Of a DNA stretch of 64,000 nt, positions 1-64,000 are shown one piece after another. Origin of the DNA: Olsenella sp. An188 (GTDB lineage: Bacteria; Actinomycetota; Coriobacteriia; Coriobacteriales; Atopobiaceae); the NCBI RefSeq assembly GCF_002160255.1, contig NZ_NFKF01000008.1, positions 62,001 to 126,000 of the forward strand, in the 5' to 3' direction. Under the pieces are notes generated by a model. It worked only from the letters and a program-made list of their open reading frames with translations. It did not search any database and was not told the origin of the DNA. How positions within the stretch are numbered: the first letter of the stretch is position 1; every line of letters starts with the position of its first letter. The position numbers and the translations under genes were made by a program.

Positions 1-2
1 CG

Positions 3-854
3 ACGCCCGAGCTCGAGCTCACGCCGGCAGAGATCAAGGTGAGCTGTGCCAACGGGGCGACCTTCCGCTTCTCGCGGCGCACGGGCACGCTCGAGGCCGC
101 TGAGTGGGGCGGGCGCGCCGTGGTCGTGGGAGGGCCGCGCCTGCACCTCACGGGGGCCGAGCTCTTCCGTCCCTGGAGCCCCACCCTCACGCCGTGGGCG
201 GCCGTCGAGGGCGACCACGTGACGGTGGCGCTGCAGGGCGGCTACGGCACCCGCGTCCCGCTCCAGTTCTTCTGCCGCATCTACGGCGACGGGCGCATGG
301 ACGTGGAGTGGCAGACGCGCGACACCAACCTGAGCGCGTCGGCGCTCTCCGAGGTGGGCCTGTCCTTCGAGCTCGCCGACGACGTCTGCGCCGTGAGCTG
401 GGAGCGCGACGCCCCCTACGCGCGCTACCCCGAGGGCCACATCGCGCGGGGGCGCGGGACCGCGCGGCGCGTGTGCCCGGAGGCGCTCGAGGCGGGCTAC
501 GGTGCGCGGCACCCTGGCTGGGCCTGGGCGGACGACATGTTCGACGCGTACCTGTCCGAGCCCGGCGACGGCGCCTGGCGCGTGGCCACGAGCGACTTCA
601 AGGCCCTGCGCGAGCACGTCCGGCGCTACGACGTGCACTTCTCGGCCGGCGACGCGTGCGTGAGCGCGCTCTCCGACGGGCGCGACGCGGCGCGCGTGGA
701 GCTGATCGGCGCGCACCCGCAGCTCGTGGTCGACAACCAGTGGTGGTACCCCCAGCTCGCCTGGGGCAACGACTGCGGCCGACCGGTGCAGTTCGTGGAG
801 GGCACCACGCGCGGCGAGGTCTGCCTGCAGGTGGGGCCTGCGGCGCGCGACTAG
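3..854 (+). CDS. C-terminal part of a GH2-type beta-galactosidase (5' end outside window)
   Basis: The reading frame is open from the window edge, so only the last 283 or so residues are present. The segment reads like the C-terminal beta-sandwich (Bgal small-chain type) of family GH2 beta-galactosidases: beta-rich, with an FSRRTGTL opening, LFRPWSPT, and a WERDAPYARYPEGHIAR stretch that resembles the aromatic/YP segment of GH2 domain 5. The catalytic TIM barrel would lie upstream of the window. Role by family: hydrolysis of terminal beta-galactosides in the cytoplasm. It ends 74 bases before the next gene, which has its own ribosome binding site, so the two need not be an operon. Substrate cannot be judged from this domain alone. 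Confidence 0.65.
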   Translation, partial: TPELELTPAEIKVSCANGATFRFSRRTGTLEAAEWGGRAVVVGGPRLHLTGAELFRPWSPTLTPWAAVEGDHVTVALQGGYGTRVPLQFFCRIYGDGRMDVEWQTRDTNLSASALSEVGLSFELADDVCAVSWERDAPYARYPEGHIARGRGTARRVCPEALEAGYGARHPGWAWADDMFDAYLSEPGDGAWRVATSDFKALREHVRRYDVHFSAGDACVSALSDGRDAARVELIGAHPQLVVDNQWWYPQLAWGNDCGRPVQFVEGTTRGEVCLQVGPAARD

Positions 855-928
855 GGCGCGCCGCGATGGGGTACGCTCTTTGCTACGCCGCACCCCGCGG
901 CGACCAAACCGTCGAGAAAGGGACCCCC

Positions 929-1294
929 ATGCGTTTCGTAGCCAAGTGGCTCGTCCTGACCATCGCGTGCGCGGTGGCCGTGTGGCTCGTGCCCGGCATC
1001 GTCCCGGTGGGCGGGAGCTGGCTGGGGCCGCTGTTCTGCGCGCTCGTGCTCGCGCTGCTCAACGCCACCGTCAAGCCGCTGCTGCAGGTGCTCGCCATCC
1101 CCGTGACCGTGGCCACGCTCGGGATCTTCTACCTGGTGGTCAACGCCTTCGTGCTGGAGCTCGCGAGCTTCCTGTCGCGCAACATCTTCCACGTGGGCAT
1201 CGCCATCGACTCGCTCTTCTCGGCCATCCTTGGCGCGATCGTGATCTCCCTGGTGAGCATGGTCGTCGGCGGCGTCGTGGGCGCGGACGACTAG
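929..1294 (+). CDS. Phage-holin family 4 / YvlD-like small membrane protein
   Basis: A 121-residue protein made almost wholly of four hydrophobic helices (about residues 5-25, 30-50, 55-78 and 90-117) with few charges. The layout and the LNATVKPLLQVLAIPVTVATLG segment region match the family formerly called DUF360 (phage_holin_4_2, B. subtilis YvlD type). These are chromosomal envelope proteins despite the holin name; function is poorly known, with some links to envelope stress. The start at 929 is supported by a GAGAAAGGG stretch just upstream. No phage genes are nearby, so a housekeeping membrane protein is more likely than a lysis protein. Confidence 0.75.
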   Translation: MRFVAKWLVLTIACAVAVWLVPGIVPVGGSWLGPLFCALVLALLNATVKPLLQVLAIPVTVATLGIFYLVVNAFVLELASFLSRNIFHVGIAIDSLFSAILGAIVISLVSMVVGGVVGADD

Positions 1295-1305
1295 CGCCCT
1301 GGCGC

Positions 1306-1444
1306 GAAGTACGTGCGGCTCGCGGACGTTTTTCCTGGTCAAATCGTCCGGAACCTGCATGTGCGAGAAGTACGTGCGAGTTGCGGACGGTTTCTCGGGT
1401 CAAAGCGTCCGGAACCTGCGCGTATGGTGTTCTCGCCCCTTGCA
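1306..1444. repeat. Family A hairpin repeats (two units)
   Basis: Two tandem units of about 60 bases fill the gap between convergent genes. Each has an arm near ACGTGCGGnTnGCGGACG, a short loop containing TTTCTCGG or similar, and an opposing arm CGTCCGGAACCTGCACGT-like, so each folds into an imperfect hairpin. The same unit recurs at 2728-2858, 6899-7110 and 21060-21345. Confidence 0.8.
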
Positions 1445-1496
1445 CACGCAACCATGCCGCCGGAGCCGTGGCGCGGCGCCGTGGCGGCGGCCACGG

Positions 1497-2675
1497 CTAC
1501 GCGTCCTTCTCGCCGGGCGAGAGGCGACCGGCAACGGCGCGGGCCACGTCGCTCGCGCCCTGCTGCGCACCGCGCACCATCGCATCCCAGGTCGCGGCAG
1601 CCGACGCGCCCACGAGCTCGCCGAGGAGCGCGAGCACCACGTCGCGCGTGCGGACGTCCACCCCGCCGAGCGCCGCGAGCACCTTCTGCGCCGCCGCCGG
1701 GCTCGAGAGCAGGTCCTCGAAGGTCTGCGCGCCGCCTGCCGCCAGCGCGTCGAAGAGCTCGGCGGTGAAGGCGCGCCGGTCCTCGGGCGCAAGCCGAGCG
1801 AGCCACGCGGAGAAGGCCCGCTCCACGACCAGGCACTCCGGCTCCGGAGCCTCGGCCTCCACGAAGCCGGCCGGCCCCACCTGCCAGGTGAGCGGGTCGT
1901 GCTGCAGCGAGCGCGTCGCCGAGCTGCGCACGATGGTCGTCGGCGCCTCCTCCGCGAAGAGCCGGCCCACCACGCTGTAGGCCGGGATGATGCGGCGGTA
2001 GCGCTCCCCCACCACGTCGTGGCAGCTCACGGGCATGACGGCTCGGTCCATGCCGGGGCCGTCGTTGTTCCAGACCCGCCCGAGCGCGCCCACGAGCGCC
2101 ACCGGGCTGCTCGCCGCCGCGTACGCCGCGAGGTTGCCTCCCTTGGAGTGGCCGCCCACGTGCACGCAGCGGCCCTCCCCCGCCGCGCGCTCGAGCTCGC
2201 GGACCAGGTAGTCGGCCGCCGCGCGCTGGGCCTCGGTGATGGCAAAGCTCAGGATGAAGTTCTCGCGCCAGCCCACGAGCGTGGTGTCGGTGCCGCGAAA
2301 GGCCACGTAGCTCCTGCCGTCGCCAAGGTCGGCGGTCACGGCCGCGAACTGCATGACGCGCCCGTCGTCGCGCACGTCCACGTAGTCGCGCAGAACGGCG
2401 TCGCCGAAGCGCACCGAGGCGCCCATCGCGCGCACGAAGCGCTCGTCGACCGTGGCGAGCGAGCGCACGCGGGAGGCCAGGTCGTCGCCAGCCGCCGCGA
2501 GGAGCCGCCCGCAGGCGTCCGCGAGCCGCACGCCCTTCTCGCCGGGGCCGCCCACGATGCCGGTGAAGTCCAGATAGGACAGGGTGGACAGCGCGAGGTT
2601 GTCCACGTCGTTGAAGGTCCGCTCCGCAAGGGTGATGTCCCCGCGCAGCTCGAGGTAGTCGTGAAGGTTTGCCAT
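1497..2675 (-). CDS. DUF2974 (Mbeg1-like) alpha/beta-hydrolase
   Basis: A 392-residue cytoplasmic protein with no signal peptide. The GGHSKGGNLA nucleophile elbow near residue 200 marks it as a serine hydrolase-fold protein, and the YVAFRGTDTTLVGWRENF stretch about 50 residues earlier is the typical oxyanion-side signature of the DUF2974/Mbeg1-like family, which is common in Firmicutes and Coriobacteriia. The substrate of the family is not known; a lipase or esterase role is assumed from the fold. The ATG at 2675 follows a GGAGGGGCGC ribosome binding site. It is flanked on both sides by family A hairpin repeats and is convergent with the holin-like gene, so it appears to be transcribed alone. 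Confidence 0.8.
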   Translation of the reverse strand: MANLHDYLELRGDITLAERTFNDVDNLALSTLSYLDFTGIVGGPGEKGVRLADACGRLLAAAGDDLASRVRSLATVDERFVRAMGASVRFGDAVLRDYVDVRDDGRVMQFAAVTADLGDGRSYVAFRGTDTTLVGWRENFILSFAITEAQRAAADYLVRELERAAGEGRCVHVGGHSKGGNLAAYAAASSPVALVGALGRVWNNDGPGMDRAVMPVSCHDVVGERYRRIIPAYSVVGRLFAEEAPTTIVRSSATRSLQHDPLTWQVGPAGFVEAEAPEPECLVVERAFSAWLARLAPEDRRAFTAELFDALAAGGAQTFEDLLSSPAAAQKVLAALGGVDVRTRDVVLALLGELVGASAAATWDAMVRGAQQGASDVARAVAGRLSPGEKDA

Positions 2676-2727
2676 GCGCCCCTCCCTGGGAACCCGTCAC
2701 CCCCAGTATGCCCCACCCAGGCGCCGG

Positions 2728-2858
2728 CGAGAAGAACGTGCGGCCTGCGGACGGTTTCTCGGGCAAAAGCGTCTGGAACCCGCACGTTCGAGAAGTACGT
2801 GCGGCCTGCGGACGTTCTTCTCGCCCAAAGCGTCCATAACCTGCACGTACTTCTCGCC
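2728..2858. repeat. Family A hairpin repeats (two units)
   Basis: A second copy of the hairpin family seen at 1306. The block starts with GGCGAGAAGAACGTGCGG and ends with CTGCACGTACTTCTCGCC, so the 9-mer GGCGAGAAG bounds the array on both sides in opposite orientation. It lies between the DUF2974 gene start and the end of the CotH operon. Confidence 0.8.
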
Positions 2859-2868
2859 ACGCCGGCCC

Positions 2869-4269
2869 TCACCCACCGAGCAGGTCCTCCAGGCAACCGA
2901 GGTCGCGCAGGTCCAGGTGCGACGCGTCCACGCGCGCCCCGGGGCGCTCCTGCTGCCCCGCGATGGTGGCCGGGACCTCCCCCGAAAGCTGCGCGCGCAC
3001 GCTCTCGGCGCGCAGCAGGCAGAACTCCCGCAGCGCGTCCACGCCCTCCAGGAACTCCGCGTGGCCCACGAAGGCCGTGGGGTCCACCGCCACGTACGGC
3101 GAGATCATCTGCGCCACGCGGGCGAGCTCCGCCTCGAAGCGCCCGCTCTCGAAGTAGCCGCCCACCAGCTCGTCCAGGAGCTCGCGGTAGCGCGCGTGGT
3201 ACTCGTCCACGAGCATCAGGTTGTGGTAGAGCGGCCGCCCCAGCATGACCTCGCCCGAGGCGGGCGTGTCTATCGGCTGGTTGACGTGGGTCGTGGCGTC
3301 GTCGGGCAGCTCCTCGCGGCCGAGCGCGTAGGTCCCGAAGGCCAGGTTGTAGTCCCATGGGAGCATGGAGAGGCGCCCGCCCTCCACGTAGAGCAGGTAG
3401 TTGTGGCCCGTGCGCCCCAGGTAGCTGTCGAGGTTCACCACGAAGGACTGCACGGCGAAGTAGCGCAGCACCTCCTCCACGTCCACGGCCCCCTCGAGGT
3501 CCTCCCCGGCCGAGAGCGCCCGCAGCGCGCCGATGAGCTCGTCGACGTCCGCCTGCGTGAGGTCGAAGCGCGCCGTGCGCAGGATGTTGTCGTAGAGCGC
3601 CGGGTCGTCGCCCGTGTAGCGCAGCGCAACGTCGGCGTTCTCCTGGGACAGCCAGCGGTAGTCGGGCTTGTAGAGCATGCCGTGGTCCTGCCCAAAGACG
3701 CGCTCGGCGAAGGCGTCCTCGGGGTCCTCCACGGCCAGGTAGAGCCCCCACGCCTGCCCGTTGACGCTCACCTGCACGAAGCTCGCCTCGGGCGTGGGCA
3801 CGCCCATGAACGCCATCATGTCGAGCGCCACGTAGGTCTTGAGGTAGCTGTTGTCCTGGAACGAAGCGTCCAGCGAGAGCTTGTCGAGCCCCAGGTAGCT
3901 GAGGCCGTCCTCGTAGTGGTCGAACTCGATCTTGAGGCCGTAGCGCACGTGCCCCGCCTGCTCCACGAGCCGCTTGGAGTTGTTGCCCTTGGCCCGCAGG
4001 CCCACGCCGCGCACCGTGTGGCCGTCGAGCGTCACGTCCGCGCGCACGTAGCGCTCCTCGGGCGCGACGGCGAGAAACGCCTCCCAGTCGTCGATCGCGA
4101 TGTCCAGCTCGTGCACCCGGTCGTCCGAGAAGAACGCGAGGTAGGCGGGCTCGTCCCTCTCGGCGGCTATGAGGCCTGCGGCCCCGGCGGCGTAGAAGGC
4201 CCCCGCGACGAGAAACGCCAGGGCGAGCGCGAGGCCGCAGACGGCCGTTGACCAGCGGCGGGCGAGCAC
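2869..4269 (-). CDS. CotH-family protein (kinase-like fold), membrane-anchored
   Basis: About 466 residues. The GTG at 4269 is chosen because it lies two bases after the stop of the upstream gene and opens straight into a membrane anchor (about residues 8-30); the frame upstream reads as antisense noise. The rest is a CotH domain: conserved KGNNSKRL, LDKLSLDASFQDNSYLK, SMLPWDYNLAFG near the middle, and a C-terminal helical region. CotH proteins have an atypical protein-kinase fold and phosphorylate or glutamylate surface proteins in spore formers and other bacteria; here it would act outside the cell, with the lipoprotein of this operon a possible target (inference). Last gene of a four-gene operon with DUF4956 and VTC-type proteins, an arrangement seen in many Gram-positives. 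Confidence 0.82.
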   Translation of the reverse strand: MLARRWSTAVCGLALALAFLVAGAFYAAGAAGLIAAERDEPAYLAFFSDDRVHELDIAIDDWEAFLAVAPEERYVRADVTLDGHTVRGVGLRAKGNNSKRLVEQAGHVRYGLKIEFDHYEDGLSYLGLDKLSLDASFQDNSYLKTYVALDMMAFMGVPTPEASFVQVSVNGQAWGLYLAVEDPEDAFAERVFGQDHGMLYKPDYRWLSQENADVALRYTGDDPALYDNILRTARFDLTQADVDELIGALRALSAGEDLEGAVDVEEVLRYFAVQSFVVNLDSYLGRTGHNYLLYVEGGRLSMLPWDYNLAFGTYALGREELPDDATTHVNQPIDTPASGEVMLGRPLYHNLMLVDEYHARYRELLDELVGGYFESGRFEAELARVAQMISPYVAVDPTAFVGHAEFLEGVDALREFCLLRAESVRAQLSGEVPATIAGQQERPGARVDASHLDLRDLGCLEDLLGG

Positions 4270-4271
4270 GG

Positions 4272-4943
4272 CTAGCCCAGGTAGTCGCCGTTGTAGGAGA
4301 CGAGCGCCACGTCGGAGACGCCCTCGCGCGCGGCGAGCTCGTCGACGAGCGCGGAGTCCTCGCCGCGCAGGCGCACCTCGAAGTCGAGCTCGATGCAGCC
4401 CGGGGCCACGGTCTTGCTCTTGAGCGAGGCCGCCCGGGCGCGCTCGCGCACCAGCGACTCGGCGGCGCGCGCCACCTCCTCCGTAGACGCGCGCATCACG
4501 AGCAGGTACGGCCGGTCCACGTTGCGCCGCGCCGAGAACGCGAGCAGCACGGCCCCGATGAAGACGCTGCCGAGAAGCGCGAGCGGGATGAGCCCGGCCG
4601 CGAGCACGATGCCCGCGGCGATGCACCAGAAGAGGAAGACGATGTCGAGCGGCTCCTTGACCGGCGTGCGGAAGCGCACGATGGAGAGCGCGCCCACCAT
4701 GCCCAGAGACAGCAAAACGTTGCTCGAGACCGCCAGGATCACGAGGGTGGTGACGAGCGTGAGGGCCACGAGCGTGGCGCCGAAGCTCGCCGAGTACATG
4801 ACGCCCGAGTAGGTGCGCCGGTACACGAAGACGACGAAGAGCCCCACCAGGCACGCCAGCAGGAGGGCGAGCGCCATGTCGAGCAGCGGCACGGCGTCGA
4901 CGCGCTCGAGAAACGACGAGGTGAAGACGTCCTGGAAGGTCAT
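4272..4943 (-). CDS. DUF4956 domain membrane protein
   Basis: 223 residues with an N-terminal block of four hydrophobic segments (about residues 20-42, 50-75, 95-118 and 120-140) followed by a soluble alpha/beta C-terminal domain of about 90 residues. The SLGMVGALSIVRFRTPVKEPLD stretch in the loop between helices is the hallmark of DUF4956. Members sit next to VTC-type polyphosphate polymerase-like genes and CotH genes, as here, and are thought to be the membrane partner of that system; no activity has been shown to my knowledge. ATG at 4943 with a GGAGGCACG ribosome binding site; the downstream CotH start is two bases after the stop, so the two are probably translationally coupled. Confidence 0.85.
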   Translation of the reverse strand: MTFQDVFTSSFLERVDAVPLLDMALALLLACLVGLFVVFVYRRTYSGVMYSASFGATLVALTLVTTLVILAVSSNVLLSLGMVGALSIVRFRTPVKEPLDIVFLFWCIAAGIVLAAGLIPLALLGSVFIGAVLLAFSARRNVDRPYLLVMRASTEEVARAAESLVRERARAASLKSKTVAPGCIELDFEVRLRGEDSALVDELAAREGVSDVALVSYNGDYLG

Positions 4944-4995
4944 CGTGCCTCCTTCTGGGGGGCGGGGTCGGGGCTGCGCGCCGCGGGCGGGCGCG

Positions 4996-5673
4996 CTACT
5001 CGTGGCGGCGGCAGGCGGCGTACTTGGAGTGCGAGGCGTGACGGCGGCCCGAGAGCTGCACGGCGGCGGCCACCACGTCGGGCAGGAAGCGGTCCCACTT
5101 GACCTCGAGGGTGGCGAAGCCGGGGTCCACGGGCAGCATGAGCGCGTCCGGACGCAGGAAGTCGCCCGCGCTGAGGCCGGCGCGCAGGCGCGCGTCGATG
5201 GTCACGCGCACGTTGCCGGGCGCGTACGTGAAGGCCGTGCGCTCGTAGGCGACCACCGTCCGTGGCCGCAGGAGCTGCGTGCGCATGCGGACGCGCAGCT
5301 CGCGGGCAACCTCGGCGCCCGTCTCGAGAAGGACGTCGGCGTCGCCGGCGAGCAGCCGCTCCACCTGAGCGCGCGTGAGCTCCGCGCGCGCCTTGGTGCC
5401 CAGTCCCGCCGCCTTCGACTTGCGCTCGAGGCGCACGCGGCGCGCGTCCGTGCCGTAGTAGCGCAGGCGGAACTTGTCGCGTCTGCTCACACCGTCGATC
5501 TTCTCGAGGAGCGCCTCGTCGTAGGGGGTGTCGAAGTAGAGGCTCGTGACGCGGTAGCCGCCCTCGCCGCCGTGGGCGTCATGGGGCAGGACGTGGCGGA
5601 GGCGGCGCGCGAGGGCGTCCGCCTCCGCCTGGGTGAGACGGTGCTTGAGCTCGTGGCGCGCCCTAGTCGTCAT
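4996..5673 (-). CDS. VTC-domain (polyphosphate polymerase-like) protein
   Basis: About 225 residues; a soluble CYTH/VTC-type triphosphate tunnel protein. The tunnel residues are visible in order: RHELKHRL at the N-terminus, SLYFDT, KFRLRYY, RLERKSK, TIDARL and LEVKWDRFLP near the C-terminus, giving the paired Lys/Arg and Glu ladder of the fold. Yeast VTC4 polymerises ATP phosphate into polyphosphate; the bacterial VTC proteins linked to CotH and DUF4956 are annotated polyphosphate polymerases but their product is not established. The ATG at 5673 overlaps the end of the upstream lipoprotein gene by 11 bases; a longer start at 5709 is possible but would overlap more and adds residues that do not fit the family. 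Confidence 0.85.
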   Translation of the reverse strand: MTTRARHELKHRLTQAEADALARRLRHVLPHDAHGGEGGYRVTSLYFDTPYDEALLEKIDGVSRRDKFRLRYYGTDARRVRLERKSKAAGLGTKARAELTRAQVERLLAGDADVLLETGAEVARELRVRMRTQLLRPRTVVAYERTAFTYAPGNVRVTIDARLRAGLSAGDFLRPDALMLPVDPGFATLEVKWDRFLPDVVAAAVQLSGRRHASHSKYAACRRHE

Positions 5674-6685
5674 ATCCCGAGTCGCCGTATCCGGAGTTGC
5701 CCGAGTCACCCGAGCCGTAGGACGAGTCGCCGTATCCGGAGTTTCCGGAGTCGTAGCCGGAGTCCCCGTAGCCGGAGTTCCCGCCGCCCGACGCGGGCGG
5801 GGTCGTGGTGGCCGGCGGCGTGGTGGTCGCGGGCGGGGTCGTGGGCGTGGTGGTCGCCGGCGGCGTGGTGGTCGCGGGCGGCGTGGTGGTCGTGGTGGTG
5901 GAGCCCCCGCCGGAGCTGCCGGAGCCGTACGCGGAGTTGCCGTAGTCGGTCACGCCGTCGGAGCCCGCGCCGTAGTCGGTGTTGCCGTAGTCGGTCACGC
6001 CGTCGGAACCCGCGCCGTAGTCGGTGTCGGTGTAGTCCGTCACGCCGTCGTTGTTGGGACCGTAGTCGGTGTCGTCATAGTCGGTGGCTCCGTCGTTGAG
6101 CGGGCCGTAGTCGGTGTCGTAGTAGTCGGTCACACCGTCGTTCTCGGGACCATAGTCGGAGTCGCCGTAGTCAGTCCAGCCAACAGCCTCGTGGCCGGAG
6201 ACCTCCATCGGCGCCACAACCGACTGGCTCACCACGTAGGTCTCGGTGTCGGAGACGATGTTGCGCAGGAAGTCGTCGCTCGGCAGCGTGGAGCCCTCGC
6301 TCACGTCGAGGTAGATGGTGCGGCCGGAGCCCGTCTCCACGTCCACGAGCATCCCCGCCTCGTGGATCTTGGTGACGAGCCAGCTCACCACCGCGCGGGC
6401 CTCCTTGCCCTCGTAGTCCACGGGGGCGAGCGCGATCGTCTTTGCGGAGTCGTTGACGGCGGTCACGTCGACCACGTTGCCGGCCTCGTCGTAGCGAAGC
6501 ACGAACTCGGGGTTCACGCGCAGCGTGAGCTCGCCGCCGCCGTCAAAGCTCGCGGCCTGGTCCTCGGCCTGCGCCTCGGGCTGAGCGCCCGCGGGCTGCA
6601 CCGTCTGGCACCCGGCGAGCGCGCCGGTCAGGACGGTGAGAGAGAGCAGCGTGGCAAGGACGATCGGAGCGGTCTTCTTTGTCAT
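5663..6685 (-). CDS. Lipoprotein with RsgI-like middle domain and TDYG repeats
   Basis: 340 residues. A lipoprotein signal ends in GALAGC (Cys about 26). Residues about 50-115 (starting ELTLRVNPEF, with YDEAGNVVDVTAVN and a downstream helix) resemble the anti-sigma factor RsgI-like middle domain, an extracytoplasmic module. From about residue 170 there are six or so imperfect 14-16-residue repeats of the form TDYGxxxDGVTDY, then a Thr/Pro-rich linker (TTTPPATTTPP) and a Gly/Ser/Tyr/Asp tail of GYGDSGYD type. It is the first gene of the VTC-DUF4956-CotH operon, with an AAAGGGG ribosome binding site. The low-complexity tail looks like a surface display or polymer-binding region and could be a substrate for the CotH protein (inference). 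No DNA-binding or sigma-binding N-terminal domain is present. Confidence 0.7.
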   Translation of the reverse strand: MTKKTAPIVLATLLSLTVLTGALAGCQTVQPAGAQPEAQAEDQAASFDGGGELTLRVNPEFVLRYDEAGNVVDVTAVNDSAKTIALAPVDYEGKEARAVVSWLVTKIHEAGMLVDVETGSGRTIYLDVSEGSTLPSDDFLRNIVSDTETYVVSQSVVAPMEVSGHEAVGWTDYGDSDYGPENDGVTDYYDTDYGPLNDGATDYDDTDYGPNNDGVTDYTDTDYGAGSDGVTDYGNTDYGAGSDGVTDYGNSAYGSGSSGGGSTTTTTTPPATTTPPATTTPTTPPATTTPPATTTPPASGGGNSGYGDSGYDSGNSGYGDSSYGSGDSGNSGYGDSGYDD

Positions 6686-6898
6686 GTTGTTCCCCTTTGT
6701 CGAGAGATACCCTTCCTCTGCACAGAGACGTCTTGCGACGCGAGGGGCCATCTCCCTTACCCGGGCCTGACGCGGGGCGCGCGCCCGGGGGACGGGGGTC
6801 GAGAGGGAAAAGCGCGACCGGCCCCTGTTGCCACCGCCATTTTCACATGGAAGACCTTAAGGCAGCCTGCCAACCCTGTAAGGACTCTGTAAGCAAAG

Positions 6899-7110
6899 GG
6901 GCGAGAAGAACGTCCGCAACTGCACGTCCTTCGGGTACATGCTGGTTCCGGACGCTTCCGGGCTCCAAACCGTCCGCAACCTGCACGTTCCCAGAGAAGG
7001 TGCTGGTTCCGGTCGTTCCTGGGCGCCAAACCGTCCGCAAGTCGCACGTACCGCAACAAGATGCGGGCTGCGGACGGTCTCACGTCAAGAACCGTCCGCA
7101 GCCCGCACGT
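6899..7110. repeat. Family A hairpin repeats (multi-unit block)
   Basis: Most of the 548-base gap between the lipoprotein gene and fucO is taken up by three to four degenerate family A units (CGTCCGCAACCTGCACGT and its complement). The block begins with GGCGAGAAGAACG and ends with GTACTTCTCGCC. The remaining bases at 6686-6898 are the lipoprotein leader and contain an AT-rich stretch at about 6837-6900 but no recognisable gene. Confidence 0.75.
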
Positions 7111-7138
7111 ACTTCTCGCCAAGTAGCCCCAATACGAC

Positions 7139-7215
7139 GGGCCCCGCCCCTCTCGCCAAGCAGGCTTTCTGAGCGCAAAGCGCGAAGCAGCCTGCGTGCG
7201 AGAGGGACGGGGCCC
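7139..7215. terminator. Large hairpin downstream of fucO
   Basis: A long stem whose outer arms are GGGCCCCGCCCCTCTCGC and its complement GCGAGAGGGACGGGGCCC (one mismatch), with an inner AAGCAGGCTTTC / GAAGCAGCCTGC segment. It starts 19 bases after the fucO stop on the minus strand and has no clear U-run, so it may end or protect the fucO message. Confidence 0.6.
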
Positions 7216-7233
7216 ACGGCGGCGGAGAGGACG

Positions 7234-8397
7234 CTACGCCATGACCTTGCGGAAGAGCTCCACGACCGCGGCGTGGTCGGCGTCGCGCGGGTTGCCCGGG
7301 AAGCAGGCGTCGGCGAGCGCGTCCTCAGCGAGCTGGTCGAGGTCGGCCTCGACCAGGCCGTCGCAGGTGGGCTTGATGTCCACGTCGGCGGAGAGCTGGC
7401 GCACCGCGGCGATGGCGGCGTCGGCGGCCTCGTCGACGCTCATGCCCGCGGTGTCGACGCCCATGGCGCGCGCCACGTCGGCCAGGCGCTCGGCCACGAC
7501 CGGCTTGTTATACTCCATCGCCACCGGCAGCAGCATGGCGCAGGCCACGCCGTGCGGGGTGTCGTAGTGCGCGGAGAGGGTGTGCGCCATGGCGTGGTCG
7601 ATGCCGAGGCCCACGTTGGAGAAGCCCATGCCCGCGACGTACTGGCCGAGCGCCATGCCCTCGCGGCCGGCGCCGGGCTCGCCGCTCTTGGCCTCGGCGA
7701 CGGCGGCGCGCAGGTTCTTGGAGATGATCTCGATGGCCTTGAGGTGGAACATGTCGGAGAGCTCCCAGGCGCCCTTGGTGGTGTAGCCCTCGATGGCGTG
7801 CGTGAGCGCGTCCATGCCGGTGGCGGCGGTGAGGCCGGCGGGCATGCTCGCCATCATGTCGGGGTCGACGACGGCCACGTCGGGGATGTCGTTGACGTCC
7901 ACGCACACGAACTTGCGGACCTTCTCGGGGTCGGTGATGACGTAGTTGATCGTGACCTCGGCCGCGGTGCCGGCGGTGGTGGGAACGGCCACGGTGAAGA
8001 CGGCGTGCTTCTTGGTGGGAGCCACGCCCTCGAGCGAGACGACGTCGGCGAACTCGGGGTTGGCGACGATGATGCCGATGCCCTTGGCGGTGTCCATCGA
8101 GGAGCCGCCGCCGATGGTGACGATGCAGTCGGCACCCGAGGCCTGGTAGGCGGCCACGCCGTCCTGGACGTTCTTGATCGTGGGGTTGGGCTTGATCTCG
8201 GAGTAGAGCTCCCAGGCGATGCCCGCCTCGTCGAGGAGGTCGGTGACCTTGGAGACCACGCCGAACTTCACGAGGTCGGGGTCGGAGCAGACGAAGGCCT
8301 TCTTGTAGCCGCGGCGCTCGAGCTCGCCGGGGATCTCCTTGATCGCGCCGGCGCCGTGGTAGGAGATGTTGTTCAGGACGAAGCGGTTGACTGCCAT
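7234..8397 (-). CDS. fucO: Lactaldehyde reductase / iron-containing alcohol dehydrogenase
   Basis: 387 residues, the normal length for family III (iron-dependent) alcohol dehydrogenases. It aligns by eye with E. coli FucO over its whole length: IGGGSSMDTAKGIG for NAD binding, TTAGTAAEVTINYVITD, the metal-site segments TGMDALTHAIEG and DHAMAHTLSAHYDTPHG supplying Asp and three His, and NPRDA near the C-terminus. FucO reduces L-lactaldehyde to 1,2-propanediol, the redox outlet for anaerobic fucose or rhamnose use; paralogues act on other aldehydes. No fucose genes are next to it. A strong AAGGGGGTCACAC leader precedes the ATG. Single gene followed by a large hairpin. Confidence 0.88.
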   Translation of the reverse strand: MAVNRFVLNNISYHGAGAIKEIPGELERRGYKKAFVCSDPDLVKFGVVSKVTDLLDEAGIAWELYSEIKPNPTIKNVQDGVAAYQASGADCIVTIGGGSSMDTAKGIGIIVANPEFADVVSLEGVAPTKKHAVFTVAVPTTAGTAAEVTINYVITDPEKVRKFVCVDVNDIPDVAVVDPDMMASMPAGLTAATGMDALTHAIEGYTTKGAWELSDMFHLKAIEIISKNLRAAVAEAKSGEPGAGREGMALGQYVAGMGFSNVGLGIDHAMAHTLSAHYDTPHGVACAMLLPVAMEYNKPVVAERLADVARAMGVDTAGMSVDEAADAAIAAVRQLSADVDIKPTCDGLVEADLDQLAEDALADACFPGNPRDADHAAVVELFRKVMA

Positions 8398-8590
8398 GTG
8401 TGACCCCCTTGGGTTGCGCTGACGCGCGGCCGCGCGCCGTCAGAAGTATGCGAGCGCGCGGGGTCCTTCTCGCCCGGTTTTCCGCGCACGGTGCCCACCT
8501 GTCGGCGAGAAGGACCGTGCGCGCCGCGCTTCTCGCCCGCGGCCCCATGCGCTAAGCTCGTGGCAGCTGCACGCCGCCGAGGGAGCGACC

Positions 8591-9754
8591 ATGAACGAGA
8601 AGACCCGCCACATCGCGACCGCCTACGCCGACGAGGCCTACGAGGAGGAGCTCGAGCTGCTGCGGGCGCTCGCCCAGATACCGGCCCCGTCCGGCCACGA
8701 GGAGCGTCGCGCGGAGTTTGTCCGCGACTGGCTGCTCGCGCAGGGCGCCCCGGTGGGCTCGGTGCGCGTCGACGGCGCCAAGAACGTCATCCTGAACCTC
8801 CCGGCGGGCCCGGGGACGCCCGGCGACGGGGGCCTCGCGGTCTTTGCCGCCCACACCGACGTGGTCTTCCCGGACACCGACGCGCTGCCGCTCGCGGAGA
8901 GCGCAACGCGCCTTCTGGCCCCCGGCGTGGGCGACGACACCGCCAACCTCGTGGGCCTGCTCATGGCCGCGCGCTGGTTCCTGCGCCACCGCCCCGCGCT
9001 CGACCGGCCGATCCTGGTGGTGGCCAACTCGTGCGAGGAGGGGCTCGGCAACCTCGCCGGCACGCGCGAGCTCTTCTCCCACTACGCGGGGCGCGTGGCC
9101 GAGTTCACGAGCTTCGACCTCTACCTCGGAACGCACGTCACGCACGCGGTGGGCAGCCACCGCTGGCGCGTGATCTGCCACACCGAGGGCGGCCACTCCT
9201 GGGAGAACTTCGGGCGTGACAACGCGATCGAGGCGCTCTGCTCCTTCATCGAGGACCTCTACGCGCTCGAGCTGCCCACGCGCGCCAAGACCACCGTCAA
9301 CGTGGGGCGCTTCGTGGGCGGCACGACGGTCAACTCCATCGCCGAGGAGGCGAGCGTGCTCGTGGAGTACCGCTCGAGCTCGGAGGAGTGCCTCGAGGAG
9401 ATGTACGGCAAGTTCGTGGTGCTCGTGGAGGAGCACCTGCGCGAGCACACCCGCATCGACGCCAAGCTCATCGGGCGCCGGCCGGCCTCCGGCGAGGTGG
9501 TTCCGGACGGCCAGGAAGGTCTCATCGCCCGCACCGACCGCATCATCCGCGACCTGGGCGGCGTCACGCCCGAGCACCACGAGTCCTCGACCGACGCCAA
9601 CATCCCCTTCTCGCTCGGCATCCCCGCCCACACCGTGGGCACCGTGGTGGGAGACCTGCTCCACACGCGCGAGGAGTGGATCGAGAAGGACAGCCTGCGC
9701 CGCGGCCTGGCCGTCATCCTCGCCCTCATGCTCGAGCACGCGACCGAGATGTAG
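8591..9754 (+). CDS. M20-family metallopeptidase
   Basis: 387 residues, cytoplasmic. The metal and catalytic residues of clan MH are visible: AAHTDVV (His and Asp), GVGDDTANLVG (bridging Asp), SCEEGLGN (Glu-Glu), and a late His at VGDLLHTREEW. A dimerisation lid of about 110 residues interrupts the catalytic domain as in PepT/ArgE-like enzymes. The family removes N-terminal or C-terminal amino acids from small peptides or deacylates amino acids; which applies here is not clear, though the tandem GIPAHTVGTVVGDLLHTREEW end is like tri/dipeptidases. ATG at 8591 follows GGGAGCGACC. The 190-base gap upstream, shared with fucO, has three copies of the GGCGAGAAG motif (about 8466, 8502, 8528). Confidence 0.8.
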   Translation: MNEKTRHIATAYADEAYEEELELLRALAQIPAPSGHEERRAEFVRDWLLAQGAPVGSVRVDGAKNVILNLPAGPGTPGDGGLAVFAAHTDVVFPDTDALPLAESATRLLAPGVGDDTANLVGLLMAARWFLRHRPALDRPILVVANSCEEGLGNLAGTRELFSHYAGRVAEFTSFDLYLGTHVTHAVGSHRWRVICHTEGGHSWENFGRDNAIEALCSFIEDLYALELPTRAKTTVNVGRFVGGTTVNSIAEEASVLVEYRSSSEECLEEMYGKFVVLVEEHLREHTRIDAKLIGRRPASGEVVPDGQEGLIARTDRIIRDLGGVTPEHHESSTDANIPFSLGIPAHTVGTVVGDLLHTREEWIEKDSLRRGLAVILALMLEHATEM

Positions 9755-9776
9755 CGCGCCCGTGCCGCGCCGGCAC

Positions 9777-9800
9777 AAAAAAAGGAGCCCGCAGGCTCCT
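9777..9800 (-). terminator. Rho-independent terminator for the 75-residue gene
   Basis: On the minus strand AGGAGCC and GGCTCCT form a 7-bp stem with a short GC loop, followed by seven T. It lies 28 bases after the stop of the minus-strand gene and 22 bases after the stop of the convergent peptidase gene. Confidence 0.8.
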
Positions 9801-9828
9801 CCTCCCCTTCTGGGATGTGCTTCGCGCC

Positions 9829-10056
9829 TTACGCCGCGCGCACGCACTTGACGAGCAGCGGCGAGTCCGCGTGGTTCTGCTCGTGGGAGGAGAACCACTG
9901 GTCGACGTCGTTGAACAGGATGCGCTGGCTGTCCGCCCAGAAGCGCCGCTCGTGACCGCCCACGAGCGCGCGATACTCGCCGCCCATGAACCAGCCGTTG
10001 TGGCACGCGTCGAGCACCTTGCGCTGACGCCTGTCCATGTCCTTGATCTTGGTCAT
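9829..10056 (-). CDS. Small conserved-looking hypothetical protein (75 aa)
   Basis: A 75-residue soluble protein rich in aromatic residues (GWFMGGEYRAL, RRFWADSQRILFNDVDQWF). It has a GGGAGGCATGACC-type start with a clear ribosome binding site, an AT-rich promoter region upstream (10060-10160, about half A/T) and a terminator, so it is a real and probably well-expressed monocistronic gene. I do not recognise a family. It carries no membrane segment, signal or metal motif; a small regulatory or nucleic-acid-associated role is only a guess. Confidence 0.6.
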   Translation of the reverse strand: MTKIKDMDRRQRKVLDACHNGWFMGGEYRALVGGHERRFWADSQRILFNDVDQWFSSHEQNHADSPLLVKCVRAA

Positions 10057-10239
10057 GCCTTCCCTCCTTTCTGTTTGCCAACACGCTCGTTATACCCAAC
10101 TTAGCCGTTCGCGGAAACACACTTGACAAAAGCACTACAAATCTATCCACAAAGATTAGGAGAACGTTAAGGGCCGGTTCATGCGGCGTTATGGGGGCCG
10201 CGCGCATCCTTGGCAGCGCCACCGATGCGAGGAGGAACC

Positions 10240-10926
10240 ATGCCAAACGTGAGGATCGCCCCCAGGCGCTACACCCGTCGCCGCAGGGCGAGAAGGACCC
10301 CGGCCCTGCTGCTCGCCTGCGTCCTCGTCGCGCTCGTCGTGGGCGCGTCCGCCGTCGCGCTCTGCCACGCCGCCCCGGGTGCGACCGCGTCGTCCGCGGG
10401 CGAGGCGGCGGCCTCGACCCCGCGCTCGGAGTGGCGCGCCGGCGAGGTGCCCCACCTCTACCAGACCGACCCCGCGTGGGCCGACTCCCCGTACGCCGGG
10501 GGCACCATCCGCGAGAACGGCTGCGGGCCCACGGCGCTCGCCATGGCCTACGTGGCCCTCACCGGACGCGACGACATGGGCCCCGTCGAGATGGCGGCCT
10601 TCGCGGAGCGCGGCGGCTACGTCTCGGACGGCATGAGCACATGGACGCTCATGAGCGAGGGCGCCGCCGAGCTGGGGCTCACCTCCGAGGAGCTCCCCGC
10701 CGACGAGGGCAGCGTGCGCGCCGCCCTTCTCGCCGGCCACCCCGTGATCTGCAGCGTGCGGCCGGGGGACTTCACCACCACGGGCCACTTCATCGTGCTC
10801 GCCGGGCTCGCCGACGACGGCGAGGTCGTGGTGCGCGACCCCAACAGCGCAGAGCGCAGCGGGCGCACGTGGGACCTCGGGCGCGTGCTGGGGCAGTGCG
10901 CGAACCTCTGGGAGCTCTCCGCGTGA
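10240..10926 (+). CDS. Secreted/membrane-anchored C39-like cysteine peptidase
   Basis: 228 residues. A strongly basic N-terminus (RRYTRRRRARR) leads into one hydrophobic segment (about residues 22-44), so the protein is anchored or exported. The remainder is a papain-like C39_2 domain: NGCGPTALAMAY with the catalytic Cys, GHFIVLAG with the catalytic His, and VRDPNS with the Asp. Such stand-alone C39-like proteins in Gram-positives act outside the cell on peptides or cell-wall bridges; it lacks the ABC transporter of bacteriocin exporters. The start at 10240 has a GAGGAGG ribosome binding site. It is convergent with the two-component operon that ends at 11004. Confidence 0.75.
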   Translation: MPNVRIAPRRYTRRRRARRTPALLLACVLVALVVGASAVALCHAAPGATASSAGEAAASTPRSEWRAGEVPHLYQTDPAWADSPYAGGTIRENGCGPTALAMAYVALTGRDDMGPVEMAAFAERGGYVSDGMSTWTLMSEGAAELGLTSEELPADEGSVRAALLAGHPVICSVRPGDFTTTGHFIVLAGLADDGEVVVRDPNSAERSGRTWDLGRVLGQCANLWELSA

Positions 10927-11003
10927 GAGCGGCGCTCGGCGGCGGGCGCGGGTGGCGCACCCGACGCCCTTCTCGCCCCGGTCCGTAGGACGCGGCCGAG
11001 GCG

Positions 11004-12212
11004 CTACCCCCGCCCGGGCCCGGGCGTCGGGAGCGTCACGGTGAAGGTCGTGCGGCCCGCCTCGCTCGCGGCAGAGATGGTCCCGCCGTGCAGCCCCACG
11101 ATCTCGCGCGCGATGGCCAGGCCGAGGCCCGCGCCGCCCGTGGCCGAGCCGCGCGACTCGTCGAGGCGGTAGAACTTGTCGAAGATCGAGCGCAGCTTGT
11201 GGGAGGGGATCGTGGCGCCCGTGTCGGAGACCTCCACCACGACGCCCTCCCCCTCGCGGCGCGCGGAGAGCTCGACCGGGGTGCCCTCGTCGCTGTAGGC
11301 GATCGCGTTCTTGATGAGGTTGCCAAAGACGCGCGCGAGCCGGGCCGCGTCCGCCTCGACCACGAGCGGCTCCCCGGGGTCCTCGGCCGTGCGCGCCGTC
11401 CCCTCCACCTCGACGCGCGCCACGTTGCCGTGCGCGGCGAGCGCCGGGTAGAACTCGTCGGCCACCTGCGCCAGGAGAAACGCCAGGTCGACCGGGACCA
11501 GCTCGAGCTCGATGTGCGTGAGGTTGTAGCGCGTGATGTCGAAGAACTCGTTCACCAGGCGCTCGAGGCGCAGCGCCTTGTCGAGCGCCACGCCCACGTA
11601 GCGGAGGCGCTGGGGCTCGGGCATCTCGGGCACCTCGTCGATCAGCGAGAGGTAGCCGATCACCGAGGTGAGCGGCGTCTTGAGGTCGTGGGCGAGGTAG
11701 GTGATGAGGTCGCTCCTTCGGGCGGACTCGTCCTCGAGGCGACGCTCCTGGTCGGCCGCGGCGCGCTTGGCCTCGGCCGCCACGAGCGCGAGCTCCTCCC
11801 ACCCGGCCGGGAACGCCTCGGCGGCGTCCAGGTCGTGGGCGAGAAACGCGCGCAGCAGCTCGGCCGCGCGCGCACGCTGCTCGCGCTCGGCGCGACGCCG
11901 GGAGACGCGCGCGGAGGCGAGGCCCGTGGCCACGACCAGTGCCGCGCCGAAGAGCCCGAGCTGGAAGAAGAGGTAGCGCGTTCCGACGATGTCGAGCGCG
12001 ACCTCGGCCGAGACCCCGAACTCGTTCAGGTTGTGGACGTTCAGCACCTGGCCCGAGACCCAGTCGATGAAGGCGCCGTTCAGCGCCACGTCGACGAAGT
12101 TCACGAGCACGTTGTAGGCCACGACGGCCAGAAGGACCGCGGTGGCCGCGATCCCGACCGTGCGCAGCGAGCCTGCGAGCCGCGGGCTCTTCTCGCCATC
12201 CCTATCGCTCAA
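11004..12212 (-). CDS. Sensor histidine kinase (VanS-like)
   Basis: About 402 residues. Two membrane helices (about 18-43 and 80-103) enclose a short extracytoplasmic loop; then a linker, the H-box YLAHDLKTPLTSVIGYLS (His near 175), an N-box NLIKNAIAYS, and the ATP-lid motifs DTGATIPSHK and GGAGLGLAIAREI. This order and the short sensor loop fit the VanS/PhoR class. No ATG fits; the TTG at 12212 overlaps the upstream regulator by 11 bases and is the best start. With the regulator it forms a typical two-gene operon. Signal unknown; no vancomycin-resistance genes are present, so the Van label is structural only. Confidence 0.85.
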   Translation of the reverse strand: MSDRDGEKSPRLAGSLRTVGIAATAVLLAVVAYNVLVNFVDVALNGAFIDWVSGQVLNVHNLNEFGVSAEVALDIVGTRYLFFQLGLFGAALVVATGLASARVSRRRAEREQRARAAELLRAFLAHDLDAAEAFPAGWEELALVAAEAKRAAADQERRLEDESARRSDLITYLAHDLKTPLTSVIGYLSLIDEVPEMPEPQRLRYVGVALDKALRLERLVNEFFDITRYNLTHIELELVPVDLAFLLAQVADEFYPALAAHGNVARVEVEGTARTAEDPGEPLVVEADAARLARVFGNLIKNAIAYSDEGTPVELSARREGEGVVVEVSDTGATIPSHKLRSIFDKFYRLDESRGSATGGAGLGLAIAREIVGLHGGTISAASEAGRTTFTVTLPTPGPGRG

Positions 12213-12915
12213 TCTTGTATCCCAATCCCCAGACGGTCCTGATGTACTTGGGGTCCTCGAAGGAGTCCCCCATCTTCTCCCGAAGGTGGCGCACGTGCAC
12301 GGTGATGGAGCCGGAGCCCTTCTCGTAGTAGGCGTCGCCAAAGATGCGCTGGTAGAGCTCGCGCGCCGAGACCACGGCGCCGTCCGCCTCGAGGAGCTCC
12401 CTCAGCAGGGAGAACTCCGTGGGGGTGAGCGAGAGCGGCCGGTCGTTGAGCGTCGCCTCGTGGGCGGGGACGTCGAGCGTGAGGGCCCGGCAGGTGAGCA
12501 CCTCGCCCTCGCGCCGCGCGCCGGGTTCGAGGGAGTTGTAGGTGGTGTAGCGCCTGAGCTGAGCCTTCACGCGCGCGACGAGCTCGAGCGGCAGGAAGGG
12601 CTTGGTCACGTAGTCGTCCGCGCCGAGCGAGAGCCCCGCGATCTTGTCGGCCTGCTCGCCGCGCGCCGTGAGCATGATGACCGGGTAGCCGTGGCGGCGC
12701 CTGATGGCGCGGCAGACGTCGAGCCCGCTTGCGCCGGGCAGCATCACGTCGAGGATGGCCAGGTCGACGGCCGGGGCAGCCTCGTCCGCGACGCGCGCGA
12801 GCGCCGCGGCGCCGTCGTGCAGGCACTCCACGGCAAATCCCTCCGCCTCCAGGTAGACGGCCACGAGCTCGCAGATCTCGGGCTCGTCGTCCACCACCAG
12901 TACGCGCTCTCCCAT
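12202..12915 (-). CDS. OmpR-family response regulator (VanR-like)
   Basis: 237 residues. Receiver domain with the acidic pair in VVDDEPE (9-10), the phosphorylated Asp in LAILDVMLPG (about 56) and the Lys in YVTKPF (about 107); winged-helix DNA-binding domain from about 140 to the end with LTPTEFSLLRELLE and SITVHVRHLREKM. All catalytic residues are intact, unlike the atypical regulator at 58781. ATG at 12915 follows GGAGGCGCG. Transcribed ahead of its kinase; the promoter lies in the 124-base gap shared with the divergent LysR gene, whose TTAAGG-containing stretch at about 12963 is relatively AT-rich. Confidence 0.9.
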   Translation of the reverse strand: MGERVLVVDDEPEICELVAVYLEAEGFAVECLHDGAAALARVADEAAPAVDLAILDVMLPGASGLDVCRAIRRRHGYPVIMLTARGEQADKIAGLSLGADDYVTKPFLPLELVARVKAQLRRYTTYNSLEPGARREGEVLTCRALTLDVPAHEATLNDRPLSLTPTEFSLLRELLEADGAVVSARELYQRIFGDAYYEKGSGSITVHVRHLREKMGDSFEDPKYIRTVWGLGYKIER

Positions 12916-13039
12916 CGCGCCTCCCTTCGCCTCAAGGATACGCGGTGGACGGCCGGCAGTTCCTAACGTTTGCTTAAGGGCGCGCCGACGGCGGCTGCCA
13001 TACAATCTTGCTATCGCAAAGCGTCTCGAGGGAGGGCCC

Positions 13040-13900
13040 TTGAATCTCAAGCAGCTCGAGTACTTCGTCGCCATCGCCGAGGAGGGCCAGATCACCGCGG
13101 CCGCCCGGCGCCTGCACATCTCGCAGCCGCCGCTCTCCTACGAGCTCGCCCAGCTCGAGCGAGAGCTCGGGACGCAGCTCGTCCGCCGGGGACCGCGAGG
13201 CGTCACACTCACGGAGGCGGGCCGGCTCCTCTACGACCGCGCCCGGCGCATCCTGGCCATGGCCACCGCCACGGCGCGCGAGGTCTCCAGCGTGGGCCGC
13301 GGCCTCACCGGGACGCTCGGCCTCGCGGTCTGCGGCGGCGTCGCCGGGCTCGCGCCGAGCGCGCGGCTCGCGGAGCTCGCCCGTCGCCACGCGGACGTCT
13401 CCCTCGAGGTGCGCGAGGGGTCGGTCCCCGAGGTGATCGAGCTCGTCGCGAGCGGCATCGTTGAGGTCGGGGTGGTCCGCACGCCGTTCCCGACCCAGGG
13501 CCTGCGCTGCCGCTACGCGCCCGCCGAGCCGTTCGTGGCCGTCATGCCACCCGAGCTCGAGACGGGCGGCGAGCTCTCCGTCGAGGCGGGCGAGCTCGCC
13601 GGCTCCCCCATCGTCTGCGACCGGCGCACCTCGTCTGCGCTCGCGCGCGCCTGCCCGGGCCTCCCCGCCCCCTTCTGCCTCACCGAGGACGAGCGGACGA
13701 CCTGCTCGTGCGCCGCGGCGGGCCTCGGAGTGGGCCTTGTCCCGCGCTCGCTGCTCGCCGTCTGCGACACCGGGCCGTGCTTCATCAAGACCGTCGCCGA
13801 GAAGGCGCTCGAGACGCGCGCCGCGGTCATCTGGAAGGCCGACCGGTCGCTCTCCCCGCTCGCGGAGCGCGCCGTCGCGCTTCTCGGCGAGCTCGCGTAG
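13040..13900 (+). CDS. LysR-family transcriptional regulator
   Basis: 286 residues starting with TTG (GGGAGGGCCC just upstream). N-terminal winged helix-turn-helix (LKQLEYFVAIAEEGQITAAA, SQPPLSYELAQLE) followed by a two-lobed co-inducer domain. It is divergent from the two-component operon. LysR proteins often control the divergent neighbour, but no metabolic gene adjoins it, so its target is not evident. Downstream lies a large inverted repeat rather than a terminator. Confidence 0.88.
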   Translation: MNLKQLEYFVAIAEEGQITAAARRLHISQPPLSYELAQLERELGTQLVRRGPRGVTLTEAGRLLYDRARRILAMATATAREVSSVGRGLTGTLGLAVCGGVAGLAPSARLAELARRHADVSLEVREGSVPEVIELVASGIVEVGVVRTPFPTQGLRCRYAPAEPFVAVMPPELETGGELSVEAGELAGSPIVCDRRTSSALARACPGLPAPFCLTEDERTTCSCAAAGLGVGLVPRSLLAVCDTGPCFIKTVAEKALETRAAVIWKADRSLSPLAERAVALLGELA

Positions 13901-13909
13901 GCCAGGCGC

Positions 13910-14131
13910 GTGCAGTTTGGCCCTTCAGTCCATGAAACCCGGGGTCCGCTGTGCAGTTTTGCCTCTCAGTCCATGGATTTTTGCCTCGTGAGGCTCATTT
14001 GTTTTGAGCTTTGATTTTCTTTCCTGGGCAAACGTCGACGCGTCTCCGTCAGAGCATCAAAAACGCATGTCCCGAGAGGCAAAACTGCACAGCGGACCCG
14101 CCCGTTCATGGATCGAAGGGCCAAATTGCAC
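13910..14131. repeat. Family E: 222-bp element with 58-bp inverted ends
   Basis: A left arm (13910-13967) and right arm (14074-14131) are about 50/58 identical as inverted repeats by hand alignment; both contain TGCAGTTTTGCCTCTC and GGTCCGCTG. The 106-base centre is much more AT-rich than its surroundings (TTTGTTTTGAGCTTTGATT region). This has the build of a MITE or a very large hairpin. No coding capacity. It fills almost the whole 294-base gap between lysR and tatA. Confidence 0.75.
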
Positions 14132-14167
14132 AAAAAAGCGCCCCCGGCGGGAAAGGGTCCGGGGGCG
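14132..14167 (-). terminator. Rho-independent terminator of tatA
   Basis: CGCCCCCGG pairs with CCGGGGGCG around a 11-base loop and, read on the minus strand, is followed by six T residues. It abuts the right arm of the inverted-repeat element. Confidence 0.8.
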
Positions 14168-14194
14168 AAGGGAGGAAAGGCTGGGTTCGGGAGG

Positions 14195-14404
14195 CTAACT
14201 GACGGCGTCGTCGTCATCGGAGAAGCGCGCGACCGCCGGCTCGGCCTCCGGCGTCTCGTCGACGCCGTCCTCCATGCCCTCGCGCACGTTCTTGACCGTC
14301 TTGCCGATGGCCGACCCCAGCTTGGGCAGGTTCTTCGGCCCAAAGATGACCAGGACCACGAGAAGGATGATCGCAATCTCGGGAACGCCCATGCCAAGTA
14401 TCAT
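14195..14404 (-). CDS. tatA: Twin-arginine translocase subunit TatA/E
   Basis: 69 residues: a short periplasmic N-terminus, one membrane helix (IAIILLVVLVIFGPKNLP), the conserved FGPKNLPKLG hinge and an amphipathic helix GSAIGKTVKNVREGM, then an acidic tail (DDDDAVS). This is the standard TatA layout. It forms the export pore with TatC for folded Tat substrates; no tatC is in the window. ATG at 14404 after GGAGGCACG. One possible client is the NRRNF-containing binding protein at 62161. Confidence 0.92.
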   Translation of the reverse strand: MILGMGVPEIAIILLVVLVIFGPKNLPKLGSAIGKTVKNVREGMEDGVDETPEAEPAVARFSDDDDAVS

Positions 14405-14476
14405 TCCGTGCCTCCAATGACGTCGCTTGCCACGGCCTATGGTAGGACGAGGCAGACCACCGGTAAAATACATAGT

Positions 14477-14517
14477 AGAGGGGTCTGCCATACACGCCTT
14501 GTATGGCAGACCCCTCT
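14477..14517. terminator. Perfect 18-bp hairpin between the ACT gene and tatA
   Basis: AGAGGGGTCTGCCATACA (14477-14494) and its exact complement (14500-14517) flank a 5-base loop. It lies 28 bases past the ACT gene stop, followed on the minus strand by CTACTATG rather than a U-run. Likely a terminator or RNA 3'-end stabiliser; a protein-binding palindrome for tatA is the alternative. Confidence 0.6.
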
Positions 14518-14544
14518 TTGCGGACACGCGCGACGCGACGGCGC

Positions 14545-14973
14545 CTACTCGAGGTCGCGCTGGTCGTACACGTGGAAGCCCGCGGCCTCGATCGCCCAGG
14601 TCGCAGCGGCCGCGGCGGCGGGGTCGGAGATCTTGAGCGCCATGATGGCCGTCTCGTCTGCCGTGGAGAAGCAATACCCGTACTCGATGTTGAGGTCGAG
14701 ATCGTCGAGCTTCTCGAGCAGGTCGGCGGAGCCCCCGGGGCGGTGCGGGACGGCGATGGCCATCACCTTGGTGATGATCGCGCGATAGCCGCCAGCGTCG
14801 AGCGCGTCGAGCGCCGCGTGGGTGTCGCTGCAGATGATGCGCACCACGCCGTAGTCGGTGGTGTCGGCCACGGAGAGCGCGGCCATGTTGATGTTGGCGT
14901 TCCCCAGGCAGCGGCACAGCGCCGCGAGGCGGCCCTTCTCGTTCTCAAGAAAGACGGTAATCTGCTCGATCAT
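14545..14973 (-). CDS. ACT-domain protein linked to aryl-CoA ligase
   Basis: 142 residues made of two ACT domains: an N-terminal one with IEQITVFLENEKGRLAAL and a second from about residue 70. It starts with an ATG that shares its A with the TGA of the upstream ligase gene (TGATG), so the two are translationally coupled. Paired ACT proteins of this type occur next to phenylacetate-CoA ligase-like genes in anaerobes and probably sense an amino acid (likely aromatic or branched) to control the ligase; that ligand is an inference. No enzyme domain is present. Confidence 0.82.
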   Translation of the reverse strand: MIEQITVFLENEKGRLAALCRCLGNANINMAALSVADTTDYGVVRIICSDTHAALDALDAGGYRAIITKVMAIAVPHRPGGSADLLEKLDDLDLNIEYGYCFSTADETAIMALKISDPAAAAAATWAIEAAGFHVYDQRDLE

Positions 14974-16283
14974 CACTTGGTCCCCTTCCTGAGGTCGACG
15001 ATGCGCTTTGCCTTGCCCTCGCTGCGCGCGATGGTCTTGGGCTCCACGAGGCGGACGCGCACGCCCACCGAGAGCGCGGTCTTGAGGCGCGCGGAGATCT
15101 CCTTCTGCAGCCGCTCGATGGCCGAGACGGCGTCGAAGTCGAAGTCGGGGTTGACCTCGGCCTTGAGCGTGACGAGGTCGAGCGAGCGCTGGTCGGTGTC
15201 GATCTCGATCTGGTACCAGGAGGAGACCTGCGGGAACGTCTTCATGACGTCCTCGATCTGGCTCGGGAAGACGTTGACGCCGCGGATGATGAGCATGTCG
15301 TCGGTGCGCCCGTGGATGCGGTCGATGCGCCGGTGCGTCCGGCCGCAGGCGCACTCGCCCGGCAGGATGCGCGTGATGTCGCGCGTGCGGTAGCGCACCA
15401 CCGGCGACGCCTCGCGGTCGATCGTGGTGAGCACGAGCTCGCCCCACTCGCCGTCGGGCAGCACCTCGCCGGTGTTGGGGTCGATGATCTCCGCGTAGAA
15501 GTGGTCCTCGGCCAGGTGCAGGCCGTCCTGCTCCCAGCACTCGATGGCCACTCCCGGGCCCATCGTCTCGGTGAGCCCGTAGACGTCGAGCACGTGGTAG
15601 CCCAGCTTGCGCTCGAGGTCGCGGCGGAAGTTGTCGGAGAAGGGCTCGGCGCCGTGGATGCCCGCGCGCAGGTGGAAGTCGCGCGTGGGGTCGAGCCCCA
15701 TCTCGATGGCGGTGTCGGCGATGTGCATGGCGTAGCTCGGCGTGCAGCAGATGATCGTCGAGCCCATCTCCTTGAGCACGCGGATCTGGCGCTCGGTGTT
15801 GCCGGCGGACATGGGGATCACGGTCGAGTCCATCCACAGGCCGCCGTAGTGCGCGCCCAGGCCGCCGGTGAACAGGCCGTAGCCGTAGCAGACGTGCACG
15901 ACGTCGCTCTCGTCGCCCCCCGCGTAGATGATGCCGCGGGCAAAGCACTCGCCCCAGATCTCGAGGTCGTGCTCGGTGTAGCCGCCCACGGTCGCCACGC
16001 CGGTGGTGCCGGAGGACATGTGGATCTCCTTCACGGCGGAGAGCGGAGTGGCAAACATCCCGTAGGGGTAGTTGTCGCGCAGGTCCTGCTTGGTCACGAA
16101 GGGGGCGCGCCGCAGGTCGTCCAGGGAGCGCACGGAGTACGGGTCAAAGCCCGCCTCGTCGAAGCTCTTGTGGTAGAACGGCACGTTCTCGTAGCACGCC
16201 ACGACGGTCTTCTTGATGCCCTCGAGCTGGACCTGCTCGATCCGCTCGTGTGGCGCGGTGAGGATGTCCTGCTTCCTGCTCAT
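14973..16283 (-). CDS. paaK: Phenylacetate-CoA ligase family protein
   Basis: 436 residues, the usual PaaK length. AMP-forming ligase motifs: HMSSGTTGVATVGGYTEHD (the P-loop-like A3), YGLTETMGPG, and RTDDMLIIRGVNVFPSQIED near the hinge, plus a zinc-like CACGRTHRR. It activates aryl acids (phenylacetate, or indoleacetate and related acids) with CoA and ATP. In anaerobes lacking the aerobic paa pathway, as seems so here, PaaK paralogues work with indolepyruvate ferredoxin oxidoreductases in amino-acid fermentation. ATG at 16283 preceded by GAAGGGGC. Operon with the ACT gene. Confidence 0.88.
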   Translation of the reverse strand: MSRKQDILTAPHERIEQVQLEGIKKTVVACYENVPFYHKSFDEAGFDPYSVRSLDDLRRAPFVTKQDLRDNYPYGMFATPLSAVKEIHMSSGTTGVATVGGYTEHDLEIWGECFARGIIYAGGDESDVVHVCYGYGLFTGGLGAHYGGLWMDSTVIPMSAGNTERQIRVLKEMGSTIICCTPSYAMHIADTAIEMGLDPTRDFHLRAGIHGAEPFSDNFRRDLERKLGYHVLDVYGLTETMGPGVAIECWEQDGLHLAEDHFYAEIIDPNTGEVLPDGEWGELVLTTIDREASPVVRYRTRDITRILPGECACGRTHRRIDRIHGRTDDMLIIRGVNVFPSQIEDVMKTFPQVSSWYQIEIDTDQRSLDLVTLKAEVNPDFDFDAVSAIERLQKEISARLKTALSVGVRVRLVEPKTIARSEGKAKRIVDLRKGTK

Positions 16284-16382
16284 GCGCTGCCCCTTCCTTC
16301 GGCCCACGGACAACAGTGAGTTTAGGCAACTAAAGCGCCGAGAAGAACCTCGCGTCGGTGGGCGGTGGCTGGGGCGCGGCGC

Positions 16383-16802
16383 CTACCGGGCCGCCTCGAG
16401 GCGCGCAAGCACCGTGCGCGTGGCGGCGATCGCGGCGGCCACGTCGTCCTGGGCGTCGTCGATCTGGCGCTGGACGTAGATGTCCACGAGCGGGTTGTCC
16501 ACGAAGATGTCGACGGCGGTGGCGAGCGTGCCTATCCTGACGCGCAGGTCGTCGACGCCGCTCACGTCGTCGAGCTCGCGAAGGAAGGCGCGCAGGTACG
16601 CCCTCGCCTCCCCGAGCGCCGTCTGCGCCTTGCTGATGCGCACGTGCTTGAAGGCGCTCGTGAGGCCGCCACCCAGGAAGATGTCGGCGACGCCCCACCT
16701 GCCCGCGCTCTCGAGCGCCTCGGATGCCTCCTCGAGGCTCGCGAGCGCGCGCCGCCCCGCGGCGACGGCCTCGTCGACCTCACGTCTCTGCTCCGGCGTC
16801 AT
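16383..16802 (-). CDS. Hypothetical helical protein (139 aa)
   Basis: 139 residues predicted almost wholly helical, with no signal or membrane helix. A Gly-rich turn (GVADIFLGGGLTSAFKH) sits between two long helices and the C-terminal half has heptad-like spacing. I do not recognise the family for certain; similar proteins of unknown function occur in Coriobacteriia and Clostridia. ATG at 16802 follows GGGGGAGCC. It is separated from paaK by 80 bases and may be monocistronic. Confidence 0.55.
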   Translation of the reverse strand: MTPEQRREVDEAVAAGRRALASLEEASEALESAGRWGVADIFLGGGLTSAFKHVRISKAQTALGEARAYLRAFLRELDDVSGVDDLRVRIGTLATAVDIFVDNPLVDIYVQRQIDDAQDDVAAAIAATRTVLARLEAAR

Positions 16803-17343
16803 GGCTCCCCCTCCGCGATCCGGCGCTCCGGCGCCCCGCAACGGGCCCAAGTGTAGCCCATCCGGCGCGCCAGGGCCCGCGGGGGCGCCCGGCACCGCGC
16901 TCCCGCTGCCACGGCGGGGGCGCGATTGGGTGGCATTCTTTATATAAAGAAGTGCCTACACGTTAGCTCTTCTCGCCCTCAAGGCTCTGAGCTGGGAAAA
17001 CGTCGGACCGCAAGGCAACGGGAGCGGAGTCACGGCCGCAGGGGGCGCCTCGGGCATCAAACATCGCACCCAATCGCACCCCGTTTCGGGCAGGACGGGG
17101 GCGGCGAGAAGCGCGGGCGGCCCCAAAGGACGCCGCGCGGGCCCGCACCCGGGAAAAGTCTTAACCGTTGGCGACAGTCGGACCGGGCGGAGCGGCCGGC
17201 AGGCGGCCCGGGCGGAGCGGGCCGCCCCGCCCCGCGGGGAGACGCAAGCGCCGGCATCGGTACCGTTTGCGGAGAAGAGTGCCCCGGCGGCCGGGGGAGG
17301 CGCATACTTTGTCTATCTGTGACTCCACGAGGAAGGGACACCC
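16803..17343. other. 541-base non-coding gap with family C remnants
   Basis: No gene is credible here. It holds a family C half-unit at 16921-16951 (GCGATTGGGTGGCATTC then a perfect 16-bp palindrome TTCTTTATATAAAGAA at 16936-16951), two GGCGAGAAG copies (about 16970 and 17102) and a second family C unit at 17052-17099 (ACATCGCACCCAATCGCA). The last 100 bases are the pfk leader, ending in an AGGAAGG ribosome binding site. Confidence 0.6.
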
Positions 17344-18423
17344 ATGCTGAGAATCGGACTCCTCACGAGCGGCGGCGACTGCCAGGCGCTCAACGCCACC
17401 ATGCGCGGCATCGTCAAGACCATCTACCGCAACGCGGGCGAGCCCGTCGAGGTCTACGGCTTCGAAGACGGCTACCAGGGCCTCATCTACGAGCGCTTCC
17501 GCCTGATGGACAACCGCGACTTCTCCGGCCTGCTCACGGTGGGCGGCACCATCCTCGGCACGAGCCGCACCCCCTTCAAGCTCCTCGACACGCCCGAGGC
17601 CGACGGAGTCAACAAGGTCGAGGCCATGAAGCACACCTACGCCAAGCTCAAGCTCGACTGCCTCTTCATGCTCGGCGGCAACGGCTCCACCAAGACCGCC
17701 AACCGCCTCTCCGAGGAGGGCCTCAACGTCATCGCCCTGCCCAAGACCATCGACAACGACACCTGGGGCACGGACATGACCTTCGGCTTCGCGAGCTCCG
17801 TCGAGGTGGCCACGCGCTGCATCGACGAGATCCACACGACCGCCAACTCGCACGGCCGCGTCTTCGTGATCGAGATCATGGGCCACAAGGTCGGCTGGAT
17901 CCCGCTGTACGCGGGCGTGGCCGGCGGCGCCGACGTCATCCTCATCCCCGAGATCCCCTACGACATGGACAACGTCTGCCGCGTCATCGAGGAGCGCGAC
18001 AAGGCGGGCTCGCGCTTCACGATCGTGGTCGTGGCCGAGGGCGCCATCTCCAAGGAGGAGGCCGCGCTCTCCAAGAAGGAGTACAAGAAGCTCGTGGCCG
18101 CGCGCACCACGCCCTCGATCGCCTACGACATCGCGGCGGAGATCGACCGGCGCACCGGCCGCGAGATCCGCGTCGCCATCCCCGGCCACACCCAGCGCGG
18201 CGGCGACCCGGACGCCCAGGACCGCATCTTCGCCACGCAGTGCGGCGTCGAGGCGGGCCTTGCGTGCCTCAAGGGCAAGTTCGGCGTCATGATCGCCCAG
18301 GTCAACGGCAAGATGACGCGGGTGCCGCTCAAGGAGGTCGCCGGCAAGCTCAAGTACGTCGACCCCAAGAGCGACCTCGTCCGCGAGGCGCGCGCCCTCG
18401 GCATCAGCTTCGGCGACGAGTAG
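17344..18423 (+). CDS. pfkA: 6-phosphofructokinase (phosphoryl donor uncertain)
   Basis: 359 residues of the PfkA superfamily. Substrate residues are present: TSGGDCQALNA at 8-18, PKTIDND at 133-139 with the catalytic Asp at about 137, IEIMGHKVGW, and IPGHTQRGGDP. The two positions that usually tell ATP- from PPi-dependent enzymes disagree: the first is LGGNGS (Gly kept, as in ATP enzymes, but the usual Asp is Asn) while the second is Lys (PKTIDND, as in PPi or group III enzymes). So the donor cannot be called from sequence. It converts fructose-6-phosphate to the bisphosphate in glycolysis and would take products of the PTS and fructokinase routes in this window. Monogenic; terminator follows. 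Confidence 0.9.
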   Translation: MLRIGLLTSGGDCQALNATMRGIVKTIYRNAGEPVEVYGFEDGYQGLIYERFRLMDNRDFSGLLTVGGTILGTSRTPFKLLDTPEADGVNKVEAMKHTYAKLKLDCLFMLGGNGSTKTANRLSEEGLNVIALPKTIDNDTWGTDMTFGFASSVEVATRCIDEIHTTANSHGRVFVIEIMGHKVGWIPLYAGVAGGADVILIPEIPYDMDNVCRVIEERDKAGSRFTIVVVAEGAISKEEAALSKKEYKKLVAARTTPSIAYDIAAEIDRRTGREIRVAIPGHTQRGGDPDAQDRIFATQCGVEAGLACLKGKFGVMIAQVNGKMTRVPLKEVAGKLKYVDPKSDLVREARALGISFGDE

Positions 18424-18454
18424 GTACAGGGCCGCTCCACGGCGAGAAGGACCG

Positions 18455-18488
18455 GCGGGTCGGGGACCTCGGCTCCCGGCCCGCTTTT
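18455..18488 (+). terminator. Terminator after phosphofructokinase gene
   Basis: GCGGGTCGGGGA pairs with TCCCGGCCCGC (one bulge and one wobble) and is followed by TTTT. It is preceded by GGCGAGAAGGACC and leads straight into the family B repeats. Confidence 0.7.
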
Positions 18489-18600
18489 GTAGGCGCGAAG
18501 CGACACTTTGGGGCGCAGGAGTGTCGTTTGGCGCCTACAGTTCTGATTTGTAGGCGCGAAGCGACGTTTTTCTCGCCAGAAGTGTCGTTTGGCGCCTACA
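18488..18600. repeat. Family B hairpin repeats (two units)
   Basis: Two units of about 52 bases, each beginning TGTAGGCGCGAAGCGAC and ending GTGTCGTTTGGCGCCTACA, so each folds end to end. The second unit has TTTCTCGCCAGAA at its loop. Copies recur at 29426-29599 and 51812-51924. It lies between convergent genes. Confidence 0.85.
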
Positions 18601-18631
18601 AAAGGGGCCGGCGCCGGCAGTCCGGGCTGGT

Positions 18632-19972
18632 CTAGCGCAGCTCCACCGAGTCCGCGCCGTCGATGACCAGGTCCGTCTCGTAGAAGGCCGCTAGCGCGTC
18701 GATCGCGAGCGCGGTGTCGCGCGCGCCGGCGGTCTCGAAGACGGAGTGCATGGCCAGCTGCGGGCAGCCCACGTCCACGGCGTGCACGCTGACCTGCGCG
18801 TTCGAGAGGTTGCCGAGGGTCGACCCGCCGCGCTTGTCGCTGCGGTTGGCAAACACCTGGTACGGCACGCCCGCGCGCTCCAGGACGGCCACGAGCGCCG
18901 CGCGGCTGAAGGCGTCCGTGCAGTAGAGCTGGTTGGCCGACTCCTTGACCACGAGGCCGCCGTTCAGCGCGCAGCGGTTGGCCTCGTCGCACTCCGCGGC
19001 GTGGTTGGGGTGGACGGCGTGCGCGTTGTCGCAGCTCAGAAGCATCGAGGCCGCCAGCGCGCGGCGGTGCGCCTCGTCCGTGGCCCCCAGGCCCGCGCTC
19101 ACGCGCGCGAGCGCGTCCGCCAGCAGCGTGGAGCTCGCGCCCTGCTTGGTGAGCGAGCCCACCTCCTCGTTGTCGAAGCACGCAAAGACGCTCACGTCCC
19201 GCGCGTTGTCCGTGGCGAGAAACGCGCGGAGCGCCGCGTAGGCGCACTGCAGGTCGTCGATGTGCCCGCCGGAGACGAACTCCCCGGCCACGCCCCATAC
19301 GCGCGGCTCCTCGTGCGCCACGAGGAACAGGTCGTAGCCCAGCAGGTCCTCCACCGCGCACCCGGCCGCCTCGGCCACCACCCGCGCGAACGCCCCGCGC
19401 TCGAGCGCGCCGGCCGAGAAGAGCGGGCAGAGGTCGACGGCACGGTTGAGCCTGGGCGCGAGCCCCCGCTCGCGGTCGAAGTGGATCGCGAGGCTCGGGA
19501 TGAGGCAGACGTCCTCGCGCACGTCCACCAGGCGACTCTCCACGCGCGCGCCCACGCGCACGAGCGCGCGGCCGGCCACGCCGAGCGGTCGGTCGAGCCA
19601 GGTGTGGTCGAGCATGCCGCCGTAGCCCTCGACGTCCAGGCGCAGGTACTCGCCCGGGCCCGCCAGCTCCGGCACCGCCTTCACCTTGTAGCTGGGCGAG
19701 TCGCCGTGCGCGGCGCACATCTGGAAGTGGTGCGGCGCGGCGGTCGGGTCCACATCGGCGCCCACCTTCCAGGCCACCACGCTCGAGTTGTTGCGCACGG
19801 TGTAGTAGCTGCCGCCGGCGCGCACGTCCCACGCGGCGCCCTCGCTCAGGTAGGCAAAGCCGGCTGCGTCAAGGCGCCGGCGGATCTGGTCCACGGCGTG
19901 GAAGGCCGTCGGGCAGGCGCGGAGAAACTCCACGAGGCCGGCGGCCGCGTCCCTCTCGTCAGTCTTGGTCAT
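18632..19972 (-). CDS. apeB: M18-family aspartyl aminopeptidase
   Basis: 446 residues, typical for M18. Metal-site segments are in order: CAAHGDSPSYKVK (His), a GGHIDDLQCAY stretch (Asp), CFDNEEVGS (Glu-Glu), and LAMHSVFETAG (His) near the C-terminus; LGNLSNAQVSVHAVDVG is also conserved. Removes N-terminal acidic residues from peptides in the cytoplasm, useful to a peptide-fermenting anaerobe. Starts MTKTDERDAAAGLVEFLRACPTAFHA as in the family (the FHA motif). Single gene, 59 bases downstream of nothing on its strand and convergent with pfkA. Confidence 0.9.
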   Translation of the reverse strand: MTKTDERDAAAGLVEFLRACPTAFHAVDQIRRRLDAAGFAYLSEGAAWDVRAGGSYYTVRNNSSVVAWKVGADVDPTAAPHHFQMCAAHGDSPSYKVKAVPELAGPGEYLRLDVEGYGGMLDHTWLDRPLGVAGRALVRVGARVESRLVDVREDVCLIPSLAIHFDRERGLAPRLNRAVDLCPLFSAGALERGAFARVVAEAAGCAVEDLLGYDLFLVAHEEPRVWGVAGEFVSGGHIDDLQCAYAALRAFLATDNARDVSVFACFDNEEVGSLTKQGASSTLLADALARVSAGLGATDEAHRRALAASMLLSCDNAHAVHPNHAAECDEANRCALNGGLVVKESANQLYCTDAFSRAALVAVLERAGVPYQVFANRSDKRGGSTLGNLSNAQVSVHAVDVGCPQLAMHSVFETAGARDTALAIDALAAFYETDLVIDGADSVELR

Positions 19973-20031
19973 GCTGACTCCTTCGGTCGTCTGTTGCGAC
20001 CGACTAGCCTAGCACTTCTCGCCGGCAGGCC

Positions 20032-20994
20032 CTACAGCATGTTGCGCGCCGTGAACTCCGCCTGGACCGTGGCCAGCATGAGCTCCACGTCGTCGAGGCC
20101 GAGGTGGCGCTCGGACTCGCCCGCCTTGAGCGTGCCGCGGCGGCGCGCCCAGCTCTCGAGCGAGGCGGGGCGCTGCTCGTGCGGTAGCGTGCGCGTCTCG
20201 GGGTCCACGCGCCGGCAGATGTCGCGCGAGTCGATCGGCACCACGCGGCCGGCCTTGCGGGCCTCCGCGTAGCCGTCGATGTGCAGCATGAACCACGAGT
20301 CCTCGAAGGCGGCGTTGTGCGCCATGAACGGGTAGGCGCACATCGTGGCGAGAAGCGCCTCCTGGACCTGCCTGTCCTCGCGGAAGGGGCGCTTGCCCTC
20401 GAGGTCGCTCCATTGGATCTTGTGGATGTCCGCCAGCGGCACGCCCTTCTCGGCGTACATCTCGGGCAGGCCGAAGTAGCCGGCAAACGGGTCGTGCGGC
20501 TTGGCGTCCGGGCCGATGGTCATGAACTCGAGGCCGACGTTGATGATGTAGCCGCGCGCCGGGTCGCGGTCGGTGGTCTCGATGTCGATGCCCACCACCA
20601 TGCCGGAGACCGGCGCGTCGACCCAGGCCACGTTGAGGTCGCGCGCGTCGGGGCCGGCAAGCGCCGTGACCTCGGCGTCCGTGCGATGCTGCAGCACGGC
20701 CACGGCGTGGATGAGGTCCTGGTTGGAGAGGCCGCGCGCGAGGCTTGAGGCAGAGACGTCGCGCAGCTTCTCGATGCCAAAGCGGTCGCAGACGTCGCGG
20801 TTGCGGTCCGCGAGCGAGCGCACGAGGTCAAAGGAGAAGGGCTCCCGGCCGGCCGGCGCGTCCGCCCACGCCGCGCGCAGGACGCCGAGGGCCTCCTCGT
20901 TTCTGGCGCGCTCCGCGGAAAGCGACGCGTCGTCGGTGAGAAAGCCCGGGAAGACGAAGGCGTTCGCGCACTCTATGGCTTGGCTGAGGTCCAT
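20032..20994 (-). CDS. DEDD-family 3'-5' exonuclease-like protein
   Basis: 320 residues. The C-terminal two thirds carry a DnaQ/RNase T fold with visible exo motifs: GIDIETTD (Asp, Glu), MAHNAAFEDSW (Asp) and SERHLGLDDVELM (His and Asp). The N-terminal 130 residues are helical and unlike polymerase subunits, so this is a stand-alone nuclease rather than a polIII epsilon chain. RNA or DNA trimming is possible; the target is not visible. ATG at 20994 has only a weak ribosome binding site. Same strand as apeB, 59 bases upstream of it, so a two-gene unit is possible. Confidence 0.75.
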   Translation of the reverse strand: MDLSQAIECANAFVFPGFLTDDASLSAERARNEEALGVLRAAWADAPAGREPFSFDLVRSLADRNRDVCDRFGIEKLRDVSASSLARGLSNQDLIHAVAVLQHRTDAEVTALAGPDARDLNVAWVDAPVSGMVVGIDIETTDRDPARGYIINVGLEFMTIGPDAKPHDPFAGYFGLPEMYAEKGVPLADIHKIQWSDLEGKRPFREDRQVQEALLATMCAYPFMAHNAAFEDSWFMLHIDGYAEARKAGRVVPIDSRDICRRVDPETRTLPHEQRPASLESWARRRGTLKAGESERHLGLDDVELMLATVQAEFTARNML

Positions 20995-21376
20995 GTCACG
21001 TCTCTCTCGGTCGACTTCTGCGAGGCACTAGCAAGGCTAGCACAGCGGCAGGGCGCGGCGGCGAGAAGAACGCGCGGGGCGGCGGGGCGGCGGCACCGGG
21101 CGAAAGCGACCGCAATCTGCACGTACCCCTCGAACATGCAGGTTGCGGACGGTATATAGCCCGGAAGCGTCCGCAAGCTGCACGCACCCCTCAAACGTGC
21201 AGGTTGCGGACGGTTTTGAGACCCGAAGCGACCGCAATCTGCACGTATCCCTCGAACATGCAGGTTGCGGACGGTTTCCCTAGCCAAAGCGACCGGAACC
21301 TGCACGTACCGTGGGGAACGTGCCGGCCGCGAGGTTCTTCTCGGCAAAGGCGAGAAGAACGCGGCCGCGGGCGCCC
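20995..21376. repeat. Family A hairpin repeats (long block, 382-base gap)
   Basis: From 21060 to 21345 there are about four family A units in tandem, with CGTCCGCAAGCTGCACG, TGCAGGTTGCGGACGGT and close variants alternating in orientation. The block is bounded by GGCGAGAAGAACG at both ends (about 21059 and 21350). No gene is present. Confidence 0.8.
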
Positions 21377-21901
21377 CTAGCGGGCCCAGACCAGACGGCC
21401 CTCTCGGCGCGGCTTGGGCTCGGGCACCTCGGCGGCATAGCCCAGGATGCAGTGGCCGACGCCCTCGTAGTCGCCCTCGACGCCCAGGTCGGCCAGGATC
21501 TGGCGGCCCTCCGGGGTGTCGAACTCCTCGCGGGCGCGGTGGATCCAGCAGCTGCCCAGCCCCAGCTCGTGCGCGGCGAGCATGAGGTTGCCCATCACGA
21601 GCGAGCCGTCATAGACGTGGGTGGGCACGCTGCGGTCCGCCAGCACCACAAGGACCACGGGCGCCCCGTAGAACGGGTCGGTCCCCTCGGGCGCGCCCAT
21701 GATGCGCGCGTTCATGGCCGAGAGGCGGTCGCGCAGGGCGCGGTCGGTCACCGCGAGCACGATGGGAGACTGGCGCCCGCGGCCGCTCGCCGCCCAGAGC
21801 CCGGCGTCGACCACCCTCTCGACGAGCTCGTCCGACGGCACCTCCTCGGTGTAGGCGCGCACGCTGCGGCGCTTCCTCATGGCCTCGATGACCTCGTTCA
21901 T
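21377..21901 (-). CDS. Nitroreductase-family flavoprotein
   Basis: 174 residues; the small nitroreductase fold. MRKRRSVRAYTEEVP with the FMN-phosphate-binding RRSVR, a central PVVLVVLADRS, MGNLMLAAHELGLGSCWIH near residue 115, and GHCILGYAAE at the FMN site. Uses NAD(P)H and FMN to reduce nitro, quinone or thiol-linked substrates; physiological substrate unknown. ATG at 21901 preceded by GAGGAGGCAGCC. Its 5' flank abuts the prophage scrap. Confidence 0.85.
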   Translation of the reverse strand: MNEVIEAMRKRRSVRAYTEEVPSDELVERVVDAGLWAASGRGRQSPIVLAVTDRALRDRLSAMNARIMGAPEGTDPFYGAPVVLVVLADRSVPTHVYDGSLVMGNLMLAAHELGLGSCWIHRAREEFDTPEGRQILADLGVEGDYEGVGHCILGYAAEVPEPKPRREGRLVWAR

Positions 21902-21937
21902 GGCTGCCTCCTCGACTCGTGGGCTTCCTTGGGTTCG

Positions 21938-22410
21938 TTATACCCCAAAGACCGAACGCGTCTCCCGTCGAAACGCGCCGAGAATCTCGGTCGCCTGGGC
22001 ATTGGCCCGAGCCAATGGATTTCTCACCGGGAGCACCGAGGCATCCGTACGACGGCACTTGCTGGAACGTGCCATCATTTCGGACCAACATAGCTTCGAC
22101 TGCGCAATGCCGTCGGCGAGGCCGCCCATGATCGCCTTGCCGGCAGGAAGCAGCATCCGCTTGTCGTAGGTAAGCGGTCCCTTGTGGGAGATGATCCAGT
22201 CGCCTATGCCGCCAATGAAGTCCATGACGCCGTTGAACGCGGCCTTAAGTCCGTCGAGAAGGCCATTGATGATGCTTCGTCCTGCCTCAAGCAGCCATGA
22301 CCCCGCTCCGGAGAACACCCCCAGGATCTTGCCGGGAAGATCGCCGAGAAGCGCCATAACTTGTTCGTTGCCACCCGAGACAGCGGAGACGATTCCGTTC
22401 CACGCCTCGT
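21938..22410 (-). pseudogene. Phage tail tape-measure protein, C-terminal remnant
   Basis: The minus strand keeps about 110 residues that look like the end of a tape-measure protein: EAWNGIVSAV, GDLPGKILGVFSGAGSWL, GRSIINGLLDGLKAAFNGV, then the characteristic HKGPLTYDKRMLLPAGKAIM and GGLADGIAQS. The downstream part to 21938 is unrelated filler. Everything upstream of about 22410, which should hold many hundred residues of coiled coil, has been replaced by a plus-strand fragment. Lower GC than neighbours. Clearly a phage relic without its own start. Confidence 0.7.
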
Positions 22411-22975
22411 TGAGCACGTTGTTGCCCCTAGCTTTCTTGAGCTTGACTCCGAGGAAATTGTAATTCGCACCTAGAACAGGAAGAAGATTTACGGAATCGT
22501 TCCCTACGATCAAATAGTTGGCATTTCCGCTGGCACTTTTACCAAATCGTCGAACCTCTATCTTCGAAACAGCACCCTCGACGCTGGCGAGAACAACGAG
22601 GGCGTCCTACCCCCGCAAGCCGATGTTGAGAAACTACTTGGACAGGGACATGTCGACGAAATTCGAAGCGATGTTGAGTCTCACGTCAACACGCTTAGAA
22701 TGGTCTATCGTGATCGCGCTGGAAAGTATCTTCGTATCTTGATTTGTTGTGATTCTGATCGAGATAATCCAGCGGACTATGTCGGCTTTGCCAAGCTCGT
22801 TCAGGATCGAATGAAGAATGAGACAGCCAAGCCAACCCCCAGCAAGACTTCCACTCTCCCCACTTCGGTGGGAAACTCCTCGCAGGCGACCCTCCCCTCC
22901 CTCACAGATGTCGCTCGGTGGGCAGGCGCTTATGGCTACCTGCTCGTTCCGAAGGATGGCACCCAGCAGGGCTAA
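22411..22975 (+). pseudogene. Unknown gene fragment with in-frame TAG
   Basis: Reading on the plus strand in one frame gives a protein-like sequence of about 185 codons ending DVARWAGAYGYLLVPKDG. It begins inside the tape-measure remnant (VPRLVEHVVAPSFLELDSEE) and contains a TAG at about 22471 before continuing KKIYGIVPYDQIVGISAG and on through DVEKLLGQGHVDEIRSDVE. Codon bias is lower-GC than the host. I do not recognise the family; the last 20 residues are like the tail of some XRE-type regulators. It may be a gene starting after the TAG (about 165 codons, no clear ATG until 22700) or a broken one. It overlaps the opposite-strand tail gene end by three bases. Confidence 0.45.
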
Positions 22976-23386
22976 GCCTTTCCCCCGTCCCACCAGGCAT
23001 CGAACTCGCTGACGGGGATGGGCTTTCTGCCCACGCTTTCGTCTTGGGCCTTCACGCCCGGTCTCGGGTAGGGCCTCGGTCTCTTGGGCCGAGACTTTCC
23101 CTTTGGCGTGTTCGCGCACGCAAACTCGTAGCGCAGCCAAGAGAGCTGATCGAACACGTCAGCCAGAAGCATCGCAATCCTGGAATCGCCCTGCCAGTGG
23201 GCGTTCTCGGGCGAGAGCTCGCTCACAAGCTCGCTCCCCGCGTCGAGATGACCCACGAACGAGCGCAGGGCCCGCCAGGAGAGGTGCTCCGGGACGTCCT
23301 CAAGGGTCGTCCCGGAGCACCTTGTCATGAGGTCGTACTCGAGCGCCCCTCCGTGCTCGTCGATTAGTCGGAGGAGGGCCGAGATT
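22972..23386 (-). pseudogene. Phage tail chaperone frameshift extension (DUF5361-like)
   Basis: An open frame running from the poly-G tract to 22972: ISALLRLIDEHGGALEYDLM then TRCSGTTLEDVPEHLSWR, FVGHLDAGSELVSELSPENA, and a Pro/Arg-rich tail. In phages of Gram-positives this DUF5361-type part is made as a -1 frameshift extension of the tail chaperone gene just upstream. Here the frame relation is exactly -1 across an 11-G run. An internal ATG at 23328 could also start it. Relic of a tail module; the tape-measure N-terminus that should follow is gone. Confidence 0.6.
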
Positions 23387-23660
23387 CCCCCCCCCCCGCC
23401 GTGATGCCGGAGGCCTCCTGCCAGCCGACCATGACCTGCTGCAGCTCATCGAGCGTGAGCTCGTCGGTCAGTCCGGGGCAGAGCCCCTCGAGGAGGTCGA
23501 CGAAGACGTCAAGCGCTTCGTCACCGTCATCCTTATCAAGACTCGCAAGAACCTTGACCTTCTTTGCGGGAAGGGACCCCATGAGGGGAAGGGACCACAC
23601 CTTCTTGGAAGACCCCACCTGAAAGCGCCACTCCCGCCTCGTCGAGGCGATGACGGCATC
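23364..23660 (-). pseudogene. Phage tail assembly chaperone (5' end eroded)
   Basis: The frame reads REWRFQVGSSKKVWSLPLMG, SLPAKKVKVLASLDK, EALDVFVDLLEGLCPGL, and LDELQQVMVGWQEASGI before the G run and a stop at 23364. The WSLPL...LP and W-EAS-I-GES ends are typical of the short (about 110 aa) chaperones upstream of tape-measure genes. Upstream of about 23660 the frame runs into host DNA without a good start codon. The G run at 23387-23397 serves as the likely slip site to the DUF5361 frame. Confidence 0.6.
23387..23397 (-). other. 11-G slippery run at the -1 frameshift junction
   Basis: On the minus strand the chaperone frame reads GCG GGG GGG GGG GAA and the extension frame reads GGA ATC; slipping back one base in the G run joins them. 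Such G runs are poor for sequencing too, so one base of length error is possible, but neither length change would produce the same two neat frames. Confidence 0.6.
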
Positions 23661-23777
23661 GGTTGTCAACCCGAGCCCGGAATGGCGGCACACGGCGAAA
23701 AACCTTGCTGGCGCGGAGCCCCCCGCAACTCGCCGGAGGTCTCCCCGACCCGCGCGCCGCCGCCCCCGCCCAGAGCG

Positions 23778-23795
23778 TGTGAGAACGCTCCCACC
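23778..23795. promoter_or_regulatory. Candidate LacI-type operator of amylosucrase
   Basis: TGTGAGAACGCTCCCACC, centred on CG, has the GTGAGAACGnTnnCAC build also found at 35792-35809 next to the LacI-family gene. It lies about 90 bases upstream of the amylosucrase ATG, a normal position for a repressor site overlapping or following a promoter. Confidence 0.55.
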
Positions 23796-23885
23796 CCTCA
23801 ATCGACACGCTCGGGGGGATTTCCGGGCCCGCGCGGGCCCGACGACCCTACCATGTACGCAGCCAAGAGACATGAGGGAGGAACC

Positions 23886-25799
23886 ATGACAAAGACGAGG
23901 AAGCCCGCCCCCGCGCGCCGCCAGCCGCTCGCGCGCGCCGCCGCGCGCGCCAAGTCTGACGCCGTCTTCCAGCGAAGGATCGACCGCCACCACGACGAGC
24001 TGCGCTGGCTCTACATGGAGCTCTACGACAACGGCTCGATGTTCGCCGAGCTCTGCGAGCAGTTGCACGCCTTCTTTGAGCGGCGCCCCGAGCCGCTCAA
24101 GCGCCTCGACGCCGAGCGCGAGGCCGCCGGCGCGTGGTACCGGCGCCGCGACCTTCTCGGCATGCAGCTCTACATAGACAACTTCGCCGGGACCATCCCC
24201 GGCGTGGAGGACCGGCTCGACTACATCGAGCGCTGCAACGTCAACTACCTGCACCTGATGCCGTTTTTGGACACGCCCGCCGACCGCAGCCGCTCCGACG
24301 GCGGCTACGCGGTACGCGACTTTCGCGCCGTCAAGCCCGAGCTCGGGACGATGGACGACCTCGCCCGCCTGGCCGAGCGCTGCCACGAGCGCGGCATCAG
24401 CCTGTGCATGGACTTCGTCATGAACCACACCTCCGACGAGCACGAGTGGGCCCGCCGCGCCCGCGCCGGCGAGGGCGAGTACATGAGCCGCTACTTCATC
24501 ACGGACGACCAGGGCGCGATGGAGCGCTACTCCCGCGACGTGCCCCAGGTCTTCCCCACCACGGCGCCCGGTCACTTCACCTACCTGCCGGAGCTCGGCA
24601 AGCACGTGATGACGCAGTTCTACCCCTACCAGTGGGACCTCAACTACAAGAACCCGCGCGTCTTCAACGAGATGATGTACAACTTCCTCTACCTGGCCAA
24701 CCAGGGCATCGACATCATCCGCCTGGACGCCGTTCCCTACATCTGGAAGCAGCTCGGGACCAACTGCCGCAACCTGCCGCAGGTCCACACCATCGTGCGC
24801 ATGATGCGCATGATCGCCGAGGTGGTGTGCCCGGGCATCGTGCTTCTGGGCGAGGTGGTCATGGCGCCGGCGGAGGTGGTTCCCTACTTCGGCACGCCGG
24901 ACAGGCCCGAGTGCCACATGCTCTACAACGTCACGACGATGGCGACCACCTGGCACACCGTGGCCTGCCGCGACACGCGCCTGCTGCGCGAGCAGCTCGC
25001 GACCGTCTGCGACCTGCCGCGCGAGTACACCTTCCTCAACTACCTGCGCTGCCACGACGACATCGGCTGGGGCCTGGACTACGACGCGCTGCGCCGCTGG
25101 GGCATGGAGGAGGTCCCGCACAAGGCCTACCTCAACTCCTACTTCCAGGGCCTCGAGCCCGGCAGCGTCTCGCGCGGTGAGCTCTACAACGCCGACCCCG
25201 TGACCGGCGACGCGCGCTTCTGCGCGACCACGGCATCCATGTGCGGCGTGGAGGCGGCCGGCTTCGAGGGCGACGAGGCGGCGATGGAGGTGGCCGTCCG
25301 CAAGGACGTCATGCTCCACGCCTACCTGCTCACGCAGTCGGGCCTGCCGATCATCTACAGCGGCGACGAGGTGGGCCAGGTCAACGACTACGCCTATAAG
25401 GACGACCCGGAGCGCGCCGACGACTCGCGCTACGTCCACCGCGGGCGCTTCGACTGGTCGCTCGTCGATCAGGTGGGCGAGAAGGGCAGCGTCGCGGCGC
25501 AGATCTTCGGCGCGCTCTCGCGCCTGGAGGCCGTGCGGCGAGGCGACGAGCTGTTCGACGCGGACGCGCAGGCCCACGTGGTCGACTACGGCGACCAGGC
25601 CATCCTGTGGATCGTGCGGCGCGCGGGCGGACGCGAGCTCAGCGCGGTCTTCAACTTCTCGGACGGCGAGAAGCACCTCTGGATGCCCGGGGAGGACGAG
25701 TACGTCGACCTCGTGAGCGGGGAGTCGTCGCGCTTCCAGGAGTTCGACCTGGCCGCATGGGACTTCCGCTGGTGGGTGCGCCGAGCGCCGGGCGCTTAA
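23886..25799 (+). CDS. Amylosucrase (GH13_4)
   Basis: 637 residues, matching the 636 of Neisseria amylosucrase. Catalytic triad in context: Asp 281 in IDIIRLDAVPYIWKQ, Glu 323 in LLGEVV, and Asp 391 in CHDDIGW, all spaced as in the Neisseria enzyme. Also conserved: DFVMNHTSDEHEWA, NYKNPRVF and DDSRYVHRGRF. It splits sucrose, transfers glucose onto alpha-glucan and releases fructose, acting without nucleotide sugars; some relatives (sucrose hydrolases) only hydrolyse. No signal peptide, so it works on intracellular sucrose. ATG follows GGAGGAACC. The upstream operator candidate links it to the LacI regulator at 34671; the fructokinase at 42211 could use the fructose released. Confidence 0.9.
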   Translation: MTKTRKPAPARRQPLARAAARAKSDAVFQRRIDRHHDELRWLYMELYDNGSMFAELCEQLHAFFERRPEPLKRLDAEREAAGAWYRRRDLLGMQLYIDNFAGTIPGVEDRLDYIERCNVNYLHLMPFLDTPADRSRSDGGYAVRDFRAVKPELGTMDDLARLAERCHERGISLCMDFVMNHTSDEHEWARRARAGEGEYMSRYFITDDQGAMERYSRDVPQVFPTTAPGHFTYLPELGKHVMTQFYPYQWDLNYKNPRVFNEMMYNFLYLANQGIDIIRLDAVPYIWKQLGTNCRNLPQVHTIVRMMRMIAEVVCPGIVLLGEVVMAPAEVVPYFGTPDRPECHMLYNVTTMATTWHTVACRDTRLLREQLATVCDLPREYTFLNYLRCHDDIGWGLDYDALRRWGMEEVPHKAYLNSYFQGLEPGSVSRGELYNADPVTGDARFCATTASMCGVEAAGFEGDEAAMEVAVRKDVMLHAYLLTQSGLPIIYSGDEVGQVNDYAYKDDPERADDSRYVHRGRFDWSLVDQVGEKGSVAAQIFGALSRLEAVRRGDELFDADAQAHVVDYGDQAILWIVRRAGGRELSAVFNFSDGEKHLWMPGEDEYVDLVSGESSRFQEFDLAAWDFRWWVRRAPGA

Positions 25800-26022
25800 G
25801 AACTCGGGGTTATGGCAGTCGGCGGCCCCGGCGCGCTTAGGAATCCGGGGTTATGGCAGCCCGAGACCCGTCCCGTGGCGAGAAGAACCTCAAGGCGGCG
25901 TCTCTACCTGGGGGTTCTTCTCGCCGCATGCGGCACGTGGCGGCACGGCGCTGCCACAACCCCACATTCCTAAGCGCGCCGGGGCCGCCCGCTGCCACAA
26001 CCCCGCCTTCCTAAGCGCGCCC
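25800..26022. repeat. Family D nested inverted repeats
   Basis: Outer arms: two units of CGCTTAGGAATCCGGGGTTATGG-type sequence on the left (about 25796-25860) and two complementary units on the right (about 25950-26022). Inside lies a perfect 13-bp stem GGCGAGAAGAACC (25877-25889) / GGTTCTTCTCGCC (25913-25925). The element fills the whole space between amylosucrase and the convergent lysR and overlaps the lysR 3' end slightly. Confidence 0.75.
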
Positions 26023-26892
26023 GCCGACGCCCGCCGCGCCCAGAAACGCCGCCATGGCGGGGCTGACGCTGCGGCGCCGGTGCCTGACGACGAGCAGCTC
26101 GCGGCCGAGCTCGAGCCCCTCCACGGCAAGCGGCGCGAGCCGGCCCTCGGCGACCTCGCGCTCCACGAGCGCCGCCGGCAGCACGGACACGCCGAGCCCC
26201 GAGGAGACCGCCGCCTTGATCGCCTCGGTCGAGACGCTCTCCCACTCCGCCCTCGCCGCGAGGCCGCGCTCGGTGAGCGCCGCCTCGAGGAGCTCGCGCA
26301 CGCCGCTCCCGCGCTCGCGCAGGACGAGCCGCTCCGCCGCGAGGCCCGCGGCAGAGAGTCGCTCGCCTCGGCGCCCCGGAGGCCCCACCACCACGAGCTC
26401 GTCGCGCGCGAACGGCACCGCGTCGAGCTCCGGCTCGTGCACGAGGCCCTCGATGAGCCCGAGGTCCGCCTCGCCCGAGGCCACGTCGCGCTCCACGGCG
26501 CGCGAGTCCTCCACGCGCACGAGCGCGCGCACGTCCGGCGCGGCCTCCGCCAGGCGCGCGAGCATCCCCGGGAGGTGGCACGTCCCGCACGTGATGCTCG
26601 ACGCCAGGCGAAGCGTCGCCACGGCGCCCTCCCCCATCGAGCGCTCCAGCTCACCGAGGTCGGCCAGCACGCCGCGGGCGTGCGCGAGCAGCCGCCGCCC
26701 CGCCTCCGTGGGGACCATGCGCCGCGCGAGGCGGTCAAAGAGCCGCACCCCAAAGCGCTCCTCGAGGTCGCGCACCGCCTGGCTCACCGACGGCTGCGAC
26801 ACCCTCAGCTCGCGCGCGGCCGCGCTCACCCCGCCGGCGTCGCACACCGCCGCGAAGATCTCCAGGTGCCTGATCGTCATGCGCTCCGCCAT
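26011..26892 (-). CDS. LysR-family regulator (CysL/CbbR-like), divergent to P-type ATPase
   Basis: 293 residues: winged HTH with IRHLEIFAAVCDAGGVSAAA and SQPSVSQAVRDLEE, then the co-inducer domain containing LRLASSITCGTCHLPGMLA and SSGLGVSVLPAAL. The ATG at 26892 has GGGAGGCGCG before it; MTIRHL at 26880 is an alternative. It faces the P-type ATPase across a 122-base AT-rich gap, the usual place for a LysR autoregulatory and target site, so control of the ATPase is a reasonable inference. The last codons fall inside the family D repeat. Confidence 0.87.
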   Translation of the reverse strand: MAERMTIRHLEIFAAVCDAGGVSAAARELRVSQPSVSQAVRDLEERFGVRLFDRLARRMVPTEAGRRLLAHARGVLADLGELERSMGEGAVATLRLASSITCGTCHLPGMLARLAEAAPDVRALVRVEDSRAVERDVASGEADLGLIEGLVHEPELDAVPFARDELVVVGPPGRRGERLSAAGLAAERLVLRERGSGVRELLEAALTERGLAARAEWESVSTEAIKAAVSSGLGVSVLPAALVEREVAEGRLAPLAVEGLELGRELLVVRHRRRSVSPAMAAFLGAAGVGGRA

Positions 26893-27014
26893 CGCGCCTC
26901 CCGTGCGGCAATCCATAGATATTCTCGATAGGTCATATAGCAATAATAGTATTTTACATATAGCTTGGGCCGGCGTAGCCTCATGGCGAGAAGAACGCGG
27001 AGGCGGGAGGCCCC
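26893..27014. promoter_or_regulatory. AT-rich divergent promoter region of lysR and ATPase
   Basis: The stretch 26915-26965 is unusually AT-rich for this genome and has short dyads: ATAGATATTCTCGATAGG and TATAGCAATAATAGTATTTTA ended by CATATAG. Several TATAAT-like hexamers occur on both strands. It ends with a GGCGAGAAGAACG copy (26985). Likely overlapping promoters and LysR sites. Confidence 0.5.
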
Positions 27015-29393
27015 ATGAGCGCACGCACGACCCCAGAACCACGCGACGTCACGCCCGCCGGGCTCAGCTCGGCCGAGGCCGCGCGCCTGCTCGCCGAGCT
27101 CGGCCCCAACGAGGTCCCCGAGCACCGGCGCAACCCCGTGCTCGCGTTTCTCGGGCGGTTCTGGGGCCCCATGCCGTGGCTCCTCGAGCTCGCGGCCGTC
27201 CTCGCCCTGGCGGTCGGCCACGCCACGGAGGCAGTGGTCATCCTCGTGCTGCTCGTCGTGAACGCCGTCATCGGGACGGTGCAGTCCTCGAGCGCCCGGC
27301 GCGCCCTCGCGCTGCTGCGGCGCGACCTCGCCGTGAGCGTCACCACGCGCCGCGACGGCGCCTGGGGGCCCGTGCCGGCGCGCGAGCTCGTGGTCGGAGA
27401 CGTCGTGGCGCTCGAGCTCGGCCAGATCGCCCCCGCCGACCTGCGCGTCACCTCCGGGGGCGCCGAGGCGGACCTCTCCTCACTCACCGGCGAGTCCCTG
27501 CCGCGCCCCGTCGGCGCCGGGGACGAGCTGGGCGCCGGGGCCGTGGTCTGCCGCGGCTCGGTGCGCGGCGTCGTCACGGCGACCGGGGAGCGCAGCGCCG
27601 CCGGCCGGGCCGCGGCGCTCGTGCGCGACGCCGCCCCGCGCTCGCGCCAGCAGGAGCTGCTCTTCTCCATCGTGCGCTCCATGATGTACGTGGGCGTGGC
27701 CGCCTCCGTGGCGGTGGGCGCCTACGCCCTGGCCTGCGGGCGCGACCTCATGGACGTGGCCTCGCTCGTCGTGACCTTCCTCATGGGCGCGGTGCCCGTG
27801 GCGCTGCCGGCCGTGCTCGCCATCGTCCAGGCCGCCGGCGCCATGGCCCTCTCGCGCGAGGGCGTGCTCGTGACGCGGCTGGACTCCGTCGAGGACGCCG
27901 CCTCCATCGACGTCTTTTGCCTGGACAAGACCGGCACGATCACCCAGAACCGCCTCGAGGTCACCGAGGTCGTGCCCCTCGGCGGCCACGGCGAGAAGGA
28001 CGTGGTGGCCGCGGCCGCCCTCGCGAGCGACGCGAGCGGCGCGCAGCCCATCGACGCCGCCTGCCTCAGGCGCGCGGGCGGCGCCCCCGCGGCCGTCCCC
28101 GGCTGGCGCCAGGTCTCCTACCTGCCCTTCGACCCCGAGCGCAAGCGCACCGAGGCCGTGGTCGAGGGCCCGGGCGGCACGCGTGCCCTTCTCGTCAAGG
28201 GTGCGCCGCGCACCGTGGCCGCGCTCGCCGGGGCAGACGGAGGCGAGCTTGCGGCCGCGGTCGCGCGCCTCTCGGAGCGCGGGCTGCGCGCCGTCGCGGT
28301 GGCCGCCGGCGACGGGGGCGCGGCGGAAGGCAGCCTCGAGCTGCTCGGGCTTCTCGGCCTCTCGGACCCGCCGCGCGCGGACGCCGCCGAGCTCGTGGGG
28401 CGCATGCGCGACCTGGGCATCCGCCCGCTCATGCTCACCGGCGACGACGTTGCCATAGCCCACGAGGTGGCCAGCGAGGTGGGGATCGGCCGGCGCGTCC
28501 GGCGAGCGGGCGAGCTGCGCGAGCTCCCGGCGGCCGAGCAGCTCGCCCTGGTGGAGGACTCCGACGGCTTTGCCGAGGTCCTTCCCGTCGACAAGCACCT
28601 CATCGTGCGCCTGCTCCAGGACGCGGGCCACTCCGTGGGCATGACCGGCGACGGCGTGAACGACGCCCCGGCGCTCGCGCAGGCCGAGCTGGGCTGCGCG
28701 GTGGAGGGCGCCACCGACGTCGCGCGCGCCGCGGCCTCGGCCGTGCTCACGCGCGGCGGCCTCGGCGGGATCGTAGACGCGCTCACCGAGAGCCGCCGCA
28801 GCTACCAGCGCATGCTCACGTGGGTCATCAACAAGGTGACCAAGGTCATAGAGGTCGTGGCGCTCTTCTCGGCAGGCTACGTGCTCACGGGCGAGATGCC
28901 CGTCACGCTCCTGGGGATGAGCCTGCTCGTGTTTGCCAACGACTTCGCCACGATGTCGATCGCCACAGACAACGTCGAGGCCACGGACTCGCCCAACTCG
29001 TGGAACCTGCGCTCCATCGTGGCCGCGGCCGGGGTGCTCGGGGCGCTCTTCGCCGCGGAGGACCTGCTCGTGGGCTGGCTCGGCGGCGCCGCGCTGGGCC
29101 TCGCGCCGGAGGCGGCGCAGACGCTCGTGATGTACGCGCTCGTGGTGAACTCGCAGGTGCGCATCCTCACGGTGCGCGAGCGCGGGCGGGCCTGGGCGAG
29201 CGCGCCGTCTGCGGGGATGCTCGTGGTTGCCGCCGCGGTCACGGCGGGCTTCACGGCGCTCGTCCTTCTCGGCTGGGCGGTGCCCGCGGTGCCGCCGGCG
29301 GCCGTGGGCGTGACGCTCGCGGTATGCTGCGTCGGCGGGCTCGCGCTCGACGCCGCCAAGGTCGCGCTCTTCCGCCGCCTCCACGTGGCGTAG
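27015..29393 (+). CDS. P-type H+-ATPase (plasma-membrane type IIIA)
   Basis: 792 residues. TGES at 158-161 (actuator), PVALP at 261-265 (M4), CLDKTGTITQN with the phosphorylated Asp at about 304, KGAP in the nucleotide domain, and TGDGVNDAPAL (about 550). The N-terminal LNxVPEHRRNPVL-like segment, lack of metal-binding domains, and NKVTKVIEVVALF/LLVFANDFATMSIATDNV in M5-M6 fit type IIIA proton pumps of fungi, plants and some archaea and bacteria. It would extrude H+ at the cost of ATP, useful for acid stress in a fermenter. A Mg or Ca transporter would have different M4/M6 residues. Divergent to the LysR gene. Confidence 0.85.
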   Translation: MSARTTPEPRDVTPAGLSSAEAARLLAELGPNEVPEHRRNPVLAFLGRFWGPMPWLLELAAVLALAVGHATEAVVILVLLVVNAVIGTVQSSSARRALALLRRDLAVSVTTRRDGAWGPVPARELVVGDVVALELGQIAPADLRVTSGGAEADLSSLTGESLPRPVGAGDELGAGAVVCRGSVRGVVTATGERSAAGRAAALVRDAAPRSRQQELLFSIVRSMMYVGVAASVAVGAYALACGRDLMDVASLVVTFLMGAVPVALPAVLAIVQAAGAMALSREGVLVTRLDSVEDAASIDVFCLDKTGTITQNRLEVTEVVPLGGHGEKDVVAAAALASDASGAQPIDAACLRRAGGAPAAVPGWRQVSYLPFDPERKRTEAVVEGPGGTRALLVKGAPRTVAALAGADGGELAAAVARLSERGLRAVAVAAGDGGAAEGSLELLGLLGLSDPPRADAAELVGRMRDLGIRPLMLTGDDVAIAHEVASEVGIGRRVRRAGELRELPAAEQLALVEDSDGFAEVLPVDKHLIVRLLQDAGHSVGMTGDGVNDAPALAQAELGCAVEGATDVARAAASAVLTRGGLGGIVDALTESRRSYQRMLTWVINKVTKVIEVVALFSAGYVLTGEMPVTLLGMSLLVFANDFATMSIATDNVEATDSPNSWNLRSIVAAAGVLGALFAAEDLLVGWLGGAALGLAPEAAQTLVMYALVVNSQVRILTVRERGRAWASAPSAGMLVVAAAVTAGFTALVLLGWAVPAVPPAAVGVTLAVCCVGGLALDAAKVALFRRLHVA

Positions 29394-29708
29394 CGGCCGC
29401 GGCGGCACGTCCTTCTCGCCGCTCTGCAGGCACTTGGCGACACTTTTGCCGCCAGAGGTGTCGTTTGGTGCCTACGACACGGCGGAGTAGGAGCTTGGCG
29501 ACACTTTGGCCGATGAAAGCGTCGTTTGGTGCCTACAGATGCAGAGCAGTAGGCGCCGGCCGACACTTTGGCAGCCAGAAGTGTCGTTACGCGCCTACAA
29601 ACACGAAGCCGCAGGCGCGCCCGCGCACCCTCAAAGTGACGAGACGTCGCCAAAGTGCTACCCTCCGGGGGCGAGAAGAACGCCGAGAGACCCGAGGGGG
29701 AACCCGGA
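29394..29708. repeat. Family B hairpin repeats (three units) in a 315-base gap
   Basis: Units run from 29426 to 29599: GCAGGCACTTGGCGACAC...GTGTCGTTTGGTGCCTACG, a second similar unit, and a third ending GTGTCGTTACGCGCC. The gap starts with CTTCTCGCC (29413) and contains GGCGAGAAGAACG (29672) just before the leader of the ABC gene. Confidence 0.8.
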
Positions 29709-31514
29709 ATGGCACAGAGAAACGTCGCGCCGCTGCAGCGCTCGACCGTCCGCCGCACGCTCAGGCGCTTCTGGGACGTCACCCGGATGCAGCCCGGCAT
29801 CACCGCGCTCGCCGTCGTCACGTCGGCCGGCTACATCGCGCTGCTCACCTACGCCAACACCTACGTCATGGGCCTCATCGTGGACCGCGTGCAGGCCTCG
29901 CCGGTCCCGGCCGAGCAGGTGGTCCCCGTCTTCGGCCCGTACGTGGTTGCGCTTCTGGTTGTGAACGCGGTGGGCCAGGCCTTCTCCAAGCTGCAGGACT
30001 ACGCCGTCTACAAGCTCGAGATCAACGGCAACTACCACCTCTCGCGCCTGTGCTTCGACACGCTGTCAAACCAGTCGATGACCTTCCACACCAGCCGCTT
30101 CGGCGGCAGCCTCGTGAGCCAGACCACGCGCTTCACCGGCGGCTACACGGCGCTCGTGGACGTGGTGGTCTACTCGCTCATCCCCACGGTCGCCTCGGTG
30201 GTCTGCACCTTCGTGACGCTCGCGCCGGTGGTGCCGAGCTACATGGCCATCCTCACGGTGCTCCTGGTGGCCTACGTGGCGGTCGCCACCCACCTCTACC
30301 ACAAGATCCTGCCGCTCTCGCAGAGGACGGCCGCCGCGCAGAACCGCCTCTCGGGCGTGCTCTCGGACGCGGTGACCAACATCCTGGCCGTCAAGACCTG
30401 CGGGCGCGAGGACTACGAGCGCGGCCTCTTCGACGACGCCGCGCAGGCCGCGCGCGAGGCGGAGTCCCACAGCATGCACGCCACCATGCGCCGCGGCTTT
30501 GCCACGAGCACCCTCATCACCGTCATCATGCTGGTGGTCTCGGTCTTCGTGGCCGGCGGCAACGCGTGGTTCGGCATCTCCGCGGGCACGCTCGTGATGA
30601 TGTTCACCTACACCTACCAGCTCTCCATGCGCTTCAACTACATCAACTCCATGATGCAGCGCATCAACCGCGCCCTCGGCGACGCCTCGGAGATGACGCG
30701 CATCCTCGACGAGCCGCGCCTCGTGGAGGACGAGCCGGGTGCCGCGGAGCTCGCCGTCGCGCGCGGCGCCATCGACTTCGACCACCTGGGCTTTGCCTAC
30801 CACGACGCCGCGCCGGGCGAGAAGGTCTTCGAGGACCTGACGCTCCACATCCCCGCCGGCCAGCGCGTGGGCCTCGTGGGCCGCTCCGGGTCGGGCAAGA
30901 CCACGCTCACCAAGCTGCTGCTGCGCCTTGACGACGTGCAGGACGGCCACGTCTTTGTGGACGGCCAGGACGTGAGCCGCTGCACCCAGCAGAGCCTGCG
31001 GCGCAGCATCGCCTACGTGCCGCAGGAGGCGCTGCTCTTCCACCGCTCCATCCGCGAGAACATCGCCTACGGCCGCCCGGACGCCACCGACGACCAGATC
31101 TGGCGCGCGGCGCGACTGGCCAACGCGGCCGAGTTCATCGAGCGGCTCCCCGCGGGGCTCGACACGATGGTCGGCGAGCGCGGCGTGAAGCTCTCCGGCG
31201 GGCAGCGCCAGCGCGTGGCCATCGCCCGCGCGATCCTGGCCGACGCGCCGATCCTCGTGCTCGACGAGGCCACCTCCGCGCTGGACAGCGAGTCCGAGGC
31301 GGCGGTGCAGGGCGCGCTCGAGAACCTCATGGCCGGCCGCACGAGCATCGTGGTGGCGCACCGCCTCTCCACGGTGGCCTCGCTCGACCGCATCGTGGTT
31401 CTCGCCGACGGGAAGATCGTGGAGGACGGCACGCACGCCGAGCTCGCGGAGGCCGGCGGCGAGTACGAGCGCCTCTGGGACCGCCAGACCGGCGCCTTCC
31501 TCGAGGGCGAGTAG
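29709..31514 (+). CDS. ABC exporter (MsbA/MdlB-type half transporter)
   Basis: 601 residues: six membrane helices in residues about 25-320, then a nucleotide-binding domain with Walker A GRSGSGKTTLTK, signature [14 protein letters not shown], Walker B ILVLDEATSALD and the H-loop VAHRLSTV. N-terminus MAQRNVAPLQRSTVRRTL. A homodimeric exporter of lipids, peptides or drugs; no partner half-transporter is adjacent, so a homodimer is likely. ATG at 29709 after GAGGGGGAA. It is convergent with the UvrA-like gene, only 14 bases apart. Confidence 0.88.
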   Translation: MAQRNVAPLQRSTVRRTLRRFWDVTRMQPGITALAVVTSAGYIALLTYANTYVMGLIVDRVQASPVPAEQVVPVFGPYVVALLVVNAVGQAFSKLQDYAVYKLEINGNYHLSRLCFDTLSNQSMTFHTSRFGGSLVSQTTRFTGGYTALVDVVVYSLIPTVASVVCTFVTLAPVVPSYMAILTVLLVAYVAVATHLYHKILPLSQRTAAAQNRLSGVLSDAVTNILAVKTCGREDYERGLFDDAAQAAREAESHSMHATMRRGFATSTLITVIMLVVSVFVAGGNAWFGISAGTLVMMFTYTYQLSMRFNYINSMMQRINRALGDASEMTRILDEPRLVEDEPGAAELAVARGAIDFDHLGFAYHDAAPGEKVFEDLTLHIPAGQRVGLVGRSGSGKTTLTKLLLRLDDVQDGHVFVDGQDVSRCTQQSLRRSIAYVPQEALLFHRSIRENIAYGRPDATDDQIWRAARLANAAEFIERLPAGLDTMVGERGVKLSGGQRQRVAIARAILADAPILVLDEATSALDSESEAAVQGALENLMAGRTSIVVAHRLSTVASLDRIVVLADGKIVEDGTHAELAEAGGEYERLWDRQTGAFLEGE

Positions 31515-31528
31515 CGCGTCGACGTCCC

Positions 31529-34036
<2,508 letters not shown>

Positions 34037-34670
34037 GAGGCGCTCCTCTCGACGGTCCTTCTCGCCCGGCGGCCCCGCCACCCGACGGCCCTTCTCGTCC
34101 CTTGATGATACGCCTGGGCGAGAAGGACCCGGGGCCGGGCGCCGTGACGGCCCCGGACGGCGGGGTGGCCCCGGGCGGTAGGGCGGCCCCGGGCGGCGGG
34201 GTGGCCCCGGACGGCGGCGCAGGACCGTCCTGCCCGAAACGCGGCCCGATTGGGCGCGATGTTTGATGCGCCCCGGGCCCGAGGGACGCCGGGTCCGACA
34301 AAACCGCAGGTCGCGGGCATCTCGGAACGCCCGGGACGTTCGAGTGCGGGCCCTTCTCGCCCAGTCGCATCAAACATCGCGCCCAATCGCACGGGAAACG
34401 TGGCAGGAGGCGCCCTCCGGAGAGCGCGCGAGGGGCCAAACGCACAATCGGCCGGGTTTTCTGGCAGGAGGCCGGGCCCTCTGGCGGGAATCCGGCCACG
34501 GCGGAAGGCAGGATTCCCCGCGGGAGGCCGGGCCCTCTGGCGGGAAGCAGGCCCCCGGCAGAAGGCAGCCCCCCGGCACCGGGCGCGACGCCGCGGCGAG
34601 AAGACCGCGCCATCCGCCCGCACGCCCTTCTCGCCGTGTGATACGCTCAGGCGTTGGAAGGGGGCACGTC
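34037..34670. repeat. 634-base gap: family C units and GC-rich tandem repeats
   Basis: Three layers of repeats and no gene. At 34140-34215 an 18-bp unit near GGCCCCGGACGGCGGGGT is repeated four times. Family C units sit at 34226-34263 (CCGATTGGGCGCGATGTTTG) and 34364-34402 in the opposite orientation. At 34450-34580 a repeat containing GGCCGGGCCCTCTGGCGGGAA occurs twice. CTTCTCGCC or its complement occurs at about 34062, 34118, 34350, 34590 and 34626. Confidence 0.7.
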
Positions 34671-35654
34671 ATGGACATCAACCAGATCGCGCAGATGGCG
34701 GGGGTCTCGCGGGCCACGGTCTCGCGCTACCTCAACGACGGCTACGTCAGCCAGGAGAAGCGCGCCGCCATCCGCCGCGTGATCGAGAAGACCGGCTACG
34801 TGCCGTCGCGGCAGGCCAAGACCCTGCGCACCGGCAAGACCGACGTCGTGGGCGTGGTGCTGCCCAAGATCAACTCCGCCTCGGTGAGCCGGATGGTCGC
34901 GGGCATCACGCTCGTGCTCAACGACGCCGGCTACCAGGTGCTCCTTGCCAACACCGACAACGACGTGGCGCGCGAGGTCGAGTTCCTGCGCCTGTTTGCC
35001 GAGAAGAGCCGCGTCGACGGCGTGATCCTCATAGCCACGGTGCTCACCCCCGAGCACGAGGCCGCCTTCTCCGCGCTGGGCGTCCCGCTCGTGGTGCTCG
35101 ACCAGAACGTGGCCGGGCGCACCTGCGTCTACCAGGACGACTTCGACGCCGTCCGCGACGTGACGCGGCTCGCCCTGCGCGGCGCGCGCCGCCCCGCCTA
35201 CATCGGCGTGCTCGAGGAGGACGTCTCCGCGGGCCGCATGCGCCGCGAGGGGTTCCTGGCGGCGTGCGCGGAGGCCGGCGTGGAGGTTCCGGACGAGGCG
35301 CTGGCCGTGGCCGAGTTCACCGTGGACTCCGGCTACGAGCAGGCCGAGGCGCTGCTCGGGCGGGTGGGCGACCTCGACGCCATCGTGTGCGCCACGGACT
35401 CGATCGCCTACGGCGCGCTCACCTGCCTGCGCGAGTACGGCCGGCGCGTCCCCGAGGACGTGGCCGTGACCGGCGTCGGCGACGCCGAGCTCTCGCAGAT
35501 CGTCACCCCCACCCTCACCACGGTCCACCATCACTACAAGACCTCCGGCGCCGAGGCGGCCAAGATGCTCGTGGGCATGATGACCGGCGACGACTCCGTG
35601 GGCCGCGAGCTCAAGATGGGCTACGACGTGGTGGCGAGAAACTCCACGAGGTAG
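34671..35654 (+). CDS. LacI-family regulator, probably of sucrose genes (ScrR-like)
   Basis: 327 residues: N-terminal HTH (NQIAQMAGVSRATVSRYLND) with hinge, then the periplasmic-binding-protein-like effector domain. All parts are intact. The ATG at 34671 follows GGAAGGGGGC. Position just upstream of the broken sucrose PTS and hydrolase, and the class of operator found at 35792, argue for ScrR; the effector would be sucrose-6-phosphate or fructose. With its PTS target decayed, its remaining plausible target in the window is amylosucrase. Confidence 0.82.
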   Translation: MDINQIAQMAGVSRATVSRYLNDGYVSQEKRAAIRRVIEKTGYVPSRQAKTLRTGKTDVVGVVLPKINSASVSRMVAGITLVLNDAGYQVLLANTDNDVAREVEFLRLFAEKSRVDGVILIATVLTPEHEAAFSALGVPLVVLDQNVAGRTCVYQDDFDAVRDVTRLALRGARRPAYIGVLEEDVSAGRMRREGFLAACAEAGVEVPDEALAVAEFTVDSGYEQAEALLGRVGDLDAIVCATDSIAYGALTCLREYGRRVPEDVAVTGVGDAELSQIVTPTLTTVHHHYKTSGAEAAKMLVGMMTGDDSVGRELKMGYDVVARNSTR

Positions 35655-35791
35655 CGGGGTGTCGGGGGCCGCGGCGCGGCTTGCCCCGGGACAGCGCCGT
35701 CGGCGACCCGCAACAACCGTCTGCCGACAAAACCCTACCGCTCGCAGCCAAACTCCCTGCCAGACCGTTCTTCTCGCCTGCCGCGCCGTAT

Positions 35792-35809
35792 TGTGAGAAC
35801 GATTTCACA
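35792..35809. promoter_or_regulatory. LacI-family operator in front of the decayed sucrose PTS
   Basis: TGTGAGAACGATTTCACA is an 18-bp near-perfect dyad centred on CG, as LacI/ScrR proteins bind. It follows the lacI stop by 138 bases and precedes the PTS reading frame by about 50. A TACACT hexamer at about 35829 could be the -10. Confidence 0.75.
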
Positions 35810-35858
35810 TACCGTGACCACATGGGATACACTAGGGAGAGAAGAGAAAGGGGTTCCA

Positions 35859-36833
35859 ATAGCACTGGACTACCGGCAGGCCGCCCAGGAGATCCTCGAC
35901 GCGATCGGCGGGCCCGGCAACGTGGTCTCCGCCGCGCACTGCGCCACGCGCCTGCGCCTCGTGCTCGCCGACGACGCGAAGGCCGACCAGGCCGCCGTCG
36001 ACAACGCGGCCGCCGCGCAGCAGCAGACCAACCCCCTCATGCGCGCCATCAAGCTCCTCGGCGACGTCTTCGTGCCCATCATCCCGGCCATCGTGCCCTC
36101 GGGCCTGCTCCTGGGCATCATGAGCGCGCTCTCCTTCATGGACGCCAACGGCTTCATCACGCTCCAGACCGACAACGCGTGGTACCAGATCCTGAACCTC
36201 GTCTCCAACACGGCCTTCACGTTCCTGCAGATCCTCATCGGCTTCTCCGCTGCCAAGGCCTTCGGCGCCAACCCCTACCTCGGCGCCGTCATCGGCATGC
36301 TGCTCATCAACCCCGCGCTGCAGAACGCCAACACCGTGGCCACCGAAGGCGTACAGCAGACCTACGCCGTGATCCCCGGCCTCTACTCCATCGAGTGGAC
36401 CGGCTACCAGGGCCACGTCATCCCCATCGTCATCGCCTGCGACATCCTCGCCTTCGTCGAGAAGCGCCTGCACAAGGTGGTCCCCGAGGCCTTCGACCTC
36501 TTCGTGACGCCGCTCGTCTCGGTGGCCGTCACCGCCTACGTGACCATGCTCGCCGTCGGGCCGGTCTTCGTCTGGGCGGAAAACGCCATCCTCGGCGCCA
36601 TCCAGTGGCTGATCACCCTGCCCGCCGGCATCAGCTCGCTCATCATGGGCGCTCTCTACGCGCCGACCGTCGTCACCGGCATCCACCAGATGTACACCAC
36701 CATCGACCTGGGCCAGATCGCCCAGTATGGCGTGACCTACTGGCTGCCGCTCGCCAGCGCCGACAACATCGGCCAGGCCGGCGCCGCACTCGCCGTGGCC
36801 CTCAAGACCAAGAGCGTCAAGATCCGCTCGCTG
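35859..36833 (+). pseudogene. scrA: Sucrose-type PTS EIIBC (scrA), 3' deleted and start codon lost
   Basis: The frame gives ALDYRQAAQEILDAIGGPGN (EIIB start), the phospho-Cys segment VVSAAHCATRLRL, then EIIC membrane segments with FVPIIPAIVPSGLLLGIM and YWLPLASADNIGQAGAAL. It stops matching at KTKSVKIRSLA, where intact proteins run on for some 100 more residues (GITEPAIFG motif absent). The position where the ATG is expected, after AGAAAGGGG, reads ATA; only CTG or GTT are near. Downstream of the break the DNA continues directly into a GH32 fragment in another frame. Truncated IICs do not work, so this is a pseudogene. Follows the LacI operator. Confidence 0.85.
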
Positions 36834-37293
36834 GCGCGCCGTGGACCGGGAGTTCGTCATCGCGCCGGACACGCCGGACGAGGCCTCGGGCGCCTACTCG
36901 GGGTGCGCCGTGCCGCACGCGGGAGGCGTGCGCTTCTACTACACCGGCAACGTCAAGGAGCCCGGAGACTTTGACTACGTGCACGACGGCCGGCGCTCCG
37001 TGCAGATCATCGTGGAGAGCCCGGACGGCTATCGCATGGGCAAGAAGAGCGTCCTGCTGAGAAACGCCGACTACCCGGCGTTCTGCACCCGTCACGTGCG
37101 CGACCCCAAGGTCTGACGCGAGGGCGGCGCCTGGTGGATGATCCTCGGCGCGCGCGACGTGGACGACCGCGGCCTCGTGCTCGTGCAGCGCTCGGACGAC
37201 GGTCTAAGGTGGGAGAACGCCGGGACCGTCCGCCCCGCGGAGCCCTTCGGCTACATGTGGGAGATGGGCGACGGCATGGCGGGCACGTACTGA
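36834..37293 (+). pseudogene. scrB: Sucrose-6-phosphate hydrolase (scrB, GH32) remnant
   Basis: The frame from about 36834 reads WRAVDREFVIAPDTPDEASG, YTGNVKEPGDFDYVHDGRRS, and the GH32 RDP motif in FCTRHVRDPKV; then TGA replaces the expected Trp codon (37115), after which the same frame continues GGAWWMILGARDVDDRGLVL to FGYMWE. It is cut there, at the Glu of the usual E-C-P catalytic motif, into unrelated MGDGMAGTY and a stop. The N-terminal WMNDPNG part is missing. So the gene is broken at both ends and within. Intact ScrB hydrolyses sucrose-6-P. Confidence 0.85.
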
Positions 37294-37305
37294 TCAGGTT
37301 TTTCC

Positions 37306-37334
37306 TTGACACCTCCCAGATTTGATGTAACAAT
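37306..37334 (+). promoter_or_regulatory. Promoter of the DMT-transporter leader
   Basis: TTGACA (37306-37311) and TAACAA(T) (37328-37334) with a 16-17 base spacer; the -35 is a perfect consensus, rare in this GC-rich window. Transcription would start near 37341, giving a leader of about 170 bases before the ATG at 37509. Confidence 0.65.
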
Positions 37335-37337
37335 CTC

Positions 37338-37420
37338 ATCGTCTAAAAACGCGTGGACTTTTCTGGACGATTTGTCACCTTTTCGCCACGCAACCGAGCA
37401 GTCGGTTGCGTGGCTTTTTT
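37338..37420 (+). promoter_or_regulatory. Leader RNA with attenuator-type terminator
   Basis: A 12-bp perfect stem (37385-37396 with 37403-37414; arms GCCACGCAACCG and complement, loop AGCAGT) followed by TTTTTT is a strong terminator sitting between the promoter and the coding region. Upstream, GCGTGG at 37351-37356 can pair with CCACGC in the left arm, and ATCGTC (about 37338) can pair with GACGAT (about 37376) around it, so an alternative fold that prevents the terminator is possible. The class of riboswitch or attenuator, if any, is not recognised. Confidence 0.6.
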
Positions 37421-37508
37421 CATGGGAACTCCCCAGGCCACCCCAACCGCTCGGCGCAAGCACTCGAGGCAGTCGTGCCCGCGGCGCCCGCGGGCGGAAG
37501 GGGACAAC

Positions 37509-38495
37509 ATGGAACATATCACCCAGCAGCAAGGCGTCGTATCCGGCACCAGCGGCAGGCGGGGCGAGAAGAGCCAGATCACCGCCGCCCTGCAGGTGTT
37601 CGCGGGCGGCGCCTGCTACGGCGCGATGGCAACCACGTACAAGCTCGCCTACGCGGCGGGCTTCACCTCCGCGCAGGTGGTGGCGAGCCAGGCGTGGTTT
37701 GGCTGCCTCTTCTTTGGCGTCGCGGTCCTGGTCGGCCACGCCCGGGGGCGCCGGTGGGAGCGCCTGGGCCCGGCGCTCGCGCTCAGGCTCATGGTCCTGG
37801 GGGCCCTCACCTGCCTCACCTCGATCCTCTACTGCCACGCCATGAGCGTGCTGCCGGCCCCGGTGGCGCTCACGCTGCTCTTCCAGTTCACCTGGATGGG
37901 GCTCGTCTGGCAGACCGTCATGACGCGGCGGGCGCCCAGGCCCCTCGAGCTTGCCTCGGCCGCGGTCATCGTGCTGGGAACCGTCTTTGCGAGCGGCGTC
38001 TACAAGACCGGAATCGCCGGATATGACCCGATCGCCCTGGCCTGCGCCCTCGGGGCCGCCGTTACCTGCTCGCTTTTCGTCACGCTCTCCGGCAAGGTGC
38101 ACGCCCCCTGCTCCAACGAGCAGCGCGGCCTGTTTGTGACCGCCGGCTCCGTGATTATGTCGCTCACCGTCTGCCCCGACTACCTCGTCTCGGGCGTGCT
38201 CGGGGAGGGAATCCTGCCCTTCGCCGCCGTGGCGGGCTTCTTCGGCCTCATGTGCCCGGTCCTGCTCTTCGGCATGGGCTCCCCGCACCTGCCCGCGGGC
38301 CTCTCCACCGTCATGGCCGCCGCGGAGCTCCCCGCCGGCCTGCTCATCGCCATGATCGTCCTCGGCGAGCCGCTCGGCGTCGTCGAGTGGCTGGGCGTCG
38401 CCATCATCCTCGCCGGCGTGTGCCTGGCGCAGCTGCCCTCCCTGCTCGGCGGCAGGGCGGCCCGTCGCGCCGCCGCGGGCCAGGCAGCCAGCTAG
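37509..38495 (+). CDS. DMT-superfamily (EamA) transporter
   Basis: 328 residues with ten predicted membrane helices in two EamA repeats (about 30-165 and 175-315). Features include GGACYGAMATTYKLAYAAGF at the first repeat, PVALTLLFQFTW, GTVFASGVYKTG and LGEPLGVVEWLGVAIILAG at the end. Members export metabolites or amino acids; substrate unknown. Start ATG at 37509 after GAAGGGGAC. Expression probably starts at 37341 and passes an attenuator-like leader, so its substrate might be the leader's ligand. Confidence 0.8.
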   Translation: MEHITQQQGVVSGTSGRRGEKSQITAALQVFAGGACYGAMATTYKLAYAAGFTSAQVVASQAWFGCLFFGVAVLVGHARGRRWERLGPALALRLMVLGALTCLTSILYCHAMSVLPAPVALTLLFQFTWMGLVWQTVMTRRAPRPLELASAAVIVLGTVFASGVYKTGIAGYDPIALACALGAAVTCSLFVTLSGKVHAPCSNEQRGLFVTAGSVIMSLTVCPDYLVSGVLGEGILPFAAVAGFFGLMCPVLLFGMGSPHLPAGLSTVMAAAELPAGLLIAMIVLGEPLGVVEWLGVAIILAGVCLAQLPSLLGGRAARRAAAGQAAS

Positions 38496-40052
<1,557 letters not shown>

Positions 40053-40083
40053 CCGCCCGGGCAACATCCCTAAGGAGAGACTC

Positions 40084-42006
40084 ATGGCAGGAAAGTACGA
40101 CGATCTGGCCAGGTCCATACTCGAGAACGTGGGCGGCGCCGAGAACGTCACGAGCGTCGCGCACTGCATCACGCGCGTGCGCTTCAAGCTCAAGGACGAG
40201 TCGCGCGCCAACACGCCCAAGATCGAGGCCCTGAAGGGCGTCATCCAGGTCATCCAGGCCAACGGCCAGTACCAGGTGGTCGTGGGCAACATCGTGGAGG
40301 ACGTCTACGACGCGGTCCTGGAGGCCGGCGGGCTTGCGGGCGGCGGCAGCGCCGCCGAGGACGAGCCTGAGGGCGAGAAGACCGTGGCGTCGGTCATCAT
40401 CGACCTCATCTCGGGCATCTTCCAGCCCATCCTGGGACCGCTCGCCGCCGCGGGCATCATGAAGGGGCTTCTCGCCCTCTTCACCTACTTCGTCCCGGAC
40501 TTTGCCAACGACGGCCTCTACACGCTGCTCTACACCGTGGCGGACGGCTTCTTCTACTTCCTCCCCGTCGCCCTGGCGTTCAGCGCCGCGCGCAAGTTCC
40601 GCATGAACGAGTTCACCGGCGTGGCGATAGGCGTGGCGCTCGTCTACCCGACGATGGTCGCCCTGACCTCGGGCGAGGTCCTCGGCAGCATCGACCTCGG
40701 CGTCGCCGGCACGTTCTCGTGGTACGCAACCGCCCTCGGGATCCCCATCATCATGCCCGCCTCGGGCTACGCGAGCTCGGTGATTCCCGTCCTTCTCATG
40801 GTGTGGTTCGGCTCGCTCGTGGAGCGCTGGCTCAAGGGCTGGATGCCGGCGGCGCTCAAGATGTTCCTCGTCCCGCTCGCCACGATGACGGTCTCCATCG
40901 TCCTGGGCTACCTCGTCATCGGCCCGGTGGCCACCCTCATCACCAACCTGCTGAGCGCGGCGTTCTCGTTCATCTTCCAGCTCCCCGTGGTGGGCGCGGT
41001 CCTGGGCAGCGCCCTGGTCGGCGGGCTCTGGATGTGCCTCGTCATCTTTGGCTTCCACTGGAGCCTCATCCCCATCTCCATCATGAACCTGAACACCCTC
41101 GGCCACGACTACGTGCTCGCCGCCACCATCGGGCACGGGTTCGCGCTCGGCGCGGTCATCTTCGCCATGTACCTCAGGAACAGGGACGAGCGCTTCCGCG
41201 GCATCGCCCTCCCCGCGATGATCTCCGCGTTCTTCTTCGGCGTCACCGAGCCGGGCATCTACGGCGTCGCCCTCCCCAACAAGCGCGCGTTCGTCGTGGC
41301 GTGCCTGAGCTCCGCCGTGGGCGGCGCCATCGTGGGGATGACGGGCGCCCTCATGTACATCTCGGGCGGGCTCGGCGTCTTCAACCTGCTCAACTTCATC
41401 GACGAGACCCCCGGCGGCGTCGGGATCTCCCACATGGTCTTCGCGATCGTCGCCTCGCTCGTCTCGGCGGTCCTGGCCTTCGTCGTCGAGTTCGTTACCT
41501 ACCGGCCTGATGCCGAGGAGGGCGCGCCCGAGCTCGCGCCCGTCCAGACCGAGTACGAGCGCGGCACCGTCTGCTCCCCCGTCACCGGCTCCGTGGTCCA
41601 GCTCTCCGAGACCGCCGATCCCGTGTTCTCCTCCGGGGCGATGGGCGCCGGCGTCGCCGTGAGCCCCGCCGAGGAGACGGTCTTCTCGCCGGTCTCCGGC
41701 ACCGTGCTCTCCGCCATGCCGCACGCCGTGGGCATCCTCGCCGACGACGGCTCCGAGGTACTCGTGCACGTGGGCATCGACACGGTGGAGATGGCCGGTG
41801 ACGGCCTGACCTGCCACGTCCAGCAGGACGCCCGCGTGACGGCGGGAGACCCCATCGTGACCTTCTCCAAGGCCAAGGTCGCCGCGGCGGGAAAGCAGGA
41901 CACGGTCTTCGTCATCGTGACCAACGCCGACGACTTCGCCTCCGTCCAGCCGCGCGAGGACGGTCCCGTCACCGCCGGCAGCCCGGTCATCCGCGTGACG
42001 CGCTAG
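40084..42006 (+). CDS. bglF: Beta-glucoside PTS EIIBCA
   Basis: 640 residues with three domains in B-C-A order: EIIB with the phospho-Cys in SVAHCITRVRFKL (about 26), EIIC of about ten helices from 100 to 460 with a GVTEPGIYGVALP motif, and EIIA (from about 490) ending in the EVLVHVGIDTVEM His segment. Unlike scrA above, this protein is complete. It imports and phosphorylates beta-glucosides and feeds bglA. No BglG antiterminator gene is adjacent and I see no RAT site. Ribosome binding site AAGGAGA before the ATG. Confidence 0.9.
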   Translation: MAGKYDDLARSILENVGGAENVTSVAHCITRVRFKLKDESRANTPKIEALKGVIQVIQANGQYQVVVGNIVEDVYDAVLEAGGLAGGGSAAEDEPEGEKTVASVIIDLISGIFQPILGPLAAAGIMKGLLALFTYFVPDFANDGLYTLLYTVADGFFYFLPVALAFSAARKFRMNEFTGVAIGVALVYPTMVALTSGEVLGSIDLGVAGTFSWYATALGIPIIMPASGYASSVIPVLLMVWFGSLVERWLKGWMPAALKMFLVPLATMTVSIVLGYLVIGPVATLITNLLSAAFSFIFQLPVVGAVLGSALVGGLWMCLVIFGFHWSLIPISIMNLNTLGHDYVLAATIGHGFALGAVIFAMYLRNRDERFRGIALPAMISAFFFGVTEPGIYGVALPNKRAFVVACLSSAVGGAIVGMTGALMYISGGLGVFNLLNFIDETPGGVGISHMVFAIVASLVSAVLAFVVEFVTYRPDAEEGAPELAPVQTEYERGTVCSPVTGSVVQLSETADPVFSSGAMGAGVAVSPAEETVFSPVSGTVLSAMPHAVGILADDGSEVLVHVGIDTVEMAGDGLTCHVQQDARVTAGDPIVTFSKAKVAAAGKQDTVFVIVTNADDFASVQPREDGPVTAGSPVIRVTR

Positions 42007-42031
42007 CCTCCCGGCGCGTCCATCCCCTCCT

Positions 42032-42062
42032 GGCCCCGCCGGTCTCCCCCACCGGCGGGGCC
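42032..42062 (+). terminator. Terminator after bglF
   Basis: GGCCCCGCCGGT and ACCGGCGGGGCC form a 12-bp stem with a 7-base C-rich loop, followed by CTTCTGT. It ends the bglA-bglF operon and insulates the fructokinase gene. Confidence 0.75.
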
Positions 42063-42161
42063 CTTCTGTGGGTGGCCCCGCCCCGGCGGCGCTCCCCGCA
42101 CCGCGCGCGCCGCCGTTGGCCGAGAAGGGCGCGAGGCAGGCGGCACGGGCTTTCCCGACGG

Positions 42162-42187
42162 GCGATAATGGGCATGGAATCGATTTC
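42162..42187 (+). promoter_or_regulatory. Candidate promoter and dyad of the fructokinase gene
   Basis: GATAAT at 42164-42169 could be a -10, with GGAATCGATTTC (42176-42187) just downstream, a short dyad centred on CG of the kind LacI proteins bind. The half-site differs from the TGTGAGAACG operators, so the regulator may be different. Low confidence. Confidence 0.35.
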
Positions 42188-42210
42188 GTACACAACCGAA
42201 AGGATCACTC

Positions 42211-43164
42211 ATGTTCTCTGTCTCCGCACTGGGAGAGCTCCTCATCGACTTCACCGACGCCGGCACGTCCGAGGGCGGCCAGCAGCTGTTCGAGCGCAAC
42301 GCCGGAGGCGCGCCCGCCAACGTGCTCGTGGCCCTGCAGAAGCTCGGGCACAGGACGGCGTTTCTCGGCAAGGTGGGCGACGACATGCACGGCGCGTTCC
42401 TGCGCGCCACGCTCGAGGCCAACGGCATCGACACCACGGGCCTGATCAGCGACCCGGACGCCTTCACCACGCTCGCCTTCGTCGCCCTCTCCGCAAACGG
42501 CGAGCGCGAGTTCTCCTTCGCGCGCAAGCCCGGCGCGGACACCCGCATCACCGCGGACGAGCTCGCCCGCGACGTGATCGGCGACTCGCGCGTCTTCCAC
42601 GTGGGCTCGCTCTCGCTCACCGACGAGCCCGCACGCTCCGCCACGCTCGCCGCCCTCGACGCCGCGCGCGAGGCCGGTTGCGTCCTCTCCTACGACCCCA
42701 ACTACCGCGCGAACCTCTGGCCGAGCGTCGACGCGGCCGTGGCGCAGATGCGCTCCGTGGTGGGCAGGATGGACCTCATGAAGCTCTCGGACGAGGAGTG
42801 CGAGCTGCTCACCGGCGAGAAGGACCCGCGCGCCGCGGCCGACGCGCTGCTCGGAGCCGGGCCCAAGGTCGTTGCCGTGACGCTCGGCGCAGGCGGCGCC
42901 TACGTGGCCTGCGCCGACGGCGGGCGCGAGGTCGCGGGCTTCCCCGCCGAGGCCGTTGACGCCACGGGCGCCGGCGACTCGTTCTGGGGCGGCTTCCTCG
43001 CCGGCTTCTGCGAGAGCGGCCTCGCGCCGGCCGACGTCACCGCAGACGACGCCGCCGGCTTCGCGCGCCTCGGCAACGCCGTGGCGTCGCTGTGCGTCCG
43101 CAGGCGCGGCGCCATCCCCGCCATGCCGGAGCGCGAGCAGGTCATGGAGCTCCTGGGCGCCTAG
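42211..43164 (+). CDS. scrK: PfkB-family fructokinase
   Basis: 317 residues. PfkB signature 1 GGAPANVLVALQKLG near 35, a lid with SFARKPGADT, and signature 2 AVDATGAGDSFWGGFLAGF with the catalytic Asp. Length and features fit ScrK/Frk. It phosphorylates free fructose at C6 with ATP. In this locus it would take up the fructose released by amylosucrase (or lost ScrB), so it is the one intact member of the original sucrose set besides the regulator; a ribokinase-type role on other sugars is the alternative. ATG at 42211 after CGAAAGGATC. Confidence 0.85.
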   Translation: MFSVSALGELLIDFTDAGTSEGGQQLFERNAGGAPANVLVALQKLGHRTAFLGKVGDDMHGAFLRATLEANGIDTTGLISDPDAFTTLAFVALSANGEREFSFARKPGADTRITADELARDVIGDSRVFHVGSLSLTDEPARSATLAALDAAREAGCVLSYDPNYRANLWPSVDAAVAQMRSVVGRMDLMKLSDEECELLTGEKDPRAAADALLGAGPKVVAVTLGAGGAYVACADGGREVAGFPAEAVDATGAGDSFWGGFLAGFCESGLAPADVTADDAAGFARLGNAVASLCVRRRGAIPAMPEREQVMELLGA

Positions 43165-43397
43165 CGGCGCGGGCGCGGGCGAGAAGATCGACGTCCCGGG
43201 GCGGGACGGCGGGCGGGACCCCTCGCGCGCCGCCCCGCCCCTCCCCTGCTGCCGGTGACCGCGCGGCCGCGTCGCGCGCGCCCTACCGCCCGGCGATGCA
43301 CGCGCGACGCTCGTCGCTTTCCCGGCGCCGCGGGGACGCGCGGGGATTAGGGTTTGTGAGGATGGGCACCCACAGCCTCGACCCCCGAGAGGACCCC

Positions 43398-43652
43398 ATG
43401 CTCGAGATACCCCGTGACATCACGGACCCGCTGGGCCTGCACGTCCAGCTCGCGGTGCTGCTCGCCAGCGAGGCGCAGCGCTGGCGCAGCCGCGTGACGC
43501 TCGAGCACGCGGGGCGCGTCGTCGACGCCTCGCAGGCGATGGACCTCATGATGCTCGGGATCAGGAGCGGCGAGCACGTGGTGGTGCGCGTGGAGGGCCC
43601 TGACGAGGCGACCGCCTCGGCCGCGCTCGGGCGCATCGTCGCCACGTTCTAG
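43398..43652 (+). CDS. HPr-like protein lacking Arg17 and Ser46
   Basis: 84 residues with the HPr layout: PRDITDPLGLHVQLAVLLAS and the helix ASEAQRW, MMLGI-SGEHVVVRVEG strands. Compared with E. coli HPr, the phospho-His is kept (GLHVQLA) but the Arg of GLHxRPA is Gln and the Ser46 that HPr kinase uses is in a SQAMDLM context with no Ser at that place. So it could be phosphorylated poorly or act as a regulator; the main HPr must be elsewhere. GAGAGGA precedes the ATG. Weak context: next to fructokinase but 230 bases away, so not an operon. Confidence 0.7.
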   Translation: MLEIPRDITDPLGLHVQLAVLLASEAQRWRSRVTLEHAGRVVDASQAMDLMMLGIRSGEHVVVRVEGPDEATASAALGRIVATF

Positions 43653-43668
43653 TCTAGCCGCACGCCCC

Positions 43669-44178
43669 TCAGCGCACGTACGGGCCGAGCGCCTCCCGCC
43701 AGCGACCGACCAGCCGCTCGAGCGACCACGCCGCGTTGGCCGGGCTCGTGGACGGAAGCACCTCGGCCGCCACGCCGAGCCGCGCCTCGAGCCAGCGCCG
43801 GTACAGCCGGCCGGCCGTTCCCCCGTTGCAGAGCACCGCCTCGACGGGCGCCACGGCAAGCACGCGCGCGACGTCGTTGGGGACCACGTGGCGTATGGAG
43901 GCGTCCGACGAGCCGCGGATGTCGCAGCTCCCGACCACGTCCCAGAGCGCGATCCCGTGGCGCAGCAGCAGGGCGCGCTTGGCGGCCACGTCGTCGTCCG
44001 CGGGGACCGGCTCGCCCACCACGGACGCGACCACGCGCCAGAAGCGGTTGCGCGGGTTGCCGTAGTAGAAGCGCGCCTCGCGGCTCGCCGCCGAGGGCAG
44101 CGATCCCAGCACGAGCACGCGGCACGCGTCGTCGAAGACCGGGTCAAAGGCGTGGTGTATGCGCTCGTAGTCTGCCAT
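43669..44178 (-). CDS. DNA-deoxyinosine (hypoxanthine) glycosylase, UDG family 6
   Basis: 169 residues. GSLPSAASREARFYYGNPRN with RFW and the end motif LPSTSPANAAW mark the HDG family 6 of uracil-DNA glycosylase-fold enzymes. These remove hypoxanthine (deaminated adenine), and some act on uracil. Start ATG at 44178 is preferred over 44196 because it begins MADYERIHHAFDPVFD as in the family. Monocistronic; DNA-repair gene. Confidence 0.8.
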   Translation of the reverse strand: MADYERIHHAFDPVFDDACRVLVLGSLPSAASREARFYYGNPRNRFWRVVASVVGEPVPADDDVAAKRALLLRHGIALWDVVGSCDIRGSSDASIRHVVPNDVARVLAVAPVEAVLCNGGTAGRLYRRWLEARLGVAAEVLPSTSPANAAWSLERLVGRWREALGPYVR

Positions 44179-44232
44179 GCGCCCATGGTAGCGCAAGGTC
44201 GCGCGGCGAGGTCCTTCTCGCCCGCAAGCGCC

Positions 44233-44928
44233 CTACCCGCGCACGCGCGACTCGAGCCTCCGGTACATGAGGCCGCCCGCAAGCGCGAGCGCCACGGCCA
44301 CCGCGAGCGACACGGCCGCCACGGCGTAGTTGCCGTCCCCGAAGGCCGACGCGGCGACCGTCGAGGTCACGATCGAGGGGATGCGCCCGAGGGTCACGAT
44401 GCCCAGCACCGGCAGGAAGCGCATCCTCGTGAGGCCGGCGAAGTAGGTGAGGAAGTCCTTGGGCGTGCCGGGGATCAGGAAGACCACGAGCATCACGAGC
44501 TCGAGGCGCCGCGCGTCGGCGAGCCAGCCAAAGCGCTCGAGGCACGACCGGTCGAAGAACAGCCCCACGAGCGACCAGCCCCACCGCCGCACCGCCCAGT
44601 AGATGGCGCTCGAGGCCAGGGCGGAGGCGGCCAGGCACACGAGCGTCCCCTCCCAGAGGCCGAAGGCGTAGCCGCTCGCCAGCTCGACGGGCTCCCCGGG
44701 CAGGAACGCCAGCACGATCTGCAGCGCGTTGACCCCCACCATCACCAGGCGCGAGAGCAGCGCGTGCTCCGCCACGAAGGCCCGCACCGCCCTCGGGTCG
44801 CTGACCCAGGCGTAGAGCCCCGGCAGCCAGCGCCACGACGCAACGGCCACCACCACGGCCACGGCGAGAAGGGCCCCGATCGCCACGACCCTCCTGCGCG
44901 CGCGGCGCGCCTCGTCCCTCTCGGCCAT
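44233..44928 (-). CDS. TVP38/TMEM64 (DedA-like) membrane protein
   Basis: 231 residues with five or six helices. The GVNALQIVLAFLPGEPVELASGY segment and the FLIPGTPKDFLTYFAGLTRM repeat are the SNARE-associated (VTT) domain signatures. The family flips or moves lipids across membranes in eukaryotes (TMEM64/VMP1-type scramblases); bacterial function is not settled. Start ATG at 44928; the preceding 13 residues of frame read as non-coding. Confidence 0.82.
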   Translation of the reverse strand: MAERDEARRARRRVVAIGALLAVAVVVAVASWRWLPGLYAWVSDPRAVRAFVAEHALLSRLVMVGVNALQIVLAFLPGEPVELASGYAFGLWEGTLVCLAASALASSAIYWAVRRWGWSLVGLFFDRSCLERFGWLADARRLELVMLVVFLIPGTPKDFLTYFAGLTRMRFLPVLGIVTLGRIPSIVTSTVAASAFGDGNYAVAAVSLAVAVALALAGGLMYRRLESRVRG

Positions 44929-45127
44929 GCTCACACCCCCCACGTCCAGGCGCGCGGTCACGCGCGCCCCCGTCTTCCCCGTTTGCCAGCTCGAGCGCGC
45001 CGCCCGAGGGGCGGGGCCGCTTGGTCGCAGACCATGATGCCATGCGTTTGTCGACATTCTTCCAACGTCGGGCGGACCCTTTCAGGAGGCTTACACGAAG
45101 CCTGCGGCCGTGACGGACGCCGCCGGG
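44929..45127. other. 199-base gap without recognised features
   Basis: I see only AT-leaning stretches at 45040-45070 and no gene, hairpin repeat or terminator that I can defend. The divergence of expression is unclear because both neighbours read leftward. Confidence 0.4.
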
Positions 45128-45271
45128 CTACCTGCGCGCCCTTCTCGCCACCATGGCGAGCGCTGCGGCGAGAAGGGCGATGAGGGCCTGGTAGGCCACC
45201 AGCTCGCCCGCGGCTCGCAGGAGCCCGGCGAGCCCCCGGTGCCTCCTCCCGCTCCCCGCGCGCGTGTCCAC
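45128..45271 (-). CDS. Small membrane peptide (47 aa)
   Basis: GTG start at 45271 with AGGAGG at 45276-45281, which overlaps the stop of the gene before it. The peptide is VDTRAGSGRRHRG followed by one hydrophobic helix (LAGLLRAAGELVAYQALIAL with LLAAALAMVA) and a basic end MVARRARR. It forms a pair with the 35-residue peptide at 45280. Because its GGCGAGAAG copies lie within codons, the coding reading is plausible. Function unknown. Confidence 0.5.
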   Translation of the reverse strand: MDTRAGSGRRHRGLAGLLRAAGELVAYQALIALLAAALAMVARRARR

Positions 45272-45279
45272 GCCGCCTC

Positions 45280-45387
45280 CTAGAGGGTGGAGGCGTGGGC
45301 CAGCATCAGGAGCGCCACGGTGCCGATCGCGATCGAGACCACCAGGCAGCAGAGAAGGACGACCCTCTCGGAACCCCGTGTCATCAT
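45280..45387 (-). CDS. Small membrane peptide (35 aa)
   Basis: Starts ATG ATG at 45387 with GGGAGGCT upstream. MMTRGSERVVLLCCLVVSIA and a short LLMLAHAS end form a single hydrophobic helix with a Cys pair. It lies five bases upstream of the ribosome binding site of the 47-residue gene, so they look like a two-gene unit. No known toxin or Kdp subunit match. Upstream region 45388-45661 has no clear gene. Confidence 0.5.
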   Translation of the reverse strand: MMTRGSERVVLLCCLVVSIAIGTVALLMLAHASTL

Positions 45388-45661
45388 GCCAGCCTCCCGT
45401 CCGTCGCCTCGCGCGCCCCGCGGCGGGCGGCGCGCGAGTCGCCGACGACGCCGCCCTGCGGGACACGCACGATTGTCCCCGCTCTGGCGCCGCGTGCCCA
45501 TCGATTGGGCTTACGCTCGGGTGACGCTTTGGTAAGGTGGGCGCGCGCCGCACCTCCAAGGATGCGACGCGCGCGTAACGAAAACCTAACGGTTCTCTTA
45601 AGTTTGTCTGAAGACTCGGCGCGGGGCGGGAGGCGCGCCGGGCCGGGGGCGCGCGGGACGC

Positions 45662-46429
45662 CTAGCGGCGGATCTCGCTCAGGGCCACGCGCACGGCCTC
45701 GTCCTCGTCGTCGGTCACCACGACGAGCTCCGGGTCGAGCGGGGAGATCGCACCCGCCTCGAGGACCGTGCCCTCGAGCCAGTCCATGAGGCCGCGCCAG
45801 TACTCGGTGCCGAACAGCACCACCGGCGTGCGCGCCACCTTGTGCGTCTGCACGAGGGTGAGCAGCTCGAAGGCCTCGTCGAGCGTGCCGAAGCCGCCCG
45901 GGAAGATGATCGCGCCGCTGGAGTACTTGACGAACATCGTCTTGCGCACGAAGAAGTAGCGGAAGGTCATGCCGAGGTTGACCCACTTGTTGATGCCCTG
46001 CTCGTGCGGCAGCTCGATCCCCAGGCCCACGGACTTGCCGCCCGCCTTGGCCGCCCCGCAGTTGACGGCCTCCATGATGCCGGGGCCGCCGCCGGTGATC
46101 ACGGCCACGCCGGCCTCCGCGAGCTTGCGGCCCACGTGGCGCGCGGCGCGATACATCGGGTCGGTGCGCGGCGTGCGGGCCGAGCCGAAGCAGGTCACGG
46201 CCGGCCCCAGCTCCGCGAGCGCGCCGAAGCCGTCCACGAACTCGGCCTGGATGCGCAGGACGCGCCAGGGGTCCATGTGCAGCCAGTCGGTGGACTCCTC
46301 CGGGGCGAGCAGGTTGCCGGTCGTGGTGTCGGAGGGGATCATCGGCCCGCGCATGATCACGGGGCCGCGGTGGTAGGTGGTGCCGAGGGGCTCGTCGTGG
46401 CTCTCGGCCGGGGTCTTCTCGTCTGCCAT
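45662..46429 (-). CDS. LOG-family protein (TIGR00730)
   Basis: 255 residues. PGGFGTLDEAFELLT motif (the PGGxGT-x2-E of lysine decarboxylase-like/LOG proteins) near residue 175, GGGPGIMEAVNCGA, and FVRKTMFVKYS. LOG enzymes hydrolyse nucleoside monophosphates to base and ribose-5-phosphate; the cytokinin label is from plants. The extra N-terminal 60 residues (PLGTTYHRGPVIMR) are typical of the actinobacterial type. ATG at 46429. Confidence 0.85.
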   Translation of the reverse strand: MADEKTPAESHDEPLGTTYHRGPVIMRGPMIPSDTTTGNLLAPEESTDWLHMDPWRVLRIQAEFVDGFGALAELGPAVTCFGSARTPRTDPMYRAARHVGRKLAEAGVAVITGGGPGIMEAVNCGAAKAGGKSVGLGIELPHEQGINKWVNLGMTFRYFFVRKTMFVKYSSGAIIFPGGFGTLDEAFELLTLVQTHKVARTPVVLFGTEYWRGLMDWLEGTVLEAGAISPLDPELVVVTDDEDEAVRVALSEIRR

Positions 46430-47050
46430 GGTCGTCCTTTCGTCAGGGGCACAACGCTACGCGCGCCGCGTCAGCGGCGGGTAAGCGAGGCATATCCGTT
46501 GTGTACCCATTTGCGGGGCGCGCGGAGCGCGGGGCGCGGCGCGGGCCCCGTTTCGCCCGCGAGGTCCGCGCCTCCCGCGAGCCCACCATGCGGCCCCGCG
46601 CCTCCCGAAAGGCCCGTTTCGCCCAAAACGGCGTGCGATTGGGCGGCATCTTTGATATGACGCACGCCCGCGCATCAAAGATGACGCCCAATCGCGGGGG
46701 GTACGTGGCACCACACGCATAAAACGACGAGAAGAACGTCGAGAGGAGACGCCATATATCAAGGATGCCACCCAATCGCACGGGGTTTGCGCCGCAGGGG
46801 GCATCGGGAGATGCGCGGGACACCCCCAACACCCAATCGCACGCGTTTCGTGGCACCTGCCCGGCGCGCGCCCCGGCCCGGGCGAGCGCGGCCACCCAGC
46901 TCCAGTTCTGGGTGAGAGCGGCCGCCCAGTTCCGGGTCTGGGCGGATAAACGGCCGCCCAGTTCCGGTTCTGGGTCGAGGCGCTCTCCCAGTTCCGGAAC
47001 TGGGGCGACCTCGGCGGCGGCGCGCCCCATGCGCCCGCGGGTGCAGAGGG
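46430..47050. repeat. 621-base gap: family C units and CCCAGTTCCGG repeats (family F)
   Basis: Family C pair at 46612-46705 (GTGCGATTGGGCGGCATC then a complementary ATCAAAGATGACGCCCAATC), further C copies at 46752-46792 and 46824-46858. Family F: four inverted units of CCAGTTCCGG...CTGGG type at 46893-46914, 46919-46943, 46950-46973 and 46983-47007. No gene. Together the gap is among the longest repeat-filled ones here. Confidence 0.75.
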
Positions 47051-47467
47051 CTACGCTCCCCCGAAGTGCTCCGGGGACTCGATGCCGTAGAGGGTCACGG
47101 GCAGCGCGACCTGGCCCTCGTCCACGTACGAGACGACCCACGTGGTGCCTACCTTGATGCCGCTCACTCCAGTAAGCAGCTCGGAGCAGCCCAGCGTTCC
47201 GGTGGAGCCCGCGGGTATCTGGCCGCGGCGGTGTCCCCCGAGCTCGCCGTCGACGACCTCCACCTCCAGGGCCTGGGCCTCCTCGTCGCGCGCAGTCACC
47301 CGAACCCAGAGGTAGGCCAGGTCGGACTCGGCCGGAGCGGTAGCGTCGGGCGCGGCGGCATCGGTACCGGCGCTCCCCAGGGCCATCGCGCCAGCCCAGG
47401 CCACCGCCGCGACCACGAGCAGCGCAAGCGCCGCCCGCAGCATCCGCGTTCTTCTCGCCAGCGTCAT
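47051..47467 (-). CDS. Hypothetical secreted protein (138 aa)
   Basis: 138 residues: MTLARRTRMLRAALALLVVA-type signal/membrane anchor, Ala/Pro-rich stalk (AAPDATAPAES), and a beta-rich domain with LWVRVTARDEEAQALEVEVV, RGQIPAGSTGTLGCSELL, and VSYVDEGQVALPVTLYGIESP. The start overlaps GGCGAGAAG (codons ARR). 10 bases after the stop of the next upstream gene; the two share the MxLARRT leader and probably form one unit. Function unknown. Confidence 0.6.
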   Translation of the reverse strand: MTLARRTRMLRAALALLVVAAVAWAGAMALGSAGTDAAAPDATAPAESDLAYLWVRVTARDEEAQALEVEVVDGELGGHRRGQIPAGSTGTLGCSELLTGVSGIKVGTTWVVSYVDEGQVALPVTLYGIESPEHFGGA

Positions 47468-47477
47468 GAGAGCTCCT

Positions 47478-47828
47478 TTACGAGTCTGATGCGGGAAGGC
47501 CCCGCCGAGCCCGCCACTCTTCCTCCAGCAGCCAGGTCATCTGGCCGAGCGGCGGATCGGCCCGCTCGTACCAGTCCGGGCGAAGGTCGTCGTCCGCGCA
47601 CGCGTCGGCAATCATGGCATCCAGGCAGGCTCCTGACGCGGTCGCATCGCCTTCCAGCAGGTAGACGCAGTCGTTTCGACGCACGCTGAGAAAGCCCCGC
47701 GGCGCGACGCCCTGCGCGGCCAGGCGCTCCGCATAGCGCGCGAGCGGGGGCGCCAGCCAGGCGCCCAGCGCCACGAGCACGGCGGCGGAGACGGCAAGTC
47801 CGAGCTTGGTTCTTCTCGCCAGCGCCAT
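47478..47828 (-). CDS. Hypothetical membrane-anchored protein (116 aa)
   Basis: 116 residues: MALARRTKLGLAVSAAVLVA start with one helix (about 9-28), then a Cys-containing globular part (RNDCVYLLEGDATASGACLD, CADDDLRPDWYERADPP) ending GLPASDS. Two cysteines spaced for a disulfide suggest an extracytoplasmic domain. Leader similar to the 138-residue neighbour. Function unknown. ATG at 47828 follows GGAGCCCCC. Confidence 0.6.
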   Translation of the reverse strand: MALARRTKLGLAVSAAVLVALGAWLAPPLARYAERLAAQGVAPRGFLSVRRNDCVYLLEGDATASGACLDAMIADACADDDLRPDWYERADPPLGQMTWLLEEEWRARRGLPASDS

Positions 47829-48287
47829 GGGGGCTCCTTCCGCAGGTGGTGGAACCATCGTAGCGCCTAGGATGAGTGGCGGGAGGCGACAACGGGCCGC
47901 GAGCCTCCGTACGGCCCCGCGTCTCCCGCGAGCCCCGTTTTGCCCGAAACAGCGTGCGACTGGGTGGCATCCTTGATATGGCGGGCGCCCGCGCATCAAG
48001 GATGCCACCCAGTCGCAGGGAAAACGCGGCCCTAGGCGCAAAAAGTGGCGAGAAGAACGTCGCATGACCGCGCCCGACATCAAAGATGCCACCCAGTCGC
48101 GCCGGGTTTGCGCCGTGGGGGCGCCGGCCGGGACGCACGGACGACGAAACGCCCAACCGCACGCGTTTTGTGGCACCCGGCGCGGCCCCGCCCGGCACGC
48201 ACCTGGCGCCGCTTCCCGCCCGGCCTCGCGCCGCGGGGGCGCGAGGCGATGAAAGCCGCACGTTCTTCTCGCCGACGCGCACGCGCG
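47829..48287. repeat. 459-base gap: family C units
   Basis: Family C pair 47932-48034 (GCGACTGGGTGGCATCCTTG and its complement beyond a GC spacer) and another at 48074-48112 (ATCAAAGATGCCACCCAGTC), plus a degenerate half-unit near 48150. GGCGAGAAGAACG at about 48048 and CTTCTCGCC at 48263. No gene. Confidence 0.75.
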
Positions 48288-50645
48288 CTACGCGAGGCCG
48301 AGCGCCATCCCCGCGAGCCGCACCACGAGCGCCACGACCCACGCCACGCCGCACTGCATGGCGATGACCGCCCACATCATCTTCGTCCCCAGCTCGTTTC
48401 TCACCGCGGAGACCGCCGCCACGCACGGCGTGTAGAGCAGCGTGAACACCAGGAACACGAAGGCCGTGAGCGGCGTGAAGAGCCCGGCCAGGCCCGCCGT
48501 TGACCCGCCGAGCAGAACCGTCAGCGTGGCCACGACGTTCTCCTTGGCGCCAAAGCCCGCCGCGAGCGCCGCCGAGGCCTGCCACGTGCCAAAGCCGAGC
48601 GGGGCAAAGACGGGCGCGAGAAGGGCGCCCAGCGCGGCGAGCATGCTCGCGCTCTGGTCGTCGACCACGTTGAGGCGCAGGTCGAAGGTCTGCAGGAACC
48701 AGATCACCACGCTCGCCACGAAGATGATCGTGAACGCCTTGGTGGCGAACCCCTTGGCCTTGTCCCAGGCCAGCCGCAGCGTGGTCTTGGCGCTCGGCAG
48801 GCGGTAGTTGGGCAGCTCCATCACAAACGGAACCGGGTCGCCGCGGAAGGCCGTGCGCTTGAGCACGAGCGCCACGAGCACGCCCACCACCATGCCCAGC
48901 AGGTACATGCCGATCATGACCAGCGGCGCGTGGTCCGGGAAGAACGCGGCCGAGAAGAGCGCGTAGACCGGCAGCTTGGCCGAGCAGCTCATGAACGGGG
49001 TGAGCATCACCGTCATCTTGCGGTCGTGCTCGGAGGGCAGCGTGCGCGTGGCCATGATCGCCGGCACCGAGCAGCCGAAGCCGATGAGCATGGGCACGAA
49101 GCTGCGCCCGGAGAGGCCGAGCTTGCGCAGCAGCCGGTCCATCACGAAGGCCACGCGCGCCATGTAGCCGGAGTCCTCGAGCACGCTGAGCAGGATGAAC
49201 AGCACCACGATGATCGGCAGGAACGAGAGCACGCTGCCCACGCCCGCGAAGACGCCGTCGATCACGAGGGCGTGCACCACGGGATTCAGGCCGAAGGCGG
49301 CAAGCGCCGCGTCGACCTGCGCGGTGACCCACTGGATCCCCAGGTCGAGAAGGTCGGAGAGCCGCTGGCCCACCACGTCGAAGGTCAGCCAGAACACGAG
49401 CGCCATGATCGCCACAAAGACGGGCAGCGCGGTGTACTTGCCCGTGAGCACGCGGTCGACCGCCACCGAGCGCGCGTGCTCGCGGCTCTCGCGCGGGTGC
49501 ACCACGCACCCGGCGCAGACCCCCTCGATGAACGAGAAGCGCATGTCGGCCAGCGCGGCCATGCGGTCGCGCCCGGACTCCCCCTCCATCTGGGAGATGA
49601 TGTGCTCGATGGCCTCGAGCTCGTTTTCGTCCAGCGCGAGGGCGTCCGCGACGAGGCGGTCCCCCTCGATGAGCTTGGTCGCGGCAAAGCGCACCGGGAC
49701 GTGCGCGGCCTCGGCGTGGTCGGCCACGAGGTGCGCCACGGCGTGGATGCAGCGGTGCAGGGCGCCCCCGTCGGCGCCGTCCGCCGCGCAGAAGTCGATG
49801 CGGCCGGGGCGCTCCTGGCCGCGCGCGACCGTGAGCACGTGGTCCACGAGCTCGGAGATGCCGTCGCCGCGCGCCGCCGAGATGGGCACCACCGGGATGC
49901 CGAGCGCCGCCTCGAGCGCGTTGACGTCGATGGTGCCGCCGTTGGCCGCGACCTCGTCCATCATGTTGAGCGCGAGCACCATGGGGCGGTCGAGCTCCAT
50001 GAGCTGCAGCGTGAGGTAGAGGTTGCGCTCGATGTTGGTGGCGTCCACGATGTCGATGATCGCGTCGGGGCGCTCCTCGAGGATGAAGCGGCGGCTCACC
50101 ACCTCCTCGCTCGTGTACGGGGACAGCGAGTAGATCCCGGGGAGGTCGGTGACCGTGACCTCGGCGTGGCCGCGCACCTGGCCGTCCTTGCGGTCCACGG
50201 TGACGCCGGGGAAGTTGCCCACGTGCTGGTTGGAGCCCGTGAGCTGGTTGAACAGCGTGGTCTTGCCGCAGTTCTGGTTGCCGGCGAGCGCCAGCGTGAG
50301 CGGGGTCCCCTCGGGGATGGCGCGCCCGCCGCGGCGCGGGCGCGCGGGGCTCTCGCCGAGCGCCGGGTGCGCGGAGCGTCCGGTGCCCGCCGGCTCGTCT
50401 CGCCGGGCGTGCGCGTCGTGGACGTCCGTGAGCGCGATGCGGGCCGCGTCGTCGCGGCGCAGCGTGAGCTCGTAGCCGCGCAGCCGGATCTCGAGCGGGT
50501 CGCCCATGGGGGCCACCTTGACCATCGTGACCTCGGTGCCGGGCGTGAGGCCCATGTCGAGGATGTGCTGCCTGAGCGACGCCTCCCCGCAGTCCACCGA
50601 CGCCACGATGGCGTCCTTGCCTATCTCCAGCTCGTCCAGCGTCAT
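48288..50645 (-). CDS. feoB: Ferrous iron transporter FeoB with fused FeoA domain
   Basis: 785 residues. Residues 1-75 are a FeoA SH3-like domain (MTLDELEIGKDAIVASVDCG, RGYELTLRRDDA); from 115 a FeoB G domain with GNQNCGKTTLFNQLTG, NFPGVTVDRKDG, DLPGIYSLSPYTSEE and NMMDE; then two Gate segments (FIEGVCAGCVVHPRES; MLIGFGCSVPAIMATRTL) and C-terminal helices. Fused FeoA-FeoB is common in Coriobacteriia and other anaerobes, so not a cloning artefact. Transports Fe(II). Monocistronic; no FeoC seen. ATG at 50645 follows GGGGAGGACG. Confidence 0.92.
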   Translation of the reverse strand: MTLDELEIGKDAIVASVDCGEASLRQHILDMGLTPGTEVTMVKVAPMGDPLEIRLRGYELTLRRDDAARIALTDVHDAHARRDEPAGTGRSAHPALGESPARPRRGGRAIPEGTPLTLALAGNQNCGKTTLFNQLTGSNQHVGNFPGVTVDRKDGQVRGHAEVTVTDLPGIYSLSPYTSEEVVSRRFILEERPDAIIDIVDATNIERNLYLTLQLMELDRPMVLALNMMDEVAANGGTIDVNALEAALGIPVVPISAARGDGISELVDHVLTVARGQERPGRIDFCAADGADGGALHRCIHAVAHLVADHAEAAHVPVRFAATKLIEGDRLVADALALDENELEAIEHIISQMEGESGRDRMAALADMRFSFIEGVCAGCVVHPRESREHARSVAVDRVLTGKYTALPVFVAIMALVFWLTFDVVGQRLSDLLDLGIQWVTAQVDAALAAFGLNPVVHALVIDGVFAGVGSVLSFLPIIVVLFILLSVLEDSGYMARVAFVMDRLLRKLGLSGRSFVPMLIGFGCSVPAIMATRTLPSEHDRKMTVMLTPFMSCSAKLPVYALFSAAFFPDHAPLVMIGMYLLGMVVGVLVALVLKRTAFRGDPVPFVMELPNYRLPSAKTTLRLAWDKAKGFATKAFTIIFVASVVIWFLQTFDLRLNVVDDQSASMLAALGALLAPVFAPLGFGTWQASAALAAGFGAKENVVATLTVLLGGSTAGLAGLFTPLTAFVFLVFTLLYTPCVAAVSAVRNELGTKMMWAVIAMQCGVAWVVALVVRLAGMALGLA

Positions 50646-50762
50646 GCGCGTCCTCCCCACCGAGTTTGCCGTGGCTCATTTTAGCGCGTAACGGCCGGGT
50701 GCACGCCGGCCCGGGCGAGAAGTGCCTGCGCTAGAATGGCCGAAGGACCCGAAGGAGGCCCC

Positions 50763-51698
50763 ATGAACGTGCTCGTCCTGCTGCCCGTCAGCGCCGCCCA
50801 GCGCGCCCGCCTCGAGGACGCCGCGCCGGGCGCGACCTTCGCCTACGCCACCGCCGCCGACGCCATGGACGAGCAGGTGGCCGCGGCCGAGGTCATCGTG
50901 GGCAACCTGCCTCCCGCGCGCCTCGCCTGCGCCCGAGGCCTGCGCCTGCTGCAGCTCAACTCGGCCGGCTATGACGACTACCTCGCCGCGGGCGCGCTGC
51001 CCGCGGGCGCGATGCTCGCCTCGGCCTCGGGCGCCTACGGCCAGGCCGTCTCCGAGCACATGCTCGCGATGCTCCTTTCCATGATGAAGCGCCTGCCCGC
51101 CTACCGCGACGCCCAGCGCGCGCACGAGTGGGTCGACCTCGGGAGCGTGACCTCGCTTTCCGGCGCGCGCGTGCTCGTCCTGGGGGCCGGCGACATCGGC
51201 ACGCACTTCGCGCGGCTCTGCGCGTCGCTCGGGGCCCGCGTCACCGGCGTGCGCCGGCGCCCCTCGGAGCCTCACGCTCCCTTCTCGGCGATGGGCACCT
51301 TCGACGAGCTGCCCGGGCTGCTGCCGCAGGCAGACGTCGTCGCGTCCGTGCTGCCGAGCGCGCCCGGGACGCGCCGCCTCGCCGACGCGGCGTTCTTCTC
51401 GGCCATGCGCGGCGGAGCGTTCTTCGTGAACGCGGGCCGCGGCGACCTCGTGGTTGCCGAGGACCTCGTGGCGGCGCTCGAGTCCGGGCACCTGGCGGGC
51501 GCGGCGCTCGACGTCACCGACCCCGAGCCGCTGCCGGCCGACCACCCGCTGTGGGACGCGCCCGGCGCGATCGTGACGCCGCACGTCTCGGGCTGGTACC
51601 ACCTGCCGGTCACGCTCGACAACATCGTGGGGATCGCGGCGGACAACCTGGCGCGCCTCGCGCGCGGCGAGAAGCCCCGCAACCTCGTGGAGCGATAG
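50763..51698 (+). CDS. D-isomer-specific 2-hydroxyacid dehydrogenase
   Basis: 311 residues. The N-terminal VLVLLPVSAAQRARLEDAAP start, NAD motif LGAGDIGTHFARLCASLGARV (Gly-x-Gly-x2-Gly), NAGRGDLV, and the catalytic DVTDPEPLPADHPLWDA and TPHVSG (Arg/Glu/His). The 2-oxoacid is not specified; in this context lactate or other fermentative hydroxyacids are possible. ATG at 50763 with GGAGGCCCC. A GGCGAGAAG copy occurs 45 bases upstream. Confidence 0.87.
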   Translation: MNVLVLLPVSAAQRARLEDAAPGATFAYATAADAMDEQVAAAEVIVGNLPPARLACARGLRLLQLNSAGYDDYLAAGALPAGAMLASASGAYGQAVSEHMLAMLLSMMKRLPAYRDAQRAHEWVDLGSVTSLSGARVLVLGAGDIGTHFARLCASLGARVTGVRRRPSEPHAPFSAMGTFDELPGLLPQADVVASVLPSAPGTRRLADAAFFSAMRGGAFFVNAGRGDLVVAEDLVAALESGHLAGAALDVTDPEPLPADHPLWDAPGAIVTPHVSGWYHLPVTLDNIVGIAADNLARLARGEKPRNLVER

Positions 51699-51811
51699 CG
51701 CCGCGCGCTACAGGCGCCCCGCCACGGCGTGGGCCGCGACGAGCGCGACGCCGGCAGATAAAGTTAGCCTAAGTTCACTCTTATCGCAAGCACGGACGCG
51801 CAGCCGCGAGC

Positions 51812-51924
51812 TGTAGGCACCAAACGACGCTTCGGCGTCAAAAAGTGTCGCTTCGCGCCTACGGCTGGCCCGCGTAGGCACGAAGCGACACATTGGCGGC
51901 TCAAACTGACGCCCGGCTCCTACG
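51812..51924. repeat. Family B hairpin repeats (two units)
   Basis: TGTAGGCACCAAACGACGCT...AGTGTCGCTTCGCGCCTACG and a second unit CGTAGGCACGAAGCGACACA...GCTCCTACG. The first unit reads in the opposite internal order to those at 18488. It occupies the space between the dehydrogenase and the convergent degV gene. Confidence 0.8.
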
Positions 51925-51952
51925 ATTGGCGCGCGGTCGGCCGGGCCCGACC

Positions 51953-52807
51953 CTACTCCCTGGCGAGAAACGCCACGCCGAGCGCGCCCGGACCGCAGTG
52001 GGAGGTGATGACGTTGCCGGTGTCGTACCACTCGACCTGCTCGAAGCCGAGCTCGCGGGCGTGGTCGGCCACCAGGCGCTGAACCTGCTCGGGCAGCCCG
52101 GGGCTCTTCACGAAGACCACGCGCCCGCGGTCGAACTCCTCGCGCAGCGCGAGGTAGTCGACGAGCGCGACCGCCGCCGAGCCCATCGAGCCGCGCAGCT
52201 TCTTCGTTGCCACGAGCTTGCCGTCGACGAGCTCGACCACCGGCTTGATCTTGAGGAGCGTCGCGCCGAGAAACGCCACGTTGGAGAGGCGGCCGCCCGC
52301 GCGCAGGTAGCCCAGGTCCCCGGGGAGGAACGCCATGCGGGTGCGCGCGGCGACGCCCTCGGCGAAGGCGCGCGCCTCCTCGGGCGTGGCCTCCGGGTGC
52401 TCGCGGACCCAGGCGGCCACGAGGCGGACCACGAGGCCCTGTCCGATGGTCACGTGCCGGGTGTCGAGCGTGGTCACGTAGTCGCGCCCCTCGGCCGCCG
52501 CGAGCGCGGACTCGAGCGAGCAGGTGGTCACGGCGGAGTAGGCGACGTGGAGGATCTGCGCCTCGGGGTCGGCCTCGTGGATGCGGTCGAAGGCCACCTG
52601 GAAGTCGTGCGGGGTGCAGCCGCTCGTGCGCGGCAGCACGCCGAGCTGGCGGCACTGCTCGAGCATCTCGGCCGGCGAGATCTCCCCGTCGTCCAGGGTC
52701 TTCTCGCCCACGCTCACGTGCATCGGGACGAGGGTGACGCCAAGCTCGGCGGCCTCGGCGGCGGGGATGTCGCAGCCGGTCTCGGCGGTGATGACGATTC
52801 TGGGCAT
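51953..52807 (-). CDS. DegV-family fatty-acid-binding protein
   Basis: 284 residues. IVITAETGCDIP start, TSGCTPHDFQVAFD with the phosphate/carboxylate Ser-Thr motif, TLDTRHVTIGQGLVV, GYLRAGGRLSN and HCGPGALGVAF near the end. DegV (FakB-type) proteins carry a fatty acid to the FakA kinase; FakA is not in the window. ATG at 52807. Confidence 0.88.
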   Translation of the reverse strand: MPRIVITAETGCDIPAAEAAELGVTLVPMHVSVGEKTLDDGEISPAEMLEQCRQLGVLPRTSGCTPHDFQVAFDRIHEADPEAQILHVAYSAVTTCSLESALAAAEGRDYVTTLDTRHVTIGQGLVVRLVAAWVREHPEATPEEARAFAEGVAARTRMAFLPGDLGYLRAGGRLSNVAFLGATLLKIKPVVELVDGKLVATKKLRGSMGSAAVALVDYLALREEFDRGRVVFVKSPGLPEQVQRLVADHARELGFEQVEWYDTGNVITSHCGPGALGVAFLARE

Positions 52808-52943
52808 GGCTTCCTCCAAACGGCTCCGACTCGTCGGCACCGCGTCGCGGCGCACGCATGCACATTGTAGCCGCCCGCGCCCTCCCGTCCCGCGGGCGCG
52901 GGCCCTTATCGGCGACCGTCCCTTTTCGCAGACGCGACACAAC

Positions 52944-52980
52944 TTGCGGCGGCAAATGTGAGATTCTAGTAAGGTTACTA
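52944..52980 (+). promoter_or_regulatory. Promoter and palindrome upstream of dxs
   Basis: TTGCGG (52944-52949), 17 bases, then TAGTAA (52967-52972). The -10 is the left half of TAGTAAGGTTACTA (52967-52980), a 14-bp inverted repeat with a GG centre. The overlap suggests an operator; regulator unknown. dxs ATG is 39 bases beyond. Confidence 0.5.
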
Positions 52981-53018
52981 TTCGCGCGGCGCTGTCCGCA
53001 GTTTTGGAGAGGGGCGGC

Positions 53019-54776
53019 ATGTATCTCGAGCGTATCGAATCTCCTGACGACGTGCGGGCCCTCCCCAGCTCCGCCCTGCCGGGCCTGTGCGACGAGATCC
53101 GACGCGCCGTCATCTCCAGCTCCGCCGCCGTCGGCGGCCACCTCGGGTCGAACCTCGCCGTCGTCGAGCTGACGGTGGCGCTGCACCGCGTCTTTAAGAG
53201 CCCGCGGGACAAGATCGTCTTTGACGTCTCGCACCAGACCTACGCCCACAAGATGCTCACCGGGCGCGCGCGGGCCTTCACGGACCCCGAGCGCTACGGG
53301 CGCGTCTCGGGCTTCGCCAGCCCCAACGAGTCCAAGCACGACCTCTTCTCCATGGGCCACACGTCCACCTCGGTGAGCCTCGCCTGCGGCCTTGCCGCCG
53401 CGCGGGACCTCGCCGGCGAGAAGTACGACGTGGTGGCGGTCATCGGCGACGGCTCGCTCTCGGGCGGGCTCGCCTTCGAGGGGCTCGACAACGCCGCCGA
53501 GCTGGGAAGCGGCCTGATCGTCGTCGTGAACGACAACGAGTGGTCCATCGCGCCCAACCACGGCGGCATCTACCGCAACCTCGCCGAGCTGCGCGCGAGC
53601 CGCGGCGCCTGCGAGCGCAACGTCTTCAGGGCGCTTGGGCTCGACTACCGCTACCTCGAGGACGGCCACGACGTGGCGGCGCTCGAGGCGGCGCTCTCCG
53701 AGCTGCGCGGGACCGACCACCCCGTGGTCCTCCACGTGCACACCAGGAAGGGCCACGGCTACGCGCCGGCCGAGGGAGACCCCGAGCTCTGGCACCACGC
53801 CGCCCCCTTCGACGTGGCGACGGGGACGCAGGGCGGCGCGGGCGGCGAGGACTACGCCTCCATCACCGGCGCCTTCCTCTCCGAGCGCATGGAGCGGGAC
53901 CCGCGCGTGGTGGCCGTGAGCGCCGCGACCCCCTACATCATGGGCTTCACGCCCGAGCTGCGCGAGCGGGCGGGCCGGCGCTTCGTGGACGTGGGGATCG
54001 CCGAGGAGCACGCCGTCACCTGCCTGGCGGGCCTGGCCCGCGGCGGGGCGCGCCCCGTGCTCGGCATCTACGGCACCTTCCTGCAGCGTGCCTACGACGA
54101 GCTCTGGCACGACCTCTGCCTCAACGCGTCGCCGGCCACCATCCTGGTCTTCGGCTCCTCCGCCTACGGCACCACCGACGCGACCCACCTGAGCTTCTTC
54201 GACATCCCCCTGCTCGCCGACATGCCGGGGCTCACCTACCTCGCCCCCACCTGCCGCGAGGAGTACCTCGACATGCTCTCCTGGTCGCTCGCGTGGGAGC
54301 ACGGCCCCGTTGCCGTGCGCGTCCCGGCCGCCGGGGTCGTCTCCCGACCGGGCTTCGAGCGCGCCGCGAGCTACGAGCGGGGCTGGGAGGTCGCGCGCGC
54401 CGGTGCGGACGTCGCGGTCCTCGCGCTCGGAGACCTCTTCCCGCTCGGCGAGGAGATCGCCGACGAGCTCGCCGGGCGAGGCGTGGCGCGCGCCACGCTC
54501 GTGAACCCGCGACGCGCGACCGCGCCCAAGACGGACCTCGTGGCCGGGCTCGCCCGCGACCACCGCCTCGTCGTGACGCTCGAGGACGGCGTGGTCGACG
54601 GCGGCTTTGGCGAGCGCTGCGCGCGCATCCTCGCCCGCGAGGGCGACGTCCGCGTGCGCTGCTACGGGCTCCCGTGCGCCTTCCCGGACCGCTACGACCC
54701 TGCCTCGCTGCTCGAGAGCTGCGGCATGACGGTCGAGGGCGTCTGCGACGACGTGGAGCGTGCGCTCGGGCGATAG
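53019..54776 (+). CDS. dxs: 1-deoxy-D-xylulose-5-phosphate synthase
   Basis: 585 residues, a little shorter than the usual 620-640. TPP motif VIGDGSLSGGLAFEGLDNAA...VVVNDN, N-terminal GGHLGSNLAVVELTVALHRV and FDVSHQTYAHK, mid-domain VDVGIAEEHAVT with the catalytic Glu, and C-terminal transketolase domain. Condenses pyruvate and glyceraldehyde-3-phosphate, the first MEP-pathway step. The shorter C-terminus and the less conserved middle could mean a class II Dxs or a paralogue; other MEP genes are not in the window. ATG at 53019 with GGAGAGGGGC. Confidence 0.85.
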   Translation: MYLERIESPDDVRALPSSALPGLCDEIRRAVISSSAAVGGHLGSNLAVVELTVALHRVFKSPRDKIVFDVSHQTYAHKMLTGRARAFTDPERYGRVSGFASPNESKHDLFSMGHTSTSVSLACGLAAARDLAGEKYDVVAVIGDGSLSGGLAFEGLDNAAELGSGLIVVVNDNEWSIAPNHGGIYRNLAELRASRGACERNVFRALGLDYRYLEDGHDVAALEAALSELRGTDHPVVLHVHTRKGHGYAPAEGDPELWHHAAPFDVATGTQGGAGGEDYASITGAFLSERMERDPRVVAVSAATPYIMGFTPELRERAGRRFVDVGIAEEHAVTCLAGLARGGARPVLGIYGTFLQRAYDELWHDLCLNASPATILVFGSSAYGTTDATHLSFFDIPLLADMPGLTYLAPTCREEYLDMLSWSLAWEHGPVAVRVPAAGVVSRPGFERAASYERGWEVARAGADVAVLALGDLFPLGEEIADELAGRGVARATLVNPRRATAPKTDLVAGLARDHRLVVTLEDGVVDGGFGERCARILAREGDVRVRCYGLPCAFPDRYDPASLLESCGMTVEGVCDDVERALGR

Positions 54777-54818
54777 CCGCCCGCGGCGCGGGGCCGTGCC
54801 GGGCGCGTGGCGCCTCCC

Positions 54819-55403
54819 CTACTGCGTGACGCCCTCGTCGCGCAGCTCGGTGCGAAGCCGCGAGAGCGAGACGGGCGTCATGCCGAGCAGCGACGCCACG
54901 TACTTGTTGGGCACCATGTCGATCACGCCGGGGTACTTCTCGAGGAACCACAGGTAGCGGTCGCGACCGCGCTTCTGCGACACGAGCCTGCGGACCTCCC
55001 AGTGCTCGCGCCACGCCTGGCGGAGCACCTGGATGTAGAGGTGGTTCGCCGCGAGGCTCGTCTGGAGCAGCTCGTCGACGAGCGCCACGCTCACGCCGAC
55101 GACCTCCCCCTCGCTGAGCATCTCGACCGTAGAGGTGGACGGCCCGTCGAAGTCGACGCTCGGCACGAGGACCGAGCCCGGCCTGAAGACGATGCAGTCC
55201 GTGATCTCGCGCCCCTCCGCGTCGACCGAGAAGCTGCGCCCCAGCCCCGAGACGAGGAAGTTGACCATGGTCTGGGCGGATCCTGCCTCGACCACCCGAT
55301 CGCCCTTGCGGAGCTTCCTCCCCAGCGCGTTCGAGCAGAACGCCCAGAGAAGGCTCTCGTCCGTGATGCCAACAACGTCTCTGAAGAAAGACTCGTACTC
55401 CAT
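54819..55403 (-). CDS. Crp/Fnr-family transcriptional regulator
   Basis: 194 residues. Cyclic-nucleotide-binding-like barrel (residues about 25-125) without the Fnr Cys cluster and without a clear cAMP Arg-Ser pair, then a winged HTH with NKYVASLLGMTPVSLSRLRTEL. Ligand unknown; SLSRLR recognition helix is like Yeil/ArcR types. ATG at 55403, convergent with dxs. Upstream a GTAGACGATTCTAC dyad (55428-55441) overlaps the end of the next gene and may be autoregulatory (weak). Confidence 0.82.
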   Translation of the reverse strand: MEYESFFRDVVGITDESLLWAFCSNALGRKLRKGDRVVEAGSAQTMVNFLVSGLGRSFSVDAEGREITDCIVFRPGSVLVPSVDFDGPSTSTVEMLSEGEVVGVSVALVDELLQTSLAANHLYIQVLRQAWREHWEVRRLVSQKRGRDRYLWFLEKYPGVIDMVPNKYVASLLGMTPVSLSRLRTELRDEGVTQ

Positions 55404-55437
55404 GGTCAGCCCCCTCACGTCTTGTGCGTAGACGATT

Positions 55438-56856
55438 CTACTCCACGCCGTCGGGCTCGATCGGCTCCTCGACCGGCGGCCGGCCCTCGACGGGGTCGGG
55501 GGAGCCGAGGGCCGTCCCCTCGGCGGCGAGCGAGCGCGCCTCCGCGAACTTCTCGCGCATCGTGGGGTTCTTCCAGGTGAGCTTGCGGATGGTGAGCTCC
55601 TCCGCCTTCTTGTTGGCCAGGCGCAGCTGGTTCTCGGACGAGGTGAGGTTCTCCTTGACCTTCTGCAGGTGCGAGATGGTCTTGTCGATCTCCTCTATCG
55701 CGGCCTGGAACCTCCTGCTCGCGGCGTCGTAGTTCTTGCCGAAGCGGGCCTTGAAGTCCTCGAGCGCGTCTTCGAAGTGCGTGATGTCGATGTTCTGCTG
55801 CCGGGTCTGCGCAAGCTCGCGGCGCCAGGAGTGCGCGTTCTCCGCGGCGTTTCTCAGCAGCGTAATCATGGGGATGAAGAACTGCGGGCGGATCACGTAC
55901 ATCTTCTCGTACTCGTAGGAGACGTCCACGATGCCGGCGTTGTAGAGCTCGCTGTCTGGCTCGAGCAGCGAGACGAGCACCGCGTACTCGCAGCCCTTGT
56001 TGCGCCGGTCGCGGTCGAGCTTCTTGAAGAAGTCGGCGTTCTTGTGGCGGTTGCGCGAGGACGAGTCCTCCTCCTCGTTCTTCATCTCGAACATGATGGA
56101 GACGACCTCGACGCCGTCCGCGTCGACCTCGCGGAAGACGTAGTCGCCCTTCGAGCCGTCCACGACCTCGTTGTCCTTGTGGAACTCGGCCCCGCGGAAG
56201 CCGAGGCTGCGCCAGCGGTTGAACTCCATCTCGCAGTGCTGCTCGAGCGACTCTCCCACGAGCTTGGTGGACAGGCGCGAGCGCTGGTTGCGCAGGCGCT
56301 CGATCTCGTCCTCGCGGTCGCGGATGGTCTGGTCCTTGTGGGTGGCGAGCTCGCTCATCTGCTGGCGCAGCGAGGCCTCCACCTGCTCGCGCTCGAGCCG
56401 GGCGGCGCGCAGGTCCCCCTCGAGCTCGGCGATGCGCTGCCCCTGCTCCCCGGTGGCCTGCGTCACGGCCAGCGTCTTCTCCGCGGCAAAGGCCTCCTCG
56501 CGCGCGCTCGCGGCGGCCTCGAGCTCGGCGATGCGCCGCCGCCCCTCGGCGAGGCGCTCCGCGAGGTCCCTCTCGGCCGAGGCCTTGGCAAGCTCGAGCG
56601 CGTCCGAGGCAGCCTTGACCTGGGCCTTCAGCCGCTCGATCTGGGCGTCGCGCCCCGCCGCGTCCGCCTGGGCCTCCTGCCGGGCGCGCGCCACGGCCGC
56701 CTCGACGGCGCTGGCGCGCTCGCGCTCGGCCAGGAGGGCGCGCTCCTCGAGCTCGCGCCTGAACTCGGCGTCCCTCACCTGCCGCACGATCTCGGCGTAC
56801 TCAGTCTCGTCAACCTGGAAGACCTCTCCGCAGTGCGGGCACCTGATCTCGCTCAT
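55438..56856 (-). CDS. DUF2130 coiled-coil protein
   Basis: 472 residues. N-terminal zinc-finger-like CPHCGEVFQVDE, long charged coiled coil (about 25-215), then DUF2130 globular domain with LVGESLEQHCEMEFNRWRSL, GSKGDYVFREVD, SIMFEMKNEEEDSS-type nuclease-like core (Glu-x-Lys) and NADFFKKLDRDRRNK. The Glu-Lys core resembles PD-(D/E)xK folds. DNA-related function is suspected; none shown. ATG at 56856. Confidence 0.83.
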   Translation of the reverse strand: MSEIRCPHCGEVFQVDETEYAEIVRQVRDAEFRRELEERALLAERERASAVEAAVARARQEAQADAAGRDAQIERLKAQVKAASDALELAKASAERDLAERLAEGRRRIAELEAAASAREEAFAAEKTLAVTQATGEQGQRIAELEGDLRAARLEREQVEASLRQQMSELATHKDQTIRDREDEIERLRNQRSRLSTKLVGESLEQHCEMEFNRWRSLGFRGAEFHKDNEVVDGSKGDYVFREVDADGVEVVSIMFEMKNEEEDSSSRNRHKNADFFKKLDRDRRNKGCEYAVLVSLLEPDSELYNAGIVDVSYEYEKMYVIRPQFFIPMITLLRNAAENAHSWRRELAQTRQQNIDITHFEDALEDFKARFGKNYDAASRRFQAAIEEIDKTISHLQKVKENLTSSENQLRLANKKAEELTIRKLTWKNPTMREKFAEARSLAAEGTALGSPDPVEGRPPVEEPIEPDGVE

Positions 56857-57107
56857 CGCGTCCCTCCGTTCTCTCGGTCTCACAAGGGTACCCGTCCCAC
56901 CGGACAGAAATTGCCGAGAAGTGCGGACGGCCCGACGTTCTTCTCGCCCGTACGCGCACAGGTGCGGGCTGGGATGCCGCGGCAGGCCGCACTCGACGAG
57001 TGCGGGCGAGAAGTGCGGGCATCGAGTGCGTGCACGGCACGCGAGGAGGGCCCCGCGACACCCGCCGCGGGGCCCTCCCGAGTCGCTCGCCCTTCTCGCC
57101 GGAAGCG

Positions 57108-58559
57108 CTACCTCCCGCCGAAGGGGCTGTACTGCTGCTCCTGGTACTGCTGGTAGAGGTCGATCAGGTCCTGGAGCGAGATGTCCTGGCCGTTGATCTG
57201 GACCGTGTCCTCCCGCTGGTTCTGCTGCTCCTGCTGGAGGGACTCGTCGGAGCCGAGCGTCACGTCGAAGGTCATCTCCTGGCTGCCGCGCACGACCGTC
57301 ACCTGGACGGTCTCGCCGATGCTGTGCGAGCGCACCGCGAGGATGGCGTCGTCGGCGGAGGTGACCTGGGCGTCGCCGATCCGGGTGATCACGTCGCCCG
57401 CCTCGATGCCCGCGGTGTCGGCGGGGCTGCCCTCGGTGACCTCGACCACGTAGGCGCCCTCGCTCACGGCCAGGTTGTTCTGGTAGGCTGTCTGGTTGTT
57501 GACCGTCTGCATGGACAGGCCGATGTAGGCGTGCGTCACGGTCTCGCCGGCGATGACCTTGTCGGCGATCTCGGTGGCGTAGTCCGACGGGATCGCGTAG
57601 CCGATGCCCGCGAAGCTCTGCGTGTCGGAGCTGTAGAGCGTGCAGATGCCCACGAGCTGGCCCTGGGAGTTGACGAGCGCGCCGCCGGAGTTGCCGGGGT
57701 TGATCGTGGCGTCGGTCTGGATGAGGTTGGTGTAGAGGGTGTTGCCCGAGGTGTTCTCGAGCAGCGTGTTGCGCGAGAGGGCGCTCACGATGCCCTGCGA
57801 CACGGAGTTCTCGAGGCCAAACGGGCTGCCCACGCTCATCACCCAGTCGCCGACCTGCAACTCGGAGGAGTCGCCCACCTCGATCGGCGTCACCTCGGCG
57901 TCGCCGAAGTCGGCGTGGATGACCGCGATGTCGCTCGAGGCGTCGGTGCCCACGAGCTCGGCGTCGTAGGTGTTGCCGTCGGCGGTGGTGACCTGGATGG
58001 ACTGCGCGTCCTCGATCACGTGGTTGTTGGTGATGATGTTGCCGTCCGTGTCGTAGACCACGCCCGAGCCGGACCCGGAGCCGTCGGCGAACGTGCAGTA
58101 CACGGTGACCACCGAGGGCGAGGCCTTGGCGGCGACGGCGTTGGCGGTCGAGGTGTCCTCGTCGCTGGGGTCGATCGTGATGGCCTGGCCGGAGCTCCCC
58201 GACGTGACCTGGGTCCCGGTCGGTCCCACCACCCCCGTGGCGAGAAGAACGCCGGTGAGCGCGGCGGCACCCACCACGCCGCCGAGGAGCCCGGCCACCA
58301 CGGCGCGCACGGTGCGGCGCGGCTTGCGCGCGCCCTCGCCCTCCCAGCCCTCGGCGGCGTGGGCGGCGCGCTCGGACTCGGACGCGCCCGCGGCGCCGGT
58401 CGTGCCCGCGGCGCCGGTCGTGCCCGCGGCACCCTCGCCCGGGATCGGCGGGACGCTGACGGTGGGGCGCACCTCGGTCGGCTCGGACCCGGTCGCGCCG
58501 GTGCCCTGGCCCTGCTCGGGTGACTCGCTGGTTCTGGGGTCAAACGGGTAGTCGCTCAT
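57108..58559 (-). CDS. HtrA/DegP-type serine protease (S1C), membrane-anchored
   Basis: 483 residues. Gly/Ala/Ser/Pro-rich cytoplasmic N-terminus with GTTGAAGTTGAAG repeats, one helix (about 87-108), trypsin-like domain with catalytic His 180 (ITNNHVIED), Asp 210 (SSDIAVIH) and Ser 291 (NPGNSGGAL), then one PDZ domain (about 345-430) and a Gln-rich end (QQEQQNQ). Degrades or refolds misfolded surface proteins. ATG at 58559. The response-regulator gene is upstream on the same strand 220 bases away. Confidence 0.9.
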   Translation of the reverse strand: MSDYPFDPRTSESPEQGQGTGATGSEPTEVRPTVSVPPIPGEGAAGTTGAAGTTGAAGASESERAAHAAEGWEGEGARKPRRTVRAVVAGLLGGVVGAAALTGVLLATGVVGPTGTQVTSGSSGQAITIDPSDEDTSTANAVAAKASPSVVTVYCTFADGSGSGSGVVYDTDGNIITNNHVIEDAQSIQVTTADGNTYDAELVGTDASSDIAVIHADFGDAEVTPIEVGDSSELQVGDWVMSVGSPFGLENSVSQGIVSALSRNTLLENTSGNTLYTNLIQTDATINPGNSGGALVNSQGQLVGICTLYSSDTQSFAGIGYAIPSDYATEIADKVIAGETVTHAYIGLSMQTVNNQTAYQNNLAVSEGAYVVEVTEGSPADTAGIEAGDVITRIGDAQVTSADDAILAVRSHSIGETVQVTVVRGSQEMTFDVTLGSDESLQQEQQNQREDTVQINGQDISLQDLIDLYQQYQEQQYSPFGGR

Positions 58560-58780
58560 GTTCTTGCCTCTCCACTGGCCGCGCCTCCCGCGCGGCACCT
58601 TGTATGCCGCTTGGGAATGTACCCCGGGCGGGTCGGGGCAAACCGAGCCCCCGCAAACGCCACCGCGCCGGCACGATGCTTTCCGGTTTCTGAAAACGCG
58701 CGCGGCCCCGCACGCCGGGGACGCGTCGCCCGCGGCGGCGCGGGGTCCCGGGCGCAGGTCCTTCTCGCCGGCAGGACGGC

Positions 58781-59455
58781 CTAGATGCGGAAGAGGTAGC
58801 CCACGCCGCGGATGGTGACGATGTGGCTCGCCACCTGCGGGCCCACCTTGGAGCGCACGCGGCGGATGTGGACGTCCACGGTGCGGGTGCCGCCGCAGTA
58901 CTCGAAGCCCCAGACGCGGTGCAGCAGCGTCTCGCGCGAGTAGGCGCGGCTCGGGTGCGTGGCCAGGAAGGAGAGCAGCGAGTACTCCATGAGCGTCAGG
59001 TCGACGGGCTTCTCGTCGATGTAGACCTGGTAGGTGGCGAGGTTGATGGTCATGTTGTCCACCGTCACCAGGTCGGCGGGGGCACTCTCCTCGCCCGGCC
59101 ACAGAAGCAGCGTGCAGCGCAGCTCGAACTCGGCGGAGCCGGCGGTGGAGAGGATGAAGTCGTTGGTGCCCTGCGTGGGCATGTGGAGGGTGGCGAGCTT
59201 GTCCGGGTCCTGGACGAGCAGCATGGGGATGAAGCCGTTGTCCGCGACGAAGGAGTCGACGGCGTTGAGGCTGTCCTGGCTCATTCCCTCGCCGTCCAGA
59301 ATCACGAGGTCGAACTCGTGGCCGGAGGAGACGGCCTGCGAGAAGGTCTCCTCGTTGGCGAGCGCGATGGACACGTCGATCGCGTGCGAGAGCTCGCGCA
59401 TGCGGTCGTGCAGCCGCGTGGTTGCGGACATGAGCAGGATGTTCTTGTGATGCAT
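58781..59455 (-). CDS. Atypical OmpR-like response regulator
   Basis: 224 residues. The receiver-like domain lacks the acidic pair (LLMSATT in place of DD) and the Lys (FILSTAGS); an Asp exists at about 54 (VILDGEGMS). So phosphorylation by a kinase is unlikely. Winged helix is normal: LTLMEYSLLSFLATHPSRAY, RTVDVHIRRVRSKVG, VTIRGVGYLFRI. No kinase gene adjoins. Such aspartate-less regulators may bind small molecules or act constitutively. It precedes htrA on the same strand, making htrA a plausible target. ATG at 59455. Confidence 0.82.
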   Translation of the reverse strand: MHHKNILLMSATTRLHDRMRELSHAIDVSIALANEETFSQAVSSGHEFDLVILDGEGMSQDSLNAVDSFVADNGFIPMLLVQDPDKLATLHMPTQGTNDFILSTAGSAEFELRCTLLLWPGEESAPADLVTVDNMTINLATYQVYIDEKPVDLTLMEYSLLSFLATHPSRAYSRETLLHRVWGFEYCGGTRTVDVHIRRVRSKVGPQVASHIVTIRGVGYLFRI

Positions 59456-59814
59456 CCGGTCGACCCCCCAAATTTGGACGCATGTATTGGGTCACATTAC
59501 CACATACGCCCCCGCCTCAACGGGGGCACAGGGGCATTTCCTCAAATGAAGCGCAGCTCGCGGGGTGTTCCAGGGGGTCGCTTAACCTAACGGAAATCTT
59601 ACGTCGCACGAGTTTTCGCAGCTCAGGGGCCAAGCGTGCAGCAGCGCACGCGCCGGCGAGAAGAACCTCGGGCCTAGTAGGGTTTTCATACGCACTCGAC
59701 TGCGTACCAAAGCGGTCCCGGAGCCTCTTTCGGCCCGCATTTCCGCGTTTGCTACGCAGTCAAGTGCGTACGAAACGCCCGGGGACGCCTGGGACGCGGC
59801 GTCGCCCCAGGCGC
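59456..59814. repeat. 359-base gap with family G inverted repeat
   Basis: Arms 59683-59714 (TTTCATACGCACTCGACTGC and on) and 59743-59775 (complementary GCAGTCAAGTGCGTACGAAA) form a long imperfect hairpin around a 28-base centre. Before it, 59580-59625 is AT-leaning (AACCTAACGGAAATCTTACG) and could hold the regulator promoter; a GGCGAGAAGAACC copy lies at 59651. No gene. Confidence 0.7.
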
Positions 59815-60678
59815 CTACTTGATCGAGCCCAAAAACTCCGCGGTGCGCGCGTTCTCCGGGTGGTCGAAGACCTTCTCGGGAAGACCCTGCTCCACCACGA
59901 CGCCCTCCTCCATGAAGACCACGCGGTCGGCCACGTCGCGCGCGAAGCCCATCTCGTGGGTCACGACGATCATGGTCATGCCGGAGTTCTCGGCGAGGTC
60001 GCGCATGACGTCGAGGACGCCGCGCACGAGCTCGGGGTCGAGCGCGGAGGTCGGCTCGTCGAACAGCAGCACGTTGGGGTGCATGGCAACGGCGCGCGCG
60101 ATGGCGACGCGCTGCTGCTGGCCGCCGGAGAGCTGCGCGGGCTTGAAGTCGGCGCGGTCGGCCAGGCCCACGGCGGCGAGCTGCTTCATCGCCTCGGCCT
60201 CGGCCTCCTCCCTGCTCTTCTTGAGCACCTTCGTCTGGCCGATCATGACGTTCTCCTTGGCCGTGAGGTGCGGGAAGAGGTTGAACTGCTGGAACACCAT
60301 GCCCACGTCGCGGCGCAGCTTGTTGACGTCCGCGGCGCTCTTGCCGGTGATCTCGTCGTCCTCGATGAGGATGTGGCCGGCGCTCGGCGTCTCGAGCAGG
60401 TTGATGCAGCGCAGCATCGTGGACTTGCCCGAGCCCGACGGGCCGAGGACCACCACGACCTCGCCCGGCCAGACGTTGAGGTTCACGTCCTTGAGCACGA
60501 GCGTGTCGTCGAAGCTCTTGTTGAGGTGCTCGATGCGCACGATCGGGTGCTCGCCGGGCGTGAACGCGTGGCTCGTGAGCCCCTGGTCGGCCTCGTAGGC
60601 GATCGCGGCGGCCTCGTCGGCGGGAAGGGCCGGCGGGACCTCGATCGAGTGTGAGCGGCGGTGCAGCTTAGCAGCCAT
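59815..60678 (-). CDS. Polar amino-acid ABC transporter ATPase
   Basis: 287 residues; the first 45 ([17 protein letters not shown]) are extra compared with GlnQ/HisP. Walker [10 protein letters not shown] at 79-87, Q-loop [13 protein letters not shown], signature [14 protein letters not shown], Walker [14 protein letters not shown]-loop [19 protein letters not shown]. Overlaps the permease gene by 11 bases, so translation is coupled. Powers the amino-acid importer with the two binding proteins upstream. Confidence 0.92.
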
Positions 60679-62041
60679 CGGCGGCGACCTCCTTCGGCGT
60701 GGCGAGAAGAGCCTGCGGCTCGGCGGGGGCGTCCTTCTCGGCGTCTGTGGACACGAGCTCGTCGGCGTTGTCGGCGATCTGGGCGCGCCTCTTGGGGCGC
60801 GGGCCGCCGCCGCGCTCGGAGCGGGCGATGTTCTCCTCGACGATGCCCACGACCTTGATGAGCGGCAGCGTCACGATGAGGTAGAAGATGCCGGCGGCCA
60901 CGTACGGGGTGATGTTGCCCGTGACGGTGGTGAGGTTCTTGGAGAACATCATGAGCTCCATGACGCCCACCGAGGAGAGCAGCGAGGTGTCCTTGAACGC
61001 GGTGATGAAGTCGCTCGTGACCGTGGGGATCACGCGACGCACGGTCTGCGGCAGGATGATGGTGAACATCGTCTGCACGTAGTTCATGCCGAGCGAGCTC
61101 GCGGCCTCGTACTGGCCCTGCGGGATGGACTGGATGCCCGCACGGAAGATCTCGGCGAGGTAGGCCGAGGAGTTGACGGCCATGACGATGATGCCGAGCA
61201 GGTTGTTGTCGATGTTGATGCCCATCATCGGCAGGCCGAAGAACATGATGTAGATCTGGAGGAACAGCGGCGTTCCGCGCAGCACGTTGATGTAGACCAC
61301 GGCCACGGCGCGCACGACGCGCCACTTCGAGATCTTGAGCATCGCGAACAGCAGGCCGAGCGCGATGGCAAACGGGTAGGCCGCCACCACGATGCCCAGG
61401 CACAAGATCCAGCCCGGCGCGAGCGAGGCGAACGACGTCACGAGCAGCTGCGGGCGCAGGAACATGCCGAGGAACTGGTTGGAGTTCCAGGCGTCGACCC
61501 AGGGCTGCCCGTCGAGCCAGTTGACGAGCGACTGCAGCGGCGTGTTGGCGATCGTGGAGATGGGCGCGGAGTCAGAGAGCTCGTGGGTGCCGTCGGCCGC
61601 CTCGTAGCTGCCGGAGACCACGACGTCGCCGCCCGCGGACGGGAACTGCATGTTCGTGATCTCGAGGCGCAGGAGCGAGCCGGCCGGGATGGCCAGGTCA
61701 AAGCTCACCGTGATGGAGCTGCCCGCGGGGACGGCCTCGCCGGTGACGTCCATGCGGCTGAGCCCGTCAAGCGCGGTGATGCGCGTCGTGGAGTGGTCGA
61801 ACGTGGCCCCCTCGGGCAGCGTCAGCGTGACGGAGGTGACCTCCTCGCCCTCCTCGACCGTGCCCTCCCAGGTGAGGCGCGTGTCCATGCCGCCGATCAC
61901 GCCGTCGCCGCCGTCCTCGTTGGGACGCGCGGTGGCCTTCTCGGTGGTGAGCGCCTGAGCGGGCCGCGGTGCCGCGAGCGCGAAGACGCCCGTGAGCGCC
62001 AGGGCGAGCGCGACGAGAAGTGCCCCCCGTCTGTGCTGCAT
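60668..62041 (-). CDS. Amino-acid ABC permease with extracytoplasmic N-terminal domain
   Basis: 457 residues, about twice the usual 215-230. A signal peptide (1-30, ending PRPAQA) leads into a beta-rich domain of about 160 residues ([55 protein letters not shown]). Only then do the permease helices start ([21 protein letters not shown]), with the coupling motif [20 protein letters not shown] and C-terminal basic tail. The added domain would sit outside the membrane, near the binding proteins. Fused binding proteins are known in this family, but this domain is not a binding-protein fold by its motifs. The reading frame is continuous with good bias, so it is not an artefact. ATG at 62041 with GGAGGAAGC. 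Confidence 0.82.
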
Positions 62042-62055
62042 GCTTCCTCCTTGGT

Positions 62056-62082
62056 GATGCGAGGGGACGGCCCCCTCGCATC
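62056..62082 (-). terminator. Intra-operon 11-bp hairpin
   Basis: GATGCGAGGGG and CCCCTCGCATC, an exact 11-bp stem with a 5-base loop, lie between the second binding-protein gene and the permease gene. No U-run follows on the minus strand. It is likely to stabilise the 5' (binding-protein) part of the message or partly end it, giving more binding protein than permease. Confidence 0.7.
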
Positions 62083-62160
62083 ATTTTCCGCTTCACGCGG
62101 CCGAGCGGGGCGCCCGGCACCTCTCGCCGCGCGCCCCGCCCCAGCCGCAGGTTCTTGTCG

Positions 62161-63003
62161 CTAGATCTCGGTGGTGCCGAACCACTTCTGCTTGATCTCG
62201 TCCATCGTGCCGTCCTCCTCGACCTGGGCGAGGGCGTCGTTGATGGCGGCCAGCAGGCCCGGGTTGTCCTTGCTGACGGCGATGCCGTACTGCTCGCCGG
62301 TGGGGATCTCCTCGACGACCTCGAGGTCGGAGAAGGACTCGGCGATCATGTTCTGGGCAACGGGCAGGTCGATGACCATGGCGTTGTAGAGGCCCGTGGA
62401 GATGCCCATGAGGGCGGCCGTGACGTCGGCCAGCGGCACCTTGGTGGCGTTGGGCAGGTTCTCGGAGATCCACTCGTCACCGGTGGTGCCGGTCTGGCAG
62501 GCGACCTGCATGCCCTCGGCGTTGAGGCTCTCGGAGTCCAGGCCGGAGCCGGCGGCGGCCACGATGCCCTGGTTGGAGTTGAGGTAGGGGTCGGAGAAGT
62601 CGACCTCCTCGAGACGCTCGTCGCTGATCGTCATGCCGGCGATGCAGATGTCGGCCTTGCCGCCCTGCTTGATGGTGGGCACGAGCGTGTCGAAGGCCTG
62701 GTTGGGCAGCCACTCGCAGGTGAGGCCCATCTTCTCGGCGATGGCGTTGGAGAGGTCCACGTCAAAGCCCACGGTGGTGCCGTCCTCGTCGATGTACTCG
62801 AACGGCGAGAAGCCCAGCTCGGCCACGTTGGTGAGCACGCCCTCCTTCACGAGGGTGTAGGAGGCCTCGTCTGCGGCGGCGTCGTCGCCGGTGGTGGCGT
62901 CGGCGGCCGGCTCCTGGGTGTCGTTGGAGCAGCCGGCGAGAAGCGCCGCGGAGCCCGCAAGGCCGAGGGTGGCGACGAAGTTGCGCCTGTTCATGATGGT
63001 CAT
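62161..63003 (-). CDS. Amino-acid-binding lipoprotein (SBP 2)
   Basis: 280 residues. Lipobox LLAGC (Cys about 25) preceded by NRRNFVATLG, which also resembles a twin-arginine motif. Then a class F (GlnH-like) binding-protein fold with TLVKEGVLTNVAELGFSPFEY, TISDERLEEVDFSDPYLNSN and SKDNPGLLAAINDAL. Start at 63003 (ATG ACC ATC ATG) has GGAGGAAAGAA; the second ATG at 62994 is also possible. Paralogue of SBP 1 with conserved EIPTGEQYGIAV. Confidence 0.9.
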   Translation of the reverse strand: MTIMNRRNFVATLGLAGSAALLAGCSNDTQEPAADATTGDDAAADEASYTLVKEGVLTNVAELGFSPFEYIDEDGTTVGFDVDLSNAIAEKMGLTCEWLPNQAFDTLVPTIKQGGKADICIAGMTISDERLEEVDFSDPYLNSNQGIVAAAGSGLDSESLNAEGMQVACQTGTTGDEWISENLPNATKVPLADVTAALMGISTGLYNAMVIDLPVAQNMIAESFSDLEVVEEIPTGEQYGIAVSKDNPGLLAAINDALAQVEEDGTMDEIKQKWFGTTEI

Positions 63004-63086
63004 TTCTTTCCTCCCGTTATCTGTCTGCGGCTTGGAGCCGCCCTTTCCGCGGTGATCGGTGCGCGACCGGGGTGCCCCCGGGCCCG

Positions 63087-63920
63087 CTAGAGCTCGGTTC
63101 CGAACCACTTGACCTCGAGCTCGGAGACGGTTCCCTCCTCCTCGAGCTCGGCCAGCGCGCCGTTGATGGCCTCGGTGAGGCCGGGGTTGTCCTTGTTGAC
63201 GGCGATGCCGTACTGCTCGCCCGTGGGGATCTCGATGGCGACCTGGCAGTCGGTGAACGAGTTGTTGCAGAGGTAGCTCATGACGGGCAGGTCGGCCACG
63301 GCGGCGGCGTAGAGCCCGGTCTGCACGCCGGTCACGGCGACCACGGGGTCGTCGAGCGCCACGATCTCGGCGTTGGGCAGGTTCTCCTCGGCCCAGGAGG
63401 CGCCGGTCGTGCCGGCCTGCACGGCCACCTTGGTGCCCTCGACGTTGAGGGCCTCCTCGGTCACGGCGACCGCGTCGGCGCGCGTCACGAGGCCCTGGTT
63501 GGAGTCCATGTAGGAGTCGGTGAAGTCGACCTGCTCCCAGCGCTCGTCGGTGATGGTGATGTTGGAGACGCCCACGTCGGCGCGACCGCCCTGCTCGATG
63601 AGCGGGATGATGGTGTCGAACTTCATCGCGGGCAGGACCTCGCACTCGAGCCCGAGCTTGTCCGCCACGGCGTTGATGAGGTCGATCTCAAAGCCCTGGG
63701 CCTCGCCCGTGGACTCGTCCACGTAGTCGAGCGGCGCGTTGGCCAGGTCGGAGGCCACGATGATCTTGCCGTCCTCGACGAGCGTGTAGGCTGCGGGGTC
63801 GGCGGAGTCGCCGCCGGTCGCGGGGGTGCTTGTCTGCCCTCCCCCGCTGCAACCCGCGATAGACACGGCAAGTGCGCAGGCAACGACGAGGCCGCCCGCG
63901 ATCCGGCTGGAGAGCTTCAT
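63087..63920 (-). CDS. Amino-acid-binding lipoprotein (SBP 1)
   Basis: 277 residues; lipobox SIAGC (Cys about 24), linker SGGGQTSTPATGGDSADPAA, and GlnH-like domain with TLVEDGKIIVASDLANAPLDY, DERWEQVDFTDSYMDSNQG and NKDNPGLTEAINGAL. First gene of the ABC operon (SBP1, SBP2, permease, ATPase). Similar to SBP 2 over the whole length but different in the ligand-lining segment (QTGLYAAAVADLPVMSYLC), so the two may take different amino acids to one permease. ATG at 63920; upstream 63921-64000 has no recognised features. Confidence 0.9.
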   Translation of the reverse strand: MKLSSRIAGGLVVACALAVSIAGCSGGGQTSTPATGGDSADPAAYTLVEDGKIIVASDLANAPLDYVDESTGEAQGFEIDLINAVADKLGLECEVLPAMKFDTIIPLIEQGGRADVGVSNITITDERWEQVDFTDSYMDSNQGLVTRADAVAVTEEALNVEGTKVAVQAGTTGASWAEENLPNAEIVALDDPVVAVTGVQTGLYAAAVADLPVMSYLCNNSFTDCQVAIEIPTGEQYGIAVNKDNPGLTEAINGALAELEEEGTVSELEVKWFGTEL

Positions 63921-64000
63921 GTGAGGGTCCTTCCCCCGATGCTTTGGCGCGTGGTCACGCCCTTTCCCGACAGAGGGCACGGGGTCTTCCCCGTGTCGAG

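Follow-up and report, generated by a model that had tools for sequence, protein, structure and literature searches.

Probable pseudogenes of a sucrose PTS operon beside intact regulator and kinase genes in Olsenella sp. An188

Sucrose PTS operons combine scrA, scrB, scrK and a LacI-family regulator, and the same gene set in the same order is found in genomes of the genus examined here, G001 and G003 among them. The Olsenella locus described below differs from these usual operons in that scrA and scrB are broken, and the kinase gene has been split off by a cassette and has an upstream palindrome of its own. It resembles the deletion-driven removal of bacterial pseudogenes, in which young disrupted genes shed sequence (Kuo and Ochman 2010, PMC2916853), and differs from that case in that the outer genes of an operon persist here and sister species display other stages. 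Genes for sucrose use have also been lost within another genus, in Spiroplasma taiwanense, where the loss of sugar genes includes scrB and scrK (PMC5726471); here, in contrast, the kinase and regulator genes remain. For the cassette next to scrB, a likeness is offered by human gut bacteria, in which Wolff and Garud (PMC12916291) describe gene-specific sweeps at carbohydrate loci, carbohydrate genes being spread by recombination, although in our case genes are exchanged among species of a single genus, as read from sequence identity rather than from population statistics. Our search of the open-licence PMC literature turned up no account of scr decay in bacteria of the Olsenella type, which is no proof of absence, and the part of PMC9748033 that we consulted does not mention a sucrose PTS in Olsenella.

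The window, the whole stretch of 64,000 nucleotides that was analysed, corresponds to bases 62001–126000 of a 127.7 kb contig in a draft genome of 2.136 Mb and 16 contigs, and its list of open reading frames was filtered by codon-position GC. Comparisons were made within a set of 31 genus genomes, the window's own included, in which the species of the window is represented by one draft assembly. The tblastn survey of the genus left out pieces below 55% identity, and the deletions were mapped against 17 relatives, three of which lack the body of scrA. The scr locus reads, in order, LacI, scrA remnant, scrB remnant, EamA/DMT transporter, 6-phospho-β-glucosidase, β-glucoside PTS IIABC and PfkB-type kinase, with the following features (window coordinates):

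23886–25799, plus strand: amylosucrase/sucrose hydrolase family (GH13) gene, by similarity to solved amylosucrases
34671–35654, plus strand: LacI-family regulator of the scr locus, intact, 327 aa, from domain models
35792–35809, no strand assigned: operator-like palindrome TGTGAGAACGATTTCACA, the first of the relatives' two tandem operators, from pattern and alignment
35859–35861, plus strand: ATA at the scrA start position, by comparison with relatives' start codons
35859–36832, plus strand: scrA remnant, first half of EIIB and most of EIIC, from model matches, alignment of relatives and translation
36006–36012, plus strand: D1 joint (about 36008), 135 bp lost in frame inside EIIB, from alignment of relatives
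36828–36832, plus strand: D2 joint, scrA joined to scrB out of frame, from alignment of relatives
36833–37293, plus strand: scrB (GH32) remnant with its natural C-terminus and stop (37291–37293), from model matches and translation
37114–37116, plus strand: premature TGA in scrB
37258–37263, plus strand: D3 joint at TGGGAG, in frame, inside scrB, from alignment of relatives and translation
37509–42006, plus strand: cassette splitting scrB from the kinase gene, from models and relatives' gene order
37509–38495, plus strand: EamA/DMT transporter of the cassette
38622–40052, plus strand: 6-phospho-β-glucosidase of the cassette
40084–42006, plus strand: β-glucoside PTS IIABC of the cassette
42176–42187, no strand assigned: palindrome GGAATCGATTTC upstream of the kinase gene in the form found in this genome, from a 24-locus comparison
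42211–43164, plus strand: PfkB-type sugar kinase, intact, 317 aa, probably fructokinase ScrK, from models and relatives' gene order

Lesions in scrA and scrB

The scrA and scrB sequences of the window are homologous to the open genes of relatives and interrupted by deletions and a stop, and are very probably pseudogenes from a sucrose operon (LacI, ScrA, ScrB, ScrK) that was formerly functional. The best NCBIfam family of the scrA remnant is sucrose PTS IIBC (TIGR01996), matched at 327.7 bits against a cut-off of 559.3, and that of the scrB remnant is scrB_fam (TIGR01322), at 48.2 bits against 356.4; both miss the cut-offs because they are truncated. As judged from its sequence, with the TIGR01996 cut-off missed and the domains incomplete, scrA is a remnant and not a working member of the ScrA family.

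Three deletions, D1 to D3, were resolved by aligning the locus to the scrA and scrB genes of relatives, a mapping that an earlier sequence-only reading of this DNA had proposed. D1, which that reading did not mention, measures 135 bp against all 14 relatives that have both sides. D2 removes 1101–1385 bp across the end of scrA and the start of scrB (14 relatives with both sides), and here the earlier description is borne out, with the end of the IIC domain lost near 36833 (the match to relatives stops at about 36832) and scrA running straight into scrB in a different frame, as seen in both alignment and translation. D3 measures 741–750 bp against 16 of the 17 relatives, every size being a multiple of three, while G008 has no right-hand match; it fuses the catalytic MWE region (...FGYMWE) in frame to the C-terminal WEMGDGMAGTY, followed by the natural stop. 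The D2 and D3 joints are spanned by no other genome of the 31-genome set, and both seem specific to this lineage as far as it has been sampled. Together with the nonsense codon, the three deletions strip the second half of EIIB, the end of EIIC and EIIA, which the scrA of relatives includes, and from ScrB approximately the first 60 residues, including WLNDPNG, and nearly everything after the catalytic Glu.

ScrB enzymes (GH32) have an N-terminal WMNDPNG-type motif and a catalytic Glu. The absence of the WMNDPNG part, claimed earlier, agrees with the alignment, in which the region carrying W(L)NDPNG in relatives is missing from the window translation; G003 has both this motif and the sequence that follows the catalytic Glu. 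A TGA in place of Trp had also been read in scrB, and TGG indeed stands at that codon in 18 of 18 genus relatives with scrB. The further statement that scrB is cut at the catalytic Glu holds in that nearly all sequence after it is lost, but not as a simple cut, D3 rejoining the natural C-terminus.

A strict count of the bases shared at the joints gives at most three for D1, none for D2 and six for D3 (TGGGAG, exact in 4 of 13 relatives), with up to five at D2 when a local alignment with G018 is judged by eye. Longer joint repeats indicated by BLAST overlaps (15, 6 and 11 bases) were set aside when the strict count came out weaker. Direct-repeat slippage is supported for D3 only, and not for D1 or D2. 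Two copies of TGGGAG may have recombined or slipped to give D3, whereas no more than a few shared bases would have been involved in D1 and D2. The deletions presumably arose once selection on sucrose uptake relaxed, and the scr PTS would no longer import sucrose.

The sequence rests on a draft assembly of 16 contigs, and the genes might be intact in the organism and the joints artefacts of assembly or sequencing. Usual assembly overlaps are far longer than joint repeats of a few bases, and the shared bases seen here are few and far below that length; moreover, such an error would have to account for three joints, a premature stop and a changed start codon, all within one operon in which LacI, kinase and cassette genes are open, at a locus internal to a 127.7 kb contig, while two relatives carry different scrA damage. 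An error of this kind is highly improbable. A search of the genome with models found no intact second copy of scrA or scrB: no GH32 gene besides the scrB remnant was matched, and the sucrose PTS model gave five matches over the whole genome, none up to the cut-off.

The ATA where scrA should start is present, as had been noted, but its description as a lost start is doubtful. Among 15 genus relatives with scrA, the start codon is ATG in 12, GTG in one (G030) and ATA in one (G015), the region being missing in the last (G029). Since the G015 scrA, with its ATA, is otherwise open over 659 residues, ATA alone is no proof of lost function. AUA can initiate translation weakly in E. coli. In the window, the ATA perhaps acts as a weak start or marks an early stage of decay. 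In G015 the ATA lies at L065:7786-7788 (minus strand), the same codon as in the window within a different flanking sequence.

Two observations sit less easily with decay: both D1 and D3 preserve the reading frame, something that neutral decay would not demand, and the ATA may, judging from G015, be a working weak start. They bear on the idea that the shortened genes still encode something useful, such as a truncated EIIC membrane protein. D1 and D3 keep the frame against all relatives that have both sides (14 and 16, respectively), the scrA reading frame stays open up to 36974, and G015 has the same ATA on an otherwise open scrA. Against this, scrA has lost EIIA, the end of EIIC and half of EIIB; scrB, interrupted by an internal TGA, is missing its N-terminal motif as well as nearly all sequence past the catalytic Glu; and two in-frame deletions would occur by chance about 1 time in 9. 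We consider useful products very unlikely, and retain the pseudogene reading.

Regulator, kinase and their upstream regions

The regulator and fructokinase had been called intact, and both frames are open, the identity of the fructokinase being probable. LacI exceeds the cut-offs of PF00356, PF00532 and PF13377, with an HTH and a sugar-binding domain in an open frame, and its gene has a DNA match in 29 of the 31 genus genomes. The kinase gene, found in 24 of the 31, encodes a protein that scores 203.2 of 450 bits with the PRK09434 fructokinase model and 205.4 of 300 with an iolC-type kinase model; fructokinase is favoured because in some relatives, G001 and G003 among them, the gene adjoins scrB, and the product is probably ScrK.

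Two tandem operator-like palindromes precede scrA in all 14 relatives whose start region was read. The window has kept the first and lost the second, a point absent from the earlier reading, and G029, in which the scrA start is missing, likewise has the first only, so the loss of the second operator may predate this species. With up to two mismatches allowed, the first-operator pattern has one site in the genome (its two rows are the two strands); a reversed control pattern also matched once per strand, as often as the pattern itself, and the pattern alone is therefore no evidence. Upstream of the kinase gene, the palindrome reads GGAATCGATTCC at 18 of 24 loci, GGAATCGATTTC at three (the window counted) and otherwise at two, with one not read. 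The kinase gene is preceded by an upstream region of its own that contains a conserved palindrome, to which LacI probably binds, and fructose may reach ScrK from other sources; this would explain why LacI and ScrK survive.

Approximately 10 kb upstream of the scr locus lies the amylosucrase-family gene, which matches solved amylosucrases at near full length (E = 8.4e-139, residues 35–602 of the 645 searched) and has a match in 28 of the 31 genus genomes. It is a possible other sucrose-using enzyme, and with it the earlier wording that one route of sucrose use has decayed seems reasonable. The other GH13 genes of the genome were read and none was assigned to sucrose. No other means of bringing in sucrose was identified, the genome having been searched with the sucrose PTS model and the neighbours of the amylosucrase-family gene listed as open reading frames.

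A β-glucoside cassette between scrB and the kinase gene

That the cassette stands between scrB and the kinase gene had gone unmentioned in the earlier reading. Its bgl stretch (38622–42006) shares a rounded 100% identity with G022, 99% with G008, 98% with G015 and 95% with G019, and matches G027 in two pieces (97% and 88%), forming a mosaic in which fully identical tracts are mixed with tracts of 80–90% identity. A separate background stretch of 9.1 kb is mostly 77–92% identical in the same genomes, a range that excludes weaker, partly paralogous matches at 67–76%. Because the bgl stretch is near-identical against such a background, its sequence points to recent exchange between species of the genus.

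Could the cassette have driven the decay, its import, or the niche it opened, making scrAB dispensable? It sits between scrB and the kinase gene, its bgl part is 95–100% identical to G019, G022, G008 and G015 against a background of mostly 77–92%, and D3 falls within a tract 96–100% identical to G019. However, G015 (with its ATA start), G022 and G027 combine the cassette with an open scrA and a full-length scrB, and scrAB are also absent where the cassette is unmatched, as in G005, G007 and G025. Such a role for the cassette is unlikely, and its arrival as a sufficient cause of scr decay is ruled out by G015, G022 and G027.

Upstream of the EamA/DMT gene, at 37337–37419, lies a very conserved leader of about 80 nt with a terminator-like hairpin at its end. 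It occurs at 24 places (the window's own counted) in 22 of 60 genomes, two of them from another family, and at 22 of the 24 an EamA/DMT open reading frame starts 45–115 bases downstream; at the remaining two none was found within the stretch examined. Both sides of the stem vary between copies (12 aligned sequences, compared by their letters only). Against Rfam the leader gave no match at the gathering score; below that score the opposite strand had a single match, at chance level. It is a candidate cis-regulatory RNA or attenuator.

Loss of scrA in the genus and the age of the lesions

Among the 15 relatives with scrA, the gene is open in 13 (in G030 spread over two contig pieces) and damaged in two. 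In G008 it is frameshifted near codon 19 (L061:4341-4395), which is either an independent defect or a sequencing error, and in G029 its first codons are missing. In three further genomes, G006 (L060), G017 (L066) and G019 (L068), a 9-codon scrA stub, MALDYRQAA, stands before a full-length scrB. Ten genomes have kept LacI and in a DNA search have neither a scrA nor a scrB ortholog, seven of them with the kinase gene; several of these are incomplete drafts (e.g. G020 81%, G016 85% and G024 89% complete), and in two, G009 and G016, other GH32 genes are present.

A tree was built from LacI with 29 rows; coming from one gene of the locus, it can follow species history only roughly. A label of full scrA takes 6 changes on it, and well supported branches make at least 4 of them necessary. 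The window clusters first with G029, next with G002 and then with G008, and scrA is damaged in three of these four. The changes on the tree may be gains or losses, and the stubs and broken copies show, at the level of sequence, losses in at least some lineages; by the same evidence, scrA loss is recurrent in the genus. A wider view would be that scrA is repeatedly discarded from this slot, in at least some lineages by way of an AUA low-expression step, while the bgl cassette spreads into it at up to about 100% identity, as a repeated selected swap of sucrose for β-glucoside use with the regulator and fructokinase kept; we put this forward as a speculation that is very probably wrong.

The earlier description of recent, stepwise decay is well founded as to steps, several separate lesions having accumulated in one transport and hydrolysis pair beside an intact regulator and kinase. 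That it may also be recent fits the identity of the remnants to genus relatives (88–92% for the main part of scrA, 75–91% for scrB). Relaxed selection was sought in private nonsynonymous and synonymous changes (N:S), relatives with coverage below 90% being dropped from each set. In the EIIC part of scrA the window has 6:2 against 28:41 pooled in 14 others (p = 0.13), in the EIIB part 1:1 against 4:6 and in scrB 2:1 against 30:22, neither significant; the intact kinase gene has 4:1 against 44:58 (p = 0.17), a skew similar to that of scrA, and the intact LacI 3:5 against 54:43. With no significant result and the intact controls, LacI and kinase, inseparable from the remnants, the test gives relaxed selection no real support and no exclusion. 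The G029 scrA alone has 17 to 8, a ratio that a decaying copy might show.

The window captures an operon in decay with several readable lesions, and this is ordinary, well resolved pseudogenisation that leaves known biology unchanged. Its sister species show scrA open, with an altered start, frameshifted, without its 5' end, reduced to a 9-codon stub or absent, and because they show these other stages of losing scrA, the genus is useful as a natural series for asking in what sequence the parts of a sugar operon disappear, and what lets the regulator and kinase so often survive the rest.
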